DNA of 64,000 nt from Pseudomonadota bacterium. GTDB lineage: Bacteria > Desulfobacterota > Desulfobulbia > Desulfobulbales > JAGXFP01. This document shows positions 1 to 64,000 of the stretch, in pieces. The stretch spans positions 1 to 64,000 of the forward strand of contig JAHJAA010000030.1 of the NCBI GenBank assembly GCA_018814305.1, read 5' to 3'. How positions within the stretch are numbered: the first letter of the stretch is position 1; each line of letters begins with the position of its first letter. The notes under the pieces are model-generated. The model saw only the letters and a program-made list of their open reading frames with translations. It did no database searches and was not told where the DNA came from. The position numbers and the translations under genes are program-made.

Positions 1-142
1 GTGTTATGAAAATATAGGTCTTTTGTCGGGCTGAAGCCGTCAAAGCCTCTTGCGCCGGTATTACATCTGAGCAGATAGAGGCGGAGCAGTCAATTGATCT
101 AAGTTTTCCACTGTTGACCGCCTATATCGGGAGCGGCTGACA
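1..142 (-). mobile_element. Probable end of an insertion sequence (IS21-like suspected)
   Basis: Read on the minus strand, the sensor gene to the right runs normally into a hydrophobic second membrane segment and then changes character at TGTCAGCCGC (positions 142 downward), followed by GGTCAACAGTGG. A TGT start and short internal repeats of this kind are typical of IS21-family termini. No transposase is inside the window, so only the element end would be present. The junction with a truncated membrane segment is seen directly; the IS21 assignment is from memory of such ends and is weak. Confidence 0.3.
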
Positions 143-1079
143 GAACAATTACGAGAGCATTATTCCTGAAATTCCTGGATATTTGGCCTTGAATTCTGGA
201 TTGTGGTTGACTGATGCTGACCAACCATTCTTCATTAAAAACTTCGGTCTTGGCCACCGTACGATAAAACCAATCGTTTTCTGGCGATTCAAACAACGAA
301 TGGCTTGCCTCTTCGAGGGTAACCAGCTTAAAAGAAGTAAAAGAATCATCTGCATGACATCCGGTACATTCGTGAGAGATATTGAATAGATTCCCGTTTT
401 CCATTTTATTAATATCATCATGCTGTACATTAATAATACCGAAAATATCTCCTTCATTATCAGTCATGACAAAGACAATTTCCTTGTCTTTAATGTACGC
501 AAGTTTGTCTTTCACAAAACTATGCAGGCTTAATTCACCAACTATATAATGTGGTTTAAGATCCTCTCCTGGATATAGAAACGGGACGAAGACAAAAACT
601 GATGGATATCCTTCAACCCTGATAATACGCTCCGAAATAAATGGTTCTAATTTTTCTGAAAATTCTTCTCTTTTTTGAACTTCCACATATTCAAAAAAAT
701 TTCTATTAAAGATTAAAGCGCCGGAAGTAGATTCGACTTCACCAGCAGAACTCAACAGTGATATTGATATAAATTTTTTGGGATAAATTTTGAAAAAATC
801 ATCCAGAACTATTGTCTTTGAGTCGTTGCTTTCAGAATCGTTTAATAGATTGATTATATAAGAAAGATTCTTCGCGGATTCTTCCATATGATTTTTAAGA
901 AGATTACTTGCAAGAAAAGTATGATTGGTTTGCTCTTCATAAAAAGAATGAACAATAGCTTCTTCAAAATTTGTTTGTGAATACCAAATAAAAATGGTTG
1001 CACACAAAATGACGAGAAAGCACAATGTCAGCAGTAAATTTTCTTTATAATATTTGGATATGAAAAAGTTTTTAAGCAT
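99..1079 (-). pseudogene. Truncated membrane sensor with one CxxCH heme motif (N-terminal part)
   Basis: The frame encodes a first membrane helix (residues about 14-33), a long extracytoplasmic region and one heme c attachment motif, CTGCH at 238-242, preceded by a further histidine. This layout matches periplasmic c-heme sensor domains that precede HAMP and histidine kinase or chemotaxis modules. A second membrane helix begins at about residue 306 (NNALVIVL) but is broken after a few residues and the frame stops within foreign-looking sequence. The last about 15 residues are therefore not native, and the signalling half is missing or lies beyond the left edge. The gene is clearly richer in A+T than the genes to its right. 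The ligand is unknown; NO and CO are only examples for the family. Confidence 0.55.
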
Positions 1080-1424
1080 GAGACATGGCTCTTTCTATTG
1101 ATCGGAATATCAAAACTATACCTTTGAGAATACAATACAAAAACGATAATGCCTAGCCTGGAAATTTAATTAACCTATCATTTTCCATTGTTCAAAAAAG
1201 GAGCCCACTTTTGGCCTTTGCACATCTTCGTAATTTAGCTCGTTCAATCACACTGTTCACATCTCAGTACTGATCGATTGCGAAATAGCGAAAAAACCGT
1301 CAAAAAACTACAAAAAGATCCGCGCTGAAAGCCTGCCCCATTTTAAAAGCGATTTAATCCCTGTTTCACCAAACCATTTTTTCTACTCGATCACTGTTAA
1401 ATCTTGAATAGCCGGTATGATTCC
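1080..1424. other. A+T-rich divergent intergenic region
   Basis: This gap separates the divergent sensor remnant and the DUF3750 gene and must hold both promoters. I see no RNA gene, no convincing reading frame and no clear -35/-10 pair. Confidence 0.5.
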
Positions 1425-1997
1425 ATGAAAACAGCCATCCCAAAAAGCCTGAACCACTTAATCGCTCTTGTTCTGATCGGGATCTTTCTCAGCCAATGCA
1501 CGCCATCTCAAGACTGGCGGACTGCCAGCCGAGAATCGGCAAATATCGCCCCCGATCCTGCGAGCACCCAAGAAGCCGTTCTCCAGATTTACGGAGCTTC
1601 CGCCTGGGGCTGGAGAGGTTGGTTTGCCATCCACACCTGGATCGCCGCCAAGCGAAGCGGTGAAGATTCATATCGGGTTTATGATGTGGTTGGTTGGCGA
1701 GGCCGTCGCGGTCAACCGGTCATGCAGATTACCAAGGATATCCCCGACCGTTACTGGTATGGCGAGAAGCCTCGAATTCTAAAAGATCTTCGGGGGAAGG
1801 GGGTCGATCAACTCATTGACGCCATCGACAAATCCGCTTTAGACTACCCTTGGAAGACAACCTACACAGCCTTCCCCGGTCCCAACAGCAACACCTTTAC
1901 CGCCTGGATCGGTCTCAAAGTCCCGGAACTGAGACTCAATCTCCCCTTTTCGGCCATAGGCAGCGGTTATGCCGACAAAGCGATCACCGCAAAATAA
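1425..1997 (+). CDS. DUF3750 family lipoprotein
   Basis: The product has a hydrophobic signal peptide ending in a lipobox (LSQC), so it is probably an acylated, membrane-anchored periplasmic protein of about 190 residues. The mature part matches my memory of DUF3750: a WGWRGWFAIHTW segment, a DRYWYG segment and PGPNSNTFTAW near the C-terminus. The conserved His, Cys-free core and PNSNTF motif suggest an enzyme-like fold, but no activity is established. The frame is open from a TTG at 1404; ATG 1425 is preferred because it gives a compact signal peptide. A hairpin terminator follows, so the gene is probably transcribed alone. Confidence 0.75.
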   Translation: MKTAIPKSLNHLIALVLIGIFLSQCTPSQDWRTASRESANIAPDPASTQEAVLQIYGASAWGWRGWFAIHTWIAAKRSGEDSYRVYDVVGWRGRRGQPVMQITKDIPDRYWYGEKPRILKDLRGKGVDQLIDAIDKSALDYPWKTTYTAFPGPNSNTFTAWIGLKVPELRLNLPFSAIGSGYADKAITAK

Positions 1998-2054
1998 CCT
2001 GATTTAGTCCAATTCAGGTTCTGCCTTATATAAAGACATGAATGGGTTGAATAC

Positions 2055-2090
2055 AAAAAGGGCAAATCCCTGTGAGGATCCGCCCTTTTT
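2055..2090 (+). terminator. Rho-independent terminator after the DUF3750 gene
   Basis: AAAAAGGGC pairs with GCCCTTTTT, with a further ATCC/GGAT inner pairing, and the structure ends in a run of T. It lies 58 bp after the DUF3750 stop codon. Confidence 0.8.
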
Positions 2091-2584
2091 GTCCAGTGCG
2101 ATTGTAATGATATAACCGACAGTGACCGTTTCACAAAATCATGTAAAGACCCGCGTTAAAGCCACGTCTTTTAATGTCATATAGTTTTGTGAATTATCAG
2201 CAGGACTCTCTCCCAATATTTTGCATTATTATTTGACGTCATTGCAAAAAAAACAGCCCGCGTTCGTTCATTTGAGTTGATACTTTAGGGGTAGTCGGTG
2301 GCAGCGTCTTTTGTTCTGAAACTTAGTCGTAATCAGATTTTTTATTATTGGCTCCGGCAAGCAAAATCAGGTAATTTCAAATGGTTTATTCAAGCGCGGA
2401 AAAAACCGGAGCCAGACCAAAGCAATCCCGAAAAAGACAAGATGACAACGCAACCATTTTTTAGCTCCAAATCAAACCATTAAGAGTAAACCAAACATCA
2501 AAAACAGCGTACATCTTTCATCTAAAACATGCACCTGTGCCAAAATACGGCATCGCCCATTGAGCAAAGATTAAAGGAACAACC
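2091..2584. other. Long leader region upstream of the SNF2/Wadjet cluster
   Basis: About 490 bp without a convincing gene. It contains a large imperfect inverted repeat (2130-2193) and a 61-codon GTG frame (2298-2483) whose product I do not recognise. It presumably carries the promoter of the SNF2 gene, but I could not pick a clear -35/-10 pair. Confidence 0.5.
2130..2193. repeat. Imperfect inverted repeat
   Basis: TTCACAAAA (2130-2138) faces TTTTGTGAA (2185-2193), with a nested AAAGAC/GTCTTT pairing, giving a hairpin of about 64 nt. There is no T-run, so it is not a standard terminator. It could be a folded RNA, a small repeat element or an operator pair; no second copy was noticed in the window. 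Confidence 0.45.
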
Positions 2585-5500
2585 ATGCCCAAGCCCACCT
2601 CCACGAACACCAAACTCGACCCATATTACTTTGATCAAGAGGAATTGCAGACCATTGCCGATGACCACACCATTCGCCAGGGACTTACCTTTTATAAGGA
2701 GAACCGGGTAATCGAGATCGATCTGGACCATGATCTGCTTTGGGGCAAAGTCGAAGATACCGATTCAGACATTCCCTATGATGCCGAGGTCCGCCTGACC
2801 GAGGCAGGCGAACTTTCCTACCGGTGCAGCTGTGCGGCCGACCAGATGGAATCGACTTGTCGCCATATCGTCGCGGTCCTTTACGCCTATGCCGACCAAT
2901 CCGGCGAAACCAATGAACTGATGAGCGCCGCCGACCACGCCATCAAAGAACGGAGCAAACGCGGCCGTTCCGAGGTTCAGGTGGAACCAACCAGCGGCGA
3001 GCCCTGGTTCGGCAGCTGGCGGGCCACCTCTCTAACCTCCTCCAGCCCCTTTCCCCGAAGCTATCGAATCACCATCCGCAGCCTCCACCGCCGGGCCAAT
3101 TTATGTAACTGTCCGGACTTTGCCAATAATCAGCTGGGGACCTGCAAACATATTGAAGCCGTCCTCCATAAAATCTCGAAAAATCCGGCCTACGACACCT
3201 TTAGAGAGCAACCCGCCCCCTTCCCTTACATCTACTTGGCCTGGGATGTCGACCAGGCTCCCCAACTCCGTCTCCATCGCCCCCGGACTATCCCGACTGA
3301 TTTGCAGCCAATCCTGGCCGATTATTTTTCTGCCGGCGGTGGTTTTACCGGGCGCCTGCCCGACGATTTCTTTCGGTTCACCGAGATTGTCGATGACCGG
3401 AGTGATGTCCATATCGGCGAAGACGCCATTGCATATGCCCGCCAACTGGCCGCTGATGCCGCCCACCAACTGCGTTCGTCCGCTATCCGCAGTCAAATAA
3501 GGGCACTCGGCAAGGTGCCAGGGGTCAAGGCCCGGCTCTACCCCTATCAAATTGAAGGGACCGCCTTTCTGGCCGGTACCGGCCGGGCCTTGCTGGCCGA
3601 TGACATGGGACTCGGCAAGACCCTGCAGGCTATTAGTGCGGCAGGCTGGCTTCGTGAACATGAAGGGGTAAAAACGGTCCTGATTATCTGCCCCGCCTCC
3701 CTCAAACAACAATGGGCCAATGAAATTGGCAAGTTTACCGACCTCACCAGTCAAGTCGTCCAGGGACCGCCGACGGAGCGGGGCACCCAGTATCGCCGCG
3801 CATGCGATTTTTTTATCCTGAATTACGAACTCATCCGGCGAGACCTTTCCCTGATCAACGAAACCCTGCGGCCCGACCTGATCATTCTCGACGAGGCCCA
3901 GCGGATCAAAAACTGGCACACCATGATCGCCTCGGCCGTCAAACTCATCCCCAGCCGCTACGCCTTTGTCCTCTCCGGCACCCCTCTCGAAAACCGCCTG
4001 GAAGAACTCTACAGCCTGATGCAGGTGGTCGACCCCAAGGTCCTTGGTCCCCTCTGGCGCTACATGGTCGATTTCCATGTCACCGACGACCGGGGCAAGG
4101 TCCTGGGTTATCGCAACCTTTCCGTACTCAGACAACGCCTCGCCCCGGTCATGCTACGCCGCGACCGCAGACTGGTAAAGGACCAACTCCCGGACCGCAT
4201 CGACCAGCAACTCAATGTGGCGATGACGGATAAACAGCTGGAACTGCACGATTCAGCCCTGAGCAACGCCGGCAAACTGGCCCAGATTGCCAAACACCGC
4301 CCCCTGACTCCAAGCGAACAAAACCGCCTGATGGCCGCCCTGCAACAGGCCCGCATGGCCTGTGATGCCGCCGGCCTGGTAGACAAGGAGACGGAAGGCT
4401 CACCAAAGATTGACGAACTTGCCAATATTCTAGAGGAGTTCTGCCTGCAAGCCGGTTTGAAGGCCGTGGTTTTTTCCCAGTGGGAATTGATGACCAAAAT
4501 GGTGGAAAAACGTTTGCGCCGGATGGGGCTTGGTTTTGTCCGGCTCCACGGCGGAGTGCCGACCGCCAAACGCGGCGCCTTGATGGACCGTTTCCGGGAA
4601 GATGACAGTGTCCAGGTCTTTTTATCCACCGATGCCGGCGGGGTGGGCCTGAATCTCCAGAGCGGCTCACTGCTGGTCAATCTTGATGTCCCCTGGAACC
4701 CGGCCGTGCTTGAACAGCGCAACGGCAGGGTCCATCGACTCGGGCAGACCAACAAGGTTCAGATCATTACCATGGTGGCCGGCGATTCCTATGAGGAACA
4801 CGTCCTTTCCCTGGTAAAAAACAAACAGCATCTTTTCGACAATGTCATCGCCGAAGATGCCTCCGAAGATGTGGTCGGGGTCTCCAAAAAACTACTGGAT
4901 ACCCTGCTGGAAACCCTGCCCCAACTCAGGAGCGGCACAGCCCCGGAACAGGAGCCCGGAACGGACCTGGTTGCGGCCCGGGAGCAACTGCCGCAAGATG
5001 ATGGCGGCGACCGACCGGCTACCGGCCCACCGGACGACATGGTCTCAGAGGCCCTGACCCGTTGCATTGAGGAACTGCAAAATTCCTTTGGGGCCAGAAT
5101 TGAACGAATTATCGGCTCAGGCGGCGGCCTCCTGGCCGTCCTTGATCAGGTGGACGCCGAAGCGGACCAGGTCGCCGCCCGCTTATCATCCTTACTTGTT
5201 CCGGTAGCGGTTATCGATCTTCGCACCCTGAACGGTCTCAACCGCCTCGGGGCCGCTTCGCCCCTGACGACCGACCGAACCTATTTTGCCGCCGATGAAC
5301 AGCGGGATGCCCCGAAGACCTCCAGATTAATGGCCCTGGCCCGGGAAAAATTCCAAGCCGCCCAGGTTCTGGTGGCACAAAAACTGCCGAACCCGGCCCT
5401 GGAGCTTCTCCTTTCGGCCTTACTGGCGGCGGCAGCCGACCGGGCTGGTCTGGCCAACCCGATCTCCCCCCAGGCGGCCGGGGTATGGCTCTACGGTGAG

Positions 5501-5656
5501 GCCCTGCCCCAGGGCCTCTTAAGCCAGGCGGAAACCAACCTGATCAACAAAGCAATCAGTCTCGGCCAATGCCCGACCCTGCCCGAGCAACTGATTGTCG
5601 ATCTGCTCCACGACACGGAATCATTTTTAAATGGAGAGCCCAAAGAACTGTTATGA
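2585..5656 (+). CDS. SWIM zinc-finger SNF2 family DNA-dependent ATPase
   Basis: This is a 1023-residue Swi2/Snf2 translocase. Two SWIM zinc fingers lie at the N-terminus (C81xC83/C92xH94 and C174xC176/C187xH189). The motor follows: DDMGLGKT Walker A at 339-346, DEAQ at 436-439, and a helicase C lobe ending with QRNGRVHRLGQ near 710. About 250 C-terminal residues after the motor are of no family I recognise; an Ala/Leu-rich helical stretch there vaguely recalls HEPN-like bundles. Such motors move along duplex DNA and remodel bound proteins. AAAGGA precedes the ATG. The stop overlaps the SEC-C start (ATGA), and the Wadjet genes follow on the same strand, which suggests a shared role in anti-plasmid defence, although SWIM-SNF2 proteins also occur alone as housekeeping genes. 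Confidence 0.9.
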   Translation: MPKPTSTNTKLDPYYFDQEELQTIADDHTIRQGLTFYKENRVIEIDLDHDLLWGKVEDTDSDIPYDAEVRLTEAGELSYRCSCAADQMESTCRHIVAVLYAYADQSGETNELMSAADHAIKERSKRGRSEVQVEPTSGEPWFGSWRATSLTSSSPFPRSYRITIRSLHRRANLCNCPDFANNQLGTCKHIEAVLHKISKNPAYDTFREQPAPFPYIYLAWDVDQAPQLRLHRPRTIPTDLQPILADYFSAGGGFTGRLPDDFFRFTEIVDDRSDVHIGEDAIAYARQLAADAAHQLRSSAIRSQIRALGKVPGVKARLYPYQIEGTAFLAGTGRALLADDMGLGKTLQAISAAGWLREHEGVKTVLIICPASLKQQWANEIGKFTDLTSQVVQGPPTERGTQYRRACDFFILNYELIRRDLSLINETLRPDLIILDEAQRIKNWHTMIASAVKLIPSRYAFVLSGTPLENRLEELYSLMQVVDPKVLGPLWRYMVDFHVTDDRGKVLGYRNLSVLRQRLAPVMLRRDRRLVKDQLPDRIDQQLNVAMTDKQLELHDSALSNAGKLAQIAKHRPLTPSEQNRLMAALQQARMACDAAGLVDKETEGSPKIDELANILEEFCLQAGLKAVVFSQWELMTKMVEKRLRRMGLGFVRLHGGVPTAKRGALMDRFREDDSVQVFLSTDAGGVGLNLQSGSLLVNLDVPWNPAVLEQRNGRVHRLGQTNKVQIITMVAGDSYEEHVLSLVKNKQHLFDNVIAEDASEDVVGVSKKLLDTLLETLPQLRSGTAPEQEPGTDLVAAREQLPQDDGGDRPATGPPDDMVSEALTRCIEELQNSFGARIERIIGSGGGLLAVLDQVDAEADQVAARLSSLLVPVAVIDLRTLNGLNRLGAASPLTTDRTYFAADEQRDAPKTSRLMALAREKFQAAQVLVAQKLPNPALELLLSALLAAAADRAGLANPISPQAAGVWLYGEALPQGLLSQAETNLINKAISLGQCPTLPEQLIVDLLHDTESFLNGEPKELL

Positions 5657-6057
5657 CGAAAGTCGCTAGAAATTCACCTTGCCCATGTGGGAGCGGCAAA
5701 AAACACAAACGCTGCTGCCAGCAAAAAGAAACGGACTTGATGCAACAACCCTTACCGGCCGGACGATTCCGCTATGAATCGGGAAGTTACGGTGGCCCGA
5801 GTCGGGAATATTTCCCGTCCATTATTTGCTACAAAGAGACGGATAATGGTGGGTGGACCAGCCACTTTTGTCTGGTTAAGCCCGATACGGGCTGCCCCGA
5901 TGAAGACAGCGCGACACGTATCGCGAGCCAACATCTAGCCGCAGCCCAAAGCACGGCCGATGCAGGAGGAGGTCCCCAGGGTTTTGCCATGTCCCTACGG
6001 CATGCAGGGTATAAAAATGTCCCGGATTTTCAGGTTGTCAGCGGGGAAGATAGTTGA
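5653..6057 (+). CDS. SEC-C zinc-binding motif protein
   Basis: A small protein of 134 residues starting with a textbook SEC-C motif, CPCGSGKKHKRCC (C10, C12, C21, C22), the zinc hook also found at the end of SecA, where it binds SecB and ribosomes. The remainder (about 110 residues) is not recognised; it has aromatic and glycine-rich segments and no membrane helix. The ATG overlaps the SNF2 stop codon as ATGA, a strong sign of translational coupling, so the start at 5653 is preferred to the earlier frame opening at 5569. Free-standing SEC-C proteins are common beside nucleic-acid enzymes, where the motif probably serves as an interaction module. A 134-bp gap without a terminator separates it from jetA. 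Confidence 0.8.
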   Translation: MTKVARNSPCPCGSGKKHKRCCQQKETDLMQQPLPAGRFRYESGSYGGPSREYFPSIICYKETDNGGWTSHFCLVKPDTGCPDEDSATRIASQHLAAAQSTADAGGGPQGFAMSLRHAGYKNVPDFQVVSGEDS

Positions 6058-6191
6058 TTCTTTCCGCCCAATATCATCCGCCTACTGACGTTATCTTCTG
6101 CGCATCTATACCGCAAACCCGCCAAACCACGGTTGGGGCTTCATACAATGCCAATGACCATCGATATATTTAATCCCGGAGAATCACCATC

Positions 6192-7637
6192 GTGAGTCTC
6201 GACTTCACCACCCTCACCAATCTCCGCCGGAACCATCCGGCCTGGAAACTGCTGCTGGCCGGTAACGCGCCGCTGATTGTCAGCTTTCTGCACCGGGTCT
6301 TTATTGAACCTAATATCCGGATAATGGCCCAGGATGAACTGGTCGCTAAACTTGACGACGAACTCTTCCATCTGCGGGAGAGCGTCAACCACGAGGCCTT
6401 CCCCCGCAGCTCGTCGGAGTACCTGAACGACTGGGCCGACAATGAGCGGGGCTGGCTCCGCAAGTTTTATCCGCCCGGTTCCGATGAGCCCCATTTCGAC
6501 CTGACCCCGGCGGCCGAAAAGGCCGTAGCCTGGTTGGAGAGCCTCCTGCAGCGAGCCTTTGTCGGCACCGAATCGCGACTGTTGACCGTCTTCGAACTCC
6601 TGCGCCAGATGGTGGACGGCGCCGAAGATGATGCCGAGACCAGGATCATTGAACTGGAAAAACAGCAACAGACGATTGACCAGCAGATTGCCCGGATTCG
6701 GGCCGGGGATTTTGAGATCCTCGACGCCACCGCCCTCCGCGACCGTTTTCAACAGTTAAGCGGCCTGGCCCGGGAACTCCTGGGCGACTTTCGGGAGGTG
6801 GAACATAATTTTCGCCAACTCGACCAAAATCTCCGGGAACAGATCGCCACCTGGGAAGGCCGCAAGGGTGAGCTGCTCGAACAGATCTTCGGCGAACGAG
6901 ACGCCATCGCCGACTCGGACCAGGGCAAGAGCTTCCGCGCCTTCTGGGATTTTTTGATGTCGCCCTTGCGCCAGGAGGAACTGACCGAACTTCTGGAAAA
7001 GGTCTTCGCCATGGAGAGCATCGCCACCCTGCACGCCGATACCCGCCTGAAAAGGATTCATTATGACTGGTTGGAGGCGGGCGAGCATACCCAACGGACC
7101 GTGGCCAAACTCTCCCAGCAGCTCCGCCGTTATCTCGACAATCAGGCCTATCTGGAAAACAAGCGGATCATGGAGTTACTGCAGGGCATTGAGGGCAACG
7201 CCCTGGCCGTCCGCCAGGCGATGCCGCCGGGATCATCTTTCATGAGCCTCGACCAGACCGCGCCGACGGTCAACCTCCCCATGGAACGATCCCTCTACTC
7301 GCCACCGGTCAAACCGGTGATCTCGGCCGAGGTCCTCAGTGGTGACGACCAGGGGATTACGGCCGACCCGCTTTTTGAGCAGATTATCATTGATAAAGCC
7401 CAGCTTAAGGCTAATATTCGTCGAGCCCTGCAGGGAAAAAGCCAAATTACCCTACATGAGATCCTCCAGGAATGTCCGCTGGAGCAGGGCTTAGCCGAGG
7501 TAATCACCTATTTCGCCATTGCCGGGGCTGACCCCAAGGCTATATTTGATGACAACATTACCGAACAGATCTTCTGGCAAGACGATAACAACCGGCAACG
7601 ATGGGCGACTCTACCCCGCATTATCTTTAATAAATGA
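6192..7637 (+). CDS. jetA: Wadjet system kleisin subunit JetA (DUF3375)
   Basis: At 481 residues this matches the DUF3375 family, the MukF-like kleisin of type I Wadjet. It has the winged-helix N-terminus typical of the family (LRRNHPAWKLL), a long helical middle rich in Gln/Glu (residues about 150-330), and a C-terminal domain that would contact the JetC head. In the known complex JetA links JetC and JetB into an SMC ring that extrudes plasmid DNA before JetD cuts it. The GTG start follows CCGGAGA at good spacing. The stop codon overlaps an ATG of a frame leading into jetB. Identification rests on the family signature together with the perfect A-B-C-D gene order. Confidence 0.92.
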   Translation: MSLDFTTLTNLRRNHPAWKLLLAGNAPLIVSFLHRVFIEPNIRIMAQDELVAKLDDELFHLRESVNHEAFPRSSSEYLNDWADNERGWLRKFYPPGSDEPHFDLTPAAEKAVAWLESLLQRAFVGTESRLLTVFELLRQMVDGAEDDAETRIIELEKQQQTIDQQIARIRAGDFEILDATALRDRFQQLSGLARELLGDFREVEHNFRQLDQNLREQIATWEGRKGELLEQIFGERDAIADSDQGKSFRAFWDFLMSPLRQEELTELLEKVFAMESIATLHADTRLKRIHYDWLEAGEHTQRTVAKLSQQLRRYLDNQAYLENKRIMELLQGIEGNALAVRQAMPPGSSFMSLDQTAPTVNLPMERSLYSPPVKPVISAEVLSGDDQGITADPLFEQIIIDKAQLKANIRRALQGKSQITLHEILQECPLEQGLAEVITYFAIAGADPKAIFDDNITEQIFWQDDNNRQRWATLPRIIFNK

Positions 7638-7744
7638 TGGCGTCGCAGATAGCGCAGACTTCGGGCTCGCTTACCTGCTTAGCCATCGCAGTGATTGCTA
7701 TGCCATTTTGGTGGCTTTTTGCGAGACTATCACAGGTTACACCC

Positions 7745-8374
7745 ATGAATGAAAACGATCCTCAGCCGGACGCCCTGGCCAAGGTGATCATCACCCTGCT
7801 GAAGGGGGTGGTCTACCAGGAGAGCGACCCGAAACTCTGGCAACATCTGCTGAACCTGCAGACCAGAGTCCGGGATTATGTCGCCGTCCTCGGCCTCGCC
7901 CTCCTGCTTGATGAGGCGGAGGGTTATGCCTGGCTACGCACGGCGGAGCCGGAGGAAGATACTCCGCCTCTCCCCAGACTGGTGGGCCGACGCCCGCTCT
8001 CCTACCCGGTGAGCCTCATTATTGCCCTGCTGCGCCGCAAACTGGCGGAAAGCGATGCCGGAGGCGGCGATACCCGCCTGATTCTCAGTCGAGACGATAT
8101 CGTCGAGATGGCCCGCACCTTTTTGCCAAGCGGCAGTAACGAGGCCAAAATTATCGACAAGATTGACGGCCATATCAATAAAATCGTCGAACTTGGTTTT
8201 ATCCGCCGCCTGAGCGGCCAGCCCAACATCTTTGAGATCCGCCGGATCCTCAAGGCCTTTGTCGACGGCCAATGGTTGCATGAATTCGACAGCCGCCTCA
8301 AAGAGTACCGCAGCCGACTTGCCGACCAGCCAACCCTTTCCGACGGCGACGACCATGCTGAACCAGCTTCTTGA
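7745..8374 (+). CDS. jetB: Wadjet system subunit JetB (DUF4194)
   Basis: The 209-residue product corresponds to DUF4194, the MukE-like KITE subunit. The family core is visible: LLKGVVYQESDPKLW, then RVRDYVAVLGL and DEAEGYAWLR. It is a winged-helix protein that dimerises on the JetA kleisin. The frame stays open back to an ATG at 7634 that overlaps the jetA stop; that would add 37 hydrophobic residues which the family normally lacks. I chose 7745 because the core starts just after it, though its ribosome binding site is weak. The 3-prime end overlaps jetC by 20 bp, so the two are probably translated in a coupled way. Confidence 0.9.
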   Translation: MNENDPQPDALAKVIITLLKGVVYQESDPKLWQHLLNLQTRVRDYVAVLGLALLLDEAEGYAWLRTAEPEEDTPPLPRLVGRRPLSYPVSLIIALLRRKLAESDAGGGDTRLILSRDDIVEMARTFLPSGSNEAKIIDKIDGHINKIVELGFIRRLSGQPNIFEIRRILKAFVDGQWLHEFDSRLKEYRSRLADQPTLSDGDDHAEPAS

Positions 8375-11300
8375 TTTTGCCGCCAGTGATGAACTGGCCG
8401 GCTTCCGCCTCAAACGGCTGGAGGTCTATAACTGGGGCACCTTCCATAACCGGGTCTGGGCCATCGAGCCTCAGGGCAAGAACTGTCTGCTCACCGGGGA
8501 TATCGGTTCCGGCAAATCGACCCTGGTCGATGCGATTACCACCTTGCTGGTCCCGGCCCAGCGCATATCTTACAACAAGGCGGCCGGGGCCGACAGCCGG
8601 GAAAGGAGTCTGCGTTCTTACGTGCTCGGTTATTACAAATCCGAGCGCAGCGCTTCCGGCCAATCTTCAAAACCGGTGGCCCTGCGCGACCATAACGACT
8701 ACTCGGTCATCCTCGGGGTCTTCGCCAATAGCGGCTACGGCCAGGAAGTGAGCCTGGCCCAGGTTTTCTGGAGCAAAGACCTGCAGGGCCAACCGGATCG
8801 CTTTTATCTGGTCGCCAACCAGGCCTTGACCATTACCGAGGATTTCGCCAACTTCGGCCCCGATTTAAACCAGTTGCGCAAACGGCTCCGCGACTCGCCC
8901 GAGATTGAACTCTTTAAGAATTTTCCACCTTATGCCGCCGCCTTTCGCCGCCGCTTCGGGATTAACAATGACCAGGCCCTGGAACTGTTTCATCAAACCG
9001 TCTCCCTGAAATCGGTGGGCAATCTGACCGAGTTTGTCCGCACCCACATGCTGGAAAGCGGCGAGATCGGGCCGCGCATCGAGGCCTTGATCGATCATTT
9101 CGACAATTTAAATCGGGCCCATGAAGCGGTGCTCAAGGCCAAAAGACAGGTTAACCTGCTCACCCCGCTGGCGGCGGATTGCCAAAAACACCGGGAATCA
9201 TCGGCCCAGGCCGAGCAATGGCGTTATTGTCGGGACGGGCTGCGGGTCTACTTTGCCGCCCACAAGGCCGCCTTGCTCGACCAACGCCTGGAGAAACTGG
9301 CCGGAGATAAAAATCGCCTCACCCAATCAATAACCAGACTGGATGAGATCCGCCACGCCCAGCTCGGTGACCGCGACCAACTCAAACAAAATATCGTGGC
9401 CAACGGCGGTGACCGCCTGGAGCGGCTAACCATCGAGATCCGCACCACCAACCAGGAAAAGGCCAAACGCGAGAACCAGGCGGCCCGCTACCAGGCCCTG
9501 GCCCAACAGGTCGGCCTGCCCGAACGGCTGGATAACGCCACTTTTTTTGCCAATCTGAACCGCCTCAAAGACCGACACGGTGAGCTTGACCAACAGGAGG
9601 CCGACCTCCAGAATACTGCAACCGAACAAGCCGTGGCCCTGGCGGATCTCAGGCAAAAACACCAGGAACTGACCAGTGAAATCGACTCGCTCAAGAAAAG
9701 GCGGAGTAATATCGATTCCCGCCAAATCAAGATCCGCACCGAAATCTGCGCCGCCCTCAAGCTCGATGAATCGGCGATGCCCTTTGTTGGTGAATTAATC
9801 AAGGTCAACGACGAGGAAAGCGCCTGGGAGGGAGCGGTCGAACGGCTGCTCCACAACTTCGGTCTCTCGTTACTGGTACCGGACCAACATTACCAGGCGG
9901 TTGCCGGGTGGGTGGACCAGACCCGGCTCCAGGGGCGGCTCGTCTACTTCCGGGTCAGAGCTGAGCAGAGCGCCACTCCACCCCCCATCCATCCCCAGTC
10001 ACTGACCGGTAAAATCACCATCAAGCCCGATGCCGAATTTTACGGCTGGCTGGAAGCCGAATTGGCCCGCCGCTTTGATTTTGCCTGCTGCGATTCCCTG
10101 GAGGAGTTTCGCCGGGAGCAACAGGCCATAACCCTGGCCGGGCAAATCAAGACCGGGGGACAACGCCACGAGAAGGATGATCGCTATCATCTGCAAGACC
10201 GTAGTCGGTACATCCTCGGCTGGACCAATGCCCCCAAAATTGCGGCCCTGACCGCTGAGGCCGAAAAACTTGCCAGCGCCATCCAGACTATCGCTGAGCG
10301 AATCAGCGGGCTCCAGCAGCAACTACGTAAACTTTCTGAACAAAAAACCATCCTGGTGCAACTTGGTGAATTTCACGATTACACCGATCTCGACTGGCAG
10401 GAATTGTCCCGCAAAGGGGCGGAACTCGCCAAGGAATTGCAGGATCTGGAGAACGCCTCTAATATCCTCCTGACCCTGCGCGAACAACTCAAGACCCTGG
10501 AAGACGACATCAGCCAAAATGAAAACAAACTCGACGGGGTCAAGCGCGATCGCGCCAAAAATGAAGAGAAACAGGAACAGGCTGAAAAGCAGCTGGCCCT
10601 CTGCCGCCAGACCAGCGCCACCATCCCCGCCCCGGAACAATTGGCCTTGACCGCCCTGCTGACCCCACTCCAGGCAGAGGCCCTGACCAATCAGCAACTT
10701 TCGGTGGAATCATGCGACCACCGGGAACGGGAAATGCGGGACTGGTTGCAGAAAAAAATCGACAACGAAGACCGCCACCTCAAGCACTTAACGGAGCGGA
10801 TCATCAAGGCAATGCAGGGGTTTTGCCACGAATTCCCGCTGGAAACCCAGGATTTCGACGCCAATATCGAGGCCGATGGCGAGTACCTGAAGCTGCTGGA
10901 TCAACTCCAGGCCGACGACCTGCCGCGCTTCGAGAAACGGTTCAAGGAATTACTGAATGAAAATACCATCCGGGAAATCGCCAATTTTCAATCACACCTG
11001 ACCAAGGAGCGCCAGAACATTAAGGAGCGGATCGACCTCATCAATCAATCGCTCACCGATATCGAGTACAACCCGGGCCGCTACATTCTGCTCGAGGCCC
11101 AGATCAGCCCCGATCCGGAAATCCGCGAGTTCCAGCAAAAGCTGCGGGCCTGCACCGAAGGGACCTTGACCGGTTCGGACGATGAGCAGTATGCGGAAAA
11201 CAAATTTTTACAGGTCAAGGAGATCATCGACCGTTTCCGGGGCCGGGAAGGCACCACCGACCTCGATAAACGCTGGATGATCAAGGTCACCGATGTCCGG

Positions 11301-11720
11301 CGCTGGTTCGAGTTCGCCGCCTCGGAGCGCTGGCTGGAGGACCGCAGCGAATATGAACATTACACCGACTCCAGCGGTAAATCCGGCGGCCAGAAGGAAA
11401 AACTGGCCTATACCGTGCTGGCCGCCAGCCTGGCCTACCAATTTGGTCTGGAATGGGGCGCGGTCCGCTCCCGCAGTTTCCGCTTTGTTGTCATCGACGA
11501 GGCCTTTGGCCGAGGCTCGGACGAATCGGCCCGCTACGGCCTCGAGTTATTTGCCAAACTCGGCCTACAACTGCTCATTGTCACCCCGCTCCAAAAAATC
11601 CACATCATTGAACCATATGTCGCCAGTGTCGGTTTTGTCCACAATGAAGAGGGTCGGGAATCGCTGCTCCGAAACCTGACCATTGCCGAGTACCGGGCCG
11701 AAAGGGAGGCCAGAAGCTAG
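8355..11720 (+). CDS. jetC: Wadjet system SMC-like ATPase JetC
   Basis: A 1121-residue SMC/MukB-like ATPase. The N-terminal head has the Walker A GDIGSGKST (48-56). Two long coiled-coil arms rich in Gln, Glu, Lys and Arg flank a central hinge-like domain containing FDFACCDSLEEF. The C-terminal head carries the ABC signature SGKSGGQKEK (near 1006-1016) and the Walker B VVIDEAFGRG (near 1043). ATP cycling drives DNA loop extrusion in characterised Wadjets. The ORF track opens the frame at 8232, inside jetB; ATG 8355 is the better start because it puts the DNA-binding head at the usual distance from the N-terminus. All catalytic motifs are intact, so the motor should be active. Confidence 0.94.
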   Translation: MLNQLLDFAASDELAGFRLKRLEVYNWGTFHNRVWAIEPQGKNCLLTGDIGSGKSTLVDAITTLLVPAQRISYNKAAGADSRERSLRSYVLGYYKSERSASGQSSKPVALRDHNDYSVILGVFANSGYGQEVSLAQVFWSKDLQGQPDRFYLVANQALTITEDFANFGPDLNQLRKRLRDSPEIELFKNFPPYAAAFRRRFGINNDQALELFHQTVSLKSVGNLTEFVRTHMLESGEIGPRIEALIDHFDNLNRAHEAVLKAKRQVNLLTPLAADCQKHRESSAQAEQWRYCRDGLRVYFAAHKAALLDQRLEKLAGDKNRLTQSITRLDEIRHAQLGDRDQLKQNIVANGGDRLERLTIEIRTTNQEKAKRENQAARYQALAQQVGLPERLDNATFFANLNRLKDRHGELDQQEADLQNTATEQAVALADLRQKHQELTSEIDSLKKRRSNIDSRQIKIRTEICAALKLDESAMPFVGELIKVNDEESAWEGAVERLLHNFGLSLLVPDQHYQAVAGWVDQTRLQGRLVYFRVRAEQSATPPPIHPQSLTGKITIKPDAEFYGWLEAELARRFDFACCDSLEEFRREQQAITLAGQIKTGGQRHEKDDRYHLQDRSRYILGWTNAPKIAALTAEAEKLASAIQTIAERISGLQQQLRKLSEQKTILVQLGEFHDYTDLDWQELSRKGAELAKELQDLENASNILLTLREQLKTLEDDISQNENKLDGVKRDRAKNEEKQEQAEKQLALCRQTSATIPAPEQLALTALLTPLQAEALTNQQLSVESCDHREREMRDWLQKKIDNEDRHLKHLTERIIKAMQGFCHEFPLETQDFDANIEADGEYLKLLDQLQADDLPRFEKRFKELLNENTIREIANFQSHLTKERQNIKERIDLINQSLTDIEYNPGRYILLEAQISPDPEIREFQQKLRACTEGTLTGSDDEQYAENKFLQVKEIIDRFRGREGTTDLDKRWMIKVTDVRRWFEFAASERWLEDRSEYEHYTDSSGKSGGQKEKLAYTVLAASLAYQFGLEWGAVRSRSFRFVVIDEAFGRGSDESARYGLELFAKLGLQLLIVTPLQKIHIIEPYVASVGFVHNEEGRESLLRNLTIAEYRAEREARS

Positions 11721-12905
11721 ATGGGGCGCTGGACCACGGCCAAAGACCTTAAGGACCGCTTGCAGCGGGAGTGGGACCGCGGCCGGATTCTCGCCGCCCA
11801 ACTGGCTGAGGAACCATTTTTCCCCTACCGCATCCCCCTGCGCCACCCCGGCGCCGGCGAACTTGGCAACTCCTTTGCCGAGGCAAGGGAATGGCAGGAG
11901 AAGATCATCAGCCAAAGCAAGGACGGGACCGGCCACGGCTACGAACTGGAATGGCGCGAGATCAACCACCGCCAGCTCGGCCGTAACAAGATTGCCGTCG
12001 CCGCGCTCTTCAGCCGGCCCGACGATGGTTTGGAATTTATTGGTAAAACAAGAGAAGCCGAGCAATTCCTGCAACTCTGCGCTGAGGTTCTCAAGACTTA
12101 CCCCGAACTGCGGCCCTGGCTCAGCTCAAAACCAATCCAGGCCCTGGCCCACGCGGCAGTATGGCCGAAGCTCTCTGGGATAATCACCTTTCTCCAAGCC
12201 AACCCCAGACCCGCCATCTACCTCCGCCAACTTGATGTTGCCGGGGTCGACACCAAGTTCATCGAAAAACATAAAAAGCTCCTGAGCGAACTGCTGGATA
12301 TCATCCTGCCCGACGCCGGAATTGATCAGAACTTTACCGGTGGCACAGGTTTTGAGCAACGCTACGGCTTTCAGGCCAAACCAATACAGATCCGCTTCCG
12401 TTTACTGGATCCTGATCTCTCCATTTCCGGACTCTCAGACCTCCAGATCCCAGTGGCGGATTTTGCCAAGCTCCAGTTGCCGGTCAAACAAATTTTCATT
12501 ACCGAGAACCTGATAAACGGTCTGGCTTTTCCATATCTCGCACAGTCACTGGTGATCTTCGGGCTGGGCTATGGCCTCGACCGATTGGCGGGGATCAACT
12601 GGCTTCAGGACAAGACCATCTATTATTGGGGCGACATTGACACCCACGGCTTCGCGATGCTCGATCAGATTCGCACCTATTTCCCGCAAACCATCTCGCT
12701 CCTGATGGATCGGAATACCGTCCTGCAACATCAGGAGCAATGGGGCCATGAGCAGAGCCCGGCCAACAGAGAGCTCCCCCGTCTGAATGAGGCTGAGACC
12801 CAACTCTATAACGATCTTAGAAACAATCAATTCACCAAGGCACTACGTCTTGAACAGGAGAAAATATCGTATACCTTTTTACAATCCGCATTAAAAAAGC
12901 TGTAA
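11721..12905 (+). CDS. jetD: Wadjet system TOPRIM nuclease JetD (DUF3322/DUF2220)
   Basis: This 394-residue protein is the nuclease of the Wadjet complex. The N-terminal half matches DUF3322 and contacts DNA and the complex; the C-terminal half is a TOPRIM (DUF2220) domain. The metal-binding residues are present: E262 in ITENLINGLAFP and D305/D307 in WGDIDTHGFAMLDQIR. JetD cleaves circular DNA once loop extrusion stalls on a small closed substrate, which is how chromosomes are spared. The ATG follows directly on the jetC stop (TAGATG), so expression must be coupled. It is the last gene of the cluster. Confidence 0.93.
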   Translation: MGRWTTAKDLKDRLQREWDRGRILAAQLAEEPFFPYRIPLRHPGAGELGNSFAEAREWQEKIISQSKDGTGHGYELEWREINHRQLGRNKIAVAALFSRPDDGLEFIGKTREAEQFLQLCAEVLKTYPELRPWLSSKPIQALAHAAVWPKLSGIITFLQANPRPAIYLRQLDVAGVDTKFIEKHKKLLSELLDIILPDAGIDQNFTGGTGFEQRYGFQAKPIQIRFRLLDPDLSISGLSDLQIPVADFAKLQLPVKQIFITENLINGLAFPYLAQSLVIFGLGYGLDRLAGINWLQDKTIYYWGDIDTHGFAMLDQIRTYFPQTISLLMDRNTVLQHQEQWGHEQSPANRELPRLNEAETQLYNDLRNNQFTKALRLEQEKISYTFLQSALKKL

Positions 12906-13160
12906 AAAAGACCAGGAATGAAAGGAGATACGCTTATTCCAAGTGAACTTTAATAAGTTGATTTAAAAACTATGTGACAGCACTTCACGTCAAGCAATCA
13001 AGGCCTAAATGCATTCACCTGAAGCTCCTTTATAACCTTGAAATGCTTGACGTTGCTTGAAGCAAGGATCATATTATTTTCAACTGCTGTTGCTTGAATT
13101 CAATCGATCCCTTGCGGTGCCCCTTACCTCACATCGGCCAAAAGAATGCCTATCCAGGAC
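12906..13160. other. Intergenic region after the Wadjet cluster
   Basis: With the terminator that follows, this fills the gap between convergent jetD and the octaheme cytochrome gene. It holds a strong long-loop inverted repeat (12988-13052) and two further TTGCTTGAA copies (near 13053 and 13090). No gene is supported here. Confidence 0.5.
12988..13052. repeat. Inverted repeat with 16-bp arms downstream of jetD
   Basis: CGTCAAGCAATCAAGG (12988-13003) is nearly perfectly complementary to CCTTGAAATGCTTGACG (13036-13052) across a 32-nt loop. Shorter copies of its core (GCTTGAAGC, TTGCTTGAA) follow. It has no T-run. It may be a transcript-end structure for the jet operon, a protein binding site, or the remnant of a mobile element end. 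Confidence 0.55.
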
Positions 13161-13196
13161 AAAAAAAGGGAGCGCCCCAGCAGGAGCACTCCCTTT
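13161..13196 (-). terminator. Rho-independent terminator of the octaheme cytochrome gene
   Basis: On the minus strand AAAAGGGAG pairs with CTCCCTTTT and is followed by seven T. It lies 30 bp beyond the stop codon of the cytochrome gene and could also stop readthrough from jetD. Confidence 0.8.
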
Positions 13197-13225
13197 TCAT
13201 CATTGAATCCGATACCAGATTTCTA

Positions 13226-14440
13226 TTACTTCCCCGCCATCTCCTTAATCATCCTAGCAGCCTCATGCTTGATCTCCACCAGATCTTTCTTCATCTCAGC
13301 CAGACCATACCAGGTGGTGTAATCCGGGTTCATATGGAAAGCTCCCTGGAAGGCCCGCATCCGGTGCTCCAGGAACATCACATAGAGGGTCTGCTCCACC
13401 GGGGTAATCGCATCATAGAAGGTCAAGAGATCCGGGTAGGCCGCCTTGCCGGCTTCAGGCTTAATAATCCCCTTGGTATAGAGATCGGCGACAATCTCGA
13501 TGGCCTCTGCCATCAACTTATCGGCCTCCTTGATCATGTTATCGGCACTGGCCAGATTTGATTCGGCATAGGTTTTACTGTGACACTTGCTGCAGACCTT
13601 GACCATCCGGTCCCGCTCGGCTTGCCATTCTTCCTTGGTAAGCCTTGCCACCATTCCAGCCTTGACCACTTCCAGACGAGCCGTCGGCTTTCCTTCCGGA
13701 TCAAGAACATGAAGCCCCTTTAAGATCGTAGCCCGATAGCCCATCCACTCTTGATCATCTTCGGGCAAGCGAACCGCCAGGAAGCCCCAGGAGGTCATAA
13801 CCCGATGATTACCGTTTTCCATATGACAGGTCTGGCAGGTTGGAGCTCGACCGGTGTCACCTTCAGTCTGGTAGATCACCCCATGCTTGGATCCGGACCA
13901 CATCTCCCACTGGGGATGATCAAAGCCCATATGACAGGTCCGACAGGCCTCGGGCCGCTTGGCCTCAGCCTTGGAAAATTTATGCCGCGTATGACAGGAA
14001 TCACAGGGCGAGCCGTAGCGAGAAGCGGCCTTGGTGGCTTCATCCCGTACCCCGATCTTATGACATCCGCCACATCCCTTCATCCCCTGGATATAGGGAT
14101 GGGGTTGAATACCGGTCTTGGGCATGGCATCCATGGCAATCCAGGCGGCCATATGTTTGCCGCTCATGTACTGCTCATGCTGGGTTTCATGGCATTGTTG
14201 GCAGGTCTTTTCATCGGGCATCTTCACTTTGGCAAAGTCATCCTGCCCCAGATGGTCTGTCCCGTGACAACTGGAGCAATCCACTGAGCCGGATTTCCCC
14301 ATTTCACCGGCCAGAAAATCTTTGACCACGTTAGGCGTGATCTCCCGGTGACAGGTAATACAGGTGCTCTCGGCAGCTGCAACCAGCCCCGGCAGCCCCA
14401 AGAAGAAAACGGCAACCATCAGCAAAATACCTTTCTTCAT
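13226..14440 (-). CDS. Octaheme cytochrome c of the hydroxylamine oxidoreductase family
   Basis: The 404-residue product has a Sec signal peptide (cleavage near residue 23) and exactly eight CxxCH motifs at 27, 55, 80, 123, 146, 166, 202 and 283, the number and spacing pattern of the HAO family. The fourth (CGGCH) corresponds by order to the catalytic heme. In anaerobes such proteins more often reduce nitrite or hydroxylamine than oxidise hydroxylamine; the direction depends on a crosslinking tyrosine in the C-terminal part, and I cannot decide whether DYTTWYG supplies it. There is no C-terminal membrane anchor, and no quinol-oxidising partner gene is adjacent. GGGAGAAGAA precedes the ATG. 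A CRP/FNR-type palindrome lies upstream, fitting control by nitrogen oxides or anaerobiosis. Confidence 0.85.
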   Translation of the reverse strand: MKKGILLMVAVFFLGLPGLVAAAESTCITCHREITPNVVKDFLAGEMGKSGSVDCSSCHGTDHLGQDDFAKVKMPDEKTCQQCHETQHEQYMSGKHMAAWIAMDAMPKTGIQPHPYIQGMKGCGGCHKIGVRDEATKAASRYGSPCDSCHTRHKFSKAEAKRPEACRTCHMGFDHPQWEMWSGSKHGVIYQTEGDTGRAPTCQTCHMENGNHRVMTSWGFLAVRLPEDDQEWMGYRATILKGLHVLDPEGKPTARLEVVKAGMVARLTKEEWQAERDRMVKVCSKCHSKTYAESNLASADNMIKEADKLMAEAIEIVADLYTKGIIKPEAGKAAYPDLLTFYDAITPVEQTLYVMFLEHRMRAFQGAFHMNPDYTTWYGLAEMKKDLVEIKHEAARMIKEMAGK

Positions 14441-14478
14441 TTCTTCTCCCTCACTCTGTACTTAATAAAAAGAACGGC

Positions 14479-14494
14479 GATACCAAAGCGTATC
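14479..14494. promoter_or_regulatory. Dyad GATAC-N6-GTATC near the cytochrome start
   Basis: A perfect five-base dyad about 40 bp upstream of the octaheme cytochrome ATG. The position would suit an operator for a repressor or response regulator; no regulator can be named. Confidence 0.3.
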
Positions 14495-14575
14495 AATAAG
14501 ACAAAACTAATCTCAAGCAAATTTCCGTTCCAGCTGATTCACGGTCACCATATCCTATTGCCCCCGGGCATTTCC

Positions 14576-14589
14576 TTGACTTAAATCAA
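14576..14589. promoter_or_regulatory. Candidate CRP/FNR-family (FNR, DNR or HcpR type) binding site
   Basis: TTGACTTAAATCAA has the TTGA(T/C)-N4-(A/G)TCAA form bound by FNR, DNR/NnrR and related HcpR proteins. It lies 136 bp from the cytochrome ATG and 183 bp from the kinase start. HcpR-type regulation of nitrogen-oxide genes is common in sulfate reducers; the assignment here is by pattern only. Confidence 0.45.
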
Positions 14590-14669
14590 CTGGTATCAAT
14601 TAGAAAACAGCCCGAGGGTTTTTCCAGGCAGATTTCCATGATCATCAGTTGCAATTCCCTCAGATCCCT

Positions 14670-14698
14670 GAGTACAATGTCTCAAAACACGTGTACTC
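14670..14698. promoter_or_regulatory. Dyad GAGTACA-N15-TGTACTC upstream of the hybrid kinase
   Basis: Two perfect seven-base half-sites face each other, and a third GTACTC follows at 14703-14708. It sits about 75 bp upstream of the kinase start codon and may be an operator. Confidence 0.3.
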
Positions 14699-14772
14699 TT
14701 GGGTACTCACGACTGAAGGCCAATCAAATAAATTGTGAACTTTAAAATCGTTGAACATAAGGCCACTCCCCG

Positions 14773-17292
14773 GTGAAACCACCTATCGCCACTTCCCTCC
14801 CCCAAAGGGATCAAACAACAAAACGATTTTCTCTCGGCCGGCACTCTCTGTCTCGACAGGCCCTCTTTGGAATGGCCCTCCGCATAACCCTGATCATTAT
14901 CTTTGCCACCAGCCTAAGCTATTGGCATATGCACAACACCCTTCGCGCCACCATTTTCAAAAATCTGTCAACCTATGTCAACCTGCGTGGCAAGCTGGAG
15001 AGTGAGCAATTCCTGTTGGCTGAACGACAGAGCACCCTGCTACGCGATGAATTTCTGCGACGACTGGAGGCAATCGGCGATTATGACCCCCAAGATGAAT
15101 TTGACCAGATTTTCGTCCGCGAGTCCGATGGATTAATTAGAGTTCGGCCCGAGATCAATGACCATCGTCATCATGCCACAGCCTATCTCCGCAATGACGT
15201 TCTTCTCACCCCAGATCTGCGCCGGCGTTTTTTTATCGGATGGCAACTCATGGACCAATGGGGACCAATGCTGACCAATCGATTTTTCAGTGGCTTCATG
15301 AATATGCCGGAACAGTTGTCGATAAACTTCTGCCCCTCAGCCGACTGGGGAAGGTCTGCAACCCCCGAAACTGACATCACCATTTACGAGACGGTTTGGG
15401 GCTCGACGATTGAAAAAAACCCATGGCGACTCCCCTTCTGGACTACGGTGTACTACGATCCCGGGGCTACGGCCTGGATGGTTTCCCGGGTAACTCCCGG
15501 CGACTACCAAGGGCGGTGGGTGGTGACCGGCGGCCAGGATGTGGAGATATCCGATCTGATCAATCGAGCGACCGCCAACCCTATCATGGAGGGCACCTGG
15601 AACTATATTGTTGACACCCAGGGCAACCTGATCGCCCATCCAGACCTGACGGCCAAAATAGCTCAGGCCGGAGGCAACCTCCAGGTCAATCAACTCGGTG
15701 ATCAACGGTTAATCGAGATGGTCAAGGCGGTGTTGAACTCAAAGGACAAGAATACCCACACCCTCGAGCTTCCAGAATTGGATATCTTTTTAGGGGTCAC
15801 CCAGATCAGTGGACCAGGATGGTATTTCGTCACCGTCTACCCAAAAAGATTAATTACTGCGCAAATCTTACCCACTGCGCGCATTTTCCTGTTAGTTGGC
15901 TTTGCCACACTCCTGCTGGAACTCCTCATCATGGCAACCATATTGCGGCGGCGAATCGCTATTCCTATCGCCCAAGCAGTATCGGCCACCGAACAGATCA
16001 GTCATGGCGATTTCAAGGTCAGATTGAACTCGGAACGCAATGACGAACTGGGGATTCTAGCCGCCTCAGTCAATCGCATGGCAGAAGAAGTCGGCGAACG
16101 TGATGCCACCTTAACTCGACAATTTAACGAGCTCAAGGAGGCCAAGCAGATCCAGCAAGAACAGCAGAAGCACGAATGTATCGGCACCCTGGCTGGCGGC
16201 ATAGCCCACGACTTCAACAACATTCTGAGTGCCATCATAGGGTACACTGACCTGGCTATGTTGAGAGAGAAAAGAGATGAGGAGTGGCGAAATGACCTGC
16301 AAGAAGTCCTCAATGCTTCAAGCAGAGCGACGACCCTGGTACGTCAAATTCTAACCGTCAGCCGCAGGCAACAACATGAAAAAGTTCCGGTATTCATCTC
16401 TGTGATAGTAAAAGAGGCCTTGAAGTTATTGCGTGCAACCATCCCGTCGACCATTGAGATTCGTCAAGACATTATCCCCCCCGCACCGGTCCTTGCCACC
16501 CCAGGACAAATCCATCAAGTGGTCATGAATCTCTGTACCAATGCCTATCAATCTATGATGGAGACTGGCGGCATATTGAGTGTTACCCTTGAGGAACTGA
16601 CCCTTGAGCCAACCTCAACCTTGGGGATCAATCTCCCACCAGGCAGATACGCACTCTTATCCGTCAGTGATACCGGACATGGAATGGATGAAGAAACCAT
16701 GTCCAAAATTTTTGATCCATATTACACAACTAAGGAGCATGGTAAAGGAACAGGCTTAGGGCTGGCGGTAGCTCAAAGCATTATCGAAAGCCACAATGGA
16801 CGAATAACGGTAAAGAGCACCCCCGACCAGGGTGCCTTCTTTAGGGTTTATCTGCCTTTGACCATAGAAGAAGTTTCAACAGATAGAATCAACAGAACTC
16901 CAACCACTCCCATTAATCAAGGTCATGGTATAATAATGGTTGTGGACGATGAAAGTTCTCTCCGCAAACTCTTGAGTCAAGCTCTAACCCTCGGCGGATA
17001 CCAGGTTGACACGTATGCAAATGGACGTGATGCCTGGAAGGCCCTATCCCATACCCCCCACCACTGGGACCTCATAATCACGGATCAGACCATGCCGGAA
17101 ATGACCGGTGATCAACTGGCAGCCAAGGCCTTGACGATCCAACCTGATCTACCCATCATCCTCTGTTCCGGGTACAGCGCAACTCTAAAACTTGACCAGT
17201 TAAAGACAGACCGGATTTCCTATGTGGAAAAACCCCTAGAAATCAATGAACTCTTATCACTCATCGCTAAAATCTTGCCGGCAAAAAACTGA
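14773..17292 (+). CDS. Hybrid sensor histidine kinase with Cache-like sensor, HAMP and receiver domains
   Basis: The 839-residue protein has a membrane helix at about 36-55, a large periplasmic sensor (about 56-370) of Cache type, a second helix at about 373-396, and a HAMP linker. The kinase core shows the H-box GGIAHDFNN (phosphorylatable His near 479), DTGHGMDEE and GTGLGLAV. A C-terminal receiver (about 715-838) contains VVDDE and the phospho-acceptor Asp in ITDQTMPEM. No output regulator is adjacent, so the signal must pass to a gene elsewhere. The GTG start has a weak binding site; an ATG at residue 35 would remove only the cytoplasmic tail. It is divergent from the octaheme cytochrome, which hints at, but does not prove, a shared signal. 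Confidence 0.85.
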   Translation: MKPPIATSLPQRDQTTKRFSLGRHSLSRQALFGMALRITLIIIFATSLSYWHMHNTLRATIFKNLSTYVNLRGKLESEQFLLAERQSTLLRDEFLRRLEAIGDYDPQDEFDQIFVRESDGLIRVRPEINDHRHHATAYLRNDVLLTPDLRRRFFIGWQLMDQWGPMLTNRFFSGFMNMPEQLSINFCPSADWGRSATPETDITIYETVWGSTIEKNPWRLPFWTTVYYDPGATAWMVSRVTPGDYQGRWVVTGGQDVEISDLINRATANPIMEGTWNYIVDTQGNLIAHPDLTAKIAQAGGNLQVNQLGDQRLIEMVKAVLNSKDKNTHTLELPELDIFLGVTQISGPGWYFVTVYPKRLITAQILPTARIFLLVGFATLLLELLIMATILRRRIAIPIAQAVSATEQISHGDFKVRLNSERNDELGILAASVNRMAEEVGERDATLTRQFNELKEAKQIQQEQQKHECIGTLAGGIAHDFNNILSAIIGYTDLAMLREKRDEEWRNDLQEVLNASSRATTLVRQILTVSRRQQHEKVPVFISVIVKEALKLLRATIPSTIEIRQDIIPPAPVLATPGQIHQVVMNLCTNAYQSMMETGGILSVTLEELTLEPTSTLGINLPPGRYALLSVSDTGHGMDEETMSKIFDPYYTTKEHGKGTGLGLAVAQSIIESHNGRITVKSTPDQGAFFRVYLPLTIEEVSTDRINRTPTTPINQGHGIIMVVDDESSLRKLLSQALTLGGYQVDTYANGRDAWKALSHTPHHWDLIITDQTMPEMTGDQLAAKALTIQPDLPIILCSGYSATLKLDQLKTDRISYVEKPLEINELLSLIAKILPAKN

Positions 17293-17624
17293 AAAAGACA
17301 TCAATTGCTTTCTGTCCACAAACCCCATGGGCTTCATCAACATCCTACACTGCAGCACCTTGGCTTTTGAAAAAAGGCCTTCCTTCTCCTGGTTCCTCAC
17401 GAGCCAAGAGTCTAAAATTGTCTCTTTCCAACACACATCTGTTCACCGACAAGAACCAACACTGCCCAATTTTCCCGGTTCACTCCAGAGAATCGATCTC
17501 TTTCGCCCATTTCCATGTAATACAAACGAAAAAAAATTCCTTGCGTTACAGACGTATTCCGGAAAAACATCATTATTTCAGGAAGAGAACAGACTATAAT
17601 CAGGCGCCGATGAGTTGCCGGACC
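17293..17624. other. Convergent intergenic region
   Basis: This lies between the convergent hybrid kinase and MFS genes. No strong terminator hairpin, RNA gene or supported reading frame was seen; the ORF-track frames here have no ribosome binding site. Confidence 0.5.
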
Positions 17625-18785
17625 TCATTGCCGGGGGTAGGAATTCTTCGGGATAAAGCGACTCAAGCCCAGGGAAAGAGCAGCCATGGCCGCTCCGCAG
17701 GCAAAGACAGCACTCGGCGAGACGAGCCAGAGCATCCCGAAAAGGGTGGGAATCACCACCGCCGCGATATGATTGATTGAAAACGCCACCCCGGCGGAGG
17801 GGGCCAGATCGGCTGGATCGGCGATTTTTTGGAAATAGGTCTTCATGGCGATGGCCATGGCAAAAAACAAATGATCCACGACATAGAGACCCACCGCCAA
17901 CCATGCGTTATCCACCAGCGCATAACCGGTAAAAACCACAATCAGGCCCAGGTATTCAACGGCCAGAGCTCGACGCTCACCCCACCGCCCGATCAAACGC
18001 CCGATCCGGGGGGCCATCGCAATATTACTCAGCATATTGATGAGAAACATCAGAGCAATGGCTGAGGCGTCAAATTTGAATTTTTCTACCATCAAAAAGC
18101 CGGCAAAGACTACAAATATCTGCCGACGGGCGCCAGCCATAAAGGTAAGGGCGTAGTAGAGCCAGTAGCGGCGGCGGAACACCAGTCGCTTATTCTGTTC
18201 AACCACGGCAGGATAATGAGGAAAGGTGAGCCAGGCAAATACTGCGACCCCAATGGTTATGCCCCCACCCAGGAAAAACACCCATTCCATCGCTAGTCCA
18301 AAGACATTAAGGGCAAGATAAATCAAGCCGTAACAGGATACCGAAGCCAATGCACCCACCGAAATCAAACGCCCCAGCACAGCAGCAGCCTGGTCCTTCT
18401 TGAGCCATTGCATCTGGAGGGATTGATTCACCGTTTCGAAATAATGGAACCCGACGGACATCACCATGGTAGTTAGAACCAAACCGGGAAAAGTTGGCAG
18501 AAAGCCGGCCAGACAGGTACCGATTCCGAGCAGGATGAGCGAGACCAAAACCAGGGTCTGTTCACGCATCAGCAGGAGGACAAAGACCACCCCAAAGGAG
18601 AGAAATCCGGGAACCTCGCGCAGGCTCTGGAGCAGACCAATGTCGGCTCCGTTAAACCCAGCCCGCTCAACCACGAAATTGTTGATCAAGGCCATCCAGG
18701 CTCCCAGTGAAAAGGGGACCGCCAGGGCCATCAGAAAAAGCAGCGTAATAGGGTTACGCCAGGAACCGGCTTGTCTCTTGTTCAT
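17625..18785 (-). CDS. Major facilitator superfamily transporter
   Basis: An integral membrane protein of about 386 residues with roughly eleven to twelve hydrophobic helices. The MFS layout is seen in two half-repeats, with a basic cytoplasmic loop in the middle (NKRLVFRRRYW) and a second loop RIGRLIGRWGERRAL that resembles the conserved MFS loop motif. The substrate cannot be told from sequence. The frame is open to a TTG at 18857; ATG 18785 (MNKRQAGSW) is preferred because the preceding residues are not membrane-like, though neither start has a strong binding site. The gene stands alone between the convergent kinase gene and the terminator of the MerR gene. Confidence 0.8.
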   Translation of the reverse strand: MNKRQAGSWRNPITLLFLMALAVPFSLGAWMALINNFVVERAGFNGADIGLLQSLREVPGFLSFGVVFVLLLMREQTLVLVSLILLGIGTCLAGFLPTFPGLVLTTMVMSVGFHYFETVNQSLQMQWLKKDQAAAVLGRLISVGALASVSCYGLIYLALNVFGLAMEWVFFLGGGITIGVAVFAWLTFPHYPAVVEQNKRLVFRRRYWLYYALTFMAGARRQIFVVFAGFLMVEKFKFDASAIALMFLINMLSNIAMAPRIGRLIGRWGERRALAVEYLGLIVVFTGYALVDNAWLAVGLYVVDHLFFAMAIAMKTYFQKIADPADLAPSAGVAFSINHIAAVVIPTLFGMLWLVSPSAVFACGAAMAALSLGLSRFIPKNSYPRQ

Positions 18786-18905
18786 ATTAATCAGGGAATA
18801 GTGGCCCAGGTTGGTTGGAGTAGAGCCAATAAGAATAAGAACTCGGCCCGGAATCAATTAAGGCTAATCGTATGACAAAACAAGGAATAAGTCGATCAGT
18901 TCAGG

Positions 18906-18947
18906 GAAAAAAAAGAGCCAAGGCCCCCGCAACGAGGTCCTTGGCTC
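18906..18947 (-). terminator. Rho-independent terminator after the MerR gene
   Basis: GAGCCAAGG pairs with CCTTGGCTC and is followed on the minus strand by eight T. It ends the set small membrane protein - nrfD - merR. Confidence 0.88.
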
Positions 18948-18976
18948 AAGATCAAACAACATGGAGGAGGGGACGT

Positions 18977-19417
18977 TTACTTCCCCACCTTTTCTTTGAC
19001 GGACGGGATGGAACCAACCTGCCGCTCTGCCGCCCGAGCGGCGCGCTCAGAGCGGGCATCACCTACCAGCCGCATAATCCGCGGGGCCGCCCGATCAATC
19101 AACGCCGGACAGACAGCGTGGATTTCCTCCGGGCATTCGGCAATATCCCAACAGGGCGCCAATTCCAACAGTTTTTTCAGCCCGGGAATACTGATCCCCT
19201 GCTCATGGATCACCTTACGCAGACAGGAAACCCAGGTAATGTCATTCTCAGAAAACATCCGCCGCTTCCCCTTGTGGTCAGGGCTGATCAGCCCTTCGTC
19301 TTCATAGATCCGCAGGGTTCGAGGATGGACATCAAGCAGCTTCGCCGCGACCCCTATGGGATAGATCGGGGTATCGGGCGTTAAAGGCCGCACATCTGAT
19401 CGCTTTCGAGGAGTCAT
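18977..19417 (-). CDS. MerR family transcriptional regulator with a Cys-Trp cluster
   Basis: The 146-residue protein has a MerR-type winged helix (IGVAAKLLDVHPRTLRIYEDEGL), close in sequence style to the HspR branch, and a short C-terminal part. That part carries C89-W90, C95-P and C103-P, resembling half of the Cys-Trp clusters found in some Desulfobacterota sensor proteins, so metal or redox sensing is plausible. AAAGAGAG precedes the ATG. It lies 99 bp downstream of nrfD on the same strand, with no terminator between them and a strong one after it. It is therefore probably the last gene of the nrfD transcript and may control the dyad-bearing promoter at its head. Confidence 0.82.
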   Translation of the reverse strand: MTPRKRSDVRPLTPDTPIYPIGVAAKLLDVHPRTLRIYEDEGLISPDHKGKRRMFSENDITWVSCLRKVIHEQGISIPGLKKLLELAPCWDIAECPEEIHAVCPALIDRAAPRIMRLVGDARSERAARAAERQVGSIPSVKEKVGK

Positions 19418-19516
19418 GTCGCAACTCTCTTTATATGGAGCAATTTTTCAGAGATCCCACCGGCCCATCAACAGGCCGGTGAGATGGAACAGAACAGTTA
19501 AGGCAGAGTCAGGCCA

Positions 19517-20710
19517 TCAATGGTCTTCAGAGAGATGGCCACGGAATAAACGCTCACCCATGAGAAAGCCCATTACGCACAACCCGATACCACCTAGCGT
19601 AACCATGATCTCATGCAGGGAAGGAATATACGGAAAGAGTTCCGGAAGGCCAACGACCCCATACTCATGGAAATGGGGTACGATCTGACCGACAACCACC
19701 AGGTCATAGCGCATGAAGAAGATTCCGATGATGGCGGAAACCGAGGCAACGAAGAGAATCGGCAGGTTTTTGGCCTTGCAGGAAATAATCAGGAAGAAGG
19801 GGATAACCATGCCGAGCATGACCTCACCAACCCAGAAATTAACCGAATAAGGACCATTCACCAAAGACATCATGGCCTCATATTTTCCCGGAGGATGCCC
19901 ACTGATCCCGGAAATCATTTTCCAGGTGGTGAAAAACATGATGACAGCCGTCAGGGTAGCACCAAGTTTTGCCGTGGTCTTCAGGGAACTTTCCAGAGCG
20001 GGACTCATCTGCCAACCATTGGCCTTGTACCCAAGCCAGGTGAAAAAGATAACCGCAGCACAGCCGGACATCATGGCGGAGGTGATGAAATAAATCGGCA
20101 TATAGGGGCCATGCCAGAATTCCCGGCCACCTAAAAGACCAAAAACCGCGCCCAGGTTACTATGGGCAGCAATACCGGAAACCACTCCCAAAAGGCCCAG
20201 GTAGCCGGCCATTTTATGCTGTCCCATCTGCAACAGGGCGAACTCTATGGCCATGAAGAACAGATAGGCACCGTAAAGGGTTCCCATCCACCAAATATTA
20301 GAAGTAGGATTGGCACTGATCATATTATAGATTGGCATCCGCCAGGGATTTTCGATCTCAAACCCGATGATCAAAAAACCGGCGATGATCGACACAATGG
20401 CCATAAATACAGAACGCTTGGCAATGGGTTTCAAGGCATCGACATTAAAAACATGGCCGATGGACGAAACCAGGCAAAGACCGGTGGAAGTAACAACAAA
20501 AAAGACATACGCTGCGATGAGCAACCCCCAGGGCATCTCCCTGGTGTTATTGTAGGCATGCTCATGCCCGATCAACAGAGCATGCATCCCGAAGGCTATA
20601 CCTGCTGCTGCAAAAAGCCCGCTTATTACTATCGCCAGATTGTAACTTTTTGAGGTGGCAACCTCCAAACCGCCCTCTTGGGGTAGCACACTCGCCAACA
20701 GATTGTTCAT
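19517..20710 (-). CDS. nrfD: NrfD/PsrC family quinone-interacting membrane protein
   Basis: This 397-residue protein is almost entirely membrane-embedded (about ten helices) and matches the NrfD family, which exchanges electrons between the quinone pool and iron-sulfur or cytochrome partners, sometimes with proton movement. The family GREFWHGPYMPIYF segment and a HFHEYG segment near the end are visible. NrfD normally sits in an operon with a four-cluster ferredoxin-type subunit and a catalytic subunit; neither is here, so it is an orphan. An ideal AAAGGAGAG site precedes the ATG. The neighbours are a 42-residue membrane peptide upstream and a MerR regulator downstream. The gene symbol denotes the family only. 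Confidence 0.85.
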   Translation of the reverse strand: MNNLLASVLPQEGGLEVATSKSYNLAIVISGLFAAAGIAFGMHALLIGHEHAYNNTREMPWGLLIAAYVFFVVTSTGLCLVSSIGHVFNVDALKPIAKRSVFMAIVSIIAGFLIIGFEIENPWRMPIYNMISANPTSNIWWMGTLYGAYLFFMAIEFALLQMGQHKMAGYLGLLGVVSGIAAHSNLGAVFGLLGGREFWHGPYMPIYFITSAMMSGCAAVIFFTWLGYKANGWQMSPALESSLKTTAKLGATLTAVIMFFTTWKMISGISGHPPGKYEAMMSLVNGPYSVNFWVGEVMLGMVIPFFLIISCKAKNLPILFVASVSAIIGIFFMRYDLVVVGQIVPHFHEYGVVGLPELFPYIPSLHEIMVTLGGIGLCVMGFLMGERLFRGHLSEDH

Positions 20711-20918
20711 GGGACTCTCTCCTTTGTTCGTTGATTTTTTTAAGTATCCCCTCTCAACTTCCCCCGAAATTTCACTTCAGGAGTACTTCGACATCTTCCA
20801 GGCTGAAATAATTCCCGAAAAATCTCCATTCACTAAGGTAAAGCCACCCGACTTTTTACTTCTCAATACCGATGGCACTCATTTTCAGCCCATCGACATC
20901 ATAATCGGGAAAAAACGA

Positions 20919-21047
20919 TTAGAACCCTGGATAATCCGTTTGTTCGTCACGATGTGCTTGAATCAAGGGCTTGATCTTCAGATCAAAGACGGTGTGAAGT
21001 GTGGCGCAACCTATCCAGAAAACCAGAAAAAAAATCCCTTCCATCAT
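20919..21047 (-). CDS. Small membrane protein of 42 residues upstream of nrfD
   Basis: Not in the ORF track because of its size. A perfect Shine-Dalgarno AAGGAGG lies three bases before tandem ATG codons, and the frame runs 42 codons. The product starts with one hydrophobic helix (EGIFFLVFWIGCATLHTVF) and ends in a charged cytoplasmic tail. It lies 113 bp downstream of a near-consensus promoter and about 210 bp upstream of nrfD on the same strand. I do not recognise the family; a small partner or stabiliser of NrfD is a reasonable guess. The gap between it and nrfD shows only very short frames. Confidence 0.6.
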   Translation of the reverse strand: MMEGIFFLVFWIGCATLHTVFDLKIKPLIQAHRDEQTDYPGF

Positions 21048-21166
21048 GAACCTCCTTAAAACGGTTACCTTCCCCTTTTTCACGACAATGAGCCCAATCC
21101 ATCAAAGTTCAGGACTACCTGCTCTTCATTTCAATGAACCGGAACCCCAACTTAACTCTGGTTCAC

Positions 21167-21196
21167 ATTGTACAATACGGAAAAAGCTATTGTCAA
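21167..21196 (-). promoter_or_regulatory. Sigma-70-type promoter with a dyad in an 18-bp spacer
   Basis: On the minus strand TTGACA (21196-21191) and TACAAT (21172-21167) are separated by 18 bp. The dyad ACAATA-N10-TATTGT (21172-21193) fills the spacer, and the -10 also lies within the palindrome ATTGTACAAT. MerR family proteins bind dyads exactly between -35 and -10, and a MerR gene is the last gene of the set this promoter would drive. Confidence 0.65.
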
Positions 21197-21965
21197 GTGT
21201 TGCGCAAACAGAGCGTTGCGTTTAAGGCGAAACCAGACAGTAGCGAAATCCTACTCCAAAGATGGCTTCTTTCCCTTGTCCTGCAATGATTTAAGCAGTA
21301 CCTAGACATCCAATTACTAGACGTAGCACTATCCGCCCAAAAAGCATTTAACTTTCTGTTATTACTTTAATTCTAGGTCATAATCAAAAAAAACGCATTT
21401 TACGCCCATTTTTTTTATAAAGAACCCATATCTCCACAAGGAGATCAAAAAACGCCCACCAATATCAACCACGTAACATATTTATAATATTATACAAATT
21501 AACCAGAACAACCTCCACCCCCCCCCTGGTCGACCATGATTTTCGCCTCCTGTTTTTTTATAGACGCAAAACACGCCTAATATGTTCAATATATTGCAAA
21601 CACCAAGTGATAAATTTTCTCATTAAGAAGCTTATAAGAGACGTCCCTGTGGACGATAATGCGCCCATCCTCAGAGTACCGAGATATTCACTTTTCTCCG
21701 GATAATCTTCCAATAAGAACCAAATTCGCATGATTGTTTTTTGACACCCCTACTGGGTATGGTCAAAAAAATGCCGGATTCCTCGTCTTCCCGAAACGGC
21801 CATGGCAGTCCTCCCTTTTTGAAATTGTACATCAGGTGATCGGCCAAATTATTGCGTCAACACCACCCAATCCCTGGTCAATCAGGATCCGCAGTATTCA
21901 CAACATCACTTTTGATATACAAAGAAATGAACCTACAACCCGATTTTACAAAGTCCAGTACCCTG
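21197..21965. other. A+T-rich intergenic region upstream of the flagellar operon
   Basis: About 770 bp without a supported gene. It is rich in A and T tracts. CGCCCA occurs at 21334, 21403, 21453 and 21662, and CGCCTA at 21574, all in the same orientation. These could be upstream activator sites for the sigma-54-type promoter that follows, or chance. Confidence 0.45.
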
Positions 21966-21981
21966 TGGCATAATGTTTGCT
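21966..21981 (+). promoter_or_regulatory. Sigma-54 (RpoN) type promoter of the flagellar operon
   Basis: TGGCATAATGTTTGCT matches the -24/-12 consensus TGGCAC-N5-TTGCW with correct GG to GC spacing. It lies 55 bp upstream of fliL. Many Desulfobacterota and gamma-proteobacteria control mid-class flagellar genes through RpoN and a FlrC-like activator. Confidence 0.75.
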
Positions 21982-22035
21982 ATATAGTTATTTCGGATTC
22001 CCCCCCCTTTATTCAATAGACAAGGAGAACCACTG

Positions 22036-22536
22036 ATGGCTGACGATAAGGAACCTCAAGCCACTGAAGAACCCGCAGCACCGAAAAAAAAGTCCAAGAA
22101 AATGCTGCTGATTATCGGATTGGTCGTCATTATTCTGGCCGGGGCAGGCGGCTTCTTCGCCTATACCAAATTCGCGGCCACTGAGCCTCCCGCTGATCCC
22201 GTAGGTACAGAGAAAAAATCAAAGCCCGAAACCATCGGAGCCATTTATCGACTTGAAGCATTTACGGTCAACCTGGCCGACCCCAAAGGAAAACGATATC
22301 TGAAGGTAAAGATCGAGCTCGAAATGAGCGCAGAGTCCGGCGTTGAACTGGCGACCCAGGCCGACCCAAAACTGCGCGACATGGTGATCATGCTCCTGAC
22401 CAGTCTGACTTTTGAAGATGTGATGACTCCTGAAGGTAAAATCCGGATCAGAGATGAACTGCTCGACCGTTTTAATCGTATTTTAAGGCCGGAAAAAGTA
22501 CGTAACATCTACTTTACCGAATTCGTCGTCCAGTAA
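22036..22536 (+). CDS. fliL: Flagellar basal body-associated protein FliL
   Basis: A single-pass inner-membrane protein of 166 residues: a Lys-rich cytoplasmic start, one helix at about 23-43, and a periplasmic domain with the family pattern (IYRLEAFTVNLADPKGKRYLKV, then IRDELLDRFNRIL and VYFTEF-like YFTEFVVQ at the end). FliL surrounds the stator units and tunes motor torque. CAAGGAGA precedes the ATG. It heads a long operon in which the following genes are spaced by at most 27 bp through flhF. Confidence 0.93.
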   Translation: MADDKEPQATEEPAAPKKKSKKMLLIIGLVVIILAGAGGFFAYTKFAATEPPADPVGTEKKSKPETIGAIYRLEAFTVNLADPKGKRYLKVKIELEMSAESGVELATQADPKLRDMVIMLLTSLTFEDVMTPEGKIRIRDELLDRFNRILRPEKVRNIYFTEFVVQ

Positions 22537-22558
22537 CTGAAAGACTCCCGGGAAAATT

Positions 22559-23554
22559 ATGGAACAGATTCTCAGCCAGGATGAGGTAGATGCCCTCTTA
22601 AAGGGAATTTCCGGAGGTGACATCGATGAGCCGGAAGAACAGGTTGAAGTCGAAGACCTGGGTTACCGGATCTATGACTTCAGCCGTCAAGACAAGATTG
22701 TCCAGGTCAAGATGCCGGGCATGGAGGTTGTTCATGACAGCTTTCTCCGCAGCATCCGTGGATCCCTGGCCTCTACCCTGAGAAGAATTATTGATGTGAC
22801 CGCAGTCCCCATGGAACTGGAGCGATTCGGAGCTTTTGTCCGGACCCTGCCGGTACCGAGCAGTCTCCAGATTATCAAAATGGACCCGTTCCGGGGGCAC
22901 GCCCTGCTGATCCTGGAGCCAAAACTGGTCTTTTCCTTTGTAGAAAACTTCATGGGTGGCAGTGGCACCCGAAACGTGAGGATTGAGGGGCGTGATTTCA
23001 CCCCCATCGAGCAACGGCTCATCCAACGGGTGGTCAAAATATTGCTGACCGATCTGGAAAAAGCCTGGTCCTCCATTCACCCCTTGAGCATCAAATATAT
23101 CCGGAGTGAGATCAATCCCCAGTTTGCCAAAATCTGCCAGCCCGAGGATGTGGTAATCATCAACCGCTACGAGGTCGACATGGACCGGGCCATCGGCAGT
23201 ATCACCATCTGCATCCCCTTTTCCAACCTTGAATCGGTCAAGAACAAACTCACCACCTCTTTTCAAAAAGAGCAGAGCGAGGAGGACATCCTCATCACCA
23301 GGATCCTCAAGGAAAACCTCAAAAATATCGAAACGGATTTTTCGGTTCGCCTGGGCACCGTCACCCTGCCGGGTTCTGATGTCTTGGCCTTGGAACCGGG
23401 CGACATTCTCCAGCTTGACCAACGCAAGGAAGATCTCCTGCCCGCCTATATCGGAGGAAAACTGAAATTTGCCGGCACCCCTGGGATCCACCGCGGGAAT
23501 GTGTCATACCTGATCAAACGCAGAGTCACCGATCCTGAAAAAGAGGATTTCTAA
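22559..23554 (+). CDS. fliM: Flagellar motor switch protein FliM
   Basis: The 331-residue protein starts with the short peptide LSQDEVDALLKG, the segment to which phosphorylated CheY binds. A central CheC-like domain (about 45-230) and a C-terminal SpoA domain (about 250-325), which pairs with FliN in the C-ring, follow. It sets the rotation direction of the motor. Length and order are standard. It lies 22 bp after fliL with a GGGA-type binding site. Confidence 0.95.
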   Translation: MEQILSQDEVDALLKGISGGDIDEPEEQVEVEDLGYRIYDFSRQDKIVQVKMPGMEVVHDSFLRSIRGSLASTLRRIIDVTAVPMELERFGAFVRTLPVPSSLQIIKMDPFRGHALLILEPKLVFSFVENFMGGSGTRNVRIEGRDFTPIEQRLIQRVVKILLTDLEKAWSSIHPLSIKYIRSEINPQFAKICQPEDVVIINRYEVDMDRAIGSITICIPFSNLESVKNKLTTSFQKEQSEEDILITRILKENLKNIETDFSVRLGTVTLPGSDVLALEPGDILQLDQRKEDLLPAYIGGKLKFAGTPGIHRGNVSYLIKRRVTDPEKEDF

Positions 23555-23568
23555 CAAGGAGATAAGTA

Positions 23569-23982
23569 ATGGCTAATAACAACAATACCGACGGGCAAGG
23601 CCCCAAAGTTGACAACGACTGGGCCGCAGCCCTTGATGAACAATCGGACGGAAGTACCTCAAGGGCTCCCCAGGCGACTGAATTCGAAGAACTTGGCAAG
23701 GGCACCACTGACCAGAGTGGCTCAAAAAATCTCGATTTTCTATTGGATGTCCCACTCCAGGTCTCAGTTGAGCTGGGACGCTCCAAGATGATCATTAACA
23801 AGTTGCTCCAACTCACCCAGGGTTCCGTAGTCGAATTGAGCAAAGCCGCTGGTGAGCCCGTGGACATCCTGGTCAATAACAAGTTGCTTGGTAAAGGCGA
23901 GGTTATTGTAGTGAATGATAGATTCGGGGTCAGAATAACCGAAATAATCAGCCAGGCGGACCGCATTAAGAACATGGCGTAA
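23569..23982 (+). CDS. fliN: Flagellar motor switch protein FliN
   Basis: A 137-residue C-ring protein. About 50 polar N-terminal residues precede the SpoA domain (LLDVPLQVSVELGRSKMII, then GEPVDILVNNKLLGKGEVIVV). FliN forms the base of the switch ring and docks the FliH-FliI export ATPase. AAGGAGATAAGT precedes the ATG, 14 bp after fliM. Confidence 0.95.
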   Translation: MANNNNTDGQGPKVDNDWAAALDEQSDGSTSRAPQATEFEELGKGTTDQSGSKNLDFLLDVPLQVSVELGRSKMIINKLLQLTQGSVVELSKAAGEPVDILVNNKLLGKGEVIVVNDRFGVRITEIISQADRIKNMA

Positions 23983-23993
23983 GACACCCTAAA

Positions 23994-24569
23994 ATGGTCT
24001 CAACGACAAAGGCTCCCATGGAACATCCCCAATCAATAATCAACCGCCCGGCTTGGAATGTCTGGCTTTTGATCCCGGCGCTGCTCTTCATTTTTCTCGC
24101 CCTGCCCGGAGTTGCAGAAGAACTCCCGGCGGTAAATACCCTTACGACCAACACTCCAAGTCTTGCCGCCCCCCAAACCACCTCCGGCCTGGCCATGGCT
24201 ATCCTGAAGGTCTGCGGCGCCCTCGCCGTGGTGGTCGGTCTCCTGATTCTTACCCTGCGTCTTTTACGGAAAATGGGTTTCGGCAACACCACCATGCGCA
24301 ACGGTGGCCTGATCAGAATCCTTGATACACGAATGATTGCCCCCAAAAAATATGTAACCGTGCTGGAGATAGCCGGACAGAACCTGGCCCTGGGAGTCAC
24401 CGACCACCAAATTACCCTTTTGGCCCATCTGGACCCTCAACCGGAAAGCCAGAGAGAGAGCGCTCGGGAACCGAAAAGCCCGACTTCATCCTTTGCCAAC
24501 CTCTTAAAAAAAGCCACCTCCCTGTCTCATTCCAGCCCGAAAGCTGCAACCACCGACGAGAGATCATGA
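23994..24569 (+). CDS. fliO: Flagellar biosynthesis protein FliO
   Basis: FliO assists assembly of the FliP ring of the export gate. The 191-residue product has a signal-like hydrophobic segment (about 25-42), a periplasmic stretch, a second helix (about 70-90), and a cytoplasmic domain with the family motif GGLIRILDTRMIAPKKYVTV. An internal ATG at 24018 is an alternative start. The 3-prime end overlaps fliP by four bases (ATGA), a sign of coupled translation. Confidence 0.9.
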   Translation: MVSTTKAPMEHPQSIINRPAWNVWLLIPALLFIFLALPGVAEELPAVNTLTTNTPSLAAPQTTSGLAMAILKVCGALAVVVGLLILTLRLLRKMGFGNTTMRNGGLIRILDTRMIAPKKYVTVLEIAGQNLALGVTDHQITLLAHLDPQPESQRESAREPKSPTSSFANLLKKATSLSHSSPKAATTDERS

Positions 24570-25363
24570 GTCATCAGGCCAACCACAAAACAACCAGACC
24601 TCCCAGATCTCCTTGGTTGACCATCGCAACACTCCTTACCATCCTTGCGATCCCACTCCTCGCCCCAACCGAGGTTCGGGCCATCCCAATCCCCAGCATC
24701 AACCTGGGCATCACCGAGGCAGACAGCCCCCGGCAGGTTTCGGTCCTGATCGAGATTCTCCTCCTGTTCACCATCCTGTCCATGGCCCCGGCCATTCTCC
24801 TGATGATGACCTGCTTCACCCGACTGGTTGTGGCCTTTTCTTTCCTGCGCCACGCTCTCGGCACCCAACAGATGCCCCCCAATCAGATCATGATCGGGCT
24901 CTCACTTTTTCTAACTTTTTTTATCATGATGCCGGTCTTCACCAAAATCAATCAGGATGCGGTCCAACCCTACCTGGCCGAAAAAATCTCCGCGGAAGAG
25001 GCCCTGCAACAGGGAGTGGCCCCCCTAAGAACCTTCATGTTCTCCCAGACCAGAGAAAAGGACCTGGCCCTGTTCCTTTCGTTAAACAAAAGCCCGAAAC
25101 CAAAGAACCGGGACGAGGTTTCAACGATGGTCCTGATTCCCGCCTACATGATCAGCGAACTGAAAACCGCCTTTCAGATCGGATTTGTACTCTTTCTCCC
25201 CTTCCTGATCATCGACATGGTGGTCGCCAGCGTCCTCCTGTCCATGGGCATGATGATGCTTCCGCCGATTATGGTTTCCATGCCGTTCAAACTCCTGCTC
25301 TTTGTCCTGGTTGACGGCTGGTACCTGCTGGTTGGTTCACTTGTTAAAAGTTTCGGAGTATAA
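24566..25363 (+). CDS. fliP: Flagellar export gate protein FliP
   Basis: The 265-residue product has a cleavable-type N-terminal signal ending near VRAIP, then four membrane helices. Family signatures are clear: MTCFTRLVVAFSFLRHALGTQ and FLIIDMVVASVLLSMGMMMLPP. Five FliP subunits form the core of the type III export gate with FliQ and FliR. The ATG overlaps the fliO stop codon. Confidence 0.96.
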   Translation: MSHQANHKTTRPPRSPWLTIATLLTILAIPLLAPTEVRAIPIPSINLGITEADSPRQVSVLIEILLLFTILSMAPAILLMMTCFTRLVVAFSFLRHALGTQQMPPNQIMIGLSLFLTFFIMMPVFTKINQDAVQPYLAEKISAEEALQQGVAPLRTFMFSQTREKDLALFLSLNKSPKPKNRDEVSTMVLIPAYMISELKTAFQIGFVLFLPFLIIDMVVASVLLSMGMMMLPPIMVSMPFKLLLFVLVDGWYLLVGSLVKSFGV

Positions 25364-25365
25364 CC

Positions 25366-25635
25366 ATGACACCTACCGAAGTGACCACGCTTGCCCGGGA
25401 GGCAGTTACCATCTGCCTCTTACTCAGCGCCCCATTACTCATTGTCGGGATGGCGGTGGGCATTATCATCGCCCTATTCCAGGCGACGACCCAGATCCAG
25501 GAAATGACCCTGACCTTTGTGCCAAAGATCGTCGCGGTCATGATGACCTTGTTGTTCTTTTCCTCCTGGATGATGACCAAAATGATGGACTATACGGCGG
25601 ATTTACTCAACAATCTGCCGAATCTGATCCACTAA
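25366..25635 (+). CDS. fliQ: Flagellar export gate protein FliQ
   Basis: At 89 residues with two membrane helices this is a standard FliQ; IALFQATTQIQEMTLTFVPKI is the family signature. It winds around the FliP-FliR gate. Only two bases separate it from the fliP stop. Confidence 0.96.
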   Translation: MTPTEVTTLAREAVTICLLLSAPLLIVGMAVGIIIALFQATTQIQEMTLTFVPKIVAVMMTLLFFSSWMMTKMMDYTADLLNNLPNLIH

Positions 25636-25662
25636 GCAGATAGCCGAAAACAAGGTTTTAGA

Positions 25663-26454
25663 ATGATTGATGCCGGAATACTCAACTGGACACTGAACCA
25701 GGCTCTCCACCTGCTCATTATCCTGACCAGGGTAGGCCCGTTGATTTTCCTGATGCCGGTAACTGGATCACAGGGCGTCCCGGTTCAGATCAAGATCATG
25801 ATCTCCCTTACCACAGCCTTGATCCTGGTGCCGGTGGTGTCCATCAACCCCGAATCCATCCCACAAACCTCCCTGGGATTCGTCATTCTGGCCGGCCAGG
25901 AGATCTTTCTCGCCGCTACCCTCTCAATTTTCGCCAGATTTGTTTTCGCGGCGGTGGAAACAGCCGGACAAATGATCGGCGTCCAGATGGGTATGGGAAT
26001 GGCCGGGACCATGGATCCCCAATTCGGGACTCAGACCTCACTGGTGGGATTCTTCTGGAATCTCGTGGCAATCCTGCTTTTCCTAAGTATCGACGGCCAT
26101 CATCTCTTCTTCCGAACCCTGGCGGAGAGCTACCAGTGGATCCAACCGGGCGGCCTGCATATTTCCCAGGCAACCTATGAGGGGTTAATGCGGGGCATGG
26201 CCCAGATGTTCGTTCTGGCCGTCAAAATAATGGCACCGGCCGGAGCGGCCCTGTTTTTTTCCCATGTGGCCATGGGAATCATTGCCAAAACCGTGCCCCA
26301 GATCCCAATCCTGATCGTGGGTCTGCCCATCAACCTCGGGGTTGGCCTGCTCTTCATGGGCCTCTCCCTGGGCTATCTCACCCCGCTCTTGATCGAAAAC
26401 TTCAACACCCTTGGCCGTCTGCTCCCGCGACTGGCCATGGGGATGGGAGGCTAA
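25663..26454 (+). CDS. fliR: Flagellar export gate protein FliR
   Basis: The 263-residue protein has about six membrane helices and the family segments RVGPLIFLMPVTGSQGVP and GMGMAGTMDPQFG. One FliR completes the FliP5-FliQ4-FliR1 gate. It precedes flhB by only 6 bp, and in some bacteria the two are fused. Confidence 0.95.
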   Translation: MIDAGILNWTLNQALHLLIILTRVGPLIFLMPVTGSQGVPVQIKIMISLTTALILVPVVSINPESIPQTSLGFVILAGQEIFLAATLSIFARFVFAAVETAGQMIGVQMGMGMAGTMDPQFGTQTSLVGFFWNLVAILLFLSIDGHHLFFRTLAESYQWIQPGGLHISQATYEGLMRGMAQMFVLAVKIMAPAGAALFFSHVAMGIIAKTVPQIPILIVGLPINLGVGLLFMGLSLGYLTPLLIENFNTLGRLLPRLAMGMGG

Positions 26455-26460
26455 AATCCC

Positions 26461-27531
26461 ATGGCGGATGAAAGTTCAGGTCAGGAAAAAACCGAACAAC
26501 CGACCCCACGCCGAATTTCCGAGGCTCGGAAGAAAGGGGATGTGGCCAAGAGCATGGAGGTGCCCTCGGCCGCTGTTTTGCTGACCAGTCTGCTCACCCT
26601 TTATCTGTCCGGTGAATACATTCTCAAACAGAGCATGAATCTGGTCAGTCATTATCTTAAAAACACCGGCCAGATTTCGGTAAATCCGGCCGATATTGCT
26701 TTTCTCACCCGGGAAGGGATGACCATGGCTGCCACCATTACCCTGCCGTTGATGACGGTCATCGTCCTGACCGGTCTCCTTGCCAACTTCGCCCAGATCG
26801 GTGCCCTCTATGCCCCCGACAAGATCGCCCCAAAACTTTCCAAAATCAATCCCATCCAGGGTTTTTCCAACCTTTTTTCAAAACAAACTCTGGCCCAGAC
26901 CATCAAGTCGACCCTCAAGGTCCTGGTCATTACCCTGGTGGCCTATCATGAGATCAACAAGGTTCTCCCCGGCATCCTGCCGCTCATGGACCAGCCCCCA
27001 TATCCCATCCTGGCCTTCATGGCTCGGACCGCCTTCTGGATCTTCTTTAAATCGGCCCTGGTCATCGCCGTTCTGGCTGCAGCCGATTACACATTCCAGC
27101 GCTGGCAATTCACCGAGAAGATGAAAATGACCAAACAGGAGGTCAAGGAAGAAGCCAAACAGACGGAAGGGGATCCCTACGTCAAAGGGAGGATCCGCTC
27201 GATCCAAATGGAGATGGCCCGGCGCCGCATGATGGCCGAGGTCCCCAAGGCAGATGTGGTGATCACCAACCCCACCCATCTGGCCGTGGCCCTCCGCTAT
27301 GACAGTAGCAAGATGAATGCCCCCCTGGTTACCGCCAAAGGAGCAGGACTTATTGCCCAACGGATCAAAGAAATCGCGCTCGAGAATTCCATCCCCCTCA
27401 TGGAAGACAAACCTCTGGCGCGGGCCCTCTACCAGGAAGTGGACCTGAATAAATCCATACCGGTAAATCTCTTCCAGGCGGTGGCCGAGGTTCTGGCCTA
27501 CGTATACAGCTTGAAAAAGAAAACGGCATAA
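26461..27531 (+). CDS. flhB: Flagellar export switch protein FlhB
   Basis: The 356-residue protein has a conserved start (SGQEKTEQPTPRRISEARKK), four membrane helices and a cytoplasmic domain with the self-cleaving NPTH motif at 270-273. Cleavage there changes export from rod-hook to filament substrates. The length is typical and the catalytic Asn is present, so switching should work. It lies between fliR and flhA with gaps of 6 and 12 bp. Confidence 0.96.
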   Translation: MADESSGQEKTEQPTPRRISEARKKGDVAKSMEVPSAAVLLTSLLTLYLSGEYILKQSMNLVSHYLKNTGQISVNPADIAFLTREGMTMAATITLPLMTVIVLTGLLANFAQIGALYAPDKIAPKLSKINPIQGFSNLFSKQTLAQTIKSTLKVLVITLVAYHEINKVLPGILPLMDQPPYPILAFMARTAFWIFFKSALVIAVLAAADYTFQRWQFTEKMKMTKQEVKEEAKQTEGDPYVKGRIRSIQMEMARRRMMAEVPKADVVITNPTHLAVALRYDSSKMNAPLVTAKGAGLIAQRIKEIALENSIPLMEDKPLARALYQEVDLNKSIPVNLFQAVAEVLAYVYSLKKKTA

Positions 27532-27543
27532 GGCGACCTACCC

Positions 27544-29670
27544 ATGGCGGACACTCCCCAAGCATTATCCGGACCAACTTCCTTCAAATTTGAAGGCTCC
27601 ACCCTGTTAGTGGCAGTGGGTGTAGTAGCAATCCTGATGATCATGATCATCCCGCTACCTACCTTTATGCTCGACCTGTTGCTTTCGATGAATATCACGA
27701 TGGGCCTGCTCATTTTGCTCATCGCCATGTACAACACCCACCCCCTTGAATTTTCTTCATTTCCATCACTACTCCTGATCACCACCCTGTTCCGGTTGTC
27801 CTTGAATATCGCCTCCACCCGACTGATCCTCCTCCACGGCCATGAGGGGACCGGGGCGGTAGGACAGGTGATCCAGTCCTTCGGCAACTTTGTGGTCGGG
27901 GGCAGTTACGCGGTGGGACTCATCATCTTCCTGATCATGGTCCTCATCAACTTTATCGTCATCACCAAGGGTTCGGGCCGGATTGCCGAGGTCGCCGCCC
28001 GCTTCACCCTGGATGCCATGCCCGGCAAACAGATGGCCATCGATGCCGATCTCAACGCCGGACTGATCAACGAAGGAGAAGCCAAGCAACGGCGCGAAGA
28101 CATCTCTCGGCAGTCGGAATTTTACGGAGCCATGGACGGTGCCAGTAAATTCGTTCGGGGTGAAGCCATTGCCAGTATCGTGATCATGGTGATCAACATC
28201 CTGGGCGGTTTTTTCATCGGCTCCATCCTCCAGGGTATGGCTTTTGGGCAGGCCTTGGAAACCTATACCCTCCTGACCATCGGTGATGGCCTGGTTTCCC
28301 AGATTCCCGCCCTGATCATCTCCACCTCGGCCGGTATCATCGTCAGCCGCGCCGCCTCCAACGTGAGCATGGGCAAGGAATTTTACAAGCAGTTCAGCAG
28401 CCAACCCCATGCCCTCGCGGTGGCAGGCGGGATCATTATCCTGTTTGGACTTATTCCGGGTCTGCCCCATATCCCCTTTCTCATCCTGGGCACCATGATG
28501 GGTGGGCTTTCAACCATGGCGATCCGGAAATCGGCCCGGGAACTCCAGACAGCAGAAGATACTGCGGAAAAGAAAAAGCCCTCCGGCCCCCTTCCCGGTT
28601 CACCGGAAACAGTAGAGGCCCTGCTACCCCTGGATATACTTGAGCTGGAAGTGGGCTACGGCCTGATTCCCCTGGTGGACGAAAGTCAGGAAGGCGATCT
28701 CCTTGAACGGATCCGAGCCATCAGGCGGCAATTCGCCATCGATATGGGACTGATCATTCCTCCGATGCACGTCAGAGACAACCTGCAACTGCGTCCCGAC
28801 GAGTATACCTTACTTCTTAAAGGAATCGAAATCGCCCGGGGCGAGATCATGATGGGCTCCCTCCTGGCCATGGACTCCGGAACAGCGAAACGCAAAATCG
28901 ATGGGATCCCAACCCTCGAACCAGCCTTCAAACTACCGGCGACCTGGATCAACCAGGATAAACGGGATGAGGCTCAAATGGCTGGGTATACCGTGGTGGA
29001 TCCCTCCACGGTTATAGCCACCCACCTGACCGAAATCCTAAAATCCCACGCGGAAGAACTCCTGGGCCGACAGGATGCCCAAAAACTCCTCGACAACCTG
29101 GCCAGGACCCATCCCAAGGTGATCGAAGAGCTTGTCCCCAGCATGCTTTCACTGGGCGGGGTCCAGAAGGTCCTCCAAAATCTTCTCAGGGAACGGGTCT
29201 CCATCCGCGATTTACTGACCATCTGTGAAACCCTGGCTGATTATGCCCCGACCAACAAAGATACCGGGATGCTCACCGAATATGTCCGCCAAAAAATGGC
29301 TCGTTCCATCCTCAGTGCGCTCACCGATCATGAGGGTAAACTCTCGGTATTAACCCTGACCACCAAGACAGAGGACCTGATCCGAGAATCAATCCAGAAG
29401 TCCGACCATGGTTCCTATCTGGCACTGGAACCAAACCTTGCCCAACGCCTGCTGGAATCGATCCAGGAAGCGACCGAGAAGGTGGCAGGCGATGGTTTTC
29501 AGCCCATCATTCTCTGCCCGGCAACCATCCGCCATCATCTCCGGCGCTTTCTTGAGCGTTTTTTGCCCCAGATTACCATACTCTCCCATGGCGAACTCAC
29601 CAGCCAGACCAAGCTTGATTCGCTGGGAACTATTGAAATCAACCCCCGCAAAACCGCGTCTACCAAGTGA
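27544..29670 (+). CDS. flhA: Flagellar export ring protein FlhA
   Basis: A 708-residue protein with about eight N-terminal membrane helices, the FHIPEP-family segment FPSLLLITTLFRLSLNIASTRLIL, and a large cytoplasmic domain (about 350-700) that forms a nonamer and receives substrate-chaperone pairs. GKQMAIDADLNAGLI of the cytoplasmic loop is intact. The length is standard. flhF follows 10 bp later. Confidence 0.96.
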   Translation: MADTPQALSGPTSFKFEGSTLLVAVGVVAILMIMIIPLPTFMLDLLLSMNITMGLLILLIAMYNTHPLEFSSFPSLLLITTLFRLSLNIASTRLILLHGHEGTGAVGQVIQSFGNFVVGGSYAVGLIIFLIMVLINFIVITKGSGRIAEVAARFTLDAMPGKQMAIDADLNAGLINEGEAKQRREDISRQSEFYGAMDGASKFVRGEAIASIVIMVINILGGFFIGSILQGMAFGQALETYTLLTIGDGLVSQIPALIISTSAGIIVSRAASNVSMGKEFYKQFSSQPHALAVAGGIIILFGLIPGLPHIPFLILGTMMGGLSTMAIRKSARELQTAEDTAEKKKPSGPLPGSPETVEALLPLDILELEVGYGLIPLVDESQEGDLLERIRAIRRQFAIDMGLIIPPMHVRDNLQLRPDEYTLLLKGIEIARGEIMMGSLLAMDSGTAKRKIDGIPTLEPAFKLPATWINQDKRDEAQMAGYTVVDPSTVIATHLTEILKSHAEELLGRQDAQKLLDNLARTHPKVIEELVPSMLSLGGVQKVLQNLLRERVSIRDLLTICETLADYAPTNKDTGMLTEYVRQKMARSILSALTDHEGKLSVLTLTTKTEDLIRESIQKSDHGSYLALEPNLAQRLLESIQEATEKVAGDGFQPIILCPATIRHHLRRFLERFLPQITILSHGELTSQTKLDSLGTIEINPRKTASTK

Positions 29671-29680
29671 GCCATAAGCC

Positions 29681-30907
29681 ATGATGATCAAGCGATTTGA
29701 AGCAAAGGACGCCCAAACGGCCATGAACATGGTCAAAAAAGAACTGGGCGAAGAAGCGGTCATCCTCTCCACCCGGACCTTGGGCAGCCCCGGCACATCC
29801 AGAACCGCCAGACGGATCGAAGTCGTTGCAGCCATTGATTACCAGGAAGATTTCATGAACATACCACCCGGCAGCCCTCAAGCCGAGCGACCATCCATCG
29901 TCCCCACGAAGCGTTTCGAAAACGACCTCGCCGACTCCCAACGATCATGGTCACCACTCATGGCCTATACGCCTACCACCTCCCCATCACGCCCGGAGTA
30001 TTCTCCGGACATCCCCCATAATTCACCGCCGCCCCCCCCAGGAGCAACCGAGACCCTTAAACTCCAATCCCGACTGGCCAGATTATTCAAGAACCACCAG
30101 CCCCAGACCTCGGCCTTAACCGAACCAGCCCTTCCGACTCGAACCAGCCGCCCGGATCCCCGCAAGGTTGCCGAATGGCGCCAACACATGGTCAGCCGCC
30201 TGATCCCGGAACCAATTCTTCCCCAATCCCACGAGGGCCCTCTGGTTATCGCCCTGGTTGGACCCACTGGGGTCGGCAAAACTACAACCGCCGCGAAACT
30301 AGCCGCCTGGTTTTCCATCCGGGAAGGTTTAAAGGTTACCCTGCTCACCATCGACAGTTACCGGATCGGCGGCACCGATCAATTAAGAAGCTACGCCAGA
30401 ATCATGAAGCTCCCTTGTGAAATAGCCCTGCACCGAACGGACCTTGGCAGCTCTCTCAATCGCCACCGCCGCCAGGATATAATCATTATTGATACCGCAG
30501 GAAAAAGCCCCTATGACCCGGACCATATCAACGAACTTTCCCGCTGGTTCGCTCCTCCGGACGTGGTTTTGCCATACCTGGTACTTCCCGCCACCATCAA
30601 AAAAGAAGATCTTGTCGGAATAATCAGGACTTACCGACCTCTTTCCCCTGCGGGATTAATGCTCACCAAATTGGATGAAACACGGGCTTATGCCACCCTT
30701 TGCCAGGGTGTGATCTCGGCCAACCTTCCCATTGCCGGTCTCTGTATCGGGCAACGGGTGCCGGAAGACTACCTCCCGGCAACTCCGACCCTCCTCGCCA
30801 CCTTGTTTGGTAAAGGTTGGGATGCCGCCACTCCCTATTTCAAAGGAGGCAAGGAACATCATCCCTGGCATTCCCAAACCCAACAAGCAGCGAACAATTA
30901 CCGATAA
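29681..30907 (+). CDS. flhF: Flagellar placement GTPase FlhF (SRP54 type)
   Basis: FlhF is an SRP-like GTPase that sets where, and how many, flagella are built, usually at a pole. The 408-residue product starts with the family peptide IKRFEAKDAQTAMNMVKKELG, has a variable proline-rich linker (about 70-160), and then the NG domain: GPTGVGKTTTAAKL, DTAGKSPYD and TKLDETRAYA. All GTP-binding motifs are present. flhG follows after about 170 bp. Confidence 0.94.
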   Translation: MMIKRFEAKDAQTAMNMVKKELGEEAVILSTRTLGSPGTSRTARRIEVVAAIDYQEDFMNIPPGSPQAERPSIVPTKRFENDLADSQRSWSPLMAYTPTTSPSRPEYSPDIPHNSPPPPPGATETLKLQSRLARLFKNHQPQTSALTEPALPTRTSRPDPRKVAEWRQHMVSRLIPEPILPQSHEGPLVIALVGPTGVGKTTTAAKLAAWFSIREGLKVTLLTIDSYRIGGTDQLRSYARIMKLPCEIALHRTDLGSSLNRHRRQDIIIIDTAGKSPYDPDHINELSRWFAPPDVVLPYLVLPATIKKEDLVGIIRTYRPLSPAGLMLTKLDETRAYATLCQGVISANLPIAGLCIGQRVPEDYLPATPTLLATLFGKGWDAATPYFKGGKEHHPWHSQTQQAANNYR

Positions 30908-31076
30908 CCACAACAATGATCAATGCATCCATGATACCCTCAGAGACTGAAATCATTTCCCGATTCTCCATAAAATTTGCTACTATACCCAATAAGACTC
31001 ACCGGACACCTCAGGCGCAAAAATAGCCCTGGTGTCGTATCAATCGCCAGCAGCAAAAACTCTCGAGGCCCCATTA

Positions 31077-31964
31077 ATGACCCAAGCGGACACTTTGGAA
31101 CAACTCATGGCAACCCGGGTGCCCCGTGATCAAGGTGGCAGGCAAGGATCTCACCACGCCCCTCAACCACGAGTTATCAGTGTAACCAGTGGCAAAGGCG
31201 GGGTCGGCAAGACCAACGTCAGCGCCAATCTCGCCTACTGCCTGGCCACTGCCGGTAAAAAGATCCTGCTGCTGGATGCAGATCTCAACCTTGCCAATAT
31301 CGATGTTCTGCTGGGTTTAACCCCACGGTATACCATCCAGCATGTTTTGAATGGCGAAAAATCACTTCTCGATGTTCTGCTCCCAGGCCCCGGCGGCATG
31401 AAGATTCTACCGGCCAGTTCCGGGATCATGGAATTGGGTGACTTGACCGAAAAGCAACAACTCTTCTTCCTTTCGGAAATGGAAACCCTCGGCGCTGACC
31501 TGGATTTTTTACTGATCGACACCGCCGCTGGGATCAACAACAACGTCATCTACTTTAACCTGGCCGCCCAGGACAAAATAATCGTCCTGACCCCAGAGCC
31601 GACTTCTCTGACCGATGCCTATGCCCTGATCAAGGTTCTCTCCAATCGCCATGATGTAAAAAGGTTCCGAATCTTGATCAATCAAAGTACCTCCGCCAAA
31701 GAGGCCATGAGCGTCTATCAAAAATTAAGCGGGGTAGCGGACCGCTTTCTATCAACCATTTCATTGGATTACCTGGGACATATCCCCTATGACCGGAAAC
31801 TCCCGGAAGCCGTCAAAAAACAACGATTGGTTGCCGAATTTTTCCCTGAGTCAACCACCGGCAAAAGCATTAGGGAGCTGGCCAATTCCCTGATTATGGA
31901 ACCGGCCGACCAAACGAATGACGGGAACATAAAATTTTTCTGGAAAGGCGTACTCGATCTGTAA
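31077..31964 (+). CDS. flhG: MinD-like ATPase FlhG (FleN), regulator of flagellar number
   Basis: A ParA/MinD-type ATPase with the deviant Walker A SGKGGVGKTN, DADLNLANIDVLLG, and DTAAGI. It antagonises FlhF and limits flagellar number. The ORF track starts it at GTG 31032; I prefer ATG 31077 because it places MTQADTLEQLM at the extreme N-terminus, which resembles the DQAxxLR peptide by which FlhG stimulates the FlhF GTPase. GAGG precedes that ATG. A C-terminal amphipathic end (FFWKGVLDL) fits membrane binding. It lies between flhF and fliA, the usual order. Confidence 0.92.
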   Translation: MTQADTLEQLMATRVPRDQGGRQGSHHAPQPRVISVTSGKGGVGKTNVSANLAYCLATAGKKILLLDADLNLANIDVLLGLTPRYTIQHVLNGEKSLLDVLLPGPGGMKILPASSGIMELGDLTEKQQLFFLSEMETLGADLDFLLIDTAAGINNNVIYFNLAAQDKIIVLTPEPTSLTDAYALIKVLSNRHDVKRFRILINQSTSAKEAMSVYQKLSGVADRFLSTISLDYLGHIPYDRKLPEAVKKQRLVAEFFPESTTGKSIRELANSLIMEPADQTNDGNIKFFWKGVLDL

Positions 31965-31990
31965 TAGACTATTTCAAGGATTCATCGAAC

Positions 31991-32971
31991 GTGATCATCC
32001 GTCTCGACAAATCCAACAGGAATTGTCCTGAACGTAAACATGAGCACTATTACCGAAGAAATGAAAAAAATGAACAGAACAAGCCAATTATCAGTGGGCT
32101 CAACCGCAATATTTCAGGTCCTGCGGCTTCCACTGAAAAATATATTTCTCCCATGGAGCAGACCGAATCCGTGTCGCAGATGATCAATAAAAATACAACC
32201 CCCAAGATCCGCGACTACACCAAATATTTTTTCGCTGAATCTGGAAAACTGGACCAGGAAAAACGCAACGAACTCATTGCCTCCTGTACCCCTTTGATTA
32301 AATACATCGCAATGAGACTCGCTTCACGATTGCCGGCCCATATCAGCCTAGATGACCTGATGAGTAGCGGGATTATCGGTCTCATTGACGCCATCGACAA
32401 GTTCGACCCTCTCAAAAACGTCCAGTTCAAAACCTATGCCGAATTTCGAATCAAGGGAGCCATGTTGGATGAACTGCGTTCTCTGGATTACCTGCCGCGC
32501 TCCATCCGAAAAAAATCCAGCGATTTGGAAAAGGTTTATGGCAAATTAGAGAAGAAACTTGGCAGACCGGCTGAAGACGATGAAATAGCCGAAGAACTCA
32601 ACTTAGAGATTGATGCGTTTCACTCCCTACTGAACGAAACCAAAGCGATATCCTTCATCGACATCGATGTTTTACGGAAGAAGCTTCCCGGCCAAGACCA
32701 AGACGAAAACCTCTTTGACTCTTTAGCTTTTCAGGACGAAGATCCTTACGCAACTATCAGCTACACGGAAATCCGGGACATTCTAGCCGCAGCCATCTAC
32801 GGACTTCCGGAAAAAGAAAAACTGGTGGTAACCCTTTATTACCATGAAGAATTAACCATGAAAGAGATAGGGGTAGTGATGGATTATACCGAGTCCCGTA
32901 TTTCACAGATGCACAGCAAGGCGATGCTTCGCCTTCGGAGCAAATTATCCAGGGCACTAGCAGATCATTAA
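31991..32971 (+). CDS. fliA: RNA polymerase sigma factor of the FliA/WhiG family (sigma-28)
   Basis: Sigma-28 directs late flagellar genes such as flagellin and chemotaxis proteins. Region 2 (IKYIAMRLASRLPAHISLDDLMSSG), region 3 (KKLGRPAEDDEIAEELN) and region 4 (LYYHEELTMKEIGVVMDYTESRISQ) are all present. From GTG 31991, which has AAGGA upstream, the protein is 326 residues, longer than usual; the first about 54 residues are polar and unlike the family. ATG 32153 would give 272 residues but has no visible binding site. An overlapping 47-codon frame starts at 32040 in another phase. Confidence 0.9.
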   Translation: MIIRLDKSNRNCPERKHEHYYRRNEKNEQNKPIISGLNRNISGPAASTEKYISPMEQTESVSQMINKNTTPKIRDYTKYFFAESGKLDQEKRNELIASCTPLIKYIAMRLASRLPAHISLDDLMSSGIIGLIDAIDKFDPLKNVQFKTYAEFRIKGAMLDELRSLDYLPRSIRKKSSDLEKVYGKLEKKLGRPAEDDEIAEELNLEIDAFHSLLNETKAISFIDIDVLRKKLPGQDQDENLFDSLAFQDEDPYATISYTEIRDILAAAIYGLPEKEKLVVTLYYHEELTMKEIGVVMDYTESRISQMHSKAMLRLRSKLSRALADH

Positions 32972-33022
32972 TAGTTTTTGGGGAGGGGTTGCCCCTACCA
33001 CTCAATCCACCAGGAGGAACCG

Positions 33023-33400
33023 ATGACCGACAACAATCTTAAAATTCTTGTGGTTGATGACTTTGCAACCATGCGTCGGATCGTAAAAAACATCCTGACC
33101 CAACTTGGCTACAAAAACATTCTTGAAGCGGATGATGGCAGCACTGCCCTTGAATTACTCAAAAAAGAAAAAGTTGACCTCATCATTTCAGACTGGAACA
33201 TGCCGAAAATGACCGGACTCGACCTTTTAAAAAACGTCAGGGCAGACAGTCAAATGGCCGCCATCCCTTTCATCATGGTAACCGCTGAGGCCCAACAGGA
33301 TAACATTATCCTGGCCGTCAAGGCCAAGGTAAGCCAATACATTGTCAAACCCTTTACCGCTGAGACCCTCGGCGAAAAGATCAACAAAGTATTCGGATAA
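33023..33400 (+). CDS. cheY: Chemotaxis response regulator CheY
   Basis: A single receiver domain of 125 residues. The acidic pocket VVDDF, the phospho-acceptor Asp in IISDWNMPKMTG, TAEA and the Lys of IVKPFTAETL are intact. Phosphorylated CheY binds the FliM N-terminus to change motor rotation. AGGAGG lies just before the ATG, which decides the start against the longer track frame at 32978. Confidence 0.95.
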   Translation: MTDNNLKILVVDDFATMRRIVKNILTQLGYKNILEADDGSTALELLKKEKVDLIISDWNMPKMTGLDLLKNVRADSQMAAIPFIMVTAEAQQDNIILAVKAKVSQYIVKPFTAETLGEKINKVFG

Positions 33401-33438
33401 ACAAAACAATGTCCCCTTCCGATCCGGACCGGAGTACC

Positions 33439-34218
33439 ATGAGCAACGAGCTCCCCCCCGATACGGATGACGACTGGGGGGAAGACTGGGAAACAGCATT
33501 CCAACTTGACGATCCATCCTTACCTGAAGAGGAAGAGCAGTTTACCATACCCCCCCAAGAGTCTTGGGCTTCTGCTAACCATGATCAACTCCGACCACCA
33601 CCGGAACCCATTAGAACGAAGGGCCGCCTTCCCGTTTCACCCCCAAAGTCCAACGGTCCAACTCCCACCTTTGTGCGTCCTCCCAGAACAGGGAAAATCA
33701 ACCTTCCGGGGTTTCGGTTTCTGGCTGGTATCCTTGTTATTGTTATAGTGATACTCCTCGGGATGATCACCATCCTCAAAAAACCACCGCAACAAGCGAC
33801 TCTTATTCCTACCCAACCGACGGCAACCCCCTCCCGACAAGGAACGCCACCACCACCCGAACTCCCTATGAAGGAAACCATAAAACCAGACCAGCCTGTA
33901 GTGGTCAGCTTGAAATGGCACCATAAGGATTTCTTTATCCCCGTTGCAGAACAGAATGCACCCGCACCTTCGGCCTTTCTCAAAGTCGAACTCAGCCTCT
34001 TCATTCAACAAAAACAAAATCAGGGCTTGCCTTCCGACCGAGACCCTTTTATCCGTGACCTCATCTACCAATTCTACAACAACCGTCCCCCACAGGAATT
34101 ACGCCGATTCGCATTGGCCAGAGGCGAGATGGCAACCATACTGAAATTCTGGATACTGAAACAATGGCCAGACCTTCCCCTGGAATCCATTGTTTTCAAC
34201 CATTACGAAATCATCTAA
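33439..34218 (+). CDS. Divergent FliL-like single-pass membrane protein
   Basis: The 259-residue product has a long acidic, then proline-rich cytoplasmic part (about 1-95), one membrane helix (about 96-116), a proline/threonine linker, and a C-terminal domain. The last about 80 residues follow the FliL pattern: FLKVELSLFIQQ, a RDPFIRDLIYQF segment, then a final IVFNHYEII strand. It could be a second FliL acting at the motor or stators, consistent with its place at the end of the flagellar run. Start choice rests on GGAG seven bases before ATG 33439. The homology is inferred from pattern only. Confidence 0.6.
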   Translation: MSNELPPDTDDDWGEDWETAFQLDDPSLPEEEEQFTIPPQESWASANHDQLRPPPEPIRTKGRLPVSPPKSNGPTPTFVRPPRTGKINLPGFRFLAGILVIVIVILLGMITILKKPPQQATLIPTQPTATPSRQGTPPPPELPMKETIKPDQPVVVSLKWHHKDFFIPVAEQNAPAPSAFLKVELSLFIQQKQNQGLPSDRDPFIRDLIYQFYNNRPPQELRRFALARGEMATILKFWILKQWPDLPLESIVFNHYEII

Positions 34219-34690
34219 TCCCTATCCGAAAATAAATCTTTTTTGCTAAAGACATAGGACTGAGCAAAAAAACAAACCCAGACATATATCAAAGATCGGA
34301 ACCATCACTCCGTTACAGTTCCGTCCCACAATTTTCTTCGAGAACACGTTCTTGCCCTCAGTCGAGCATCTTCAAAAAAGACATAATTGTAAAATAAAAT
34401 TCAAATAATTACACAAAAGTCACAACTCTACGACACCGCCGCAATACAAAACCAAAACAACCGCTACAAAAACAGCTACATAAACACATTATCACCAAAT
34501 TGGCACAACCTTTGCTTTTTCGTTAAATAACAGACTGAACCTAAAAAACAAACCAGCTCGAATGACGTCCACTCAGGGCAAACCCTGAACAATTAGACCA
34601 GCGAGCGCCACCGAGAGAAGCATATCCTCAACACCAAGAGGCCTTTGCTTCAACCGAAAACCATCTTTAAAAGACCAAGAGGATAAAACT
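34219..34690. other. Long A+T-rich promoter region of amtB1
   Basis: About 470 bp without a gene. It carries the sigma-54-type element at 34501-34516 and several TTGTAA/TACAAA-like motifs upstream (for example 34387). A weak TTTTTTGCT/AGCAAAAAA pairing just after the FliL-like gene could be a poor terminator. Confidence 0.5.
34501..34516 (+). promoter_or_regulatory. Sigma-54 (RpoN) type promoter of amtB1
   Basis: TGGCACAACCTTTGCT agrees with the -24/-12 consensus at every key position. It lies about 175 bp upstream of the start codon. Nitrogen-limitation control of ammonium transporter genes by RpoN and NtrC is well established, but no classical NtrC dyad was recognised here. Confidence 0.8.
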
Positions 34691-35911
34691 ATGATTAACA
34701 CCGGCGACACTGCCTTTATGATGACAGCCACGGCCCTGGTCATGCTGATGACCCCAGGTCTCGCCCTTTTTTACGGCGGGATGGTACGGAGCAAGAACGT
34801 TCTCGGCACCCTCATGCAGAGCTTTATCTGTCTGGGCTTAATCTCAATAACCTGGGTACTCTTCGGCTATTCACTGGCTTTCGGCCCGGACACCGGCGGC
34901 TTCATCGGCAACCTGCAATGGGCAGGACTCTCAGGGGTTGGACTCACCCCAGGCCCGTATTCTGAGACAATCCCCCACCTTCTTTTTGTTGCCTTTCAGA
35001 TGATGTTCGCCGTCATCACGCCCGCCCTAATCACCGGCGCCTTTGCCGAAAGGATGAAGTTCTCCGCCTTTCTACTCTTCACTCTCCTCTGGTCCACATT
35101 AGTATATCTCCCCGTCTGCCATTGGGTCTGGGGTGGTGGCTGGATTGGCAAGCTCGGAGCCCTTGACTTTGCTGGCGGTACCGTTATTCACATCAACTCT
35201 GGTGCCGCAGCTTTAGTCTGTGCCCTGGTCCTGGGCAAACGAAAAGGCTACGGCCGCGAGCCCTTTCACCCCCATAACCTCTCGATGACCATCCTCGGTG
35301 CGGGGATCCTCTGGTTTGGCTGGTTCGGCTTCAATGCCGGCAGCGCTCTGGCCGCCAGTGAAATAGCAGTTCTGGCCTTTTTCACCACCCAAGTCGCCAC
35401 TGCCGCTGCCGCCCTTGCCTGGATCACCATGGAATGGAAAATCCAAGGGAAACCCACCACCTTGGGCGCAGCCTCCGGCGCCGTTGCCGGACTTGTCGCC
35501 ATCACCCCCGGCGCCGGCTTTGTCAGCCCGATATCAGCCATCATCATCGGCCTCATCGGCGGGGCCGCCTGTTACCTTGCCGTGGTCGCCAAACCCAGAA
35601 TCGGCTACGATGACTCCCTTGACGTGGTCGGAGTCCATGGCATCGGTGGCCTCTGGGGGGCCTTAGCCACAGGACTCTTCGCCTCCACTGCCGCAAATCC
35701 CGGTGGAGCCAATGGACTTTTTTTCGGCAACGCCAGCCTCCTGGGTGCCCAGGCATACGGGGCCGTTGCGACCATTATTTACTCCATGATCGTAACCTGG
35801 ATCATCCTCAAGATCGTCGGAACCGTTACCGGCGGCCTCAGAGTGAGCCTGGATGATGAACAACAAGGCCTCGACCTGACCCAGCATAGTGAAACCGGCT
35901 ATGCGCTGTAA
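34691..35911 (+). CDS. amtB: Ammonium transporter AmtB, first copy
   Basis: A 406-residue channel protein with eleven membrane helices. The twin-histidine pore residues are in VIHINSGAAAL and VVGVHGIGGLWG; the family motif FYGGMVRSKNVL is near the start. It conducts ammonium into the cell and is closed by unmodified PII protein, which is encoded three genes on. AGAGGA precedes the ATG. It lies under its own sigma-54-type element and 215 bp upstream of a second amtB. Confidence 0.95.
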   Translation: MINTGDTAFMMTATALVMLMTPGLALFYGGMVRSKNVLGTLMQSFICLGLISITWVLFGYSLAFGPDTGGFIGNLQWAGLSGVGLTPGPYSETIPHLLFVAFQMMFAVITPALITGAFAERMKFSAFLLFTLLWSTLVYLPVCHWVWGGGWIGKLGALDFAGGTVIHINSGAAALVCALVLGKRKGYGREPFHPHNLSMTILGAGILWFGWFGFNAGSALAASEIAVLAFFTTQVATAAAALAWITMEWKIQGKPTTLGAASGAVAGLVAITPGAGFVSPISAIIIGLIGGAACYLAVVAKPRIGYDDSLDVVGVHGIGGLWGALATGLFASTAANPGGANGLFFGNASLLGAQAYGAVATIIYSMIVTWIILKIVGTVTGGLRVSLDDEQQGLDLTQHSETGYAL

Positions 35912-36126
35912 AAAGCTTGTCAATATGGTTACAATAGCTACAATTATGTCGCAAAAAAGGTAAATTTTTACTTTTTTGTAACATTACAACACAAAACAAA
36001 AGCCAAAAAGAACAAAATTACAGCATCATACGGATCCCCAGCGGACCGGTACACACCTTGCTATTGTAGGGTATATTTTTCCAACACCTACAATTTTGTA
36101 ACCACACCAATGGCAAGGAGTTACCT
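35912..36126 (+). promoter_or_regulatory. amtB2 upstream region with TACAA/TTGTA dyads
   Basis: The gap holds TTGTAA-CA-TTACAA (35976-35989, a perfect dyad), TACAA-TT-TTGTA (36089-36100) and two direct GTTACAAT/GCTACAAT motifs (35929-35944). They flank the sigma-54-type element and look like sites for one regulator. Similar motifs occur upstream of amtB1. Confidence 0.4.
36047..36062 (+). promoter_or_regulatory. Candidate sigma-54 type promoter of amtB2
   Basis: CGGTACACACCTTGCT keeps the GG-N10-GC spacing and the TTGCT box but differs from TGGCA at two positions. It lies 65 bp upstream of the start codon. Confidence 0.5.
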
Positions 36127-37350
36127 ATGATAAACTCGGGAGATACCACTTTTATCTTAATCTCAGCGGCGCTGGTACTACTGATGACGCCGGGATTGGC
36201 ATTGTTTTACGGAGGCATGGTCAGAAGCAAGAATGTTCTGGGCACCATCATGCAAAGCTTCATCATGATATCGCTCATTACCTTCGAGTGGGTTTATCTT
36301 GGGTACAGCATGTCGTTCGGCCCCGATGTGGGAGGAATAGTGGGAGATCTCTCCTGGTTTGCCCTAAATGGCGTCACCAACATCCCAAGCTCGGATTATG
36401 CTCCAACCGTCCCCCACAACGTGTTCATGATTTATCAGTGCATGTTTGCAGTGATCACTCCGGCCTTGATCAGTGGAGCCTTTGCCGAAAGGGTCCGTTT
36501 TGCTCCCTTTCTGGTCTTCAGCCTGTTATGGGCTATCCTGGTCTACAACCCGGTCTGTCATTGGATCTGGGGTAAAAACGGTTGGCTCGGGGTCAGAGGC
36601 GTCCTTGATTTTGCCGGAGGCCTGGTGGTTCACCTGACCTGTGGGGTGGCTGCCCTGGCCTCGGTCATGGTCATTGGTCCACGTCGCAACTATGGTAAAA
36701 GCAGTTTTATGCCCCACAATTTACCCATGACCCTCATCGGGACAGGACTGCTTTGGTTCGGCTGGTTTGGTTTCAACGGTGGCAGCGCGCTGGCTGCCAA
36801 TGGTATTGCAGCCAACGCATTTGTCGCAACCCACCTAGGGGCCATGGCCGGGATGGCCATGTGGACGATTATGGATTGGAAAAATACGGGCCGACCGACA
36901 ACCTTAGGCGCCGCTTCCGGAGCCATTGCCGGGCTTGCGACAATCACCCCGGCAGCTGGATTTGTCAGTCCCAATGCAGCAATTATCATCGGCCTCTTTG
37001 CAGGATTCTGCTGCTACATGGCAGTATCCTTGAAGAACAAATTCGGGTTCGATGACAGCCTGGATGTTGTCGGCATCCATGGCTTAGGAGGACTCATCGG
37101 GACTATTTGCCTCGGGATATTTGCCTCAAAAGCGATAAACCCTGCCGGCGTCGACGGCTTACTGGCTGGAAACGGCGCTTTTCTGGCGACCCAACTTTTC
37201 GGTATTGCCGTGGTAGGCATTTATGCCTTTGGAGTCAGCTGGATTCTTCTCAAAGCCATCAATATGACTATGGGTTTTAAACTCACCGATGAAGAACAGG
37301 TCCAAGGTTTGGATCTGGTGGAACACAATGAAACCGCATACAATAATTAG
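36127..37350 (+). CDS. amtB: Ammonium transporter AmtB, second copy
   Basis: The 407-residue product resembles the first copy throughout and has both pore histidines (VVHLTCGVAAL and VVGIHGLGGLIG). The two differ in many loop residues, so the duplication is not recent. Tandem transporters may differ in affinity or PII binding. AAGGAG precedes the ATG. It lies 87 bp upstream of glnB, the normal amtB-glnK/glnB partnership. Confidence 0.95.
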   Translation: MINSGDTTFILISAALVLLMTPGLALFYGGMVRSKNVLGTIMQSFIMISLITFEWVYLGYSMSFGPDVGGIVGDLSWFALNGVTNIPSSDYAPTVPHNVFMIYQCMFAVITPALISGAFAERVRFAPFLVFSLLWAILVYNPVCHWIWGKNGWLGVRGVLDFAGGLVVHLTCGVAALASVMVIGPRRNYGKSSFMPHNLPMTLIGTGLLWFGWFGFNGGSALAANGIAANAFVATHLGAMAGMAMWTIMDWKNTGRPTTLGAASGAIAGLATITPAAGFVSPNAAIIIGLFAGFCCYMAVSLKNKFGFDDSLDVVGIHGLGGLIGTICLGIFASKAINPAGVDGLLAGNGAFLATQLFGIAVVGIYAFGVSWILLKAINMTMGFKLTDEEQVQGLDLVEHNETAYNN

Positions 37351-37389
37351 TCGTCTTTCAATGAGATCTATTGTACCCTTATACAGTAA

Positions 37390-37776
<387 letters not shown>

Positions 37777-37811
37777 TCGTTTCTAATCCATGACAACGTG
37801 TATTATTCGGA

Positions 37812-37857
37812 TGAGCCCTGGTCGTTTTTTCCATTACGACAAGGGCTCACATTTTTA
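37812..37857 (+). terminator. Rho-independent terminator between glnB and glnD
   Basis: TGAGCCCTGGTCG pairs with CGACAAGGGCTCA (one mismatch) and is followed by a T-rich tail. It would end the amtB-glnB transcript, so glnD needs readthrough or its own promoter. Confidence 0.8.
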
Positions 37858-37880
37858 TAACTCCATGCCCCTGCGGACTT

Positions 37881-40409
37881 ATGAAGGAAAACTTACGCAC
37901 TAGCCGCGAAGCACTCCAAAAATACTGGCAGCAAGGAGTCAGTGGCCGTCAACTCCTCGAAAAGCACACTGAAGTCATCGACACCTACCTGCGTCAATGC
38001 TTTAGCGCTTTACCCCAGGGCAGGGATCAGCTTGCCTTGATTGCCCTGGGGGGATATGGTCGCAGGGAAATTTTCCCGTTTTCCGACATCGACCTGATGA
38101 TCCTTCACCACCCCAAAACTCCGACAAAGCTCGTTGAGCAAGGAGCGGAATCAATTTTTTATCCCCTTTGGGATGCCGGCCTCGAGGTCGGACATGCGGT
38201 CAGGACCCCAAAAGACTGTCTGGCCGACTGCAAGCGGGACTTCTTTCTGCAGGTTTCTCTCCTTGATTCAAGATGCGTGGTCGGAGAGGAAACCCTCTAT
38301 ACGGAATTGATCCAGTCCTTCCGCAAAAAATTCATCGATGGCCATCGCCACGAATTCCTTCGAGAACTTACTGAAGGGCGGATAAATCGCCATCGGCGCT
38401 ACGGTCTCCACACCTTTCAACTCGAGCCTCACATCAAGGAGGGCCGCGGAGGATTTAGAGATATCCATGCCATGCTCTGGACTTCCTTCGCTGTCTTCGG
38501 CCTCCAGGGTATTCCAGCAATGGAAGAGGCCGGACTCCTCACTGCAAGAGAGAGGGGCAATTTCGAAGAGGCCTTTGACCATTTGACCAAAATCCGCAAC
38601 CGCCTCCACTATCTCAGCGGCCGGAAAAATGATCAGCTTTTTTTCGAACACCAGGAAGAGATCGCCGCAGCCCTGGGATATAGGGACAACAAAGGAAAAC
38701 TTGGCGTTGAAAGCTTTATGCAGGAGGTCCATGGGTCTCTCCAGACTGTGGCCATAACCAGTGATCTTTTTTTCTGCCACGTTGAAGACAAGGTTGGTAA
38801 AAATCGCCATTCTGATCAATCCCGAGAATTAGAACCGGGAATTAACGTTCGCAACGAATGGATCGTCGCCGATCCTGCCAGAATAGTAGAAAAACCATTT
38901 CTCATGATGCGTATTTTCGTCCAGGCTGCGACCACGGGACTTCCCATCCATTTTCGAACCAGACAACTCATCACGGCCAATCTTGACCGAATAGATGACA
39001 AACTCCGCAAGTCTCGGGCCATGACCAAGTCTTTTCTGGAAGCCCTGCAATCAACCTCAGACCCACTCACCACCTTGACCACCATGCTGGAAACAGGCTT
39101 ACTGACCTCTTTCCTCCCCGAATTTAAAGAAATCGAATCCCTCGCCCAACATGATGTCTACCACATATACACGGTTGATCGACATCTTATCCAGACCGTC
39201 ACCGAACTCAAATATATCACTGAAGAACAAAAAAACCTCTTCGACTCATTACCCACTCCCCATATTCTCTACCTGGCTGCATTGCTTCATGATATCGGCA
39301 AGGGCCAGGGGGTGAACCATGAGTTAAGCGGGGCGGACATCACCGAAGGTATCGCCCAACGGCTGGGACTTCCCGAGGACGAAAAACAGGATTTAGTTTT
39401 CCTGGTAAAAAATCACCTTTATTTATCCCACCTGGCCCAACGCCGCGACCTTGAAGACAATCAATTCATCAACCAGTTTGCCCAACAGGTCGAAAAACCG
39501 GCCCGCCTGACCATGCTCTATCTCCTGTCCATTGCGGATGCCCGAGCTACCGGCCCATCTGCCTGGAGCAGTTGGAAGGGAGCCCTGCTCCAGGAACTCT
39601 ATCTCAAGACCATCCATGTTTTAGAGCACACCGATCATTCAGAGCCAAACCGAGCACAGGCCGCTCAATGGATGCGAGAAAAAGTAGGGAGCCAGCTTGA
39701 GCAATCAACCACAGTCAACCTTGATGATATCCCCGATGATTATCTGATCAGTTATTCTCCCCAGGAGGTCCTCGAGCACCTTCAACTCAGAAACCGTCTC
39801 CACAAGCAGCACCTGATCCTGGTTCCTAGAGATTTTGGAGACTACTGGGCTCTGGTGATTGTAAGCCACGACCGAACCGGCCTCCTGACCAAGATCTGCG
39901 GCACCCTGGCCCTTCATAATCTTGATGTCCTGGCGGCAAACATCAACACTTGGCTTGATGGAACAGTGGTCGATCTCATCAGCGTACGTCCGGTATTCAA
40001 GTCTGACTTTCAGAGCCAAAACTGGTCCGCCTTGGAACGGGACATGAATCGGGCCTCTGGCAATAAACTTGGCATCTCCCATCGCTTGGCTGCAAAAAAG
40101 CAACCAGTCCGCCCCCTGGGGGCAAAACGTCAGGACCTGACAACCCAAGTCAAGATCGACAATACAACCTCCCGGATGTACACGATTATTGAGGTATTTG
40201 CCGATGACCGCCCATCTCTTCTCTACAACATCACCAGAACCATGGCGGATTTCGATATTAATATTTCACGGGCAATGATCTCTACCCGACAGGGTCAGCT
40301 TATCGATGTCTTTTATGTCTTGGATAGTGAAGGGGGCAAACTCACCGAAAACGAATTTCAGGAAGAGGTCAAACAAGCCCTCCTGCATGCAGCCACCAAC
40401 AGCCAATAA
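37881..40409 (+). CDS. glnD: Bifunctional PII uridylyltransferase/uridylyl-removing enzyme GlnD
   Basis: GlnD adds UMP to PII under nitrogen limitation and removes it when glutamine is plentiful. The 842-residue product has the nucleotidyltransferase motif GGYGRREIFPFSDIDL (near 55-75), the HD hydrolase motif LLHDIGKGQG (near 466), and two C-terminal ACT domains (about 660-735 and 765-840) that bind glutamine. The length is typical. The ribosome binding site is weak. glnA follows 27 bp later. Confidence 0.94.
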   Translation: MKENLRTSREALQKYWQQGVSGRQLLEKHTEVIDTYLRQCFSALPQGRDQLALIALGGYGRREIFPFSDIDLMILHHPKTPTKLVEQGAESIFYPLWDAGLEVGHAVRTPKDCLADCKRDFFLQVSLLDSRCVVGEETLYTELIQSFRKKFIDGHRHEFLRELTEGRINRHRRYGLHTFQLEPHIKEGRGGFRDIHAMLWTSFAVFGLQGIPAMEEAGLLTARERGNFEEAFDHLTKIRNRLHYLSGRKNDQLFFEHQEEIAAALGYRDNKGKLGVESFMQEVHGSLQTVAITSDLFFCHVEDKVGKNRHSDQSRELEPGINVRNEWIVADPARIVEKPFLMMRIFVQAATTGLPIHFRTRQLITANLDRIDDKLRKSRAMTKSFLEALQSTSDPLTTLTTMLETGLLTSFLPEFKEIESLAQHDVYHIYTVDRHLIQTVTELKYITEEQKNLFDSLPTPHILYLAALLHDIGKGQGVNHELSGADITEGIAQRLGLPEDEKQDLVFLVKNHLYLSHLAQRRDLEDNQFINQFAQQVEKPARLTMLYLLSIADARATGPSAWSSWKGALLQELYLKTIHVLEHTDHSEPNRAQAAQWMREKVGSQLEQSTTVNLDDIPDDYLISYSPQEVLEHLQLRNRLHKQHLILVPRDFGDYWALVIVSHDRTGLLTKICGTLALHNLDVLAANINTWLDGTVVDLISVRPVFKSDFQSQNWSALERDMNRASGNKLGISHRLAAKKQPVRPLGAKRQDLTTQVKIDNTTSRMYTIIEVFADDRPSLLYNITRTMADFDINISRAMISTRQGQLIDVFYVLDSEGGKLTENEFQEEVKQALLHAATNSQ

Positions 40410-40436
40410 CATCCGATTCAACCGAGGAGAATAGAA

Positions 40437-41765
40437 ATGACCAAGACCCAAATCATGAAAATCATTAAAGATGAAAATATTCATTTCTTCCGGCTACAAT
40501 TCGTCGATATCAACGGCTTCATGAAAAACGTCGCCATTCCCCGCAGCCAGATAACCAAGGCCTTGGACGGCAAAATGATGTTCGATGGATCCTCCATTGA
40601 TGGCTTTGCCAGGATCCATGAATCGGATATGTATCTAGTCCCGGATTACAATACCTTTACCATTCTGCCTTGGCGCAACAAAGAAGGAGTTGCTGCCGCA
40701 AGAATAATCTGTGATATCCACAAATCGGATGGGAGCCCATACCAAGGATGCCCAAGGGTAAACCTGAAAAGGGTCCTTGCCGAGGCTAAAAAGACCGGTT
40801 ATGTGATGAACGTCGGGACGGAGGCGGAATTTTTCCTGTTTAACCTTGACGATCGGGGACTCCCAACCACAGACACAAACGATGCCGCCGGATATTTCAG
40901 TGTTGACCCGGAAGATACCGGCATCAATTGCCGTCGCGAGATCATCGAGACCCTTGAGCGGATGGGTTTTGAAATCGAAGCCTCTCACCATGAAGTGGCC
41001 CGCGGCCAACATGAGGTTAATTTCAAGTATGCCGATGCCCTGACCTGCGCCGACAACACCGTGACCTTTAAATGGGTGGTTAAAACCATTGCCAAAAAAC
41101 ACGGCCTTCACGCAACCTTCATGCCTAAACCCATCTTTGGGATCAATGGTTCCGGCATGCATACCAATCAATCCCTGTTTGACCAAAATGGGAATAATGC
41201 CTTTTTTGACCCTGAAGGCCCATTACAGCTAAGCCCCATTGCCTATCAATATATCGCCGGTATAACCCGGCATGCCCGTGAGTTCGCAGCCGTTACGAAT
41301 CCTTTGGTCAACTCTTACAAACGACTGGTCCCCGGGTATGAAGCTCCAGTATATGTGGCCTGGTCCGGTTCAAACCGAAGCGCACTCATACGTATTCCTG
41401 CCTCCCGAGGGGTGGGAACCCGAGTCGAGGTTCGCTGCCCCGATCCATCCTGCAACCCCTACCTGGCCTTCGCCATGATGCTCAATGCCGGCCTGGCTGG
41501 AATCAAAGACAAACTCGTCCCCCCTCCAGCGGTCAACGCCAACATCTTTGAGATGTCGGCCAACCGAATGAAACGGGCCAAGATTCAGAATATGCCCGGC
41601 TCATTACTGGAAGCCATGGGCGAATTACGGAAAAGTCCTTTGGCCAAAGAGACCCTTGGAGAACATATTTTTGAAAAATATCTCCTCGTTAAAGAAAAAG
41701 AATGGGATGATTTCCGAACCGCCGTGACCGATTGGGAACGCAAGGCATACCTCAACATTTATTGA
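40437..41765 (+). CDS. glnA: Glutamine synthetase, type I (GSI-alpha like)
   Basis: The 442-residue enzyme makes glutamine from glutamate, ammonia and ATP. Visible motifs are MFDGSSIDGFARIHESDM, the catalytic EAEF and NGSGMHTNQS segments, and SNRSALIRIPASRG. It is shorter than the GSI-beta enzymes, and the segment where they carry the adenylylated Tyr (NLYDLP) reads NMPGSLLEA here, so control by adenylylation is unlikely. GAGGAG precedes the ATG. With glnB and glnD it forms a compact ammonium uptake and assimilation block. Confidence 0.95.
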   Translation: MTKTQIMKIIKDENIHFFRLQFVDINGFMKNVAIPRSQITKALDGKMMFDGSSIDGFARIHESDMYLVPDYNTFTILPWRNKEGVAAARIICDIHKSDGSPYQGCPRVNLKRVLAEAKKTGYVMNVGTEAEFFLFNLDDRGLPTTDTNDAAGYFSVDPEDTGINCRREIIETLERMGFEIEASHHEVARGQHEVNFKYADALTCADNTVTFKWVVKTIAKKHGLHATFMPKPIFGINGSGMHTNQSLFDQNGNNAFFDPEGPLQLSPIAYQYIAGITRHAREFAAVTNPLVNSYKRLVPGYEAPVYVAWSGSNRSALIRIPASRGVGTRVEVRCPDPSCNPYLAFAMMLNAGLAGIKDKLVPPPAVNANIFEMSANRMKRAKIQNMPGSLLEAMGELRKSPLAKETLGEHIFEKYLLVKEKEWDDFRTAVTDWERKAYLNIY

Positions 41766-41770
41766 TCTGG

Positions 41771-41819
41771 GAGGGGGCGGGGCAATCCAGCTCGACGACG
41801 AGATAATTGCTCCCCCCTC
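41771..41819 (+). terminator. Strong GC hairpin after glnA
   Basis: GAGGGGGCGGGGCAAT faces ATTGCTCCCCCCTC across a 19-nt loop, immediately after the glnA stop. No T-run follows, so it is either an atypical terminator or a 3-prime stabilising structure. Confidence 0.55.
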
Positions 41820-42029
41820 AACCAACACTCCCCCCGGCCTTTATTCAATTTTACAACCCCTTACCTGCAACATATTCCCGCTGAGTTTCTGCTCCATTCG
41901 ACCTCCCCTTCCCGGCGCTGGTCAAAAAAAACCACATCAAACGATAACCTCTTGTTTTCTTAACGTTTTGCTGTTTTAATACAAAGTTCAAAATCGGAAA
42001 CCCTCCAAGTTATTACTCCAGGATGAAAT

Positions 42030-43817
42030 ATGAAAAAAAGGCTCATCATCCTTACCATTCTTACCTTGTCGTGCCTTCTGTTATATGGGAGCTTTTCCAC
42101 TTCGCTGAAACAGATGTTCCCCAAAGAACGTCTTGTTGAACTCCTAATTGCTCCTGCAGAAAAAAAGTTAGGAACAACCATTGAAGTTGGAACGGTTGAG
42201 GTATCCCTCTTCGTGGGAATATCCTTCTCGGATATTATCATCAAACACAAGGGGGCGGAAAATACCTTCATCTCGATCAAGAATCTGACTATCCACCCCG
42301 ACCTCTTCGCATTATTCAAGAAAAAGCTGGTTATCAAAGAAATCCAGTTGACCGAGACTCACGTGGCCATCACTAAAGACCAATCAGGCCATTTCAACAT
42401 CAAGCGCCCTGACCCATCTGAACAGAATACCGATGCCGAAATAGACGAATTTCCCCAATCCGATTATCCCCCTCTGCCCATTGAAATGGTCTCCCCTCGG
42501 ATAATATTGACCAAAGCCAATATCACTTTTTCCGACCAAAACGGTGAACTCCCCTCGGTTACAGAAAGCCAACTCGACCTTGATCTGATCGCTAATTTTG
42601 ATCCGGCCTTTGAGTTACTGAATTTTCACGGGACATTCAACACCATCATCAACAGCTCCTATCTTGACAAAAACCCGGTTTTTATCATCCAGGGAGATCT
42701 ATCCGAAAAAAACATTACCTTCCTTGGCAATCTTAGTATCGATTTCGAACAGACCTCATTTAATGGCAAACTCATCAACGTAACAACCGAACCCTCCCTG
42801 AGACTGAATCTTCGACTTGGTACAGTTGATCTGAAGGCCCTCTCCCAAATAAAGCTCCCTTCATTCGATATTCCAGCAGAAATTCAATCCAAGAAACCAA
42901 GCCAAAGAAAGAAACAAGCCTCCCTTGCCCAAAAATTTCAGGCCCTTGGTGAAATCAGCATCAGCAATCTCACCGGCCATGGACTCGCCATGAGCGGCGT
43001 CAATTTTTTCTACCAGTATGAAAAAGATACGCTTGAAGTGAAACGATTCAAGGCAAATAGTGTTGGCGGCACCCTGACCGGCGAGACCAAAACCACCTTC
43101 AGCAGTGACGTCCCGGTTTTTCAAGGTACGATTAAAGCAACAGAACTTGAGATAGTCAGTATCTTGGAGAAAACCAAGTTAGATGTCGGGTTGATTTCTG
43201 GCAAATTGACCGCTGAACTGGCGTTCACCAGTCAGGGAAAAGATTGGGTGGAGATCAAGGACAGGCTCAATCTCTCGGGATACGTTACGGCTAACCGGGG
43301 AGGACTCAGAACCCCCACCACGGAAAAGGTTGGGGTCTTTCTCAATCTTCCTGAAATACAGAATCTTGAATATGAAGTATTCTCTTCAACCATTCAAATG
43401 ACCGACGGAAAGATGGCCTTGAATTATTCATTCGACAGCGACGCCCTGGCCTTTTCAGGTAACGGCGAGGCCAGATTGAACGGCAACATCAATCTCCCCT
43501 TTGACGTGACCCTTGCTCCGGAATACAGCGCTCGCTTGAAGACTCAGGATGCATTCGCCTCTTACCCGATGAATCAGGATGGCCGAATGACGCTCCCCTT
43601 AAGGATAACAGGGAGCCCCAATAAACCTTCGGTAGGGTTCAATAACGACCCCGCAAAGAAAGCACGTCCGATTCCAAATCAGCAAAAAACTTCGGAGGGT
43701 GTCCCCAGCGGACTTTCCGATTCGGGACAGCGGATTGACACCAGGACAGACACCAACTCACCGGAAGCCCTGAAGGATTTATCGGATCAGCTCATTAAGG
43801 CATTAACCCAAGAATGA
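42030..43817 (+). CDS. AsmA-like membrane-anchored periplasmic protein
   Basis: The 595-residue product has an N-terminal membrane anchor (about 5-22) and a long beta-rich periplasmic part. The start matches the AsmA N-terminal pattern (VELLIAPAEKKLGTTIEVGTVEVSLF) and the C-terminal third matches AsmA_2 (LTAELAFTSQGKDW, then MADGKMALNYSF-like repeats). AsmA relatives are thought to move phospholipids between membranes or affect outer-membrane assembly. A possible promoter, TTGTTT-N17-TTTAAT (41952-41980), lies upstream. It is convergent with the metallohydrolase gene. Confidence 0.8.
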   Translation: MKKRLIILTILTLSCLLLYGSFSTSLKQMFPKERLVELLIAPAEKKLGTTIEVGTVEVSLFVGISFSDIIIKHKGAENTFISIKNLTIHPDLFALFKKKLVIKEIQLTETHVAITKDQSGHFNIKRPDPSEQNTDAEIDEFPQSDYPPLPIEMVSPRIILTKANITFSDQNGELPSVTESQLDLDLIANFDPAFELLNFHGTFNTIINSSYLDKNPVFIIQGDLSEKNITFLGNLSIDFEQTSFNGKLINVTTEPSLRLNLRLGTVDLKALSQIKLPSFDIPAEIQSKKPSQRKKQASLAQKFQALGEISISNLTGHGLAMSGVNFFYQYEKDTLEVKRFKANSVGGTLTGETKTTFSSDVPVFQGTIKATELEIVSILEKTKLDVGLISGKLTAELAFTSQGKDWVEIKDRLNLSGYVTANRGGLRTPTTEKVGVFLNLPEIQNLEYEVFSSTIQMTDGKMALNYSFDSDALAFSGNGEARLNGNINLPFDVTLAPEYSARLKTQDAFASYPMNQDGRMTLPLRITGSPNKPSVGFNNDPAKKARPIPNQQKTSEGVPSGLSDSGQRIDTRTDTNSPEALKDLSDQLIKALTQE

Positions 43818-43940
43818 TCGAGAGAGAAGAGCTCGATCTTCTGAGATGAAGAGTGAACAGAACTGAAGTGAGACCATTTGCTCTGGCCAAGGAGAAGATC
43901 GCCCCACCACCCGTTTCCCGCCAAAATCCATCAAGGCTCA

Positions 43941-44735
43941 TCACCTCTCCAGAAAAACAACCTGGCCAACCACATCCTGTTCGGCGACCGACACCTGGAA
44001 ATGAAACCCTGACAATGCTGGATCGAACATATCTTCAAGCAACTTCTGCACCGTTTGCAGGGCGAGCTCGGGAGTATTATTACTTTCACTGAGATGCGCC
44101 AGAACCACATGGCGCAATCCATCGTGAACCAGTTCCTTTAAGAATTGAGCGGCTTCTCCATTGGCCAAATGCCCGGAACGAGATCGAATCCGCTGTTGTA
44201 AATGGGGGGGATAGGTTCCGTTTTTCAACATTTCCAGATCGTGATTGCATTCCAGAACCAAACCATTGCAGCCTGACAACCAGTGCTGCATGACCCTTGA
44301 GACAAAACCGGTATCCGTACAGTATCCCAGCGAATACCCTCCGGAACTCAACCGAAAACCTAAGGGATCGACGGAATCATGGGACAGTGAGAAGGGATGA
44401 ATTTCAAGGCCATTTACCTTGAAATGCTCACCGGCCTTGATCTCTTGGAGTAAATCAACCCGGGCTAGATTTTTACCGGCAGCGGCTAGGGTTGGGCTGC
44501 TGATATAAACGGGAATTTGAAAACGACGCGATAAAACCTGGACTCCCTTGACGTGGTCGGTATGCTCATGGGTCACAAGGATCGCCGAGAGATCATCGGC
44601 CTCATAGCCGATTGCTCGAAGACGGCGCTCAACTTCCACCCCGGAAAAACCGGCATCAATCAACAGGGTACATCCACCACCCTCAACAAAGGTGGCATTT
44701 CCCTTACTACCGCTGCCCAGGACACAAAACCGCAT
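43941..44735 (-). CDS. MBL-fold metallohydrolase of the YycJ/WalJ type
   Basis: A 264-residue metallo-beta-lactamase-fold protein. It starts with the LGSGSKGNATFVEG motif typical of the YycJ group and has the metal-binding THEHTDH (H56, H58, D60, H61), a further CTDTG Asp, and a late HLSESNN His. Relatives act on nucleic acids or in cell-wall signalling; the substrate here is not known. The ATG overlaps the dut stop by one base (TGATG), so it is the last gene of the pnp-M16-dut group. Confidence 0.85.
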   Translation of the reverse strand: MRFCVLGSGSKGNATFVEGGGCTLLIDAGFSGVEVERRLRAIGYEADDLSAILVTHEHTDHVKGVQVLSRRFQIPVYISSPTLAAAGKNLARVDLLQEIKAGEHFKVNGLEIHPFSLSHDSVDPLGFRLSSGGYSLGYCTDTGFVSRVMQHWLSGCNGLVLECNHDLEMLKNGTYPPHLQQRIRSRSGHLANGEAAQFLKELVHDGLRHVVLAHLSESNNTPELALQTVQKLLEDMFDPALSGFHFQVSVAEQDVVGQVVFLER

Positions 44736-45199
44736 CAGACTCCGGTATGACCGAACCCGCCATCCTGTCGGACTGTTTGATCGAGCTGCTGAGCCTCCGA
44801 AACAATCCCACGGCAGACCGGGGCCAGGACCAATTGGGCGATCCGATCATGGCGGTTGATGGTAAACGCTTCTCGGCCCAGATTAATCAGGCCGACCATC
44901 ACCTCACCCCGATAATCGGCATCAATGGTGCCCGGGCTATTGATGATAGTAACCCCATGCTTGACAGCCAATCCACTCCGTGGCCGGACCTGGAGTTCAT
45001 ATCCCGGGGGAATTGCTACCGCAAAACCGGTCGGAATTAATTTAATCTCGCCGGGCAACAAAACCAATGGTTCACCCAGGGCTGCCCCAACATCCATCCC
45101 AGCCGCCAATTCAGAATGATAGGTGGGGAGACTGAGGTCGACGTCCAGCTCGGGCCGGACTCGACAAAACAAAAGTTCCACCTCATTGATTAACGTCAC
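44735..45199 (-). CDS. dut: Deoxyuridine triphosphatase Dut
   Basis: The enzyme hydrolyses dUTP to dUMP and keeps uracil out of DNA. Its five motifs are present in 154 residues: [32 protein letters not shown] and the C-terminal GGFGHTG. The GTG start follows GAGGTG. It lies 18 bp after the M16 peptidase gene and overlaps the metallohydrolase gene. Confidence 0.95.
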
Positions 45200-45217
45200 A
45201 GAGCACCTCAGCTGTCT

Positions 45218-46468
45218 TTAAATACTTCCCCGAAACTCTTCCAAACTCACCGGCCCCATGGCTACCCCGAAAAGGTTTTCACCAGCCAGCAAGGACGATG
45301 CAAGTGCACCAATTTCATCAACCGTAACCTTTTCCAGATCGATAACCACCTCATCAATGGGGATCTCTCGCCCAAAAAACAGCTCATTGCGGGCCAGACG
45401 AGTCATCCTGCTTTCCATATGATCGACCGCTAAAAACATACTGCACTTGGCATATTCGATGGCCGCATCAAGGTCCTTCGAGCTCACCGGATCACGGAGA
45501 AGGCGATGAATCTCATGCCGAACCAAAGCCAGAGATTCCCTGAGGACCCCAGGATCAACTCCCAGGTATATTCCAAGATAGCCACTGTCGGTGTATGACG
45601 CCAAATAGGAATAAACGGAATAAGCGAGCCCTCTTTTTTCACGAATCTCCTGGAAAAGCCGGGAACTCATATTCCCCCCCAGGATCGTATGAAGCAAGAG
45701 CAAGGCATACCTTTGTGCGGCTGAGACAGGTAATCCGGGAACACCGAGAACCAGGTGTATCTGTTCTAAAGAACGTTCATCAACGATCAGTCGAGGCTGG
45801 AGTTGTGGCGGAGATCGCCGTGCGGGAAGAGCTGGGGTATTGCTCTCTATCCGGCCAAACAAGGCGTTCCACAGAGAGACGAATTTCCGGTGATCCACAT
45901 CACCGGCAGCGACTATCACAATCCGTTCAGGGCGGTAGCCTCGGCTTTGAAAATCGATAAGTCTAGTCCTGTCCTGCCCACTGATAATCACCGGGAGCCC
46001 GAGGACGGTATTGCCGAGAGCATGTCCTTCCCAGATCAGGGATGAGAATAATTCATGAACCCGGTCATCAGGGGTATCCTCCACCATGGAGATCTCCTGG
46101 AGAATAACCTGGCGTTCACGTTCAACTTCATCATCGGCAAAAATGGAATGTAAAAAAAGATCAGCAAACAGGCCAACTGCCCGTTCGAGGTGAGAAGAGA
46201 GGACCGTAGAATGGTAACAGGTTTGCTCCCCGGAGGTAAAGGCATTGCCCAGACCTCCCAGCAAATCCAGTTCAACGGCAATTTGACCAGGTGACCTTAG
46301 GTGCGTACCTTTGAACAGCATGTGCTCAATGAAGTGCGCACTGCCGTTATTGGTCGAGTCCTCGTCTCTTGCTCCAACATCAACCCAAATGCCAAAGGCA
46401 ACAACCCGGGAGGAGAGCTGTTCGCTTAAGATCCGAACTCCGTTGTCGAGAACCGTTTTTTTGTACAT
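45218..46468 (-). CDS. M16 family zinc metallopeptidase
   Basis: A 416-residue processing-peptidase-like enzyme. The inverted zinc motif HFIEH (H45-H49) and the downstream glutamate region are present in the N-terminal half; the C-terminal half is the non-catalytic repeat (LLHTILGGNMSSRLFQEIREKRGLAYSV). Bacterial members lie very often after pnp, as here, but their substrates are mostly unknown. No Shine-Dalgarno is obvious; a perfect 12-bp hairpin lies just upstream. Confidence 0.92.
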   Translation of the reverse strand: MYKKTVLDNGVRILSEQLSSRVVAFGIWVDVGARDEDSTNNGSAHFIEHMLFKGTHLRSPGQIAVELDLLGGLGNAFTSGEQTCYHSTVLSSHLERAVGLFADLFLHSIFADDEVERERQVILQEISMVEDTPDDRVHELFSSLIWEGHALGNTVLGLPVIISGQDRTRLIDFQSRGYRPERIVIVAAGDVDHRKFVSLWNALFGRIESNTPALPARRSPPQLQPRLIVDERSLEQIHLVLGVPGLPVSAAQRYALLLLHTILGGNMSSRLFQEIREKRGLAYSVYSYLASYTDSGYLGIYLGVDPGVLRESLALVRHEIHRLLRDPVSSKDLDAAIEYAKCSMFLAVDHMESRMTRLARNELFFGREIPIDEVVIDLEKVTVDEIGALASSLLAGENLFGVAMGPVSLEEFRGSI

Positions 46469-46484
46469 GCGGGGATTGAGCGAT

Positions 46485-46514
46485 CTGTCCGTCCGGTTTA
46501 AGCCGGACGGACAG
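46485..46514. repeat. Perfect 12-bp hairpin between pnp and the M16 gene
   Basis: CTGTCCGTCCGG and CCGGACGGACAG face each other across a six-base loop, with no T-run on either side. It begins about 10 bp after the pnp stop codon. It could stabilise the pnp 3-prime end or lower expression of the next gene. Confidence 0.75.
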
Positions 46515-46525
46515 ATACGATCACT

Positions 46526-48607
46526 TTATTCAGCCAGAGCGGCTTTACGGCTGAGACGAATCTTACCGCGTTGATCAATATTTAAAACTTTAACCCGAAT
46601 CTGCTCTCCTTCTTTAACCACATCGGAAACATTCTCAACCCGACCCTCGTCCAACTCGGAGATATGCACCAGGCCGTCGGTTCCCGGCATGATCTGAACA
46701 AAGGCGCCGAAGTCAACAATCTTCACTACAGTTCCCAGATAGATCCGACCGATCTCAGCCTCTTCGGTAATTGACTTTATCTTATCGACAACGGCCTCAG
46801 CCGCATCTCCGTCAGGGGCAAAGATACTGACCTTACCGGAGTCTTCTACATCGATCTTCACGTTATAATCAGCGCTCAAGGCCTTGATCATCTTGCCACC
46901 AGGGCCGATCAAGTCACGGATCTTATCGGGATTGATCTGTAATGAGAATATCTTGGGGGCATGCTTAGGCAATTCAGGCCGGTGAATAGAGATACCCTCC
47001 GTCATTTTCCCAAGAACATGCAACCGACCGGCTTTGGCCTGATCCAGAGCCCGCTTCATGATATCCCGGGAAACCCCGTCAATTTTGATATCCATCTGCA
47101 GGGCAGTAATTCCTTCGTCCGTTCCAGTGACCTTGAAATCCATATCACCAAGATGATCTTCATCGCCAAGGATATCAGAAAGGATAATGACCTTATCGTC
47201 CTCCTTGATGAGACCCATGGCCACCCCGGCCACTGGTTTCTTGATGGGCACCCCGGCATCCATAAGGGCCATACTTCCACCACAGACCGTTGCCATGGAT
47301 GAAGAACCGTTGGATTCGGTGACTTCGGAAACGATCCTTATCGTGTACTGAAAATCATCCCGATTGGGGAGAACCGCCTTGATCGCCCGAGTGGCAAGGG
47401 CGCCATGACCGATATCGCGGCGGCTCGGCCCACGCATGAAGCGGACCTCACCAACACAGTACGGAGGGAAATTATAGTGGAGCATAAAGGGGTTTGAGGC
47501 CATCCCACTGAGCGATTCCACCCGCTGTTCATCATCGCCGCTACCCAGGGTTACTGTAACGATTGCCTGGGTTTCACCCCGGGTAAAAAGAGCGGAACCA
47601 TGAACCATGGGTAACGTGCTGACCTCGCACTCGATGGGCCGAATCTGGTCCATGGCCCGGCCATCAATGCGAGCATTATCACGGACGATCCGCTCACGCA
47701 TCATTCGTTTATTCAGATCCTTATAAAGGGACTTGATTTCGTTTACCGAATCTGGATAGGATTCCTGCAGGGCATCAATAACCTTATGCTGCAATTCCTT
47801 ATTCTTCTCTCCCCGTTCCATCTTATCAACCGTCGAAATAACCGACCGCATCTCTTGGGAAGCAAGTTCATTAACCTTACTCTGCAAGGCCTCATTAACT
47901 GGTTTAGGAGTCACCACCATTTTTGCCTTACCAACGGCAATCCGCATCTCTTCCTGAATTTCAAGAATAGGCTGCAGTTTTTCATGGCCGAAAAAGATCC
48001 CGCCCAACACCTCCTCCTCAGAGAGACTATCAACCCCTCCTTCCACCATGACCACGGCATTACGCGTGCCGGCAACAATCAAATCGAGGCGCGATACTTC
48101 CTGCTGTTCGTGGGTCGGATTAAGAATATACTCACCGTCAATCAAGCCGACCCGGACCCCGGCAATGGGACCGAGAAAAGGAATATCCGAGATACCAAGG
48201 GCGCAGGACGCCCCAATCATGGCCAACAGATCAGGGTCATTAAATTTGTCAGCGGAAAGAACCGTCCCGATTACCTGGGTTTCATTCTGATAGCCCTCGG
48301 CAAACAAAGGCCGGAGGGGACGATCAATAAAACGGCAAGTTAGGGTTTCTTTTTCGGTAGGCCGACCTATCTCTCTCCGAAAAAAGCTTCCCGGGATCCG
48401 ACCGACTGCATAAAACCGCTCCTGGTACTCCACGGTCAACGGTAAAAAATCGGCATCAGGCCGGGCCTCCTTGGCCGCGGTAGCGGTCACTAGAACCACG
48501 GTTTCACCATAGGTAACCATGACAGCGCCACCGGCCTGCTTGGCAATCCTGCCGGTCTCGATGGTCAGAGTTCGACCACCGATCTCAACGTCTACTTTTT
48601 TATACAT
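46526..48607 (-). CDS. pnp: Polyribonucleotide nucleotidyltransferase (PNPase)
   Basis: PNPase degrades RNA 3-prime to 5-prime by phosphorolysis. The 693-residue protein has two RNase PH domains (for example FFRREIGRPTEKETLTCRFIDRPLRPLF and FMRGPSRRDIGHGALA in the second), a KH domain (about 550-610, IGPGGKMIK) and an S1 domain (about 620-690, FVQIMPGTDGLVHISEL). AAGGAGAAGG precedes the ATG. It follows rpsO after 290 bp, the usual pairing. Confidence 0.97.
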   Translation of the reverse strand: MYKKVDVEIGGRTLTIETGRIAKQAGGAVMVTYGETVVLVTATAAKEARPDADFLPLTVEYQERFYAVGRIPGSFFRREIGRPTEKETLTCRFIDRPLRPLFAEGYQNETQVIGTVLSADKFNDPDLLAMIGASCALGISDIPFLGPIAGVRVGLIDGEYILNPTHEQQEVSRLDLIVAGTRNAVVMVEGGVDSLSEEEVLGGIFFGHEKLQPILEIQEEMRIAVGKAKMVVTPKPVNEALQSKVNELASQEMRSVISTVDKMERGEKNKELQHKVIDALQESYPDSVNEIKSLYKDLNKRMMRERIVRDNARIDGRAMDQIRPIECEVSTLPMVHGSALFTRGETQAIVTVTLGSGDDEQRVESLSGMASNPFMLHYNFPPYCVGEVRFMRGPSRRDIGHGALATRAIKAVLPNRDDFQYTIRIVSEVTESNGSSSMATVCGGSMALMDAGVPIKKPVAGVAMGLIKEDDKVIILSDILGDEDHLGDMDFKVTGTDEGITALQMDIKIDGVSRDIMKRALDQAKAGRLHVLGKMTEGISIHRPELPKHAPKIFSLQINPDKIRDLIGPGGKMIKALSADYNVKIDVEDSGKVSIFAPDGDAAEAVVDKIKSITEEAEIGRIYLGTVVKIVDFGAFVQIMPGTDGLVHISELDEGRVENVSDVVKEGEQIRVKVLNIDQRGKIRLSRKAALAE

Positions 48608-48852
48608 ACCTTCTCCTTATACCGCCTGCCGGGCGGGACAATCATAATTTTTCCCGAAGAGATTAAACAAAGCCATCCGGGATTGGGATTTTCAGCAGGT
48701 CCCCTGCGTCAAGGCCGAAGTCCATCCGCTCAAAAACGGCAAACAGAAAGACCGATGGAAATAAAAAAAGGGGGCGTGCCGATCTAATTCAACGATCGGG
48801 TGATGATCAACCTCTGGCGACCACCCCGTTACGGCGGCAGACAGAACCTGTG

Positions 48853-48888
48853 CCGCAGCCAAAAAGAACCCTTTCCAGCTGCGGCAGA
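48853..48888. repeat. Hairpin in the rpsO-pnp interval
   Basis: TGCCGCAGC and GCTGCGGCA form a perfect nine-base stem right after rpsO. In other bacteria this interval holds an RNase III-processed hairpin through which PNPase controls its own mRNA; position and form fit, sequence homology is not claimed. A second small stem, CCGCC/GGCGG, lies just before the pnp binding site. Confidence 0.55.
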
Positions 48889-48897
48889 AGACTTCGC

Positions 48898-49167
48898 TTA
48901 CTTTCTGATTCCCAAGGCCTGAATCAGGGTACGATACCGTTCGATATCCTTCTCTTTAAGATACTTCAAAAGGCTTCGTCGCTGACCGACCAGAGTCAAC
49001 AGACCACGACGAGAATGATGATCTTTCTTGTGATTTTTGAAATGCTCGGTCAAATAGGTAATCCGATTACTGAGCAGGGCAACCTGAACCTCAGGAGATC
49101 CGGTATCCTTTTCATGTTTGCCGAACTGTTTGATGATTTCACTTTTATCTTCTGCGTTAAGACTCAC
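48898..49167 (-). CDS. rpsO: Ribosomal protein S15
   Basis: The 89-residue protein of the small subunit shows the family signature ([34 protein letters not shown]). It binds the central domain of 16S rRNA early in assembly. The GTG start follows GGAGGG. It lies between truB and pnp, as in many bacteria. Confidence 0.97.
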
Positions 49168-49351
49168 AACACTCCCTCCATAATAGAGTTAAAATTCAGG
49201 GAATCATAGTCACATCAACCATCGACCCCTACTGGTGTTCAATTTTTAAAAAACCAGAACTGCTCTCCTTGGCAGGTTCCCCCCCAAGTCTCACGGATCC
49301 AAAAATGGACCGCACGTAGAAACACGCTGTCGTCTGGAATAATGGCATATT

Positions 49352-50116
49352 TCATACCTTTGCTGAAGAGGAATTAATTTTCATCAAGACCTCCTCAACG
49401 GAACGTCTCTGACTTAATAAAACAGCACGAGCAGACGGTACATCGGAAAGGGCTTCTCCGGCTACGGCCTCATCAACCGAGAAGAAACCACTCCTGGTTC
49501 GCCTCAGACTGTTCAGATGAGCTCCACACCCCAAGGCCGTCCCAAGATCAGCTGCCAGAGTCCTGATATAGGTACCCTTGCCGCACCGCACTCTGATCGT
49601 AAACCAGGTAGGTCCCAAGTCGATACATTCCAACCCATAAATAACAACGGGCCGGGGCTGGCGTTCAATTTCAATGCCCTTTCTGGCATAATAATATAGG
49701 GGCTTGCCGCCATGTTTTAAGGCTGAATACAGTGGAGGGGTCTGTGCAATCTCTCCCACGAATCCAGCCAGACAGGTCTCAATGGTTTCCCTGGAAAATT
49801 GCTCGACCGGACGCGTTGCGGTAACCCGTCCTTCCGTATCCTGGGTGTCGGTCTCGACTCCAAGAGAAACAGTGGCCTCATACTCCTTGGGGCCTCCCAT
49901 CAAACTCGAAATCAATTTGGTGGCCGGGCGACCGGCACAGATTACCAGCAAGCCCGAGGCAAAAGGATCAAGGGTTCCAGCATGACCGGTCTTTTTGATC
50001 CCAATCGCACGACGAACCAATTGAACCATTCGGAAGGAACTCGGCCCAACCGGTTTATCCACCAGATACACTCCAATTTCAGGAATATCCTGAGGGAGAG
50101 GTATTTCGGTAATCAT
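49352..50116 (-). CDS. truB: tRNA pseudouridine-55 synthase TruB
   Basis: TruB converts U55 in the T-loop of tRNAs to pseudouridine. The catalytic Asp is in GHAGTLDPFASG; KEYEATVSLG, GKGTYIRTLAADLG and the C-terminal LRRTRSG segment are also typical. The track frame begins at a TTG (50137) overlapping the nrnA stop; ATG 50116 (MITEIPLPQ) is preferred but its AGAGG is rather close, so the start is uncertain by seven codons. Confidence 0.95.
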   Translation of the reverse strand: MITEIPLPQDIPEIGVYLVDKPVGPSSFRMVQLVRRAIGIKKTGHAGTLDPFASGLLVICAGRPATKLISSLMGGPKEYEATVSLGVETDTQDTEGRVTATRPVEQFSRETIETCLAGFVGEIAQTPPLYSALKHGGKPLYYYARKGIEIERQPRPVVIYGLECIDLGPTWFTIRVRCGKGTYIRTLAADLGTALGCGAHLNSLRRTRSGFFSVDEAVAGEALSDVPSARAVLLSQRRSVEEVLMKINSSSAKV

Positions 50117-50133
50117 CGCCTCTATTACAGGGA

Positions 50134-51108
50134 TCAATTGCCAACCAGTACCTGCAAAGAAGCCAGTACTTTCTCCCTGACATCAGCGGTATCCATCCCC
50201 CGCATTTTAAAACCGGCGGCATTTCGGTGACCGCCACCACCGAATGAAGCGGCCAGTTGGGCCACATCATAATCATTTCCTTTAGAGCGCAGACTGACGG
50301 AGACGATTCCTTCGCGGTTTTCCTTAATAAAGGCGGCAACCTTCACTGAGGATAACGACCTGGGATAATTAATAAAATTTTCAGTATCAGCCGGCACCGT
50401 ATCGGTCTCGGCAAACATCTCCCGAGTCGCCCTGATCAAGGCGATTTGCTGATTCCCATGGATCTCCATGGAATCAAGGACCAGTTTTAACAATTGCAGC
50501 CGATTGAAGGTGAAATTGTCAAAGAGTTTCCCGGCCACCTCAGCCGGTTTCACCCCTATACCGATCAATTCAGCAGCAACCCGGAAGGTATCCGCCGTGG
50601 TTGATGAGTATTTGAAAGATCCCGTATCCGAGACAATGGCCGTATAGAGACAATAGGCGGCATCATAGGTAATCTCAACTCCCATCGCCCGAGCCAGATC
50701 AAAAATCATCTCTCCGGTAGAGGCCCGTTTGGGATCCACCCAATGCAGGTCCCCGAACGTTTTATGACCAGCATGGTGATCAATCATGATAAAAGGATGA
50801 ACCTTCAGCAACTGATCAGCAGCCCCTCCCAACCGAAACTGGTCACCACAGTCTACCGAAACCGCGCAATCAAAACGGGTCGCTCCAGGTAGAGCGAGTT
50901 CCAGAAGGTCACAGTCAGGAAGAAAGTCATAAAGATGACTTACCTTCTCTTCGCCATACAGAAAAACCTTCTTACCCATTTTTCGCAAAATGATGCCCAA
51001 GGCGAGTTGAGATCCAATCGCGTCACCATCAGGATAGATATGAGTCGCCACCAAAATCCTCTCGGCGCTTACCAATGTCCGAATTACCTCAGGGGGTATC
51101 ATCGTCAT
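50134..51108 (-). CDS. nrnA: DHH/DHHA1 family phosphoesterase, NrnA-like
   Basis: The 324-residue enzyme probably degrades very short RNAs (nanoRNAs) or pAp. The DHH domain shows THIYPDGDAIGSQ, SVDCGD and IDHHAGH; the DHHA1 domain ends in SFGGGGHRNAAGF. It is found between rbfA and truB in many bacteria. Its start overlaps the rbfA end by 20 bp. Confidence 0.92.
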   Translation of the reverse strand: MTMIPPEVIRTLVSAERILVATHIYPDGDAIGSQLALGIILRKMGKKVFLYGEEKVSHLYDFLPDCDLLELALPGATRFDCAVSVDCGDQFRLGGAADQLLKVHPFIMIDHHAGHKTFGDLHWVDPKRASTGEMIFDLARAMGVEITYDAAYCLYTAIVSDTGSFKYSSTTADTFRVAAELIGIGVKPAEVAGKLFDNFTFNRLQLLKLVLDSMEIHGNQQIALIRATREMFAETDTVPADTENFINYPRSLSSVKVAAFIKENREGIVSVSLRSKGNDYDVAQLAASFGGGGHRNAAGFKMRGMDTADVREKVLASLQVLVGN

Positions 51109-51496
51109 GATCTCGGGCTATCTCCCTGAAAATCTGAGACATCTCAGCCTGGTGCTCAATACTCGAATCGTAACGAAAATCAAGATCCGGAACATAACGC
51201 ATGCCAAGCTCTCTGGCCAGATGACTCCGAATGAAACCCTTAGCGCTGTTAAGCCCTTCCGCCACCGAGGCCGGGTCTTGGGTCGCATTGGAAAATAAGA
51301 CCCGGGCCTGTCTGAGATCAGGACTCACCGAGACATTGGTAATGGTTGTCTGATACACCCGAGGATCCTTGATCTTACGGATGAGAAGCATGGCGATCTC
51401 TTCACGGACATAATCAGCTACCCTGGCCGGGCGCCGTCTTTCACCCCGATCCAGCTCAGGCAGCGCAAATTTGGAACGGGATTTTCGTGGCGACAT
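51089..51496 (-). CDS. rbfA: Ribosome-binding factor A
   Basis: RbfA is a small KH-fold protein needed for 16S rRNA 5-prime maturation. The 135-residue product has the family pattern RVADYVREEIAMLLIRKIKDPRV, the VSPDLRQARVLFS strand and the RYVPDLDFRYDSSIE segment. It starts two bases after the infB stop. Confidence 0.95.
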   Translation of the reverse strand: MSPRKSRSKFALPELDRGERRRPARVADYVREEIAMLLIRKIKDPRVYQTTITNVSVSPDLRQARVLFSNATQDPASVAEGLNSAKGFIRSHLARELGMRYVPDLDFRYDSSIEHQAEMSQIFREIARDHDDDTP

Positions 51497-51498
51497 AA

Positions 51499-54285
51499 TT
51501 ACAGTACTCCGGCAACCTCTTCCATGACAAAGACCTCAAGCACATCACCGATCTTGATATCATTATAATTCTCGACGCCGATCCCGCACTCAAAGCCGGT
51601 GGCGACCTCCTTTACATCATCCTTGAATCGACGAAGCGATGCAAGTTTTCCGGTAAAAAGAACCACTCCATTCCGAACTACTCTAAGCTTGGCGCTCCGC
51701 TCAATCCGTCCCTCAACCACATAACAACCGGCAATGGTTCCGGCCTTGGGATGATGAAAGATATCTCGGACTTCAGCAGCACCGATACTCTGTTCACGAA
51801 AGGTCGGCTCAAGAAGCCCGGTCATCGCCTTCTCAATATCATCAAGGGCATGATATATGACATCATAAAAACGAATATCAACAGTCTCAGTCTTAGCCAA
51901 TTCCCTGGCCTTGGCATCAGGGCGAACATTAAATCCGAAGATTAACGCATCTGAGGCCGAAGCCAAAAGGATATCTGACTCGACAATAGCACCGGTACCC
52001 TGATGGAGAATCCTTACCTTGACTTCATCGGTGCTCAAATTTTCGATGGCCGTTCGGAAGGCCTCCAGGGTGCCCTGAACATCAGATCTGAGCAGAACCC
52101 GCAGTTCCTTACTCTCCCCCTCTTCCAGATGAGAGAACAGATTCTCCAGCGAAATTTTGGTGGTTGTGGCCAGTTCAGACTCCCGGGTCTTCATCTGCCG
52201 CTGACTACTGATGTTCTTGGCCGTCTTCTCATCGGGAACCACGATAAATTCATCGCCGGCCCGAGGCACCCCACTCAGCCCGTGGACCTCAACCGGGGTA
52301 GCGGGCGTCGCCTCTTGAATGATCTCGCCCTTGTCATTATGCATGGACCGTACCCGACCGTAATGCTCTCCAACCACAAAGGAATCACCGACTCGCAAGG
52401 TTCCATGCTGGACCAAAATCGTGGCAACCGGCCCTCGCCCCTTATGGAGTTGGGCCTCAACGACCCAGCCTTTTGCCTTCCGATTGGGATTGGATTTCAA
52501 CTCGAGTATTTCCGCCTGAAGCAGAATCTGTTCGAGCAGCTCCTCAATTCCCAAATTCTGTTTGGCCGATGTTTCACAAAAGATGGTCTGTCCACCCCAT
52601 TCTTCAGGAGTCAAGTCAAATTCAGCAAGCTCCGCTTTAACCCGATCGGAGTTGGCATCAGGCTTATCAATCTTGTTAATAGCAACCACGATAGGAACTC
52701 CAGCAGCCCGGGCGTGATTAATGGCCTCACGAGTTTGATCCATAACCCCATCATCAGCCGCCACCACCAGCACCACCACGTCGGTAACTTTAGCTCCCCG
52801 AGAACGCATCTCGGTAAAAGCGGCATGTCCCGGTGTATCGAGAAAAACCACGTCCCCCTTAGCAGAACGGACAAAATGGGCCCCGATATGCTGAGTAATC
52901 CCACCGGCTTCGCCCGCAGCAACATCGGTTGCCCTGATGGCATCGAGAATTGAAGTTTTACCGTGATCAACATGCCCCATAACCGTAACAACCGGTGGTC
53001 GTGAAACTTCTTCGCCACCACTATAGGACTCTTCCAGATTGATAACAGTTTGCTCCTCGGTCTCTCCCTGCTCAACTTCATAGCCGAACTCGGCCGCAAC
53101 CAGGGTTGCAGTTTCCACATCCAGAGCCTGATTCAGGGTGGCCATAACGCCGAGATTAATTAGAACGGCAATTAACTCACTGCCCTTAACCCCCATGCGA
53201 TGGGACAAATCACCAACCGAAATCGTTTCAAACACCTTGATTCGCTTCTTGATCGCCTTGGTTTCAGCAATAAGCTCACCATGCATCTTGGACTTTTTCG
53301 AGCCACCACGACGGACCCGGCCCATTCGGACATTTGAGGAAAGTCGTCCGCCAAAGGCTCCGACATCTTCCATATCAACATCCACCTGTCCCTTACGTTT
53401 GGCCACTTTTTTGGTCCGATCACGTACTGCCGGGTCATTGGTAAATTTCACATACCGCTTGCCTTTCTTACCCTTACCGGCATCGCCACTCTCATCAACG
53501 GAAACTTTGTCTTCACTTTTGGCCGCTTTGACCGGAGGCACCTTCCCCTTTTTTTCGATCTTCTTCGGCCGAGCAATTTTGGGTTCCTCAACCGGTAAAA
53601 TTATGGCACCTCTCTTAATAACCTTGGCGATACCCGGGCGGCTCCGAACGACCTCATGACGGGGAGAAACCACGACTGCCTCGACTGCCGGCGGTTCTGC
53701 TGCAAGGGGTTCTTGCACACCAGTCTCAGCCGTTTCAATTTTGACTTCGGGCTCCCGATCACTTTCCTGATCTATCAATTCTTCAGGAGAGGATTCAACA
53801 GAAGGCTCCCCCCCCCTTTTTTCTTCAACTGCTCCTTGGGTTGGTCCTTCGGATACAGCAACAGCAGGAAGAGCATCGCTGACCGTTGTTTGCTCAAGCT
53901 CAGATATGATAGGTTCTTCAGCGAGAGTCTCGCCGGAGGCAATATCTGATGCATCAAATATTGCCTCGGATTTTATCTCGGTTGCTCCCCCTTCATCTTC
54001 ATCCATGGGCTCGGCACCGTCATCGATCTCTTCACCGCTATCGGAAACAACTTTCTTTACCCTTCTCCGAATAATCGTCGTTCTTCCCTTGGACTGAATC
54101 CTGGTCCGTTCAGTAGTAGTTTCAATCAACCCCAATCTCCTGCGGACTTCATCCGCCATATCCTCATCCATGGATGAACTGTGCGATGAAACATCGTAGC
54201 CCATTTCGACGAGTTTGGCGGTCAGCTCCTTGCTGTCAATGCCGGCCTCTTTCGCCAATGTATATACTCTGACCTTATTAGCCAT
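51499..54285 (-). CDS. infB: Translation initiation factor IF-2
   Basis: IF-2 brings initiator tRNA to the small subunit and promotes subunit joining. The protein (about 928 residues) has a long charged, low-complexity N-terminal part (about 1-340), then the G domain with [23 protein letters not shown] and NKIDKPDA, followed by the beta-barrel and C-terminal domains. The start at 54285 ([15 protein letters not shown]) has GGGAG at good spacing; the track start six bases upstream is a TTG. Confidence 0.96.
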
Positions 54286-54404
54286 TATCAACTCCCGGTA
54301 AAAACCAATTCAATCCTTGATGGCTTCAAAATACTCAATCCACATCGATCCAAAAACCGACATTCTATCAAAAAAACAAAGTGCTAATCGTGGTTTGTAA
54401 ATGT

Positions 54405-54686
54405 TCAACGTGTAACCGTCAATCCTTCAATCCCACTTAAATCCAGTAAATCCCTGCGTAATGCGCGTTTAACTTTTTTTGTATTCTTCAACAGCCGGTT
54501 CAAACATCCCTGCTCCCGACAACAGTAGACTCCCCTGCCGGGCAGAATCTTCCGATCATCATGACAGAGTCTCGCATCAATAACAGCAAAACGGTACAAC
54601 TCACCCCGAGTATCCTTTTTTCCACATCCGAGGCAGGTGCGGAGGGTTCCGACGTGACCGTCATCCTTATTTTTTGTCGTCACCAT
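54405..54686 (-). CDS. ylxR: YlxR family (DUF448) RNA-binding protein
   Basis: A small basic protein of about 93 residues with the YlxR signature RTCLGCGKKDTRGELYRF and PGRGVYCCREQGCL. Members lie between nusA and infB and have been linked to RNase P and transcription control. ATG 54686 overlaps the nusA end by 20 bp; the longer track frame (54740) would overlap nusA further and is less likely. Confidence 0.88.
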   Translation of the reverse strand: MVTTKNKDDGHVGTLRTCLGCGKKDTRGELYRFAVIDARLCHDDRKILPGRGVYCCREQGCLNRLLKNTKKVKRALRRDLLDLSGIEGLTVTR

Positions 54687-55989
54687 CAACGGAATCAGTC
54701 GCCTCAGATATTGGGTCACTCGAACCCACTGGTTCCTCATCAGAACTGGGAACCGGGTTCACATCTCCGGCCGCATCGATCAGCGATTGGGCAACACTTT
54801 CTTCGGCAACACCGGCGACCTCAGAGATCTCAGCAACGGAGGCATCGGCAAGCTCAACTGCCGAGGTTACTCCAGCATCATAAAGGGAGTCGGCGAGCTT
54901 ATCATCAACACCATCAACGGCAAGAAGAGATTGGTACCCTTCTTCAATCAATTTAGCGTATTTCTGTTCACTCTTGACGTCAATATTCCAGCCAAGTAAT
55001 TTCGAGGCCAATCTCACATTCTGACCCTGCCTACCAATGGCAAGAGACAATTGATCATCTGGTGCTACCACCAACAACGTCCTGCGCTCCTCATCAACTA
55101 CAACCAGTGAAACCTGGGCTGGAGCCAAAGCATTAGAGACAAATCGGGCTGGGTCCGGACTCCAGGGAACAATATCAATCTTTTCACCCTGCAGCTCTTG
55201 AACCACATTCTGAACCCGCGACCCTTTCATACCGACACAAGCGCCAACCGGATCGACATCTGATTCGGATGAAGCAACAGCAATTTTGGCCCTTGACCCC
55301 GGTTCACGGCATACACCCATGATTTTAACAACACCTTCGGCGATCTCTGGAACCTCTTCGGTAAACAACTGGGCCAAAAAACGGTCATCTGTCCGACTCA
55401 GGATGAGCTGGGCATCGCGGGTATCTTGTTTCACTTCAAGGAGATAGGCCCTAATCCGGTCACCCTGGCGATATGACCGTCTGGACATCTGTTGGCTGCC
55501 AGGGAGCAGGGCATCTGTCCTACCCAAGTTGACAACTATATTCCCCCGTTCAAACCGTTGGACAATACCATTAATAATCTCACCCTGACGATCCTTATAC
55601 ATCTCATAAATGACATCACTTTCCGCATCCTTCATGCGCTGGATAATAACCTGTTTAGCAGACTGGGCAGCAATTCGGCCCAACTCAGAAACATTTTCCA
55701 TTTTACTGCCGATATCATCACCCATTTCAACTTCAGGATCAAGCAACTGTGCTTCTTCCATGGATATTTCGGTCTGTTCATCCTCGACCTTTTCCACCAC
55801 GGTGCGAAACTGAAATAATTCAATCTCGCCAAGCTCATCATTAAACTGAACTTCTAGATCACGACGTTGACCAAATTTCTTTTTGGCGGCCTGCTTCACC
55901 GCCTCCTCTAAACCATTAATCAGCAACTCACGGTCGATACCCTTGTCCCTGCTGATCTGGTCAATAATTCTGCTTAATTCTGACAACAT
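54667..55989 (-). CDS. nusA: Transcription termination/antitermination factor NusA
   Basis: NusA binds RNA polymerase and nascent RNA. The 440-residue protein has an N-terminal polymerase-binding domain (about 1-130), an S1 domain (about 135-200), two KH domains (GACVGMKGSRVQNVVQELQGEKIDIVPW; then AIGRQGQNVRLASKL), and a short C-terminal helix-hairpin-helix and acidic tail. It lies downstream of rimP as in most bacteria. Confidence 0.96.
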   Translation of the reverse strand: MLSELSRIIDQISRDKGIDRELLINGLEEAVKQAAKKKFGQRRDLEVQFNDELGEIELFQFRTVVEKVEDEQTEISMEEAQLLDPEVEMGDDIGSKMENVSELGRIAAQSAKQVIIQRMKDAESDVIYEMYKDRQGEIINGIVQRFERGNIVVNLGRTDALLPGSQQMSRRSYRQGDRIRAYLLEVKQDTRDAQLILSRTDDRFLAQLFTEEVPEIAEGVVKIMGVCREPGSRAKIAVASSESDVDPVGACVGMKGSRVQNVVQELQGEKIDIVPWSPDPARFVSNALAPAQVSLVVVDEERRTLLVVAPDDQLSLAIGRQGQNVRLASKLLGWNIDVKSEQKYAKLIEEGYQSLLAVDGVDDKLADSLYDAGVTSAVELADASVAEISEVAGVAEESVAQSLIDAAGDVNPVPSSDEEPVGSSDPISEATDSVDGDDKK

Positions 55990-56110
55990 AGGTTTTTCTC
56001 CACAAGCACTATTGCTCTTTAGAAGGCCTAAATCCTACCGGTTCTCGCAATCAAGGGGGAGCCGGGTGAATGGCAAGGGCTCTTAGTCGTTCTCTTTGAT
56101 GGAATGTAGC

Positions 56111-56581
56111 CTAAAACTCGATGACGAGTCGGGCTTTACGAATCCGATCACGGGGAATATCAACCCGATTTCCTTCAACTTCCAGATGTATACCGGCTTC
56201 ATCAACGCCAATAATATTTCCAATTATTTCTTCAGCTGGATCATTAATTCCAAGACCAACCGGCTTTCCCAAATACCGTAAAAAATCACGATCGGTCACT
56301 AACGGCCGATCAAGTCCCGGCGAGGAGACCTCCAAAAAATAGGCAGGTTCGACAAGATCTTCAACATCAAGGAGATGGCTAACCTCTCTACTCACCTTGG
56401 CACAGTCATCAACCCCTATACCGCTGGGTTGGTAAATCACAACCCGAAGGATGAGTCCGTGTTGTTCACGACGTAAAACGACTTCGACCAGTTCATAGCC
56501 CAAGTCGGATACCACCGGTTCAATAAGCGTGAAGACCTCACCAGCGATTCGGTCGTAATATTCACCACCACTTTTTTTCAT
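56111..56581 (-). CDS. rimP: Ribosome maturation factor RimP
   Basis: RimP helps late 30S maturation. The 156-residue product shows LGYELVEVVLRREQHGLILRVVI, VEPAYFLEVSSPGLDRPLVT and the SH3-like C-terminal domain. ATG 56581 (MKKSGGEYYDR) is chosen because the longer track frame would start inside the tRNA terminator. No strong binding site is visible. It is the first protein gene of the nusA-infB operon. Confidence 0.93.
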   Translation of the reverse strand: MKKSGGEYYDRIAGEVFTLIEPVVSDLGYELVEVVLRREQHGLILRVVIYQPSGIGVDDCAKVSREVSHLLDVEDLVEPAYFLEVSSPGLDRPLVTDRDFLRYLGKPVGLGINDPAEEIIGNIIGVDEAGIHLEVEGNRVDIPRDRIRKARLVIEF

Positions 56582-56600
56582 AAACCAACCGAATAAATAT

Positions 56601-56631
56601 AAAAAAAAAAGCGGGCTGACGGCCCACTTTT
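56601..56631 (-). terminator. Rho-independent terminator between tRNA-Gly and rimP
   Basis: On the minus strand AAAAGTGGGC pairs with GCCCGCTTTT (one G-U pair) and ends in ten T. A second small hairpin (CTTTTCT/AGAAAAG) precedes it. It ends only about 20 bp before the rimP ATG, so readthrough here would set expression of the operon. Confidence 0.85.
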
Positions 56632-56744
56632 CTGAAGCAGAAAAGATTTTCAAAAAAACAAAAAAACCTACAGGAAGCCATCCTCAGGTACAATTCCCTG
56701 CCCCCGGAACATACGCTTCATGTGAGGCGTCGACAAACATGCTC

Positions 56745-56820
56745 TGGAGCGGGCAACGAGATTCGAACTCGCGACACCAAGCTTGGGAAGCTTGTACTCT
56801 ACCAACTGAGCTATGCCCGC
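56745..56820 (-). tRNA. tRNA-Gly (anticodon CCC)
   Basis: The minus strand reads GCGGGCATAGCTCAGTTGG and ends in GTTCGAATC and TGCCCGC, with a 7-bp acceptor stem, a D-loop with TTGG, and the anticodon loop TTCCCAA giving CCC. The discriminator base T is followed by an encoded CCA. It decodes GGG. It has its own promoter and terminator and lies directly upstream of rimP-nusA-infB. Confidence 0.95.
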
Positions 56821-56831
56821 ATGAATTAGTG

Positions 56832-56859
56832 ACTATACAGAATTATTCATTCATGTCAA
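56832..56859 (-). promoter_or_regulatory. Sigma-70-type promoter of tRNA-Gly
   Basis: TTGACA (56859-56854) and TATAGT (56837-56832) are separated by 16 bp. The -10 lies 11 bp before the tRNA, the expected distance. Confidence 0.8.
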
Positions 56860-56992
56860 GATTTCTCGGGAAACTCCCCCGAATAATGACTATCACGTGA
56901 TGATAAATTGGCCCGACTTTACCAGCCCTCGCACCCCGAAATGACCCACGAGACCGATAGTTAAAACCGTAAGAGAAAAGCGGTGGAGGACT

Positions 56993-58414
56993 TTACCGGA
57001 TAGTGGCTACAGCTTGCTGCGCCAACTCAACCAAGGAAGCAGGAGCAACACCCATGACGATGATAACCGCCACCAGCACCACCCCGAGAGCCTTGACCAT
57101 AAAACTCACCGGCAGGACATCATCCCTTTCCGGATCAGTGCAGTAAGCAACCCGAACAACTGACAGATAATAAAATATAGAAATAGCCGTATTAATCGCC
57201 GCTAAAATAACCAGAACCAGATAACCCTGCTTCAATGCTCCAGCCAATAACATAAATTTACCCATAAAACCGACAAACGGCGGTATCCCAGCCAAGGAAA
57301 ACATCCCTACGCCCAGAACAATCGCCAGAAGTGGCGCTCGACGGTAAAGTCCGCTCAAGTCATCAATCTGCAGATTTCCACCGTCCGTTGAGACGTTACA
57401 GATCACCAGAAAGCAGGCCAGATTCATAATCAAATAACCGGCAATATAATAAATTGCCGTGGCAAAACCGCTATCCTTCAAGACGACGATTCCAAGCATT
57501 ACATAGCCGGCATGGGCAATTCCCGAAAAACCGAGCAGTCGTTTGAGATCCTTCTGAACCAAGGCGAGGAGGTTCCCATAAAACATCGAGGCCACCGCCA
57601 ATCCGCCCAGAAGAAGTCCGGCGCTCTGATCCTCAGGAACAAGAAAAGAAGCGATCCTGATCAGAAGAGCGATCGCAGCAAGCTTTGGTACTGAGGCGAT
57701 AAAAGCGGACGTTTCATTGGCTGCTCCTTGATACACGTCGGGCAGCCAGAAGTGGAAGGGGAACAGGCCAAGCTTAAAGAAAAAACCGGCCAGGACCATC
57801 ATGATGGCGACCAGAGCCGCTGGCTGGCTCCCAATATTATGAAGCTTTGGCAATAATTCCGCCAGAACAGTTGTCCCGGTAAGGCCAAAAAGATAGCTCA
57901 TCCCGAACAACATAACCCCGGTGGCCATCACTCCATAGAGGATATATTTTGAGGCCGCCTCCATCTGAATTCGAAGGGCATTGCGGTCATCCCGCATGGG
58001 AACCAGCAGATACAGGGCAAAAGATGAAAGTTCCAGCGCGACGAACAGTGAGAGGAGTTCAACGCAGCTAACTACCATCATCAATCCAAGTCCACTCAAG
58101 AGTAAGAACAGATAGTATTCAGGCTTGATCCGCTCTGGGACATCACGGAGATCACGATTCATAAGCACCACAACCCCGAGGCCAAAGGCAACGAGGACTT
58201 TAAACAGCTGAGAAAAAAGATCGATCCGATAGACCCCTTGAAAAAGGTCCCCATGGAGAAAAAATGTCGCTGAGGTTAAGGCTATATTTCCCACGACGAT
58301 CAGTGCCGCCCAAAACCTGGCGGTTCTGCCGTTACCATCAGCCAGAGCAACAAAAAAAAGAACAAGACTCCCGAAGAGGACCCATAACTCAGGTGCAAAT
58401 AACATAAATTTCAT
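56993..58414 (-). CDS. nuoN: NADH-quinone oxidoreductase subunit N
   Basis: A proton-pumping antiporter-like subunit of complex I with about fourteen helices (473 residues). Helix 7-8 motifs with the key Lys and the segments FPFHFWLPDVYQGA and LLGFSGIAHAGYVMLG are intact. It is the last gene of the complex I set in this window, 117 bp after nuoM. Confidence 0.95.
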   Translation of the reverse strand: MKFMLFAPELWVLFGSLVLFFVALADGNGRTARFWAALIVVGNIALTSATFFLHGDLFQGVYRIDLFSQLFKVLVAFGLGVVVLMNRDLRDVPERIKPEYYLFLLLSGLGLMMVVSCVELLSLFVALELSSFALYLLVPMRDDRNALRIQMEAASKYILYGVMATGVMLFGMSYLFGLTGTTVLAELLPKLHNIGSQPAALVAIMMVLAGFFFKLGLFPFHFWLPDVYQGAANETSAFIASVPKLAAIALLIRIASFLVPEDQSAGLLLGGLAVASMFYGNLLALVQKDLKRLLGFSGIAHAGYVMLGIVVLKDSGFATAIYYIAGYLIMNLACFLVICNVSTDGGNLQIDDLSGLYRRAPLLAIVLGVGMFSLAGIPPFVGFMGKFMLLAGALKQGYLVLVILAAINTAISIFYYLSVVRVAYCTDPERDDVLPVSFMVKALGVVLVAVIIVMGVAPASLVELAQQAVATIR

Positions 58415-58531
58415 TTTTCAACCTATGTTTCACGTTGACCATCGGTTTCTGACTAACGTATCCCCAAACGGAATACGTTTATTCCCTTACCAAGGGAGAT
58501 ACTGCAACGAACAAAAGATCCCCACCCGAAA

Positions 58532-60058
58532 TCAGGGAATCAAGATCTTTGACATGGCCATGGCGGATCCGCTGGCCCCCTGAACCTGCTCCAACAAATG
58601 GGCCACACTGCTGTGCATTACATTCATAAACGGCTCAGGCGACAATCCGATCCAAAAAACAAAAACCAGCAAAGGAGCCAGAGTGACAATCTCTCGAAGA
58701 TTGAGATCAAGCAATCCGCTCTGGTCGGGATTATGAACTCCACCCCACACCACCTTCTGCAACATGCGCAACATATAAGCAGCTGCCAAGACGGCCCCTG
58801 GAATGGCGCAGGCAGCAATCACTTTCGACCTGGTAAATCCACCAACCAAGATGAGAAACTCACCAACAAAGGAATTCGTCCCGGGAAAGGCCAAGGATGA
58901 TAATGAGAAAAAGGCCAGAAAGGTTACATACCAGGGCATAAACCGACCGAGGCCAGCGGCGTCAGCCAACTCACGACTATGGGTCCTTTCATAGATCATC
59001 CCCACACAAAAGAACAGGGCACCAGTAGTGATCCCATGGTTAATCATTTGGAGAATGGCGCCTTCGATCCCATCCTTGTTCAGCACAAAGATCCCCAGAG
59101 TCACAAAACCCATATGGCCGACACTTGAGTATGCAATCAATTTCTTCATGTCCTTCTGGGCCAGGGCGGTAAAACCACCGTAGAGGATCCCGACAACCGA
59201 CAGCCAGAGCACGTAAGGCATGAAAAGTAAAGTGGCCTCAGGGGTAATGGGCAGACAGAACCTCAGAAAGCCATAGGTTCCCATCTTCAACAGAACACTG
59301 GCCAAGATAACGCTACCGGCGGTGGGAGCCTCCACATGGGCGGCAGGTAACCAGGTATGGAAGGGGAACATGGGAACCTTGATGGCAAAGGCCACAAAAA
59401 AGGCCAGGAATACCCAGAACTGGAAAAGCGGTGAATACCCATGCCCCATCATCATGGGAATACTGAAGGTACCTACTTCAAGATAGAGGGAGATAATGGC
59501 CACCAACAACATGACCGACCCAGCCAGGGTATAAAGAAAAAACTTGGTTGAGGCATAGGTCTTACGCGGCCCTCCCCAGATGGCGATCATCAGATACATG
59601 GGGATCAGCATCGCCTCCCACAGGACATAAAAAAGGACAAAATCCAAGGCCACAAAGACCCCGATCATGGAGGTTTCCATGAGCAGAAGGCAGATCATGA
59701 ACTCCCGAACCCTTTTATCGATGTAACGCCAGGAACCAAGGACACAGAGCGGCATGATAAGTGTCGTCATTAAAACCAACAGAAGACTGATCCCATCAAC
59801 ACCCAGGGTATAATTAATATTGAGCGAAGGGATCCAGGGATGGTTTTCAGCGAATTGATACAGCGGAGTGGATAGATCAAAGCCGAAATAGAGCGGCAGA
59901 GAAATGATAGCCGTTGCCACAGTCACGAATAAGCTCCAAAGTTTAGCAAATATGGGGCTGTCCGAAACCAGCAGAACCAAGGCACCGACCAGTGGAACAA
60001 AGATCAACAGGCTCAGAAACGGAACAACACCTGTATTCATTATGAGAAATTCTTCCAT
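58532..60058 (-). CDS. nuoM: NADH-quinone oxidoreductase subunit M
   Basis: The 508-residue antiporter-like subunit pumps protons in the complex I membrane arm. Family segments include LWEAMLIPMYLMIAIWGG (with the essential helix-5 Glu), PFHTWLPAAHVEAPTAGSVILASVLLKMG, and LIAYSSVGHMGFVTLG. AGGGGAATT precedes the ATG. It lies 22 bp after the longer MrpD/NuoL-like gene. Confidence 0.95.
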   Translation of the reverse strand: MEEFLIMNTGVVPFLSLLIFVPLVGALVLLVSDSPIFAKLWSLFVTVATAIISLPLYFGFDLSTPLYQFAENHPWIPSLNINYTLGVDGISLLLVLMTTLIMPLCVLGSWRYIDKRVREFMICLLLMETSMIGVFVALDFVLFYVLWEAMLIPMYLMIAIWGGPRKTYASTKFFLYTLAGSVMLLVAIISLYLEVGTFSIPMMMGHGYSPLFQFWVFLAFFVAFAIKVPMFPFHTWLPAAHVEAPTAGSVILASVLLKMGTYGFLRFCLPITPEATLLFMPYVLWLSVVGILYGGFTALAQKDMKKLIAYSSVGHMGFVTLGIFVLNKDGIEGAILQMINHGITTGALFFCVGMIYERTHSRELADAAGLGRFMPWYVTFLAFFSLSSLAFPGTNSFVGEFLILVGGFTRSKVIAACAIPGAVLAAAYMLRMLQKVVWGGVHNPDQSGLLDLNLREIVTLAPLLVFVFWIGLSPEPFMNVMHSSVAHLLEQVQGASGSAMAMSKILIP

Positions 60059-60080
60059 TCCAATTCCCCTGTCGATAATC

Positions 60081-61919
60081 TCAATTTAATACGTAAGCAA
60101 TCAGAAGGACGGCCACAACCGAAGCGGCATAAAACATCCCGCTCTGGAGCCGACCACTTTGCAGAAATCGCCCGGATTCGCCGACGGAGCGTACCGTTCT
60201 GGCGATCCCGTCAACAACCCCATCGATGCCGTTCCAATCAAACCATGACCAAAACCGGGAAAAAGTCATCAATGGGATGAGTCCCAGGTAACGGTAAGCT
60301 TCCCCCACCCCATTATCCACCGTCTGGATGGGTTTCCTGGCCAGCCAATAAAAACCGCGCCCACCCATGCGATAAAACCAATCCAGATCAACACTGATGG
60401 TCGGATCGGGAACCAGTTTTTTAAGCAACAGGAAAAAGCCCAGAGCCGTGAACAACAGGATCTGCAGGGTTTCGGAAACATGATACGATCCATAGACCAG
60501 TTCAGCGTAATGATGAGCCTCTTCCTGAAAAGGCAACATATTGTAGAGATACGGGAGATAGCACCCAATCAAGATACAGAGAAAGGAGGCAATGCCCATG
60601 GCCCACTGCATATTCCAGGGCGGATCAGCCGCCTTTTCCCAGGTTTCCTTGCTGCAATTATTTTTCCCGAACCAGATGAAGTAGGGAACCTTGAGCCCGG
60701 TGTGGAGAAAGGTACCGGCCGAGGCCAGGGTTAATAAGAAGGCGGCCCACAGGATATGCTCTTCAAAGCCCGCGGCAATGATCATTGACTTGGAAACAAA
60801 ACCGCTAAAAAGAGGGAACGCAGAGATCGACAAACCACCGATCAGGGTAAAGATAAAGGCCCGGGGCATCTTTTTATAGAGCCCGCCAAGTTCAGTAAAT
60901 TTACTCTGGCCGGTCATGTAAAGAACTGAACCACACCCCATGAACAGCAGACCCTTGTATAAAATATGGGCAAAGGCATGGGCAACCGCGCCGTTGATCG
61001 CCATCTGGGTACCAATTCCAACCCCGGCCACCATATAGCCGACCTGACTAATAATATGGTAGGCAAGCAGCCGGCGACTATCGTTTTCGAGGACTGCGTA
61101 CACCACCCCATACAGAGCCATGACCACCCCGAGTGGAACCAGGATATCCATGCCGGCGCAAGCTCGAGCCAAGGTATAAATAGCGGTCTTGGTGGTGAAA
61201 GCACACATGAAGACCGCCCCGGTGACGGTCGCCTCGCCATAGGCGTCGGGCAACCAGGCATGAAGCGGAGGAACCGCGGCGTTTAAGATAAAACCGATCA
61301 TGATCAGGTAGGTGGCCAGGGAGGGCACCGACATATCATGGACAGAGAAACCGTGATGCCCACCCATGGCATCGGCCAGAGGTCCAAAGGAGAGATCCCC
61401 CCCGGTGGCCTTATACTGTAAGACAATCCCGGCCAGGAGGATCAACCCGCCAAAGGTATGAACCAAGATGTAGCGATAGCCGGTGGCTAACGATTTTGGC
61501 CCACGCCGGAACCAGACCAGGAAGACCGAGGCAAAGGCCATCAGTTCCCAGAACAGAAAAAGCACCAGATAATCCCCGGCAAAGATCGCCCCAAGGGAGC
61601 CGGAAACATAAAACCAGGCAGCAATATGCTGGGCATCCTCATCCACATGGAGACCGTAAAGGGTGCCGATCATGCACATGAGCCCCATGATATAGGCAAA
61701 GACCTTGCTCAAGGAATCAATTCGACCAAAGGTCAAGGACCAATCCATGAAGGGAACGACCCCATGGGTGCCGTGTTCCATAAAATAAATGAGCAGAAAG
61801 GTGGCCACCGGTACGGCCATCAGGTAGAGCCGTCGAATCACCCCTCGGGGAACAAACGGCAGGAGCAGTCCGCCGAGCATCAACACCAGAGAGGGATGGA
61901 CCCAAAGATTATTTATCAT
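60081..61919 (-). CDS. Long MrpD/NuoL-like antiporter subunit
   Basis: About 612 residues with some sixteen helices. The antiporter core shows FLFWELMAFASVFLVW, PPLHAWLPDAYGEATVTG and AYHIISQVGYMVAG; a C-terminal extension (about 470-612) includes an amphipathic stretch and a final helix, as NuoL has. It probably takes the distal NuoL place in the membrane arm, though its core resembles MrpD-type subunits. ATG 61919 is preferred to the track start at 61955 and overlaps the small membrane protein by 11 bp. Confidence 0.85.
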   Translation of the reverse strand: MINNLWVHPSLVLMLGGLLLPFVPRGVIRRLYLMAVPVATFLLIYFMEHGTHGVVPFMDWSLTFGRIDSLSKVFAYIMGLMCMIGTLYGLHVDEDAQHIAAWFYVSGSLGAIFAGDYLVLFLFWELMAFASVFLVWFRRGPKSLATGYRYILVHTFGGLILLAGIVLQYKATGGDLSFGPLADAMGGHHGFSVHDMSVPSLATYLIMIGFILNAAVPPLHAWLPDAYGEATVTGAVFMCAFTTKTAIYTLARACAGMDILVPLGVVMALYGVVYAVLENDSRRLLAYHIISQVGYMVAGVGIGTQMAINGAVAHAFAHILYKGLLFMGCGSVLYMTGQSKFTELGGLYKKMPRAFIFTLIGGLSISAFPLFSGFVSKSMIIAAGFEEHILWAAFLLTLASAGTFLHTGLKVPYFIWFGKNNCSKETWEKAADPPWNMQWAMGIASFLCILIGCYLPYLYNMLPFQEEAHHYAELVYGSYHVSETLQILLFTALGFFLLLKKLVPDPTISVDLDWFYRMGGRGFYWLARKPIQTVDNGVGEAYRYLGLIPLMTFSRFWSWFDWNGIDGVVDGIARTVRSVGESGRFLQSGRLQSGMFYAASVVAVLLIAYVLN

Positions 61920-62181
61920 AATAATCCTCCGGTGCCATAATGGTAAACTTGCCACCGAACCAGTGACAATGTCCGATCCATTTAGAAACCAGAATAATCA
62001 CGACACAGGCACCAAAACCAAAGAACGCCCAAAATCCCCAAAGATGTTCCGGCCAGGTATGGGCATGGTGTTTATCCACAAAGAAGACATCCCATGCCAC
62101 AACCAGGGCCAGTGCCACACAACAGAGTCGAATCACCGATGTGAGTCGGTCCCGCAGAAAATCAATCAGTTTGACTATCAT
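61909..62181 (-). CDS. Small two-helix membrane protein of the complex I cluster
   Basis: A 90-residue protein with two hydrophobic helices (about 17-35 and 48-66) joined by a His/Trp-rich loop (KHHAHTWPEHLWG) and with another HCHW after the second. I do not recognise the family. Its start overlaps the stop of the 493-residue antiporter subunit (ATGA) and its end overlaps the next subunit, so it is made together with them and is probably an accessory subunit between the two. Confidence 0.75.
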   Translation of the reverse strand: MIVKLIDFLRDRLTSVIRLCCVALALVVAWDVFFVDKHHAHTWPEHLWGFWAFFGFGACVVIILVSKWIGHCHWFGGKFTIMAPEDYYDK

Positions 62182-63659
62182 CCCATCACCGCCTTAACAA
62201 AAGACATCATGAAGCCCGGATAGATGCCGATAAGCACCGAAATCATCGCCGCGATCATGAGCGGCACCACCATAGCCAAGGGCGCCTCCCGGATCCCTTC
62301 ATACTGTTCACCGACCGGTCGTTTACCGAAAAAGGCCTTATAGGTAACCGGCGCAAAATAACCGACATTAAGCAGGGTACTGGTCAAGAGGATCAGGATA
62401 ATAAATATATAGTGTGGGGACGGTAGATCCAAGCTCCCCATCAACAATTTCCACTTGGTCACAAATCCGGCCACCGGGGGGGCCCCAATCATGCTGAGTG
62501 AAGCGATACCGAAGGCGGCAAAAGTAAAAGGCATGGTTTTACCGAGCCCGCCCATCTCGGAAATATTCTTCTTATGGGTGGCCACATAAATGGCACCGGC
62601 GCAGAAAAACAGCGTTATCTTGGAAAAGGCATGGTTGGCGATGTGGATCAGCCCACCTTCAATCCCACTGGGGGTAAGGAGAGCAACCCCAAGAATGATA
62701 TAGGACAACTGACTGACCGTAGAATAGGCCAACCGGGCCTTAAGATTATCCTTGCTGAGGGCGATGATCGAAGCGGTGAGAATGGTAAAGGAGACGAAAT
62801 AGGCGGTGGGGATACCCAGATTAAAAGCGGTCATGGTATCAACCCCGAAGACATAGAGCATCACCCGGGTCGTGGAAAAGACCCCGACCTTGACCACTGC
62901 CACCGCATGCAACAAGGCGCTGACCGGAGTGGGCGCGACCATTGCTGAGGGTAGCCAGCTATGAAGCGGCATGATCCCAGACTTGGCAAATCCCAAAAGG
63001 CAGCAAATATAAAGGATCGTCACCATGGTGGCATTCACGTCCGGGGGGAAAATGCCAGTGGAAATATTGGTGGCAAAATCCAGGGTTCCGGTCAATACAT
63101 AGATCAGGATCATGGCCGGCAGCAACAACCCTTTGGCTGTTGTGGTCAGATAGACAATATATTTACGCGCCCCACGATAGGACTCGTCATCCTGGTGATG
63201 GGCAACGAGGGGATAGGTACAGATACTGACGATCTCATAGAAGAGATACATGGTAAAGAGGTTGTCGGAAAAGGCCACCCCGATCGCCCCGAATAAAGCC
63301 AAGGCAAAGCAGGCATTGAATCTGGTCTGGGCATGCTCTTTAAGCCCCCGCATGTACCCCATGGAGTAAAATACCGCCAGGATCCAGAGGGAGGAAGCGA
63401 CCACCGCAAAAATCATGGATAACCCATCGGCCCGAAGGGTGACGGTCAATCCAGGCAGAATTTTAAAAAGGGTATAGACCAGTCGATTACCGCTGAGCAC
63501 GTCCGGGACCATGGACATGACGATCCCAAACATGGTCACCGCTGCGACGAAGGAGACCCCTTCCCGAAGGTCAGGATGCTTACCGCATCTCATCACTACC
63601 AGCGAACCGATCAGGGGTGCCAGCAGTGCATATAACAGTTTACAGGAAATAATTTCCAT
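62178..63659 (-). CDS. MrpD/NuoL-like proton-conducting membrane subunit
   Basis: A 493-residue antiporter-like protein with about fourteen helices. Core segments FYEIVSICTYPLVAHHQDDE, MPLHSWLPSAMVAPTPVSALLHAVAVVKVG and AYSTVSQLSYIILG are intact, including the Glu and Lys residues of the proton path. It lacks the long C-terminal arm of NuoL. With the longer relative, nuoM and nuoN it makes four antiporter-like subunits in one cluster. It begins 14 bp after nuoK. Confidence 0.88.
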   Translation of the reverse strand: MEIISCKLLYALLAPLIGSLVVMRCGKHPDLREGVSFVAAVTMFGIVMSMVPDVLSGNRLVYTLFKILPGLTVTLRADGLSMIFAVVASSLWILAVFYSMGYMRGLKEHAQTRFNACFALALFGAIGVAFSDNLFTMYLFYEIVSICTYPLVAHHQDDESYRGARKYIVYLTTTAKGLLLPAMILIYVLTGTLDFATNISTGIFPPDVNATMVTILYICCLLGFAKSGIMPLHSWLPSAMVAPTPVSALLHAVAVVKVGVFSTTRVMLYVFGVDTMTAFNLGIPTAYFVSFTILTASIIALSKDNLKARLAYSTVSQLSYIILGVALLTPSGIEGGLIHIANHAFSKITLFFCAGAIYVATHKKNISEMGGLGKTMPFTFAAFGIASLSMIGAPPVAGFVTKWKLLMGSLDLPSPHYIFIILILLTSTLLNVGYFAPVTYKAFFGKRPVGEQYEGIREAPLAMVVPLMIAAMISVLIGIYPGFMMSFVKAVMG

Positions 63660-63673
63660 GGAACGCCCTCGTC

Positions 63674-63997
63674 TTAGCCTTGCAGCTCTGCAATATCTTC
63701 GGTATCGATGGACTTGAAGTTTCTATATACGGCAATAATGATACTTAAGGCGATGGCCGCTTCAGCCGCGGCAATCCCCATGATAAACAGGGTGAATATC
63801 TGCCCGGTAGTTGGATCCGGTGCCAAAAAGCGGTTAAACGCCATAAAATTCAGGGAAGCCCCACCCAGCAAAAGTTCGGCGGCGATGAGCATGCCGATCA
63901 AGGACCGACGATTGAGCATCCCGAAGATTCCCAGGCCAAACAATAGGGCCGCAATCACCAGATAGGTTTCCAGGTTATTATAAAGATCGAGGATCAT
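63674..63997 (-). CDS. nuoK: NADH-quinone oxidoreductase subunit K
   Basis: NuoK is a three-helix subunit (107 residues) in the proximal membrane arm. The two buried glutamates are in LIGMLIAAELLLGGASLNF and FIMGIAAAEAAIALSI. The gene appears complete, starting at ATG 63997 or at the GTG that is the last codon of the window; its upstream signals and the rest of the complex I operon (nuoA-J) would lie beyond the right edge. Confidence 0.93.
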   Translation of the reverse strand: MILDLYNNLETYLVIAALLFGLGIFGMLNRRSLIGMLIAAELLLGGASLNFMAFNRFLAPDPTTGQIFTLFIMGIAAAEAAIALSIIIAVYRNFKSIDTEDIAELQG

Positions 63998-64000
63998 CAC

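Follow-up and report, generated by a model that had tools for sequence, protein, structure and literature searches.

On the minus strand of the window, the 64,000-nucleotide stretch of DNA analysed here, a promoter, a small-peptide gene, an NrfD gene, a MerR gene and a terminator follow one another in that order (18913-21196). Comparison with relatives establishes that the three genes are a genuine conserved unit and not a chance arrangement. Our preferred reading, to which we give a probability of about 0.6, is that the trio is an autoregulated cassette for a membrane quinone-reactive anchor, which would serve a periplasmic FeS/c7 module. The trio probably belongs to a larger, unnamed respiratory complex rather than standing alone as an orphan.

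The three-gene unit

All the elements that the sequence-only reading had placed on one strand are present. We designate the NrfD and MerR proteins of the trio NrfD A and MerR A.

21167..21196, minus strand: promoter TTGACA-N18-TACAAT (11/12 consensus matches) in an imperfect dyad, CTTGACAAT...ATTGTACAA, a possible MerR operator
20919..21044, minus strand: gene for a 41-residue peptide with one hydrophobic stretch, MEGIFFLVFWIGCATLHTVFDLKIKPLIQAHRDEQTDYPGF; conserved in 64/79 loci, dN/dS 0.23
19517..20710, minus strand: NrfD A, 397 aa, 10 transmembrane helices, ActC-like fold (PF03916, E 1e-32)
18977..19417, minus strand: MerR-family regulator A, HspR/GlnR-like N-terminal domain, C65/C89-W90/C95/C103 (PF13411, E 2e-13)
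about 18908..18947, minus strand: intrinsic terminator at the end of the unit (-24.3 kcal/mol, z -3.5, then U8 after the hairpin)

A simple scan gave only a weaker form of the terminator, owing to its loop limit. The peptide, NrfD A and MerR A would be encoded on a single transcript. The gap between the peptide and NrfD genes (20711-20918) is 208 bp long in the window and mostly 50-100 bp in relatives. No match to an RNA family was found in this gap, and a riboswitch or other RNA in the leader was dropped as a candidate after zero Rfam matches. In the window's genome, the trio adjoins flagellar genes.

A search for the trio in relatives, as had been proposed from the sequence, confirmed that it is kept as a unit. 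NrfD A was found in 37 of 96 relatives at 58-100% identity, and a scan of GTDB genomes gave 79 NrfD A loci at 64-89% identity, mostly in Desulfobulbales and including cultured Desulfobulbus, Desulfogranum, Desulfopila, Desulfosediminicola and Desulfofustis. The peptide gene lies directly upstream of NrfD A in 64 of these 79 loci and the MerR gene directly downstream in 76, while NrfD A itself is 70-89% identical across families. The closest relative examined (G002, NrfD 89% identical) also carries an FeS gene, a triheme cytochrome gene and a second NrfD-MerR pair.

The sequence-only reading had made conservation of the peptide frame decisive, and the frame is indeed conserved, with a median dN/dS of 0.23 over 832 pairs, which indicates purifying selection. 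The peptide and its AAGGAGG had been recognized correctly, but not its length of 42 residues: AAGGAGG is followed by ATGATG, and because relatives use the second ATG the peptide has 41 residues; the form from the first ATG begins at 21047. In nearly all loci the peptide has 35-41 residues with the core M(E/D)G..FLVFW.G.A.LHT.FDLK(I/V)KP, in which F-W-HT-D is invariant, and the ribosome-binding sites of the peptide genes are strong. Its presence in 64/79 loci and this dN/dS establish the peptide as a real gene. Its assignment to a known small subunit was dropped, as matches were absent in PDB, Pfam and NCBIfam.

The linked FeS/c7 module and the NrfD paralogues

The view of the trio as a self-contained orphan did not survive comparison with relatives. 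Among the 32 loci with at least 7 kb of flank on both sides, an FeS gene lies no more than 9 kb from the trio in 25, on the same strand in 24; in the other seven it is more than 9 kb away or absent from the available contig. The FeS gene encodes a 254-residue Tat protein with several 4Fe-4S clusters, and a triheme c7 cytochrome gene usually accompanies it. Downstream of the trio there usually follow an antisense sigma-54/PAS activator, the FeS gene and the triheme c7 gene, and further on often a 75-residue one-helix protein, then the second pair, NrfD B and MerR B. This second pair, the FeS gene and the cytochrome gene lie within 3-9 kb in G002 and most other relatives. Ordinary operons of nrfD with FeS subunits in close relatives, together with a chance origin of the trio, had been named beforehand as grounds for refutation; linkage to the FeS gene is real in most relatives, but the trio is not due to chance.

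All but one of the 37 genomes that carry NrfD A, 36 in total, have the FeS gene (Fisher p about 1e-5, uncorrected for kinship), almost always in a single copy. The exception, G027, is a 93% complete draft, and its sister G017 encodes the FeS protein. Genomes with both A and B have one FeS copy, except G054 with two, whereas those with B and a C-type sister of A have two or three. Gene order varies among relatives. In L137, a record of the 100% complete genome G025, which has no B, the order NrfD_A-MerR_A-FeS-cytochrome is contiguous; in L184, which comes from a different family of the phylum, it is FeS-cytochrome-peptide-NrfD_A-MerR_A; and in Desulfopila, Desulfosediminicola and Desulfofustis the full series FeS-cytochrome-NrfD_B-MerR_B-peptide-NrfD_A-MerR_A lies on one strand. 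In G039 the FeS and cytochrome genes are 17 kb from the trio on the same contig, and in the complete genome G065 a B-like NrfD is the sole such NrfD beside the FeS gene. Three loci (L125, L129 and L142) have three NrfD genes, with an extra A-like NrfD before FeS in addition to NrfD B and the peptide-linked NrfD A.

In the window's genome, the FeS, triheme c7, NrfD B, MerR B and sigma-54 activator genes are found together at the end of another contig, C80 (G000:C80, L051:9330-15373), with an integrase-like gene at the contig edge. Their separation from the trio may reflect a rearrangement or an assembly gap. Because the partner genes are on C80, the cassette probably works in trans with their products in this genome. 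It had also been suggested that NrfD lends electrons to soluble partners without an FeS subunit. This is unlikely, because FeS partners are encoded both in relatives, where the gene is linked, and in the window's genome, on C80.

NrfD A matches PF03916 over most of its length with 114.5 bits (cut-off 25.8). Its AlphaFold2 model (pLDDT 83, pTM 0.86) has ten long helices and fits the NrfD family, with the ActC/PsrC fold of two four-helix bundles. In Foldseek comparisons, the model agreed better with ActC (TM 0.79-0.81) than with ActF (0.62-0.63), and PsrC matched it over its length. The quinone site of NrfD-type proteins has been defined by acidic and Ser residues (PMC8076601), with an acidic or His residue of the first bundle complemented by a conserved Ser. 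In NrfD A, E118 and S137 are invariant and correspond in the alignment to the Asp and Ser that DsrP and QrcD carry there. The idea that A, with Ala at its position 104, had lost the site in the manner of ActF was considered and dropped, since alignment with DsrP, QrcD and HybB places the pair at E118/S137.

The paralogues differ at other positions. Y149 occurs in A, in most C proteins and in each of the five other NrfD proteins of the window's genome, but is Ala in 42/42 B proteins, and 41/42 B proteins carry H183N and E197P. By this pattern it is B that has diverged, and NrfD A, the supposed orphan, is closer to the canonical form. Both A and B retain the two core quinone-site residues, so sequence cannot tell which of them, or whether both, contact the FeS protein. 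In a quick maximum-likelihood tree, B is separate (support 100) and C forms a group (99); all other sequences are A-type, those of the Desulfofustis type branching off on their own. In the sister clade C, the NrfD gene is directly followed by the FeS gene.

The MerR regulator and the promoter dyad

The residues C89-W90/C95/C103 had been named correctly, and C65 belongs with them: all five are invariant in 24/24 A- and B-type relatives. The N-terminal winged helix of MerR A most resembles those of HspR and GlnR, and GlnR is its best structural match; compared with these two, MerR A adds an invariant C-W-x4-C-x7-C motif. MerR A scored below the equivalog cut-offs for HspR (64.3 bits, cut-off 105), SoxR (15 against 117) and ZntR, CueR and MerR (21-27 against 143-168). 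The [2Fe-2S] motif of SoxR is CX2CXCX5C, and the cysteine spacing in MerR A is C89-x5-C95-x7-C103. As the model of MerR A is of modest confidence in the cysteine region (pLDDT about 50-80), we make no claim on site geometry.

Among 148 sampled genomes of the phylum, strong relatives of MerR A recur, some of them beside multihaem cytochrome or NrfD genes, pointing to an uncharacterised Cys-Trp MerR family linked to electron-transport genes. The window's genome has a third Cys-Trp MerR gene (G000:C52, L182:5643-12534), beside a pentahaem cytochrome gene and 4 kb from an operon of a tetrahaem cytochrome, an FeS protein and a distant NrfD. The composition of this locus recalls the DsrOhPh-tetrahaem locus of cable bacteria.

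Near-consensus promoter sites like that of the trio are not in excess in the region overall (4 found, 4.8 expected). Upstream of the peptide, however, CTTGACAAT with no more than one mismatch occurs in 41/63 loci against 2.3 in shuffles, and TTGACA in 55/63 upstream regions against 5.9. Upstream of the FeS gene CTTGACAAT is weaker yet enriched (12/49, 1.8 expected); upstream of NrfD B it gave no signal. For a second arm, ATTGTCAAG, a spacing of 4 is preferred, to a degree that 0/500 shuffles reached, uncorrected for kinship. The exact palindrome CTTGACAAT-N4-ATTGTCAAG is found in L132 and L141, whereas the window's dyad is imperfect and wider. In these clearest relatives, the inverted repeat resembles that of HspR, CTTGAGT-N7-ACTCAAG. 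Some NrfD A-MerR loci have no recognisable peptide (for example L116, L119, L127, L132 and L141), and there a strong CTTGACAAT stands just upstream of NrfD.

The window's dyad is a possible MerR operator, and the idea that MerR controls its own operon is probable, the promoter with its dyad being conserved. MerR A would repress or activate the cassette from the dyad over the -35 box, and its cysteines would sense a redox, metal or haem cue.

Known complexes and competing readings

The locus shares parts with several described systems. As in alternative complex III, NrfD A has the ActC fold and canonical quinone-site residues, and most loci contain two NrfD proteins, an FeS protein, a multihaem c cytochrome and small one-helix proteins, the two NrfD genes being divided between two contigs in the window's genome. 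Unlike alternative complex III, the locus lacks the ActB-type molybdopterin-like/FeS fusion, the pentahaem ActA and the monohaem ActE; its FeS subunit is a separate ferredoxin-type protein and its cytochrome the triheme c7. HmcC is the best NCBIfam match of NrfD A, and the Hmc complex likewise has an NrfD protein adjoining a periplasmic FeS protein and a multihaem cytochrome, yet the HmcC score is 67 bits against a cut-off of 550, and the 16-haem HmcA and other Hmc genes are absent from the locus. The Hmc complex also includes a small membrane subunit, HmcD. DsrMKJOP and the TMH1-DsrOhPh-tetrahaem locus of cable bacteria likewise combine a DsrO-like Tat FeS protein and an NrfD protein with a multihaem cytochrome of the periplasm and a small one-helix protein, but NrfD A reaches 42 bits on DsrP (cut-off 350) and the FeS protein 169 on DsrO (cut-off 200). 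A separate DsrMKJOP-like locus is present in the window's genome on contig C5. The molybdopterin-like subunit QrcB, together with QrcACD, is absent from the locus, and a Qrc-like operon lies elsewhere in the genome, on C73.

Judged by sequence, the parts come from known families, and the full feature set of Hmc, Dsr, Qrc or alternative complex III is in no case present. The closest described architecture, likened by description only, is the TMH1-DsrOhPh-tetrahaem locus of cable bacteria, whose function is unknown and for which electron transfer from quinone to periplasmic cytochromes has been proposed (PMC13047784). An NrfD of Desulfolithobacter dissulfuricans reported as a Ttr-type subunit was judged, also by description only, to be unrelated. 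No published account of the locus or of paired NrfD-MerR cassettes was found among the open-licence papers searched.

In the preferred reading, NrfD A would pass electrons between menaquinone and the periplasmic FeS protein, and the c7 cytochrome and other cytochromes of the periplasm would exchange electrons with that FeS protein, while the peptide would be a structural subunit packed against NrfD A. A contrasting possibility is that NrfD A needs only the peptide and neither FeS nor catalytic subunits, the two acting as a quinone-linked ion translocator or as a membrane scaffold for soluble partners. In the window, a promoter and a terminator of its own delimit the trio and the vicinity contains no FeS gene, and the seven well-flanked relatives without FeS within 9 kb, together with G027, point the same way. 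We nevertheless regard this as rather improbable, given the near-universal presence of the FeS gene in genomes with A, the draft state of G027 beside its FeS-encoding sister, and the position of A directly within FeS-cytochrome operons in L137 and L184. It is highly implausible that the trio is a remnant or that unrelated genes came together by chance, even though the trio stands apart from the FeS module and beside flagellar genes in the window's genome; selection on the peptide, the identity of NrfD across families and the conserved gene order and promoter rule out chance.

The role of NrfD B is a further point of divergence. NrfD A and B could be two subunits of one complex, as are ActC and ActF, or alternative anchors switched by their own MerR proteins. 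A single complex of both with the FeS protein, the c7 cytochrome and two small helix proteins, similar to alternative complex III, would be consistent with the linkage of A and B in most relatives around one shared FeS copy, with the single-strand arrangement in Desulfopila, Desulfosediminicola and Desulfofustis, and with the loss from B of residues conserved in A, loosely like ActF relative to ActC. It is doubtful, however, in view of the complete genomes in which FeS is accompanied only by A (G025) or only by a B-like NrfD (G065), the separate MerR of each NrfD, and the retention in B of quinone-site residues that ActF lacks (PMC8076601). We lean towards alternative anchors, because each can be the sole such NrfD beside the FeS gene in a complete genome. 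Tentatively, the locus may encode an undescribed quinone:periplasmic-cytochrome oxidoreductase, widespread in Desulfobulbales, with two swappable NrfD anchors, each having a one-helix peptide and a Cys-Trp MerR that decides which is made.

The trio and its linked genes define an unnamed, conserved, probably respiratory locus of a whole order of sulfur bacteria, present in cultured Desulfobulbus, Desulfogranum, Desulfopila and Desulfofustis strains, and they make it possible to test directly whether one periplasmic FeS/cytochrome module can accept different NrfD membrane subunits. The case also shows that NrfD genes that look like "orphans" can have been separated from a larger system to which they belong.

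Elsewhere in the window, positions 13226-14440 (minus strand) encode a c-type cytochrome of 404 residues that carries eight CxxCH motifs and is related to the hydrazine dehydrogenase/hydroxylamine oxidoreductase group, with a match below the cut-off (NF052343, 9e-27).
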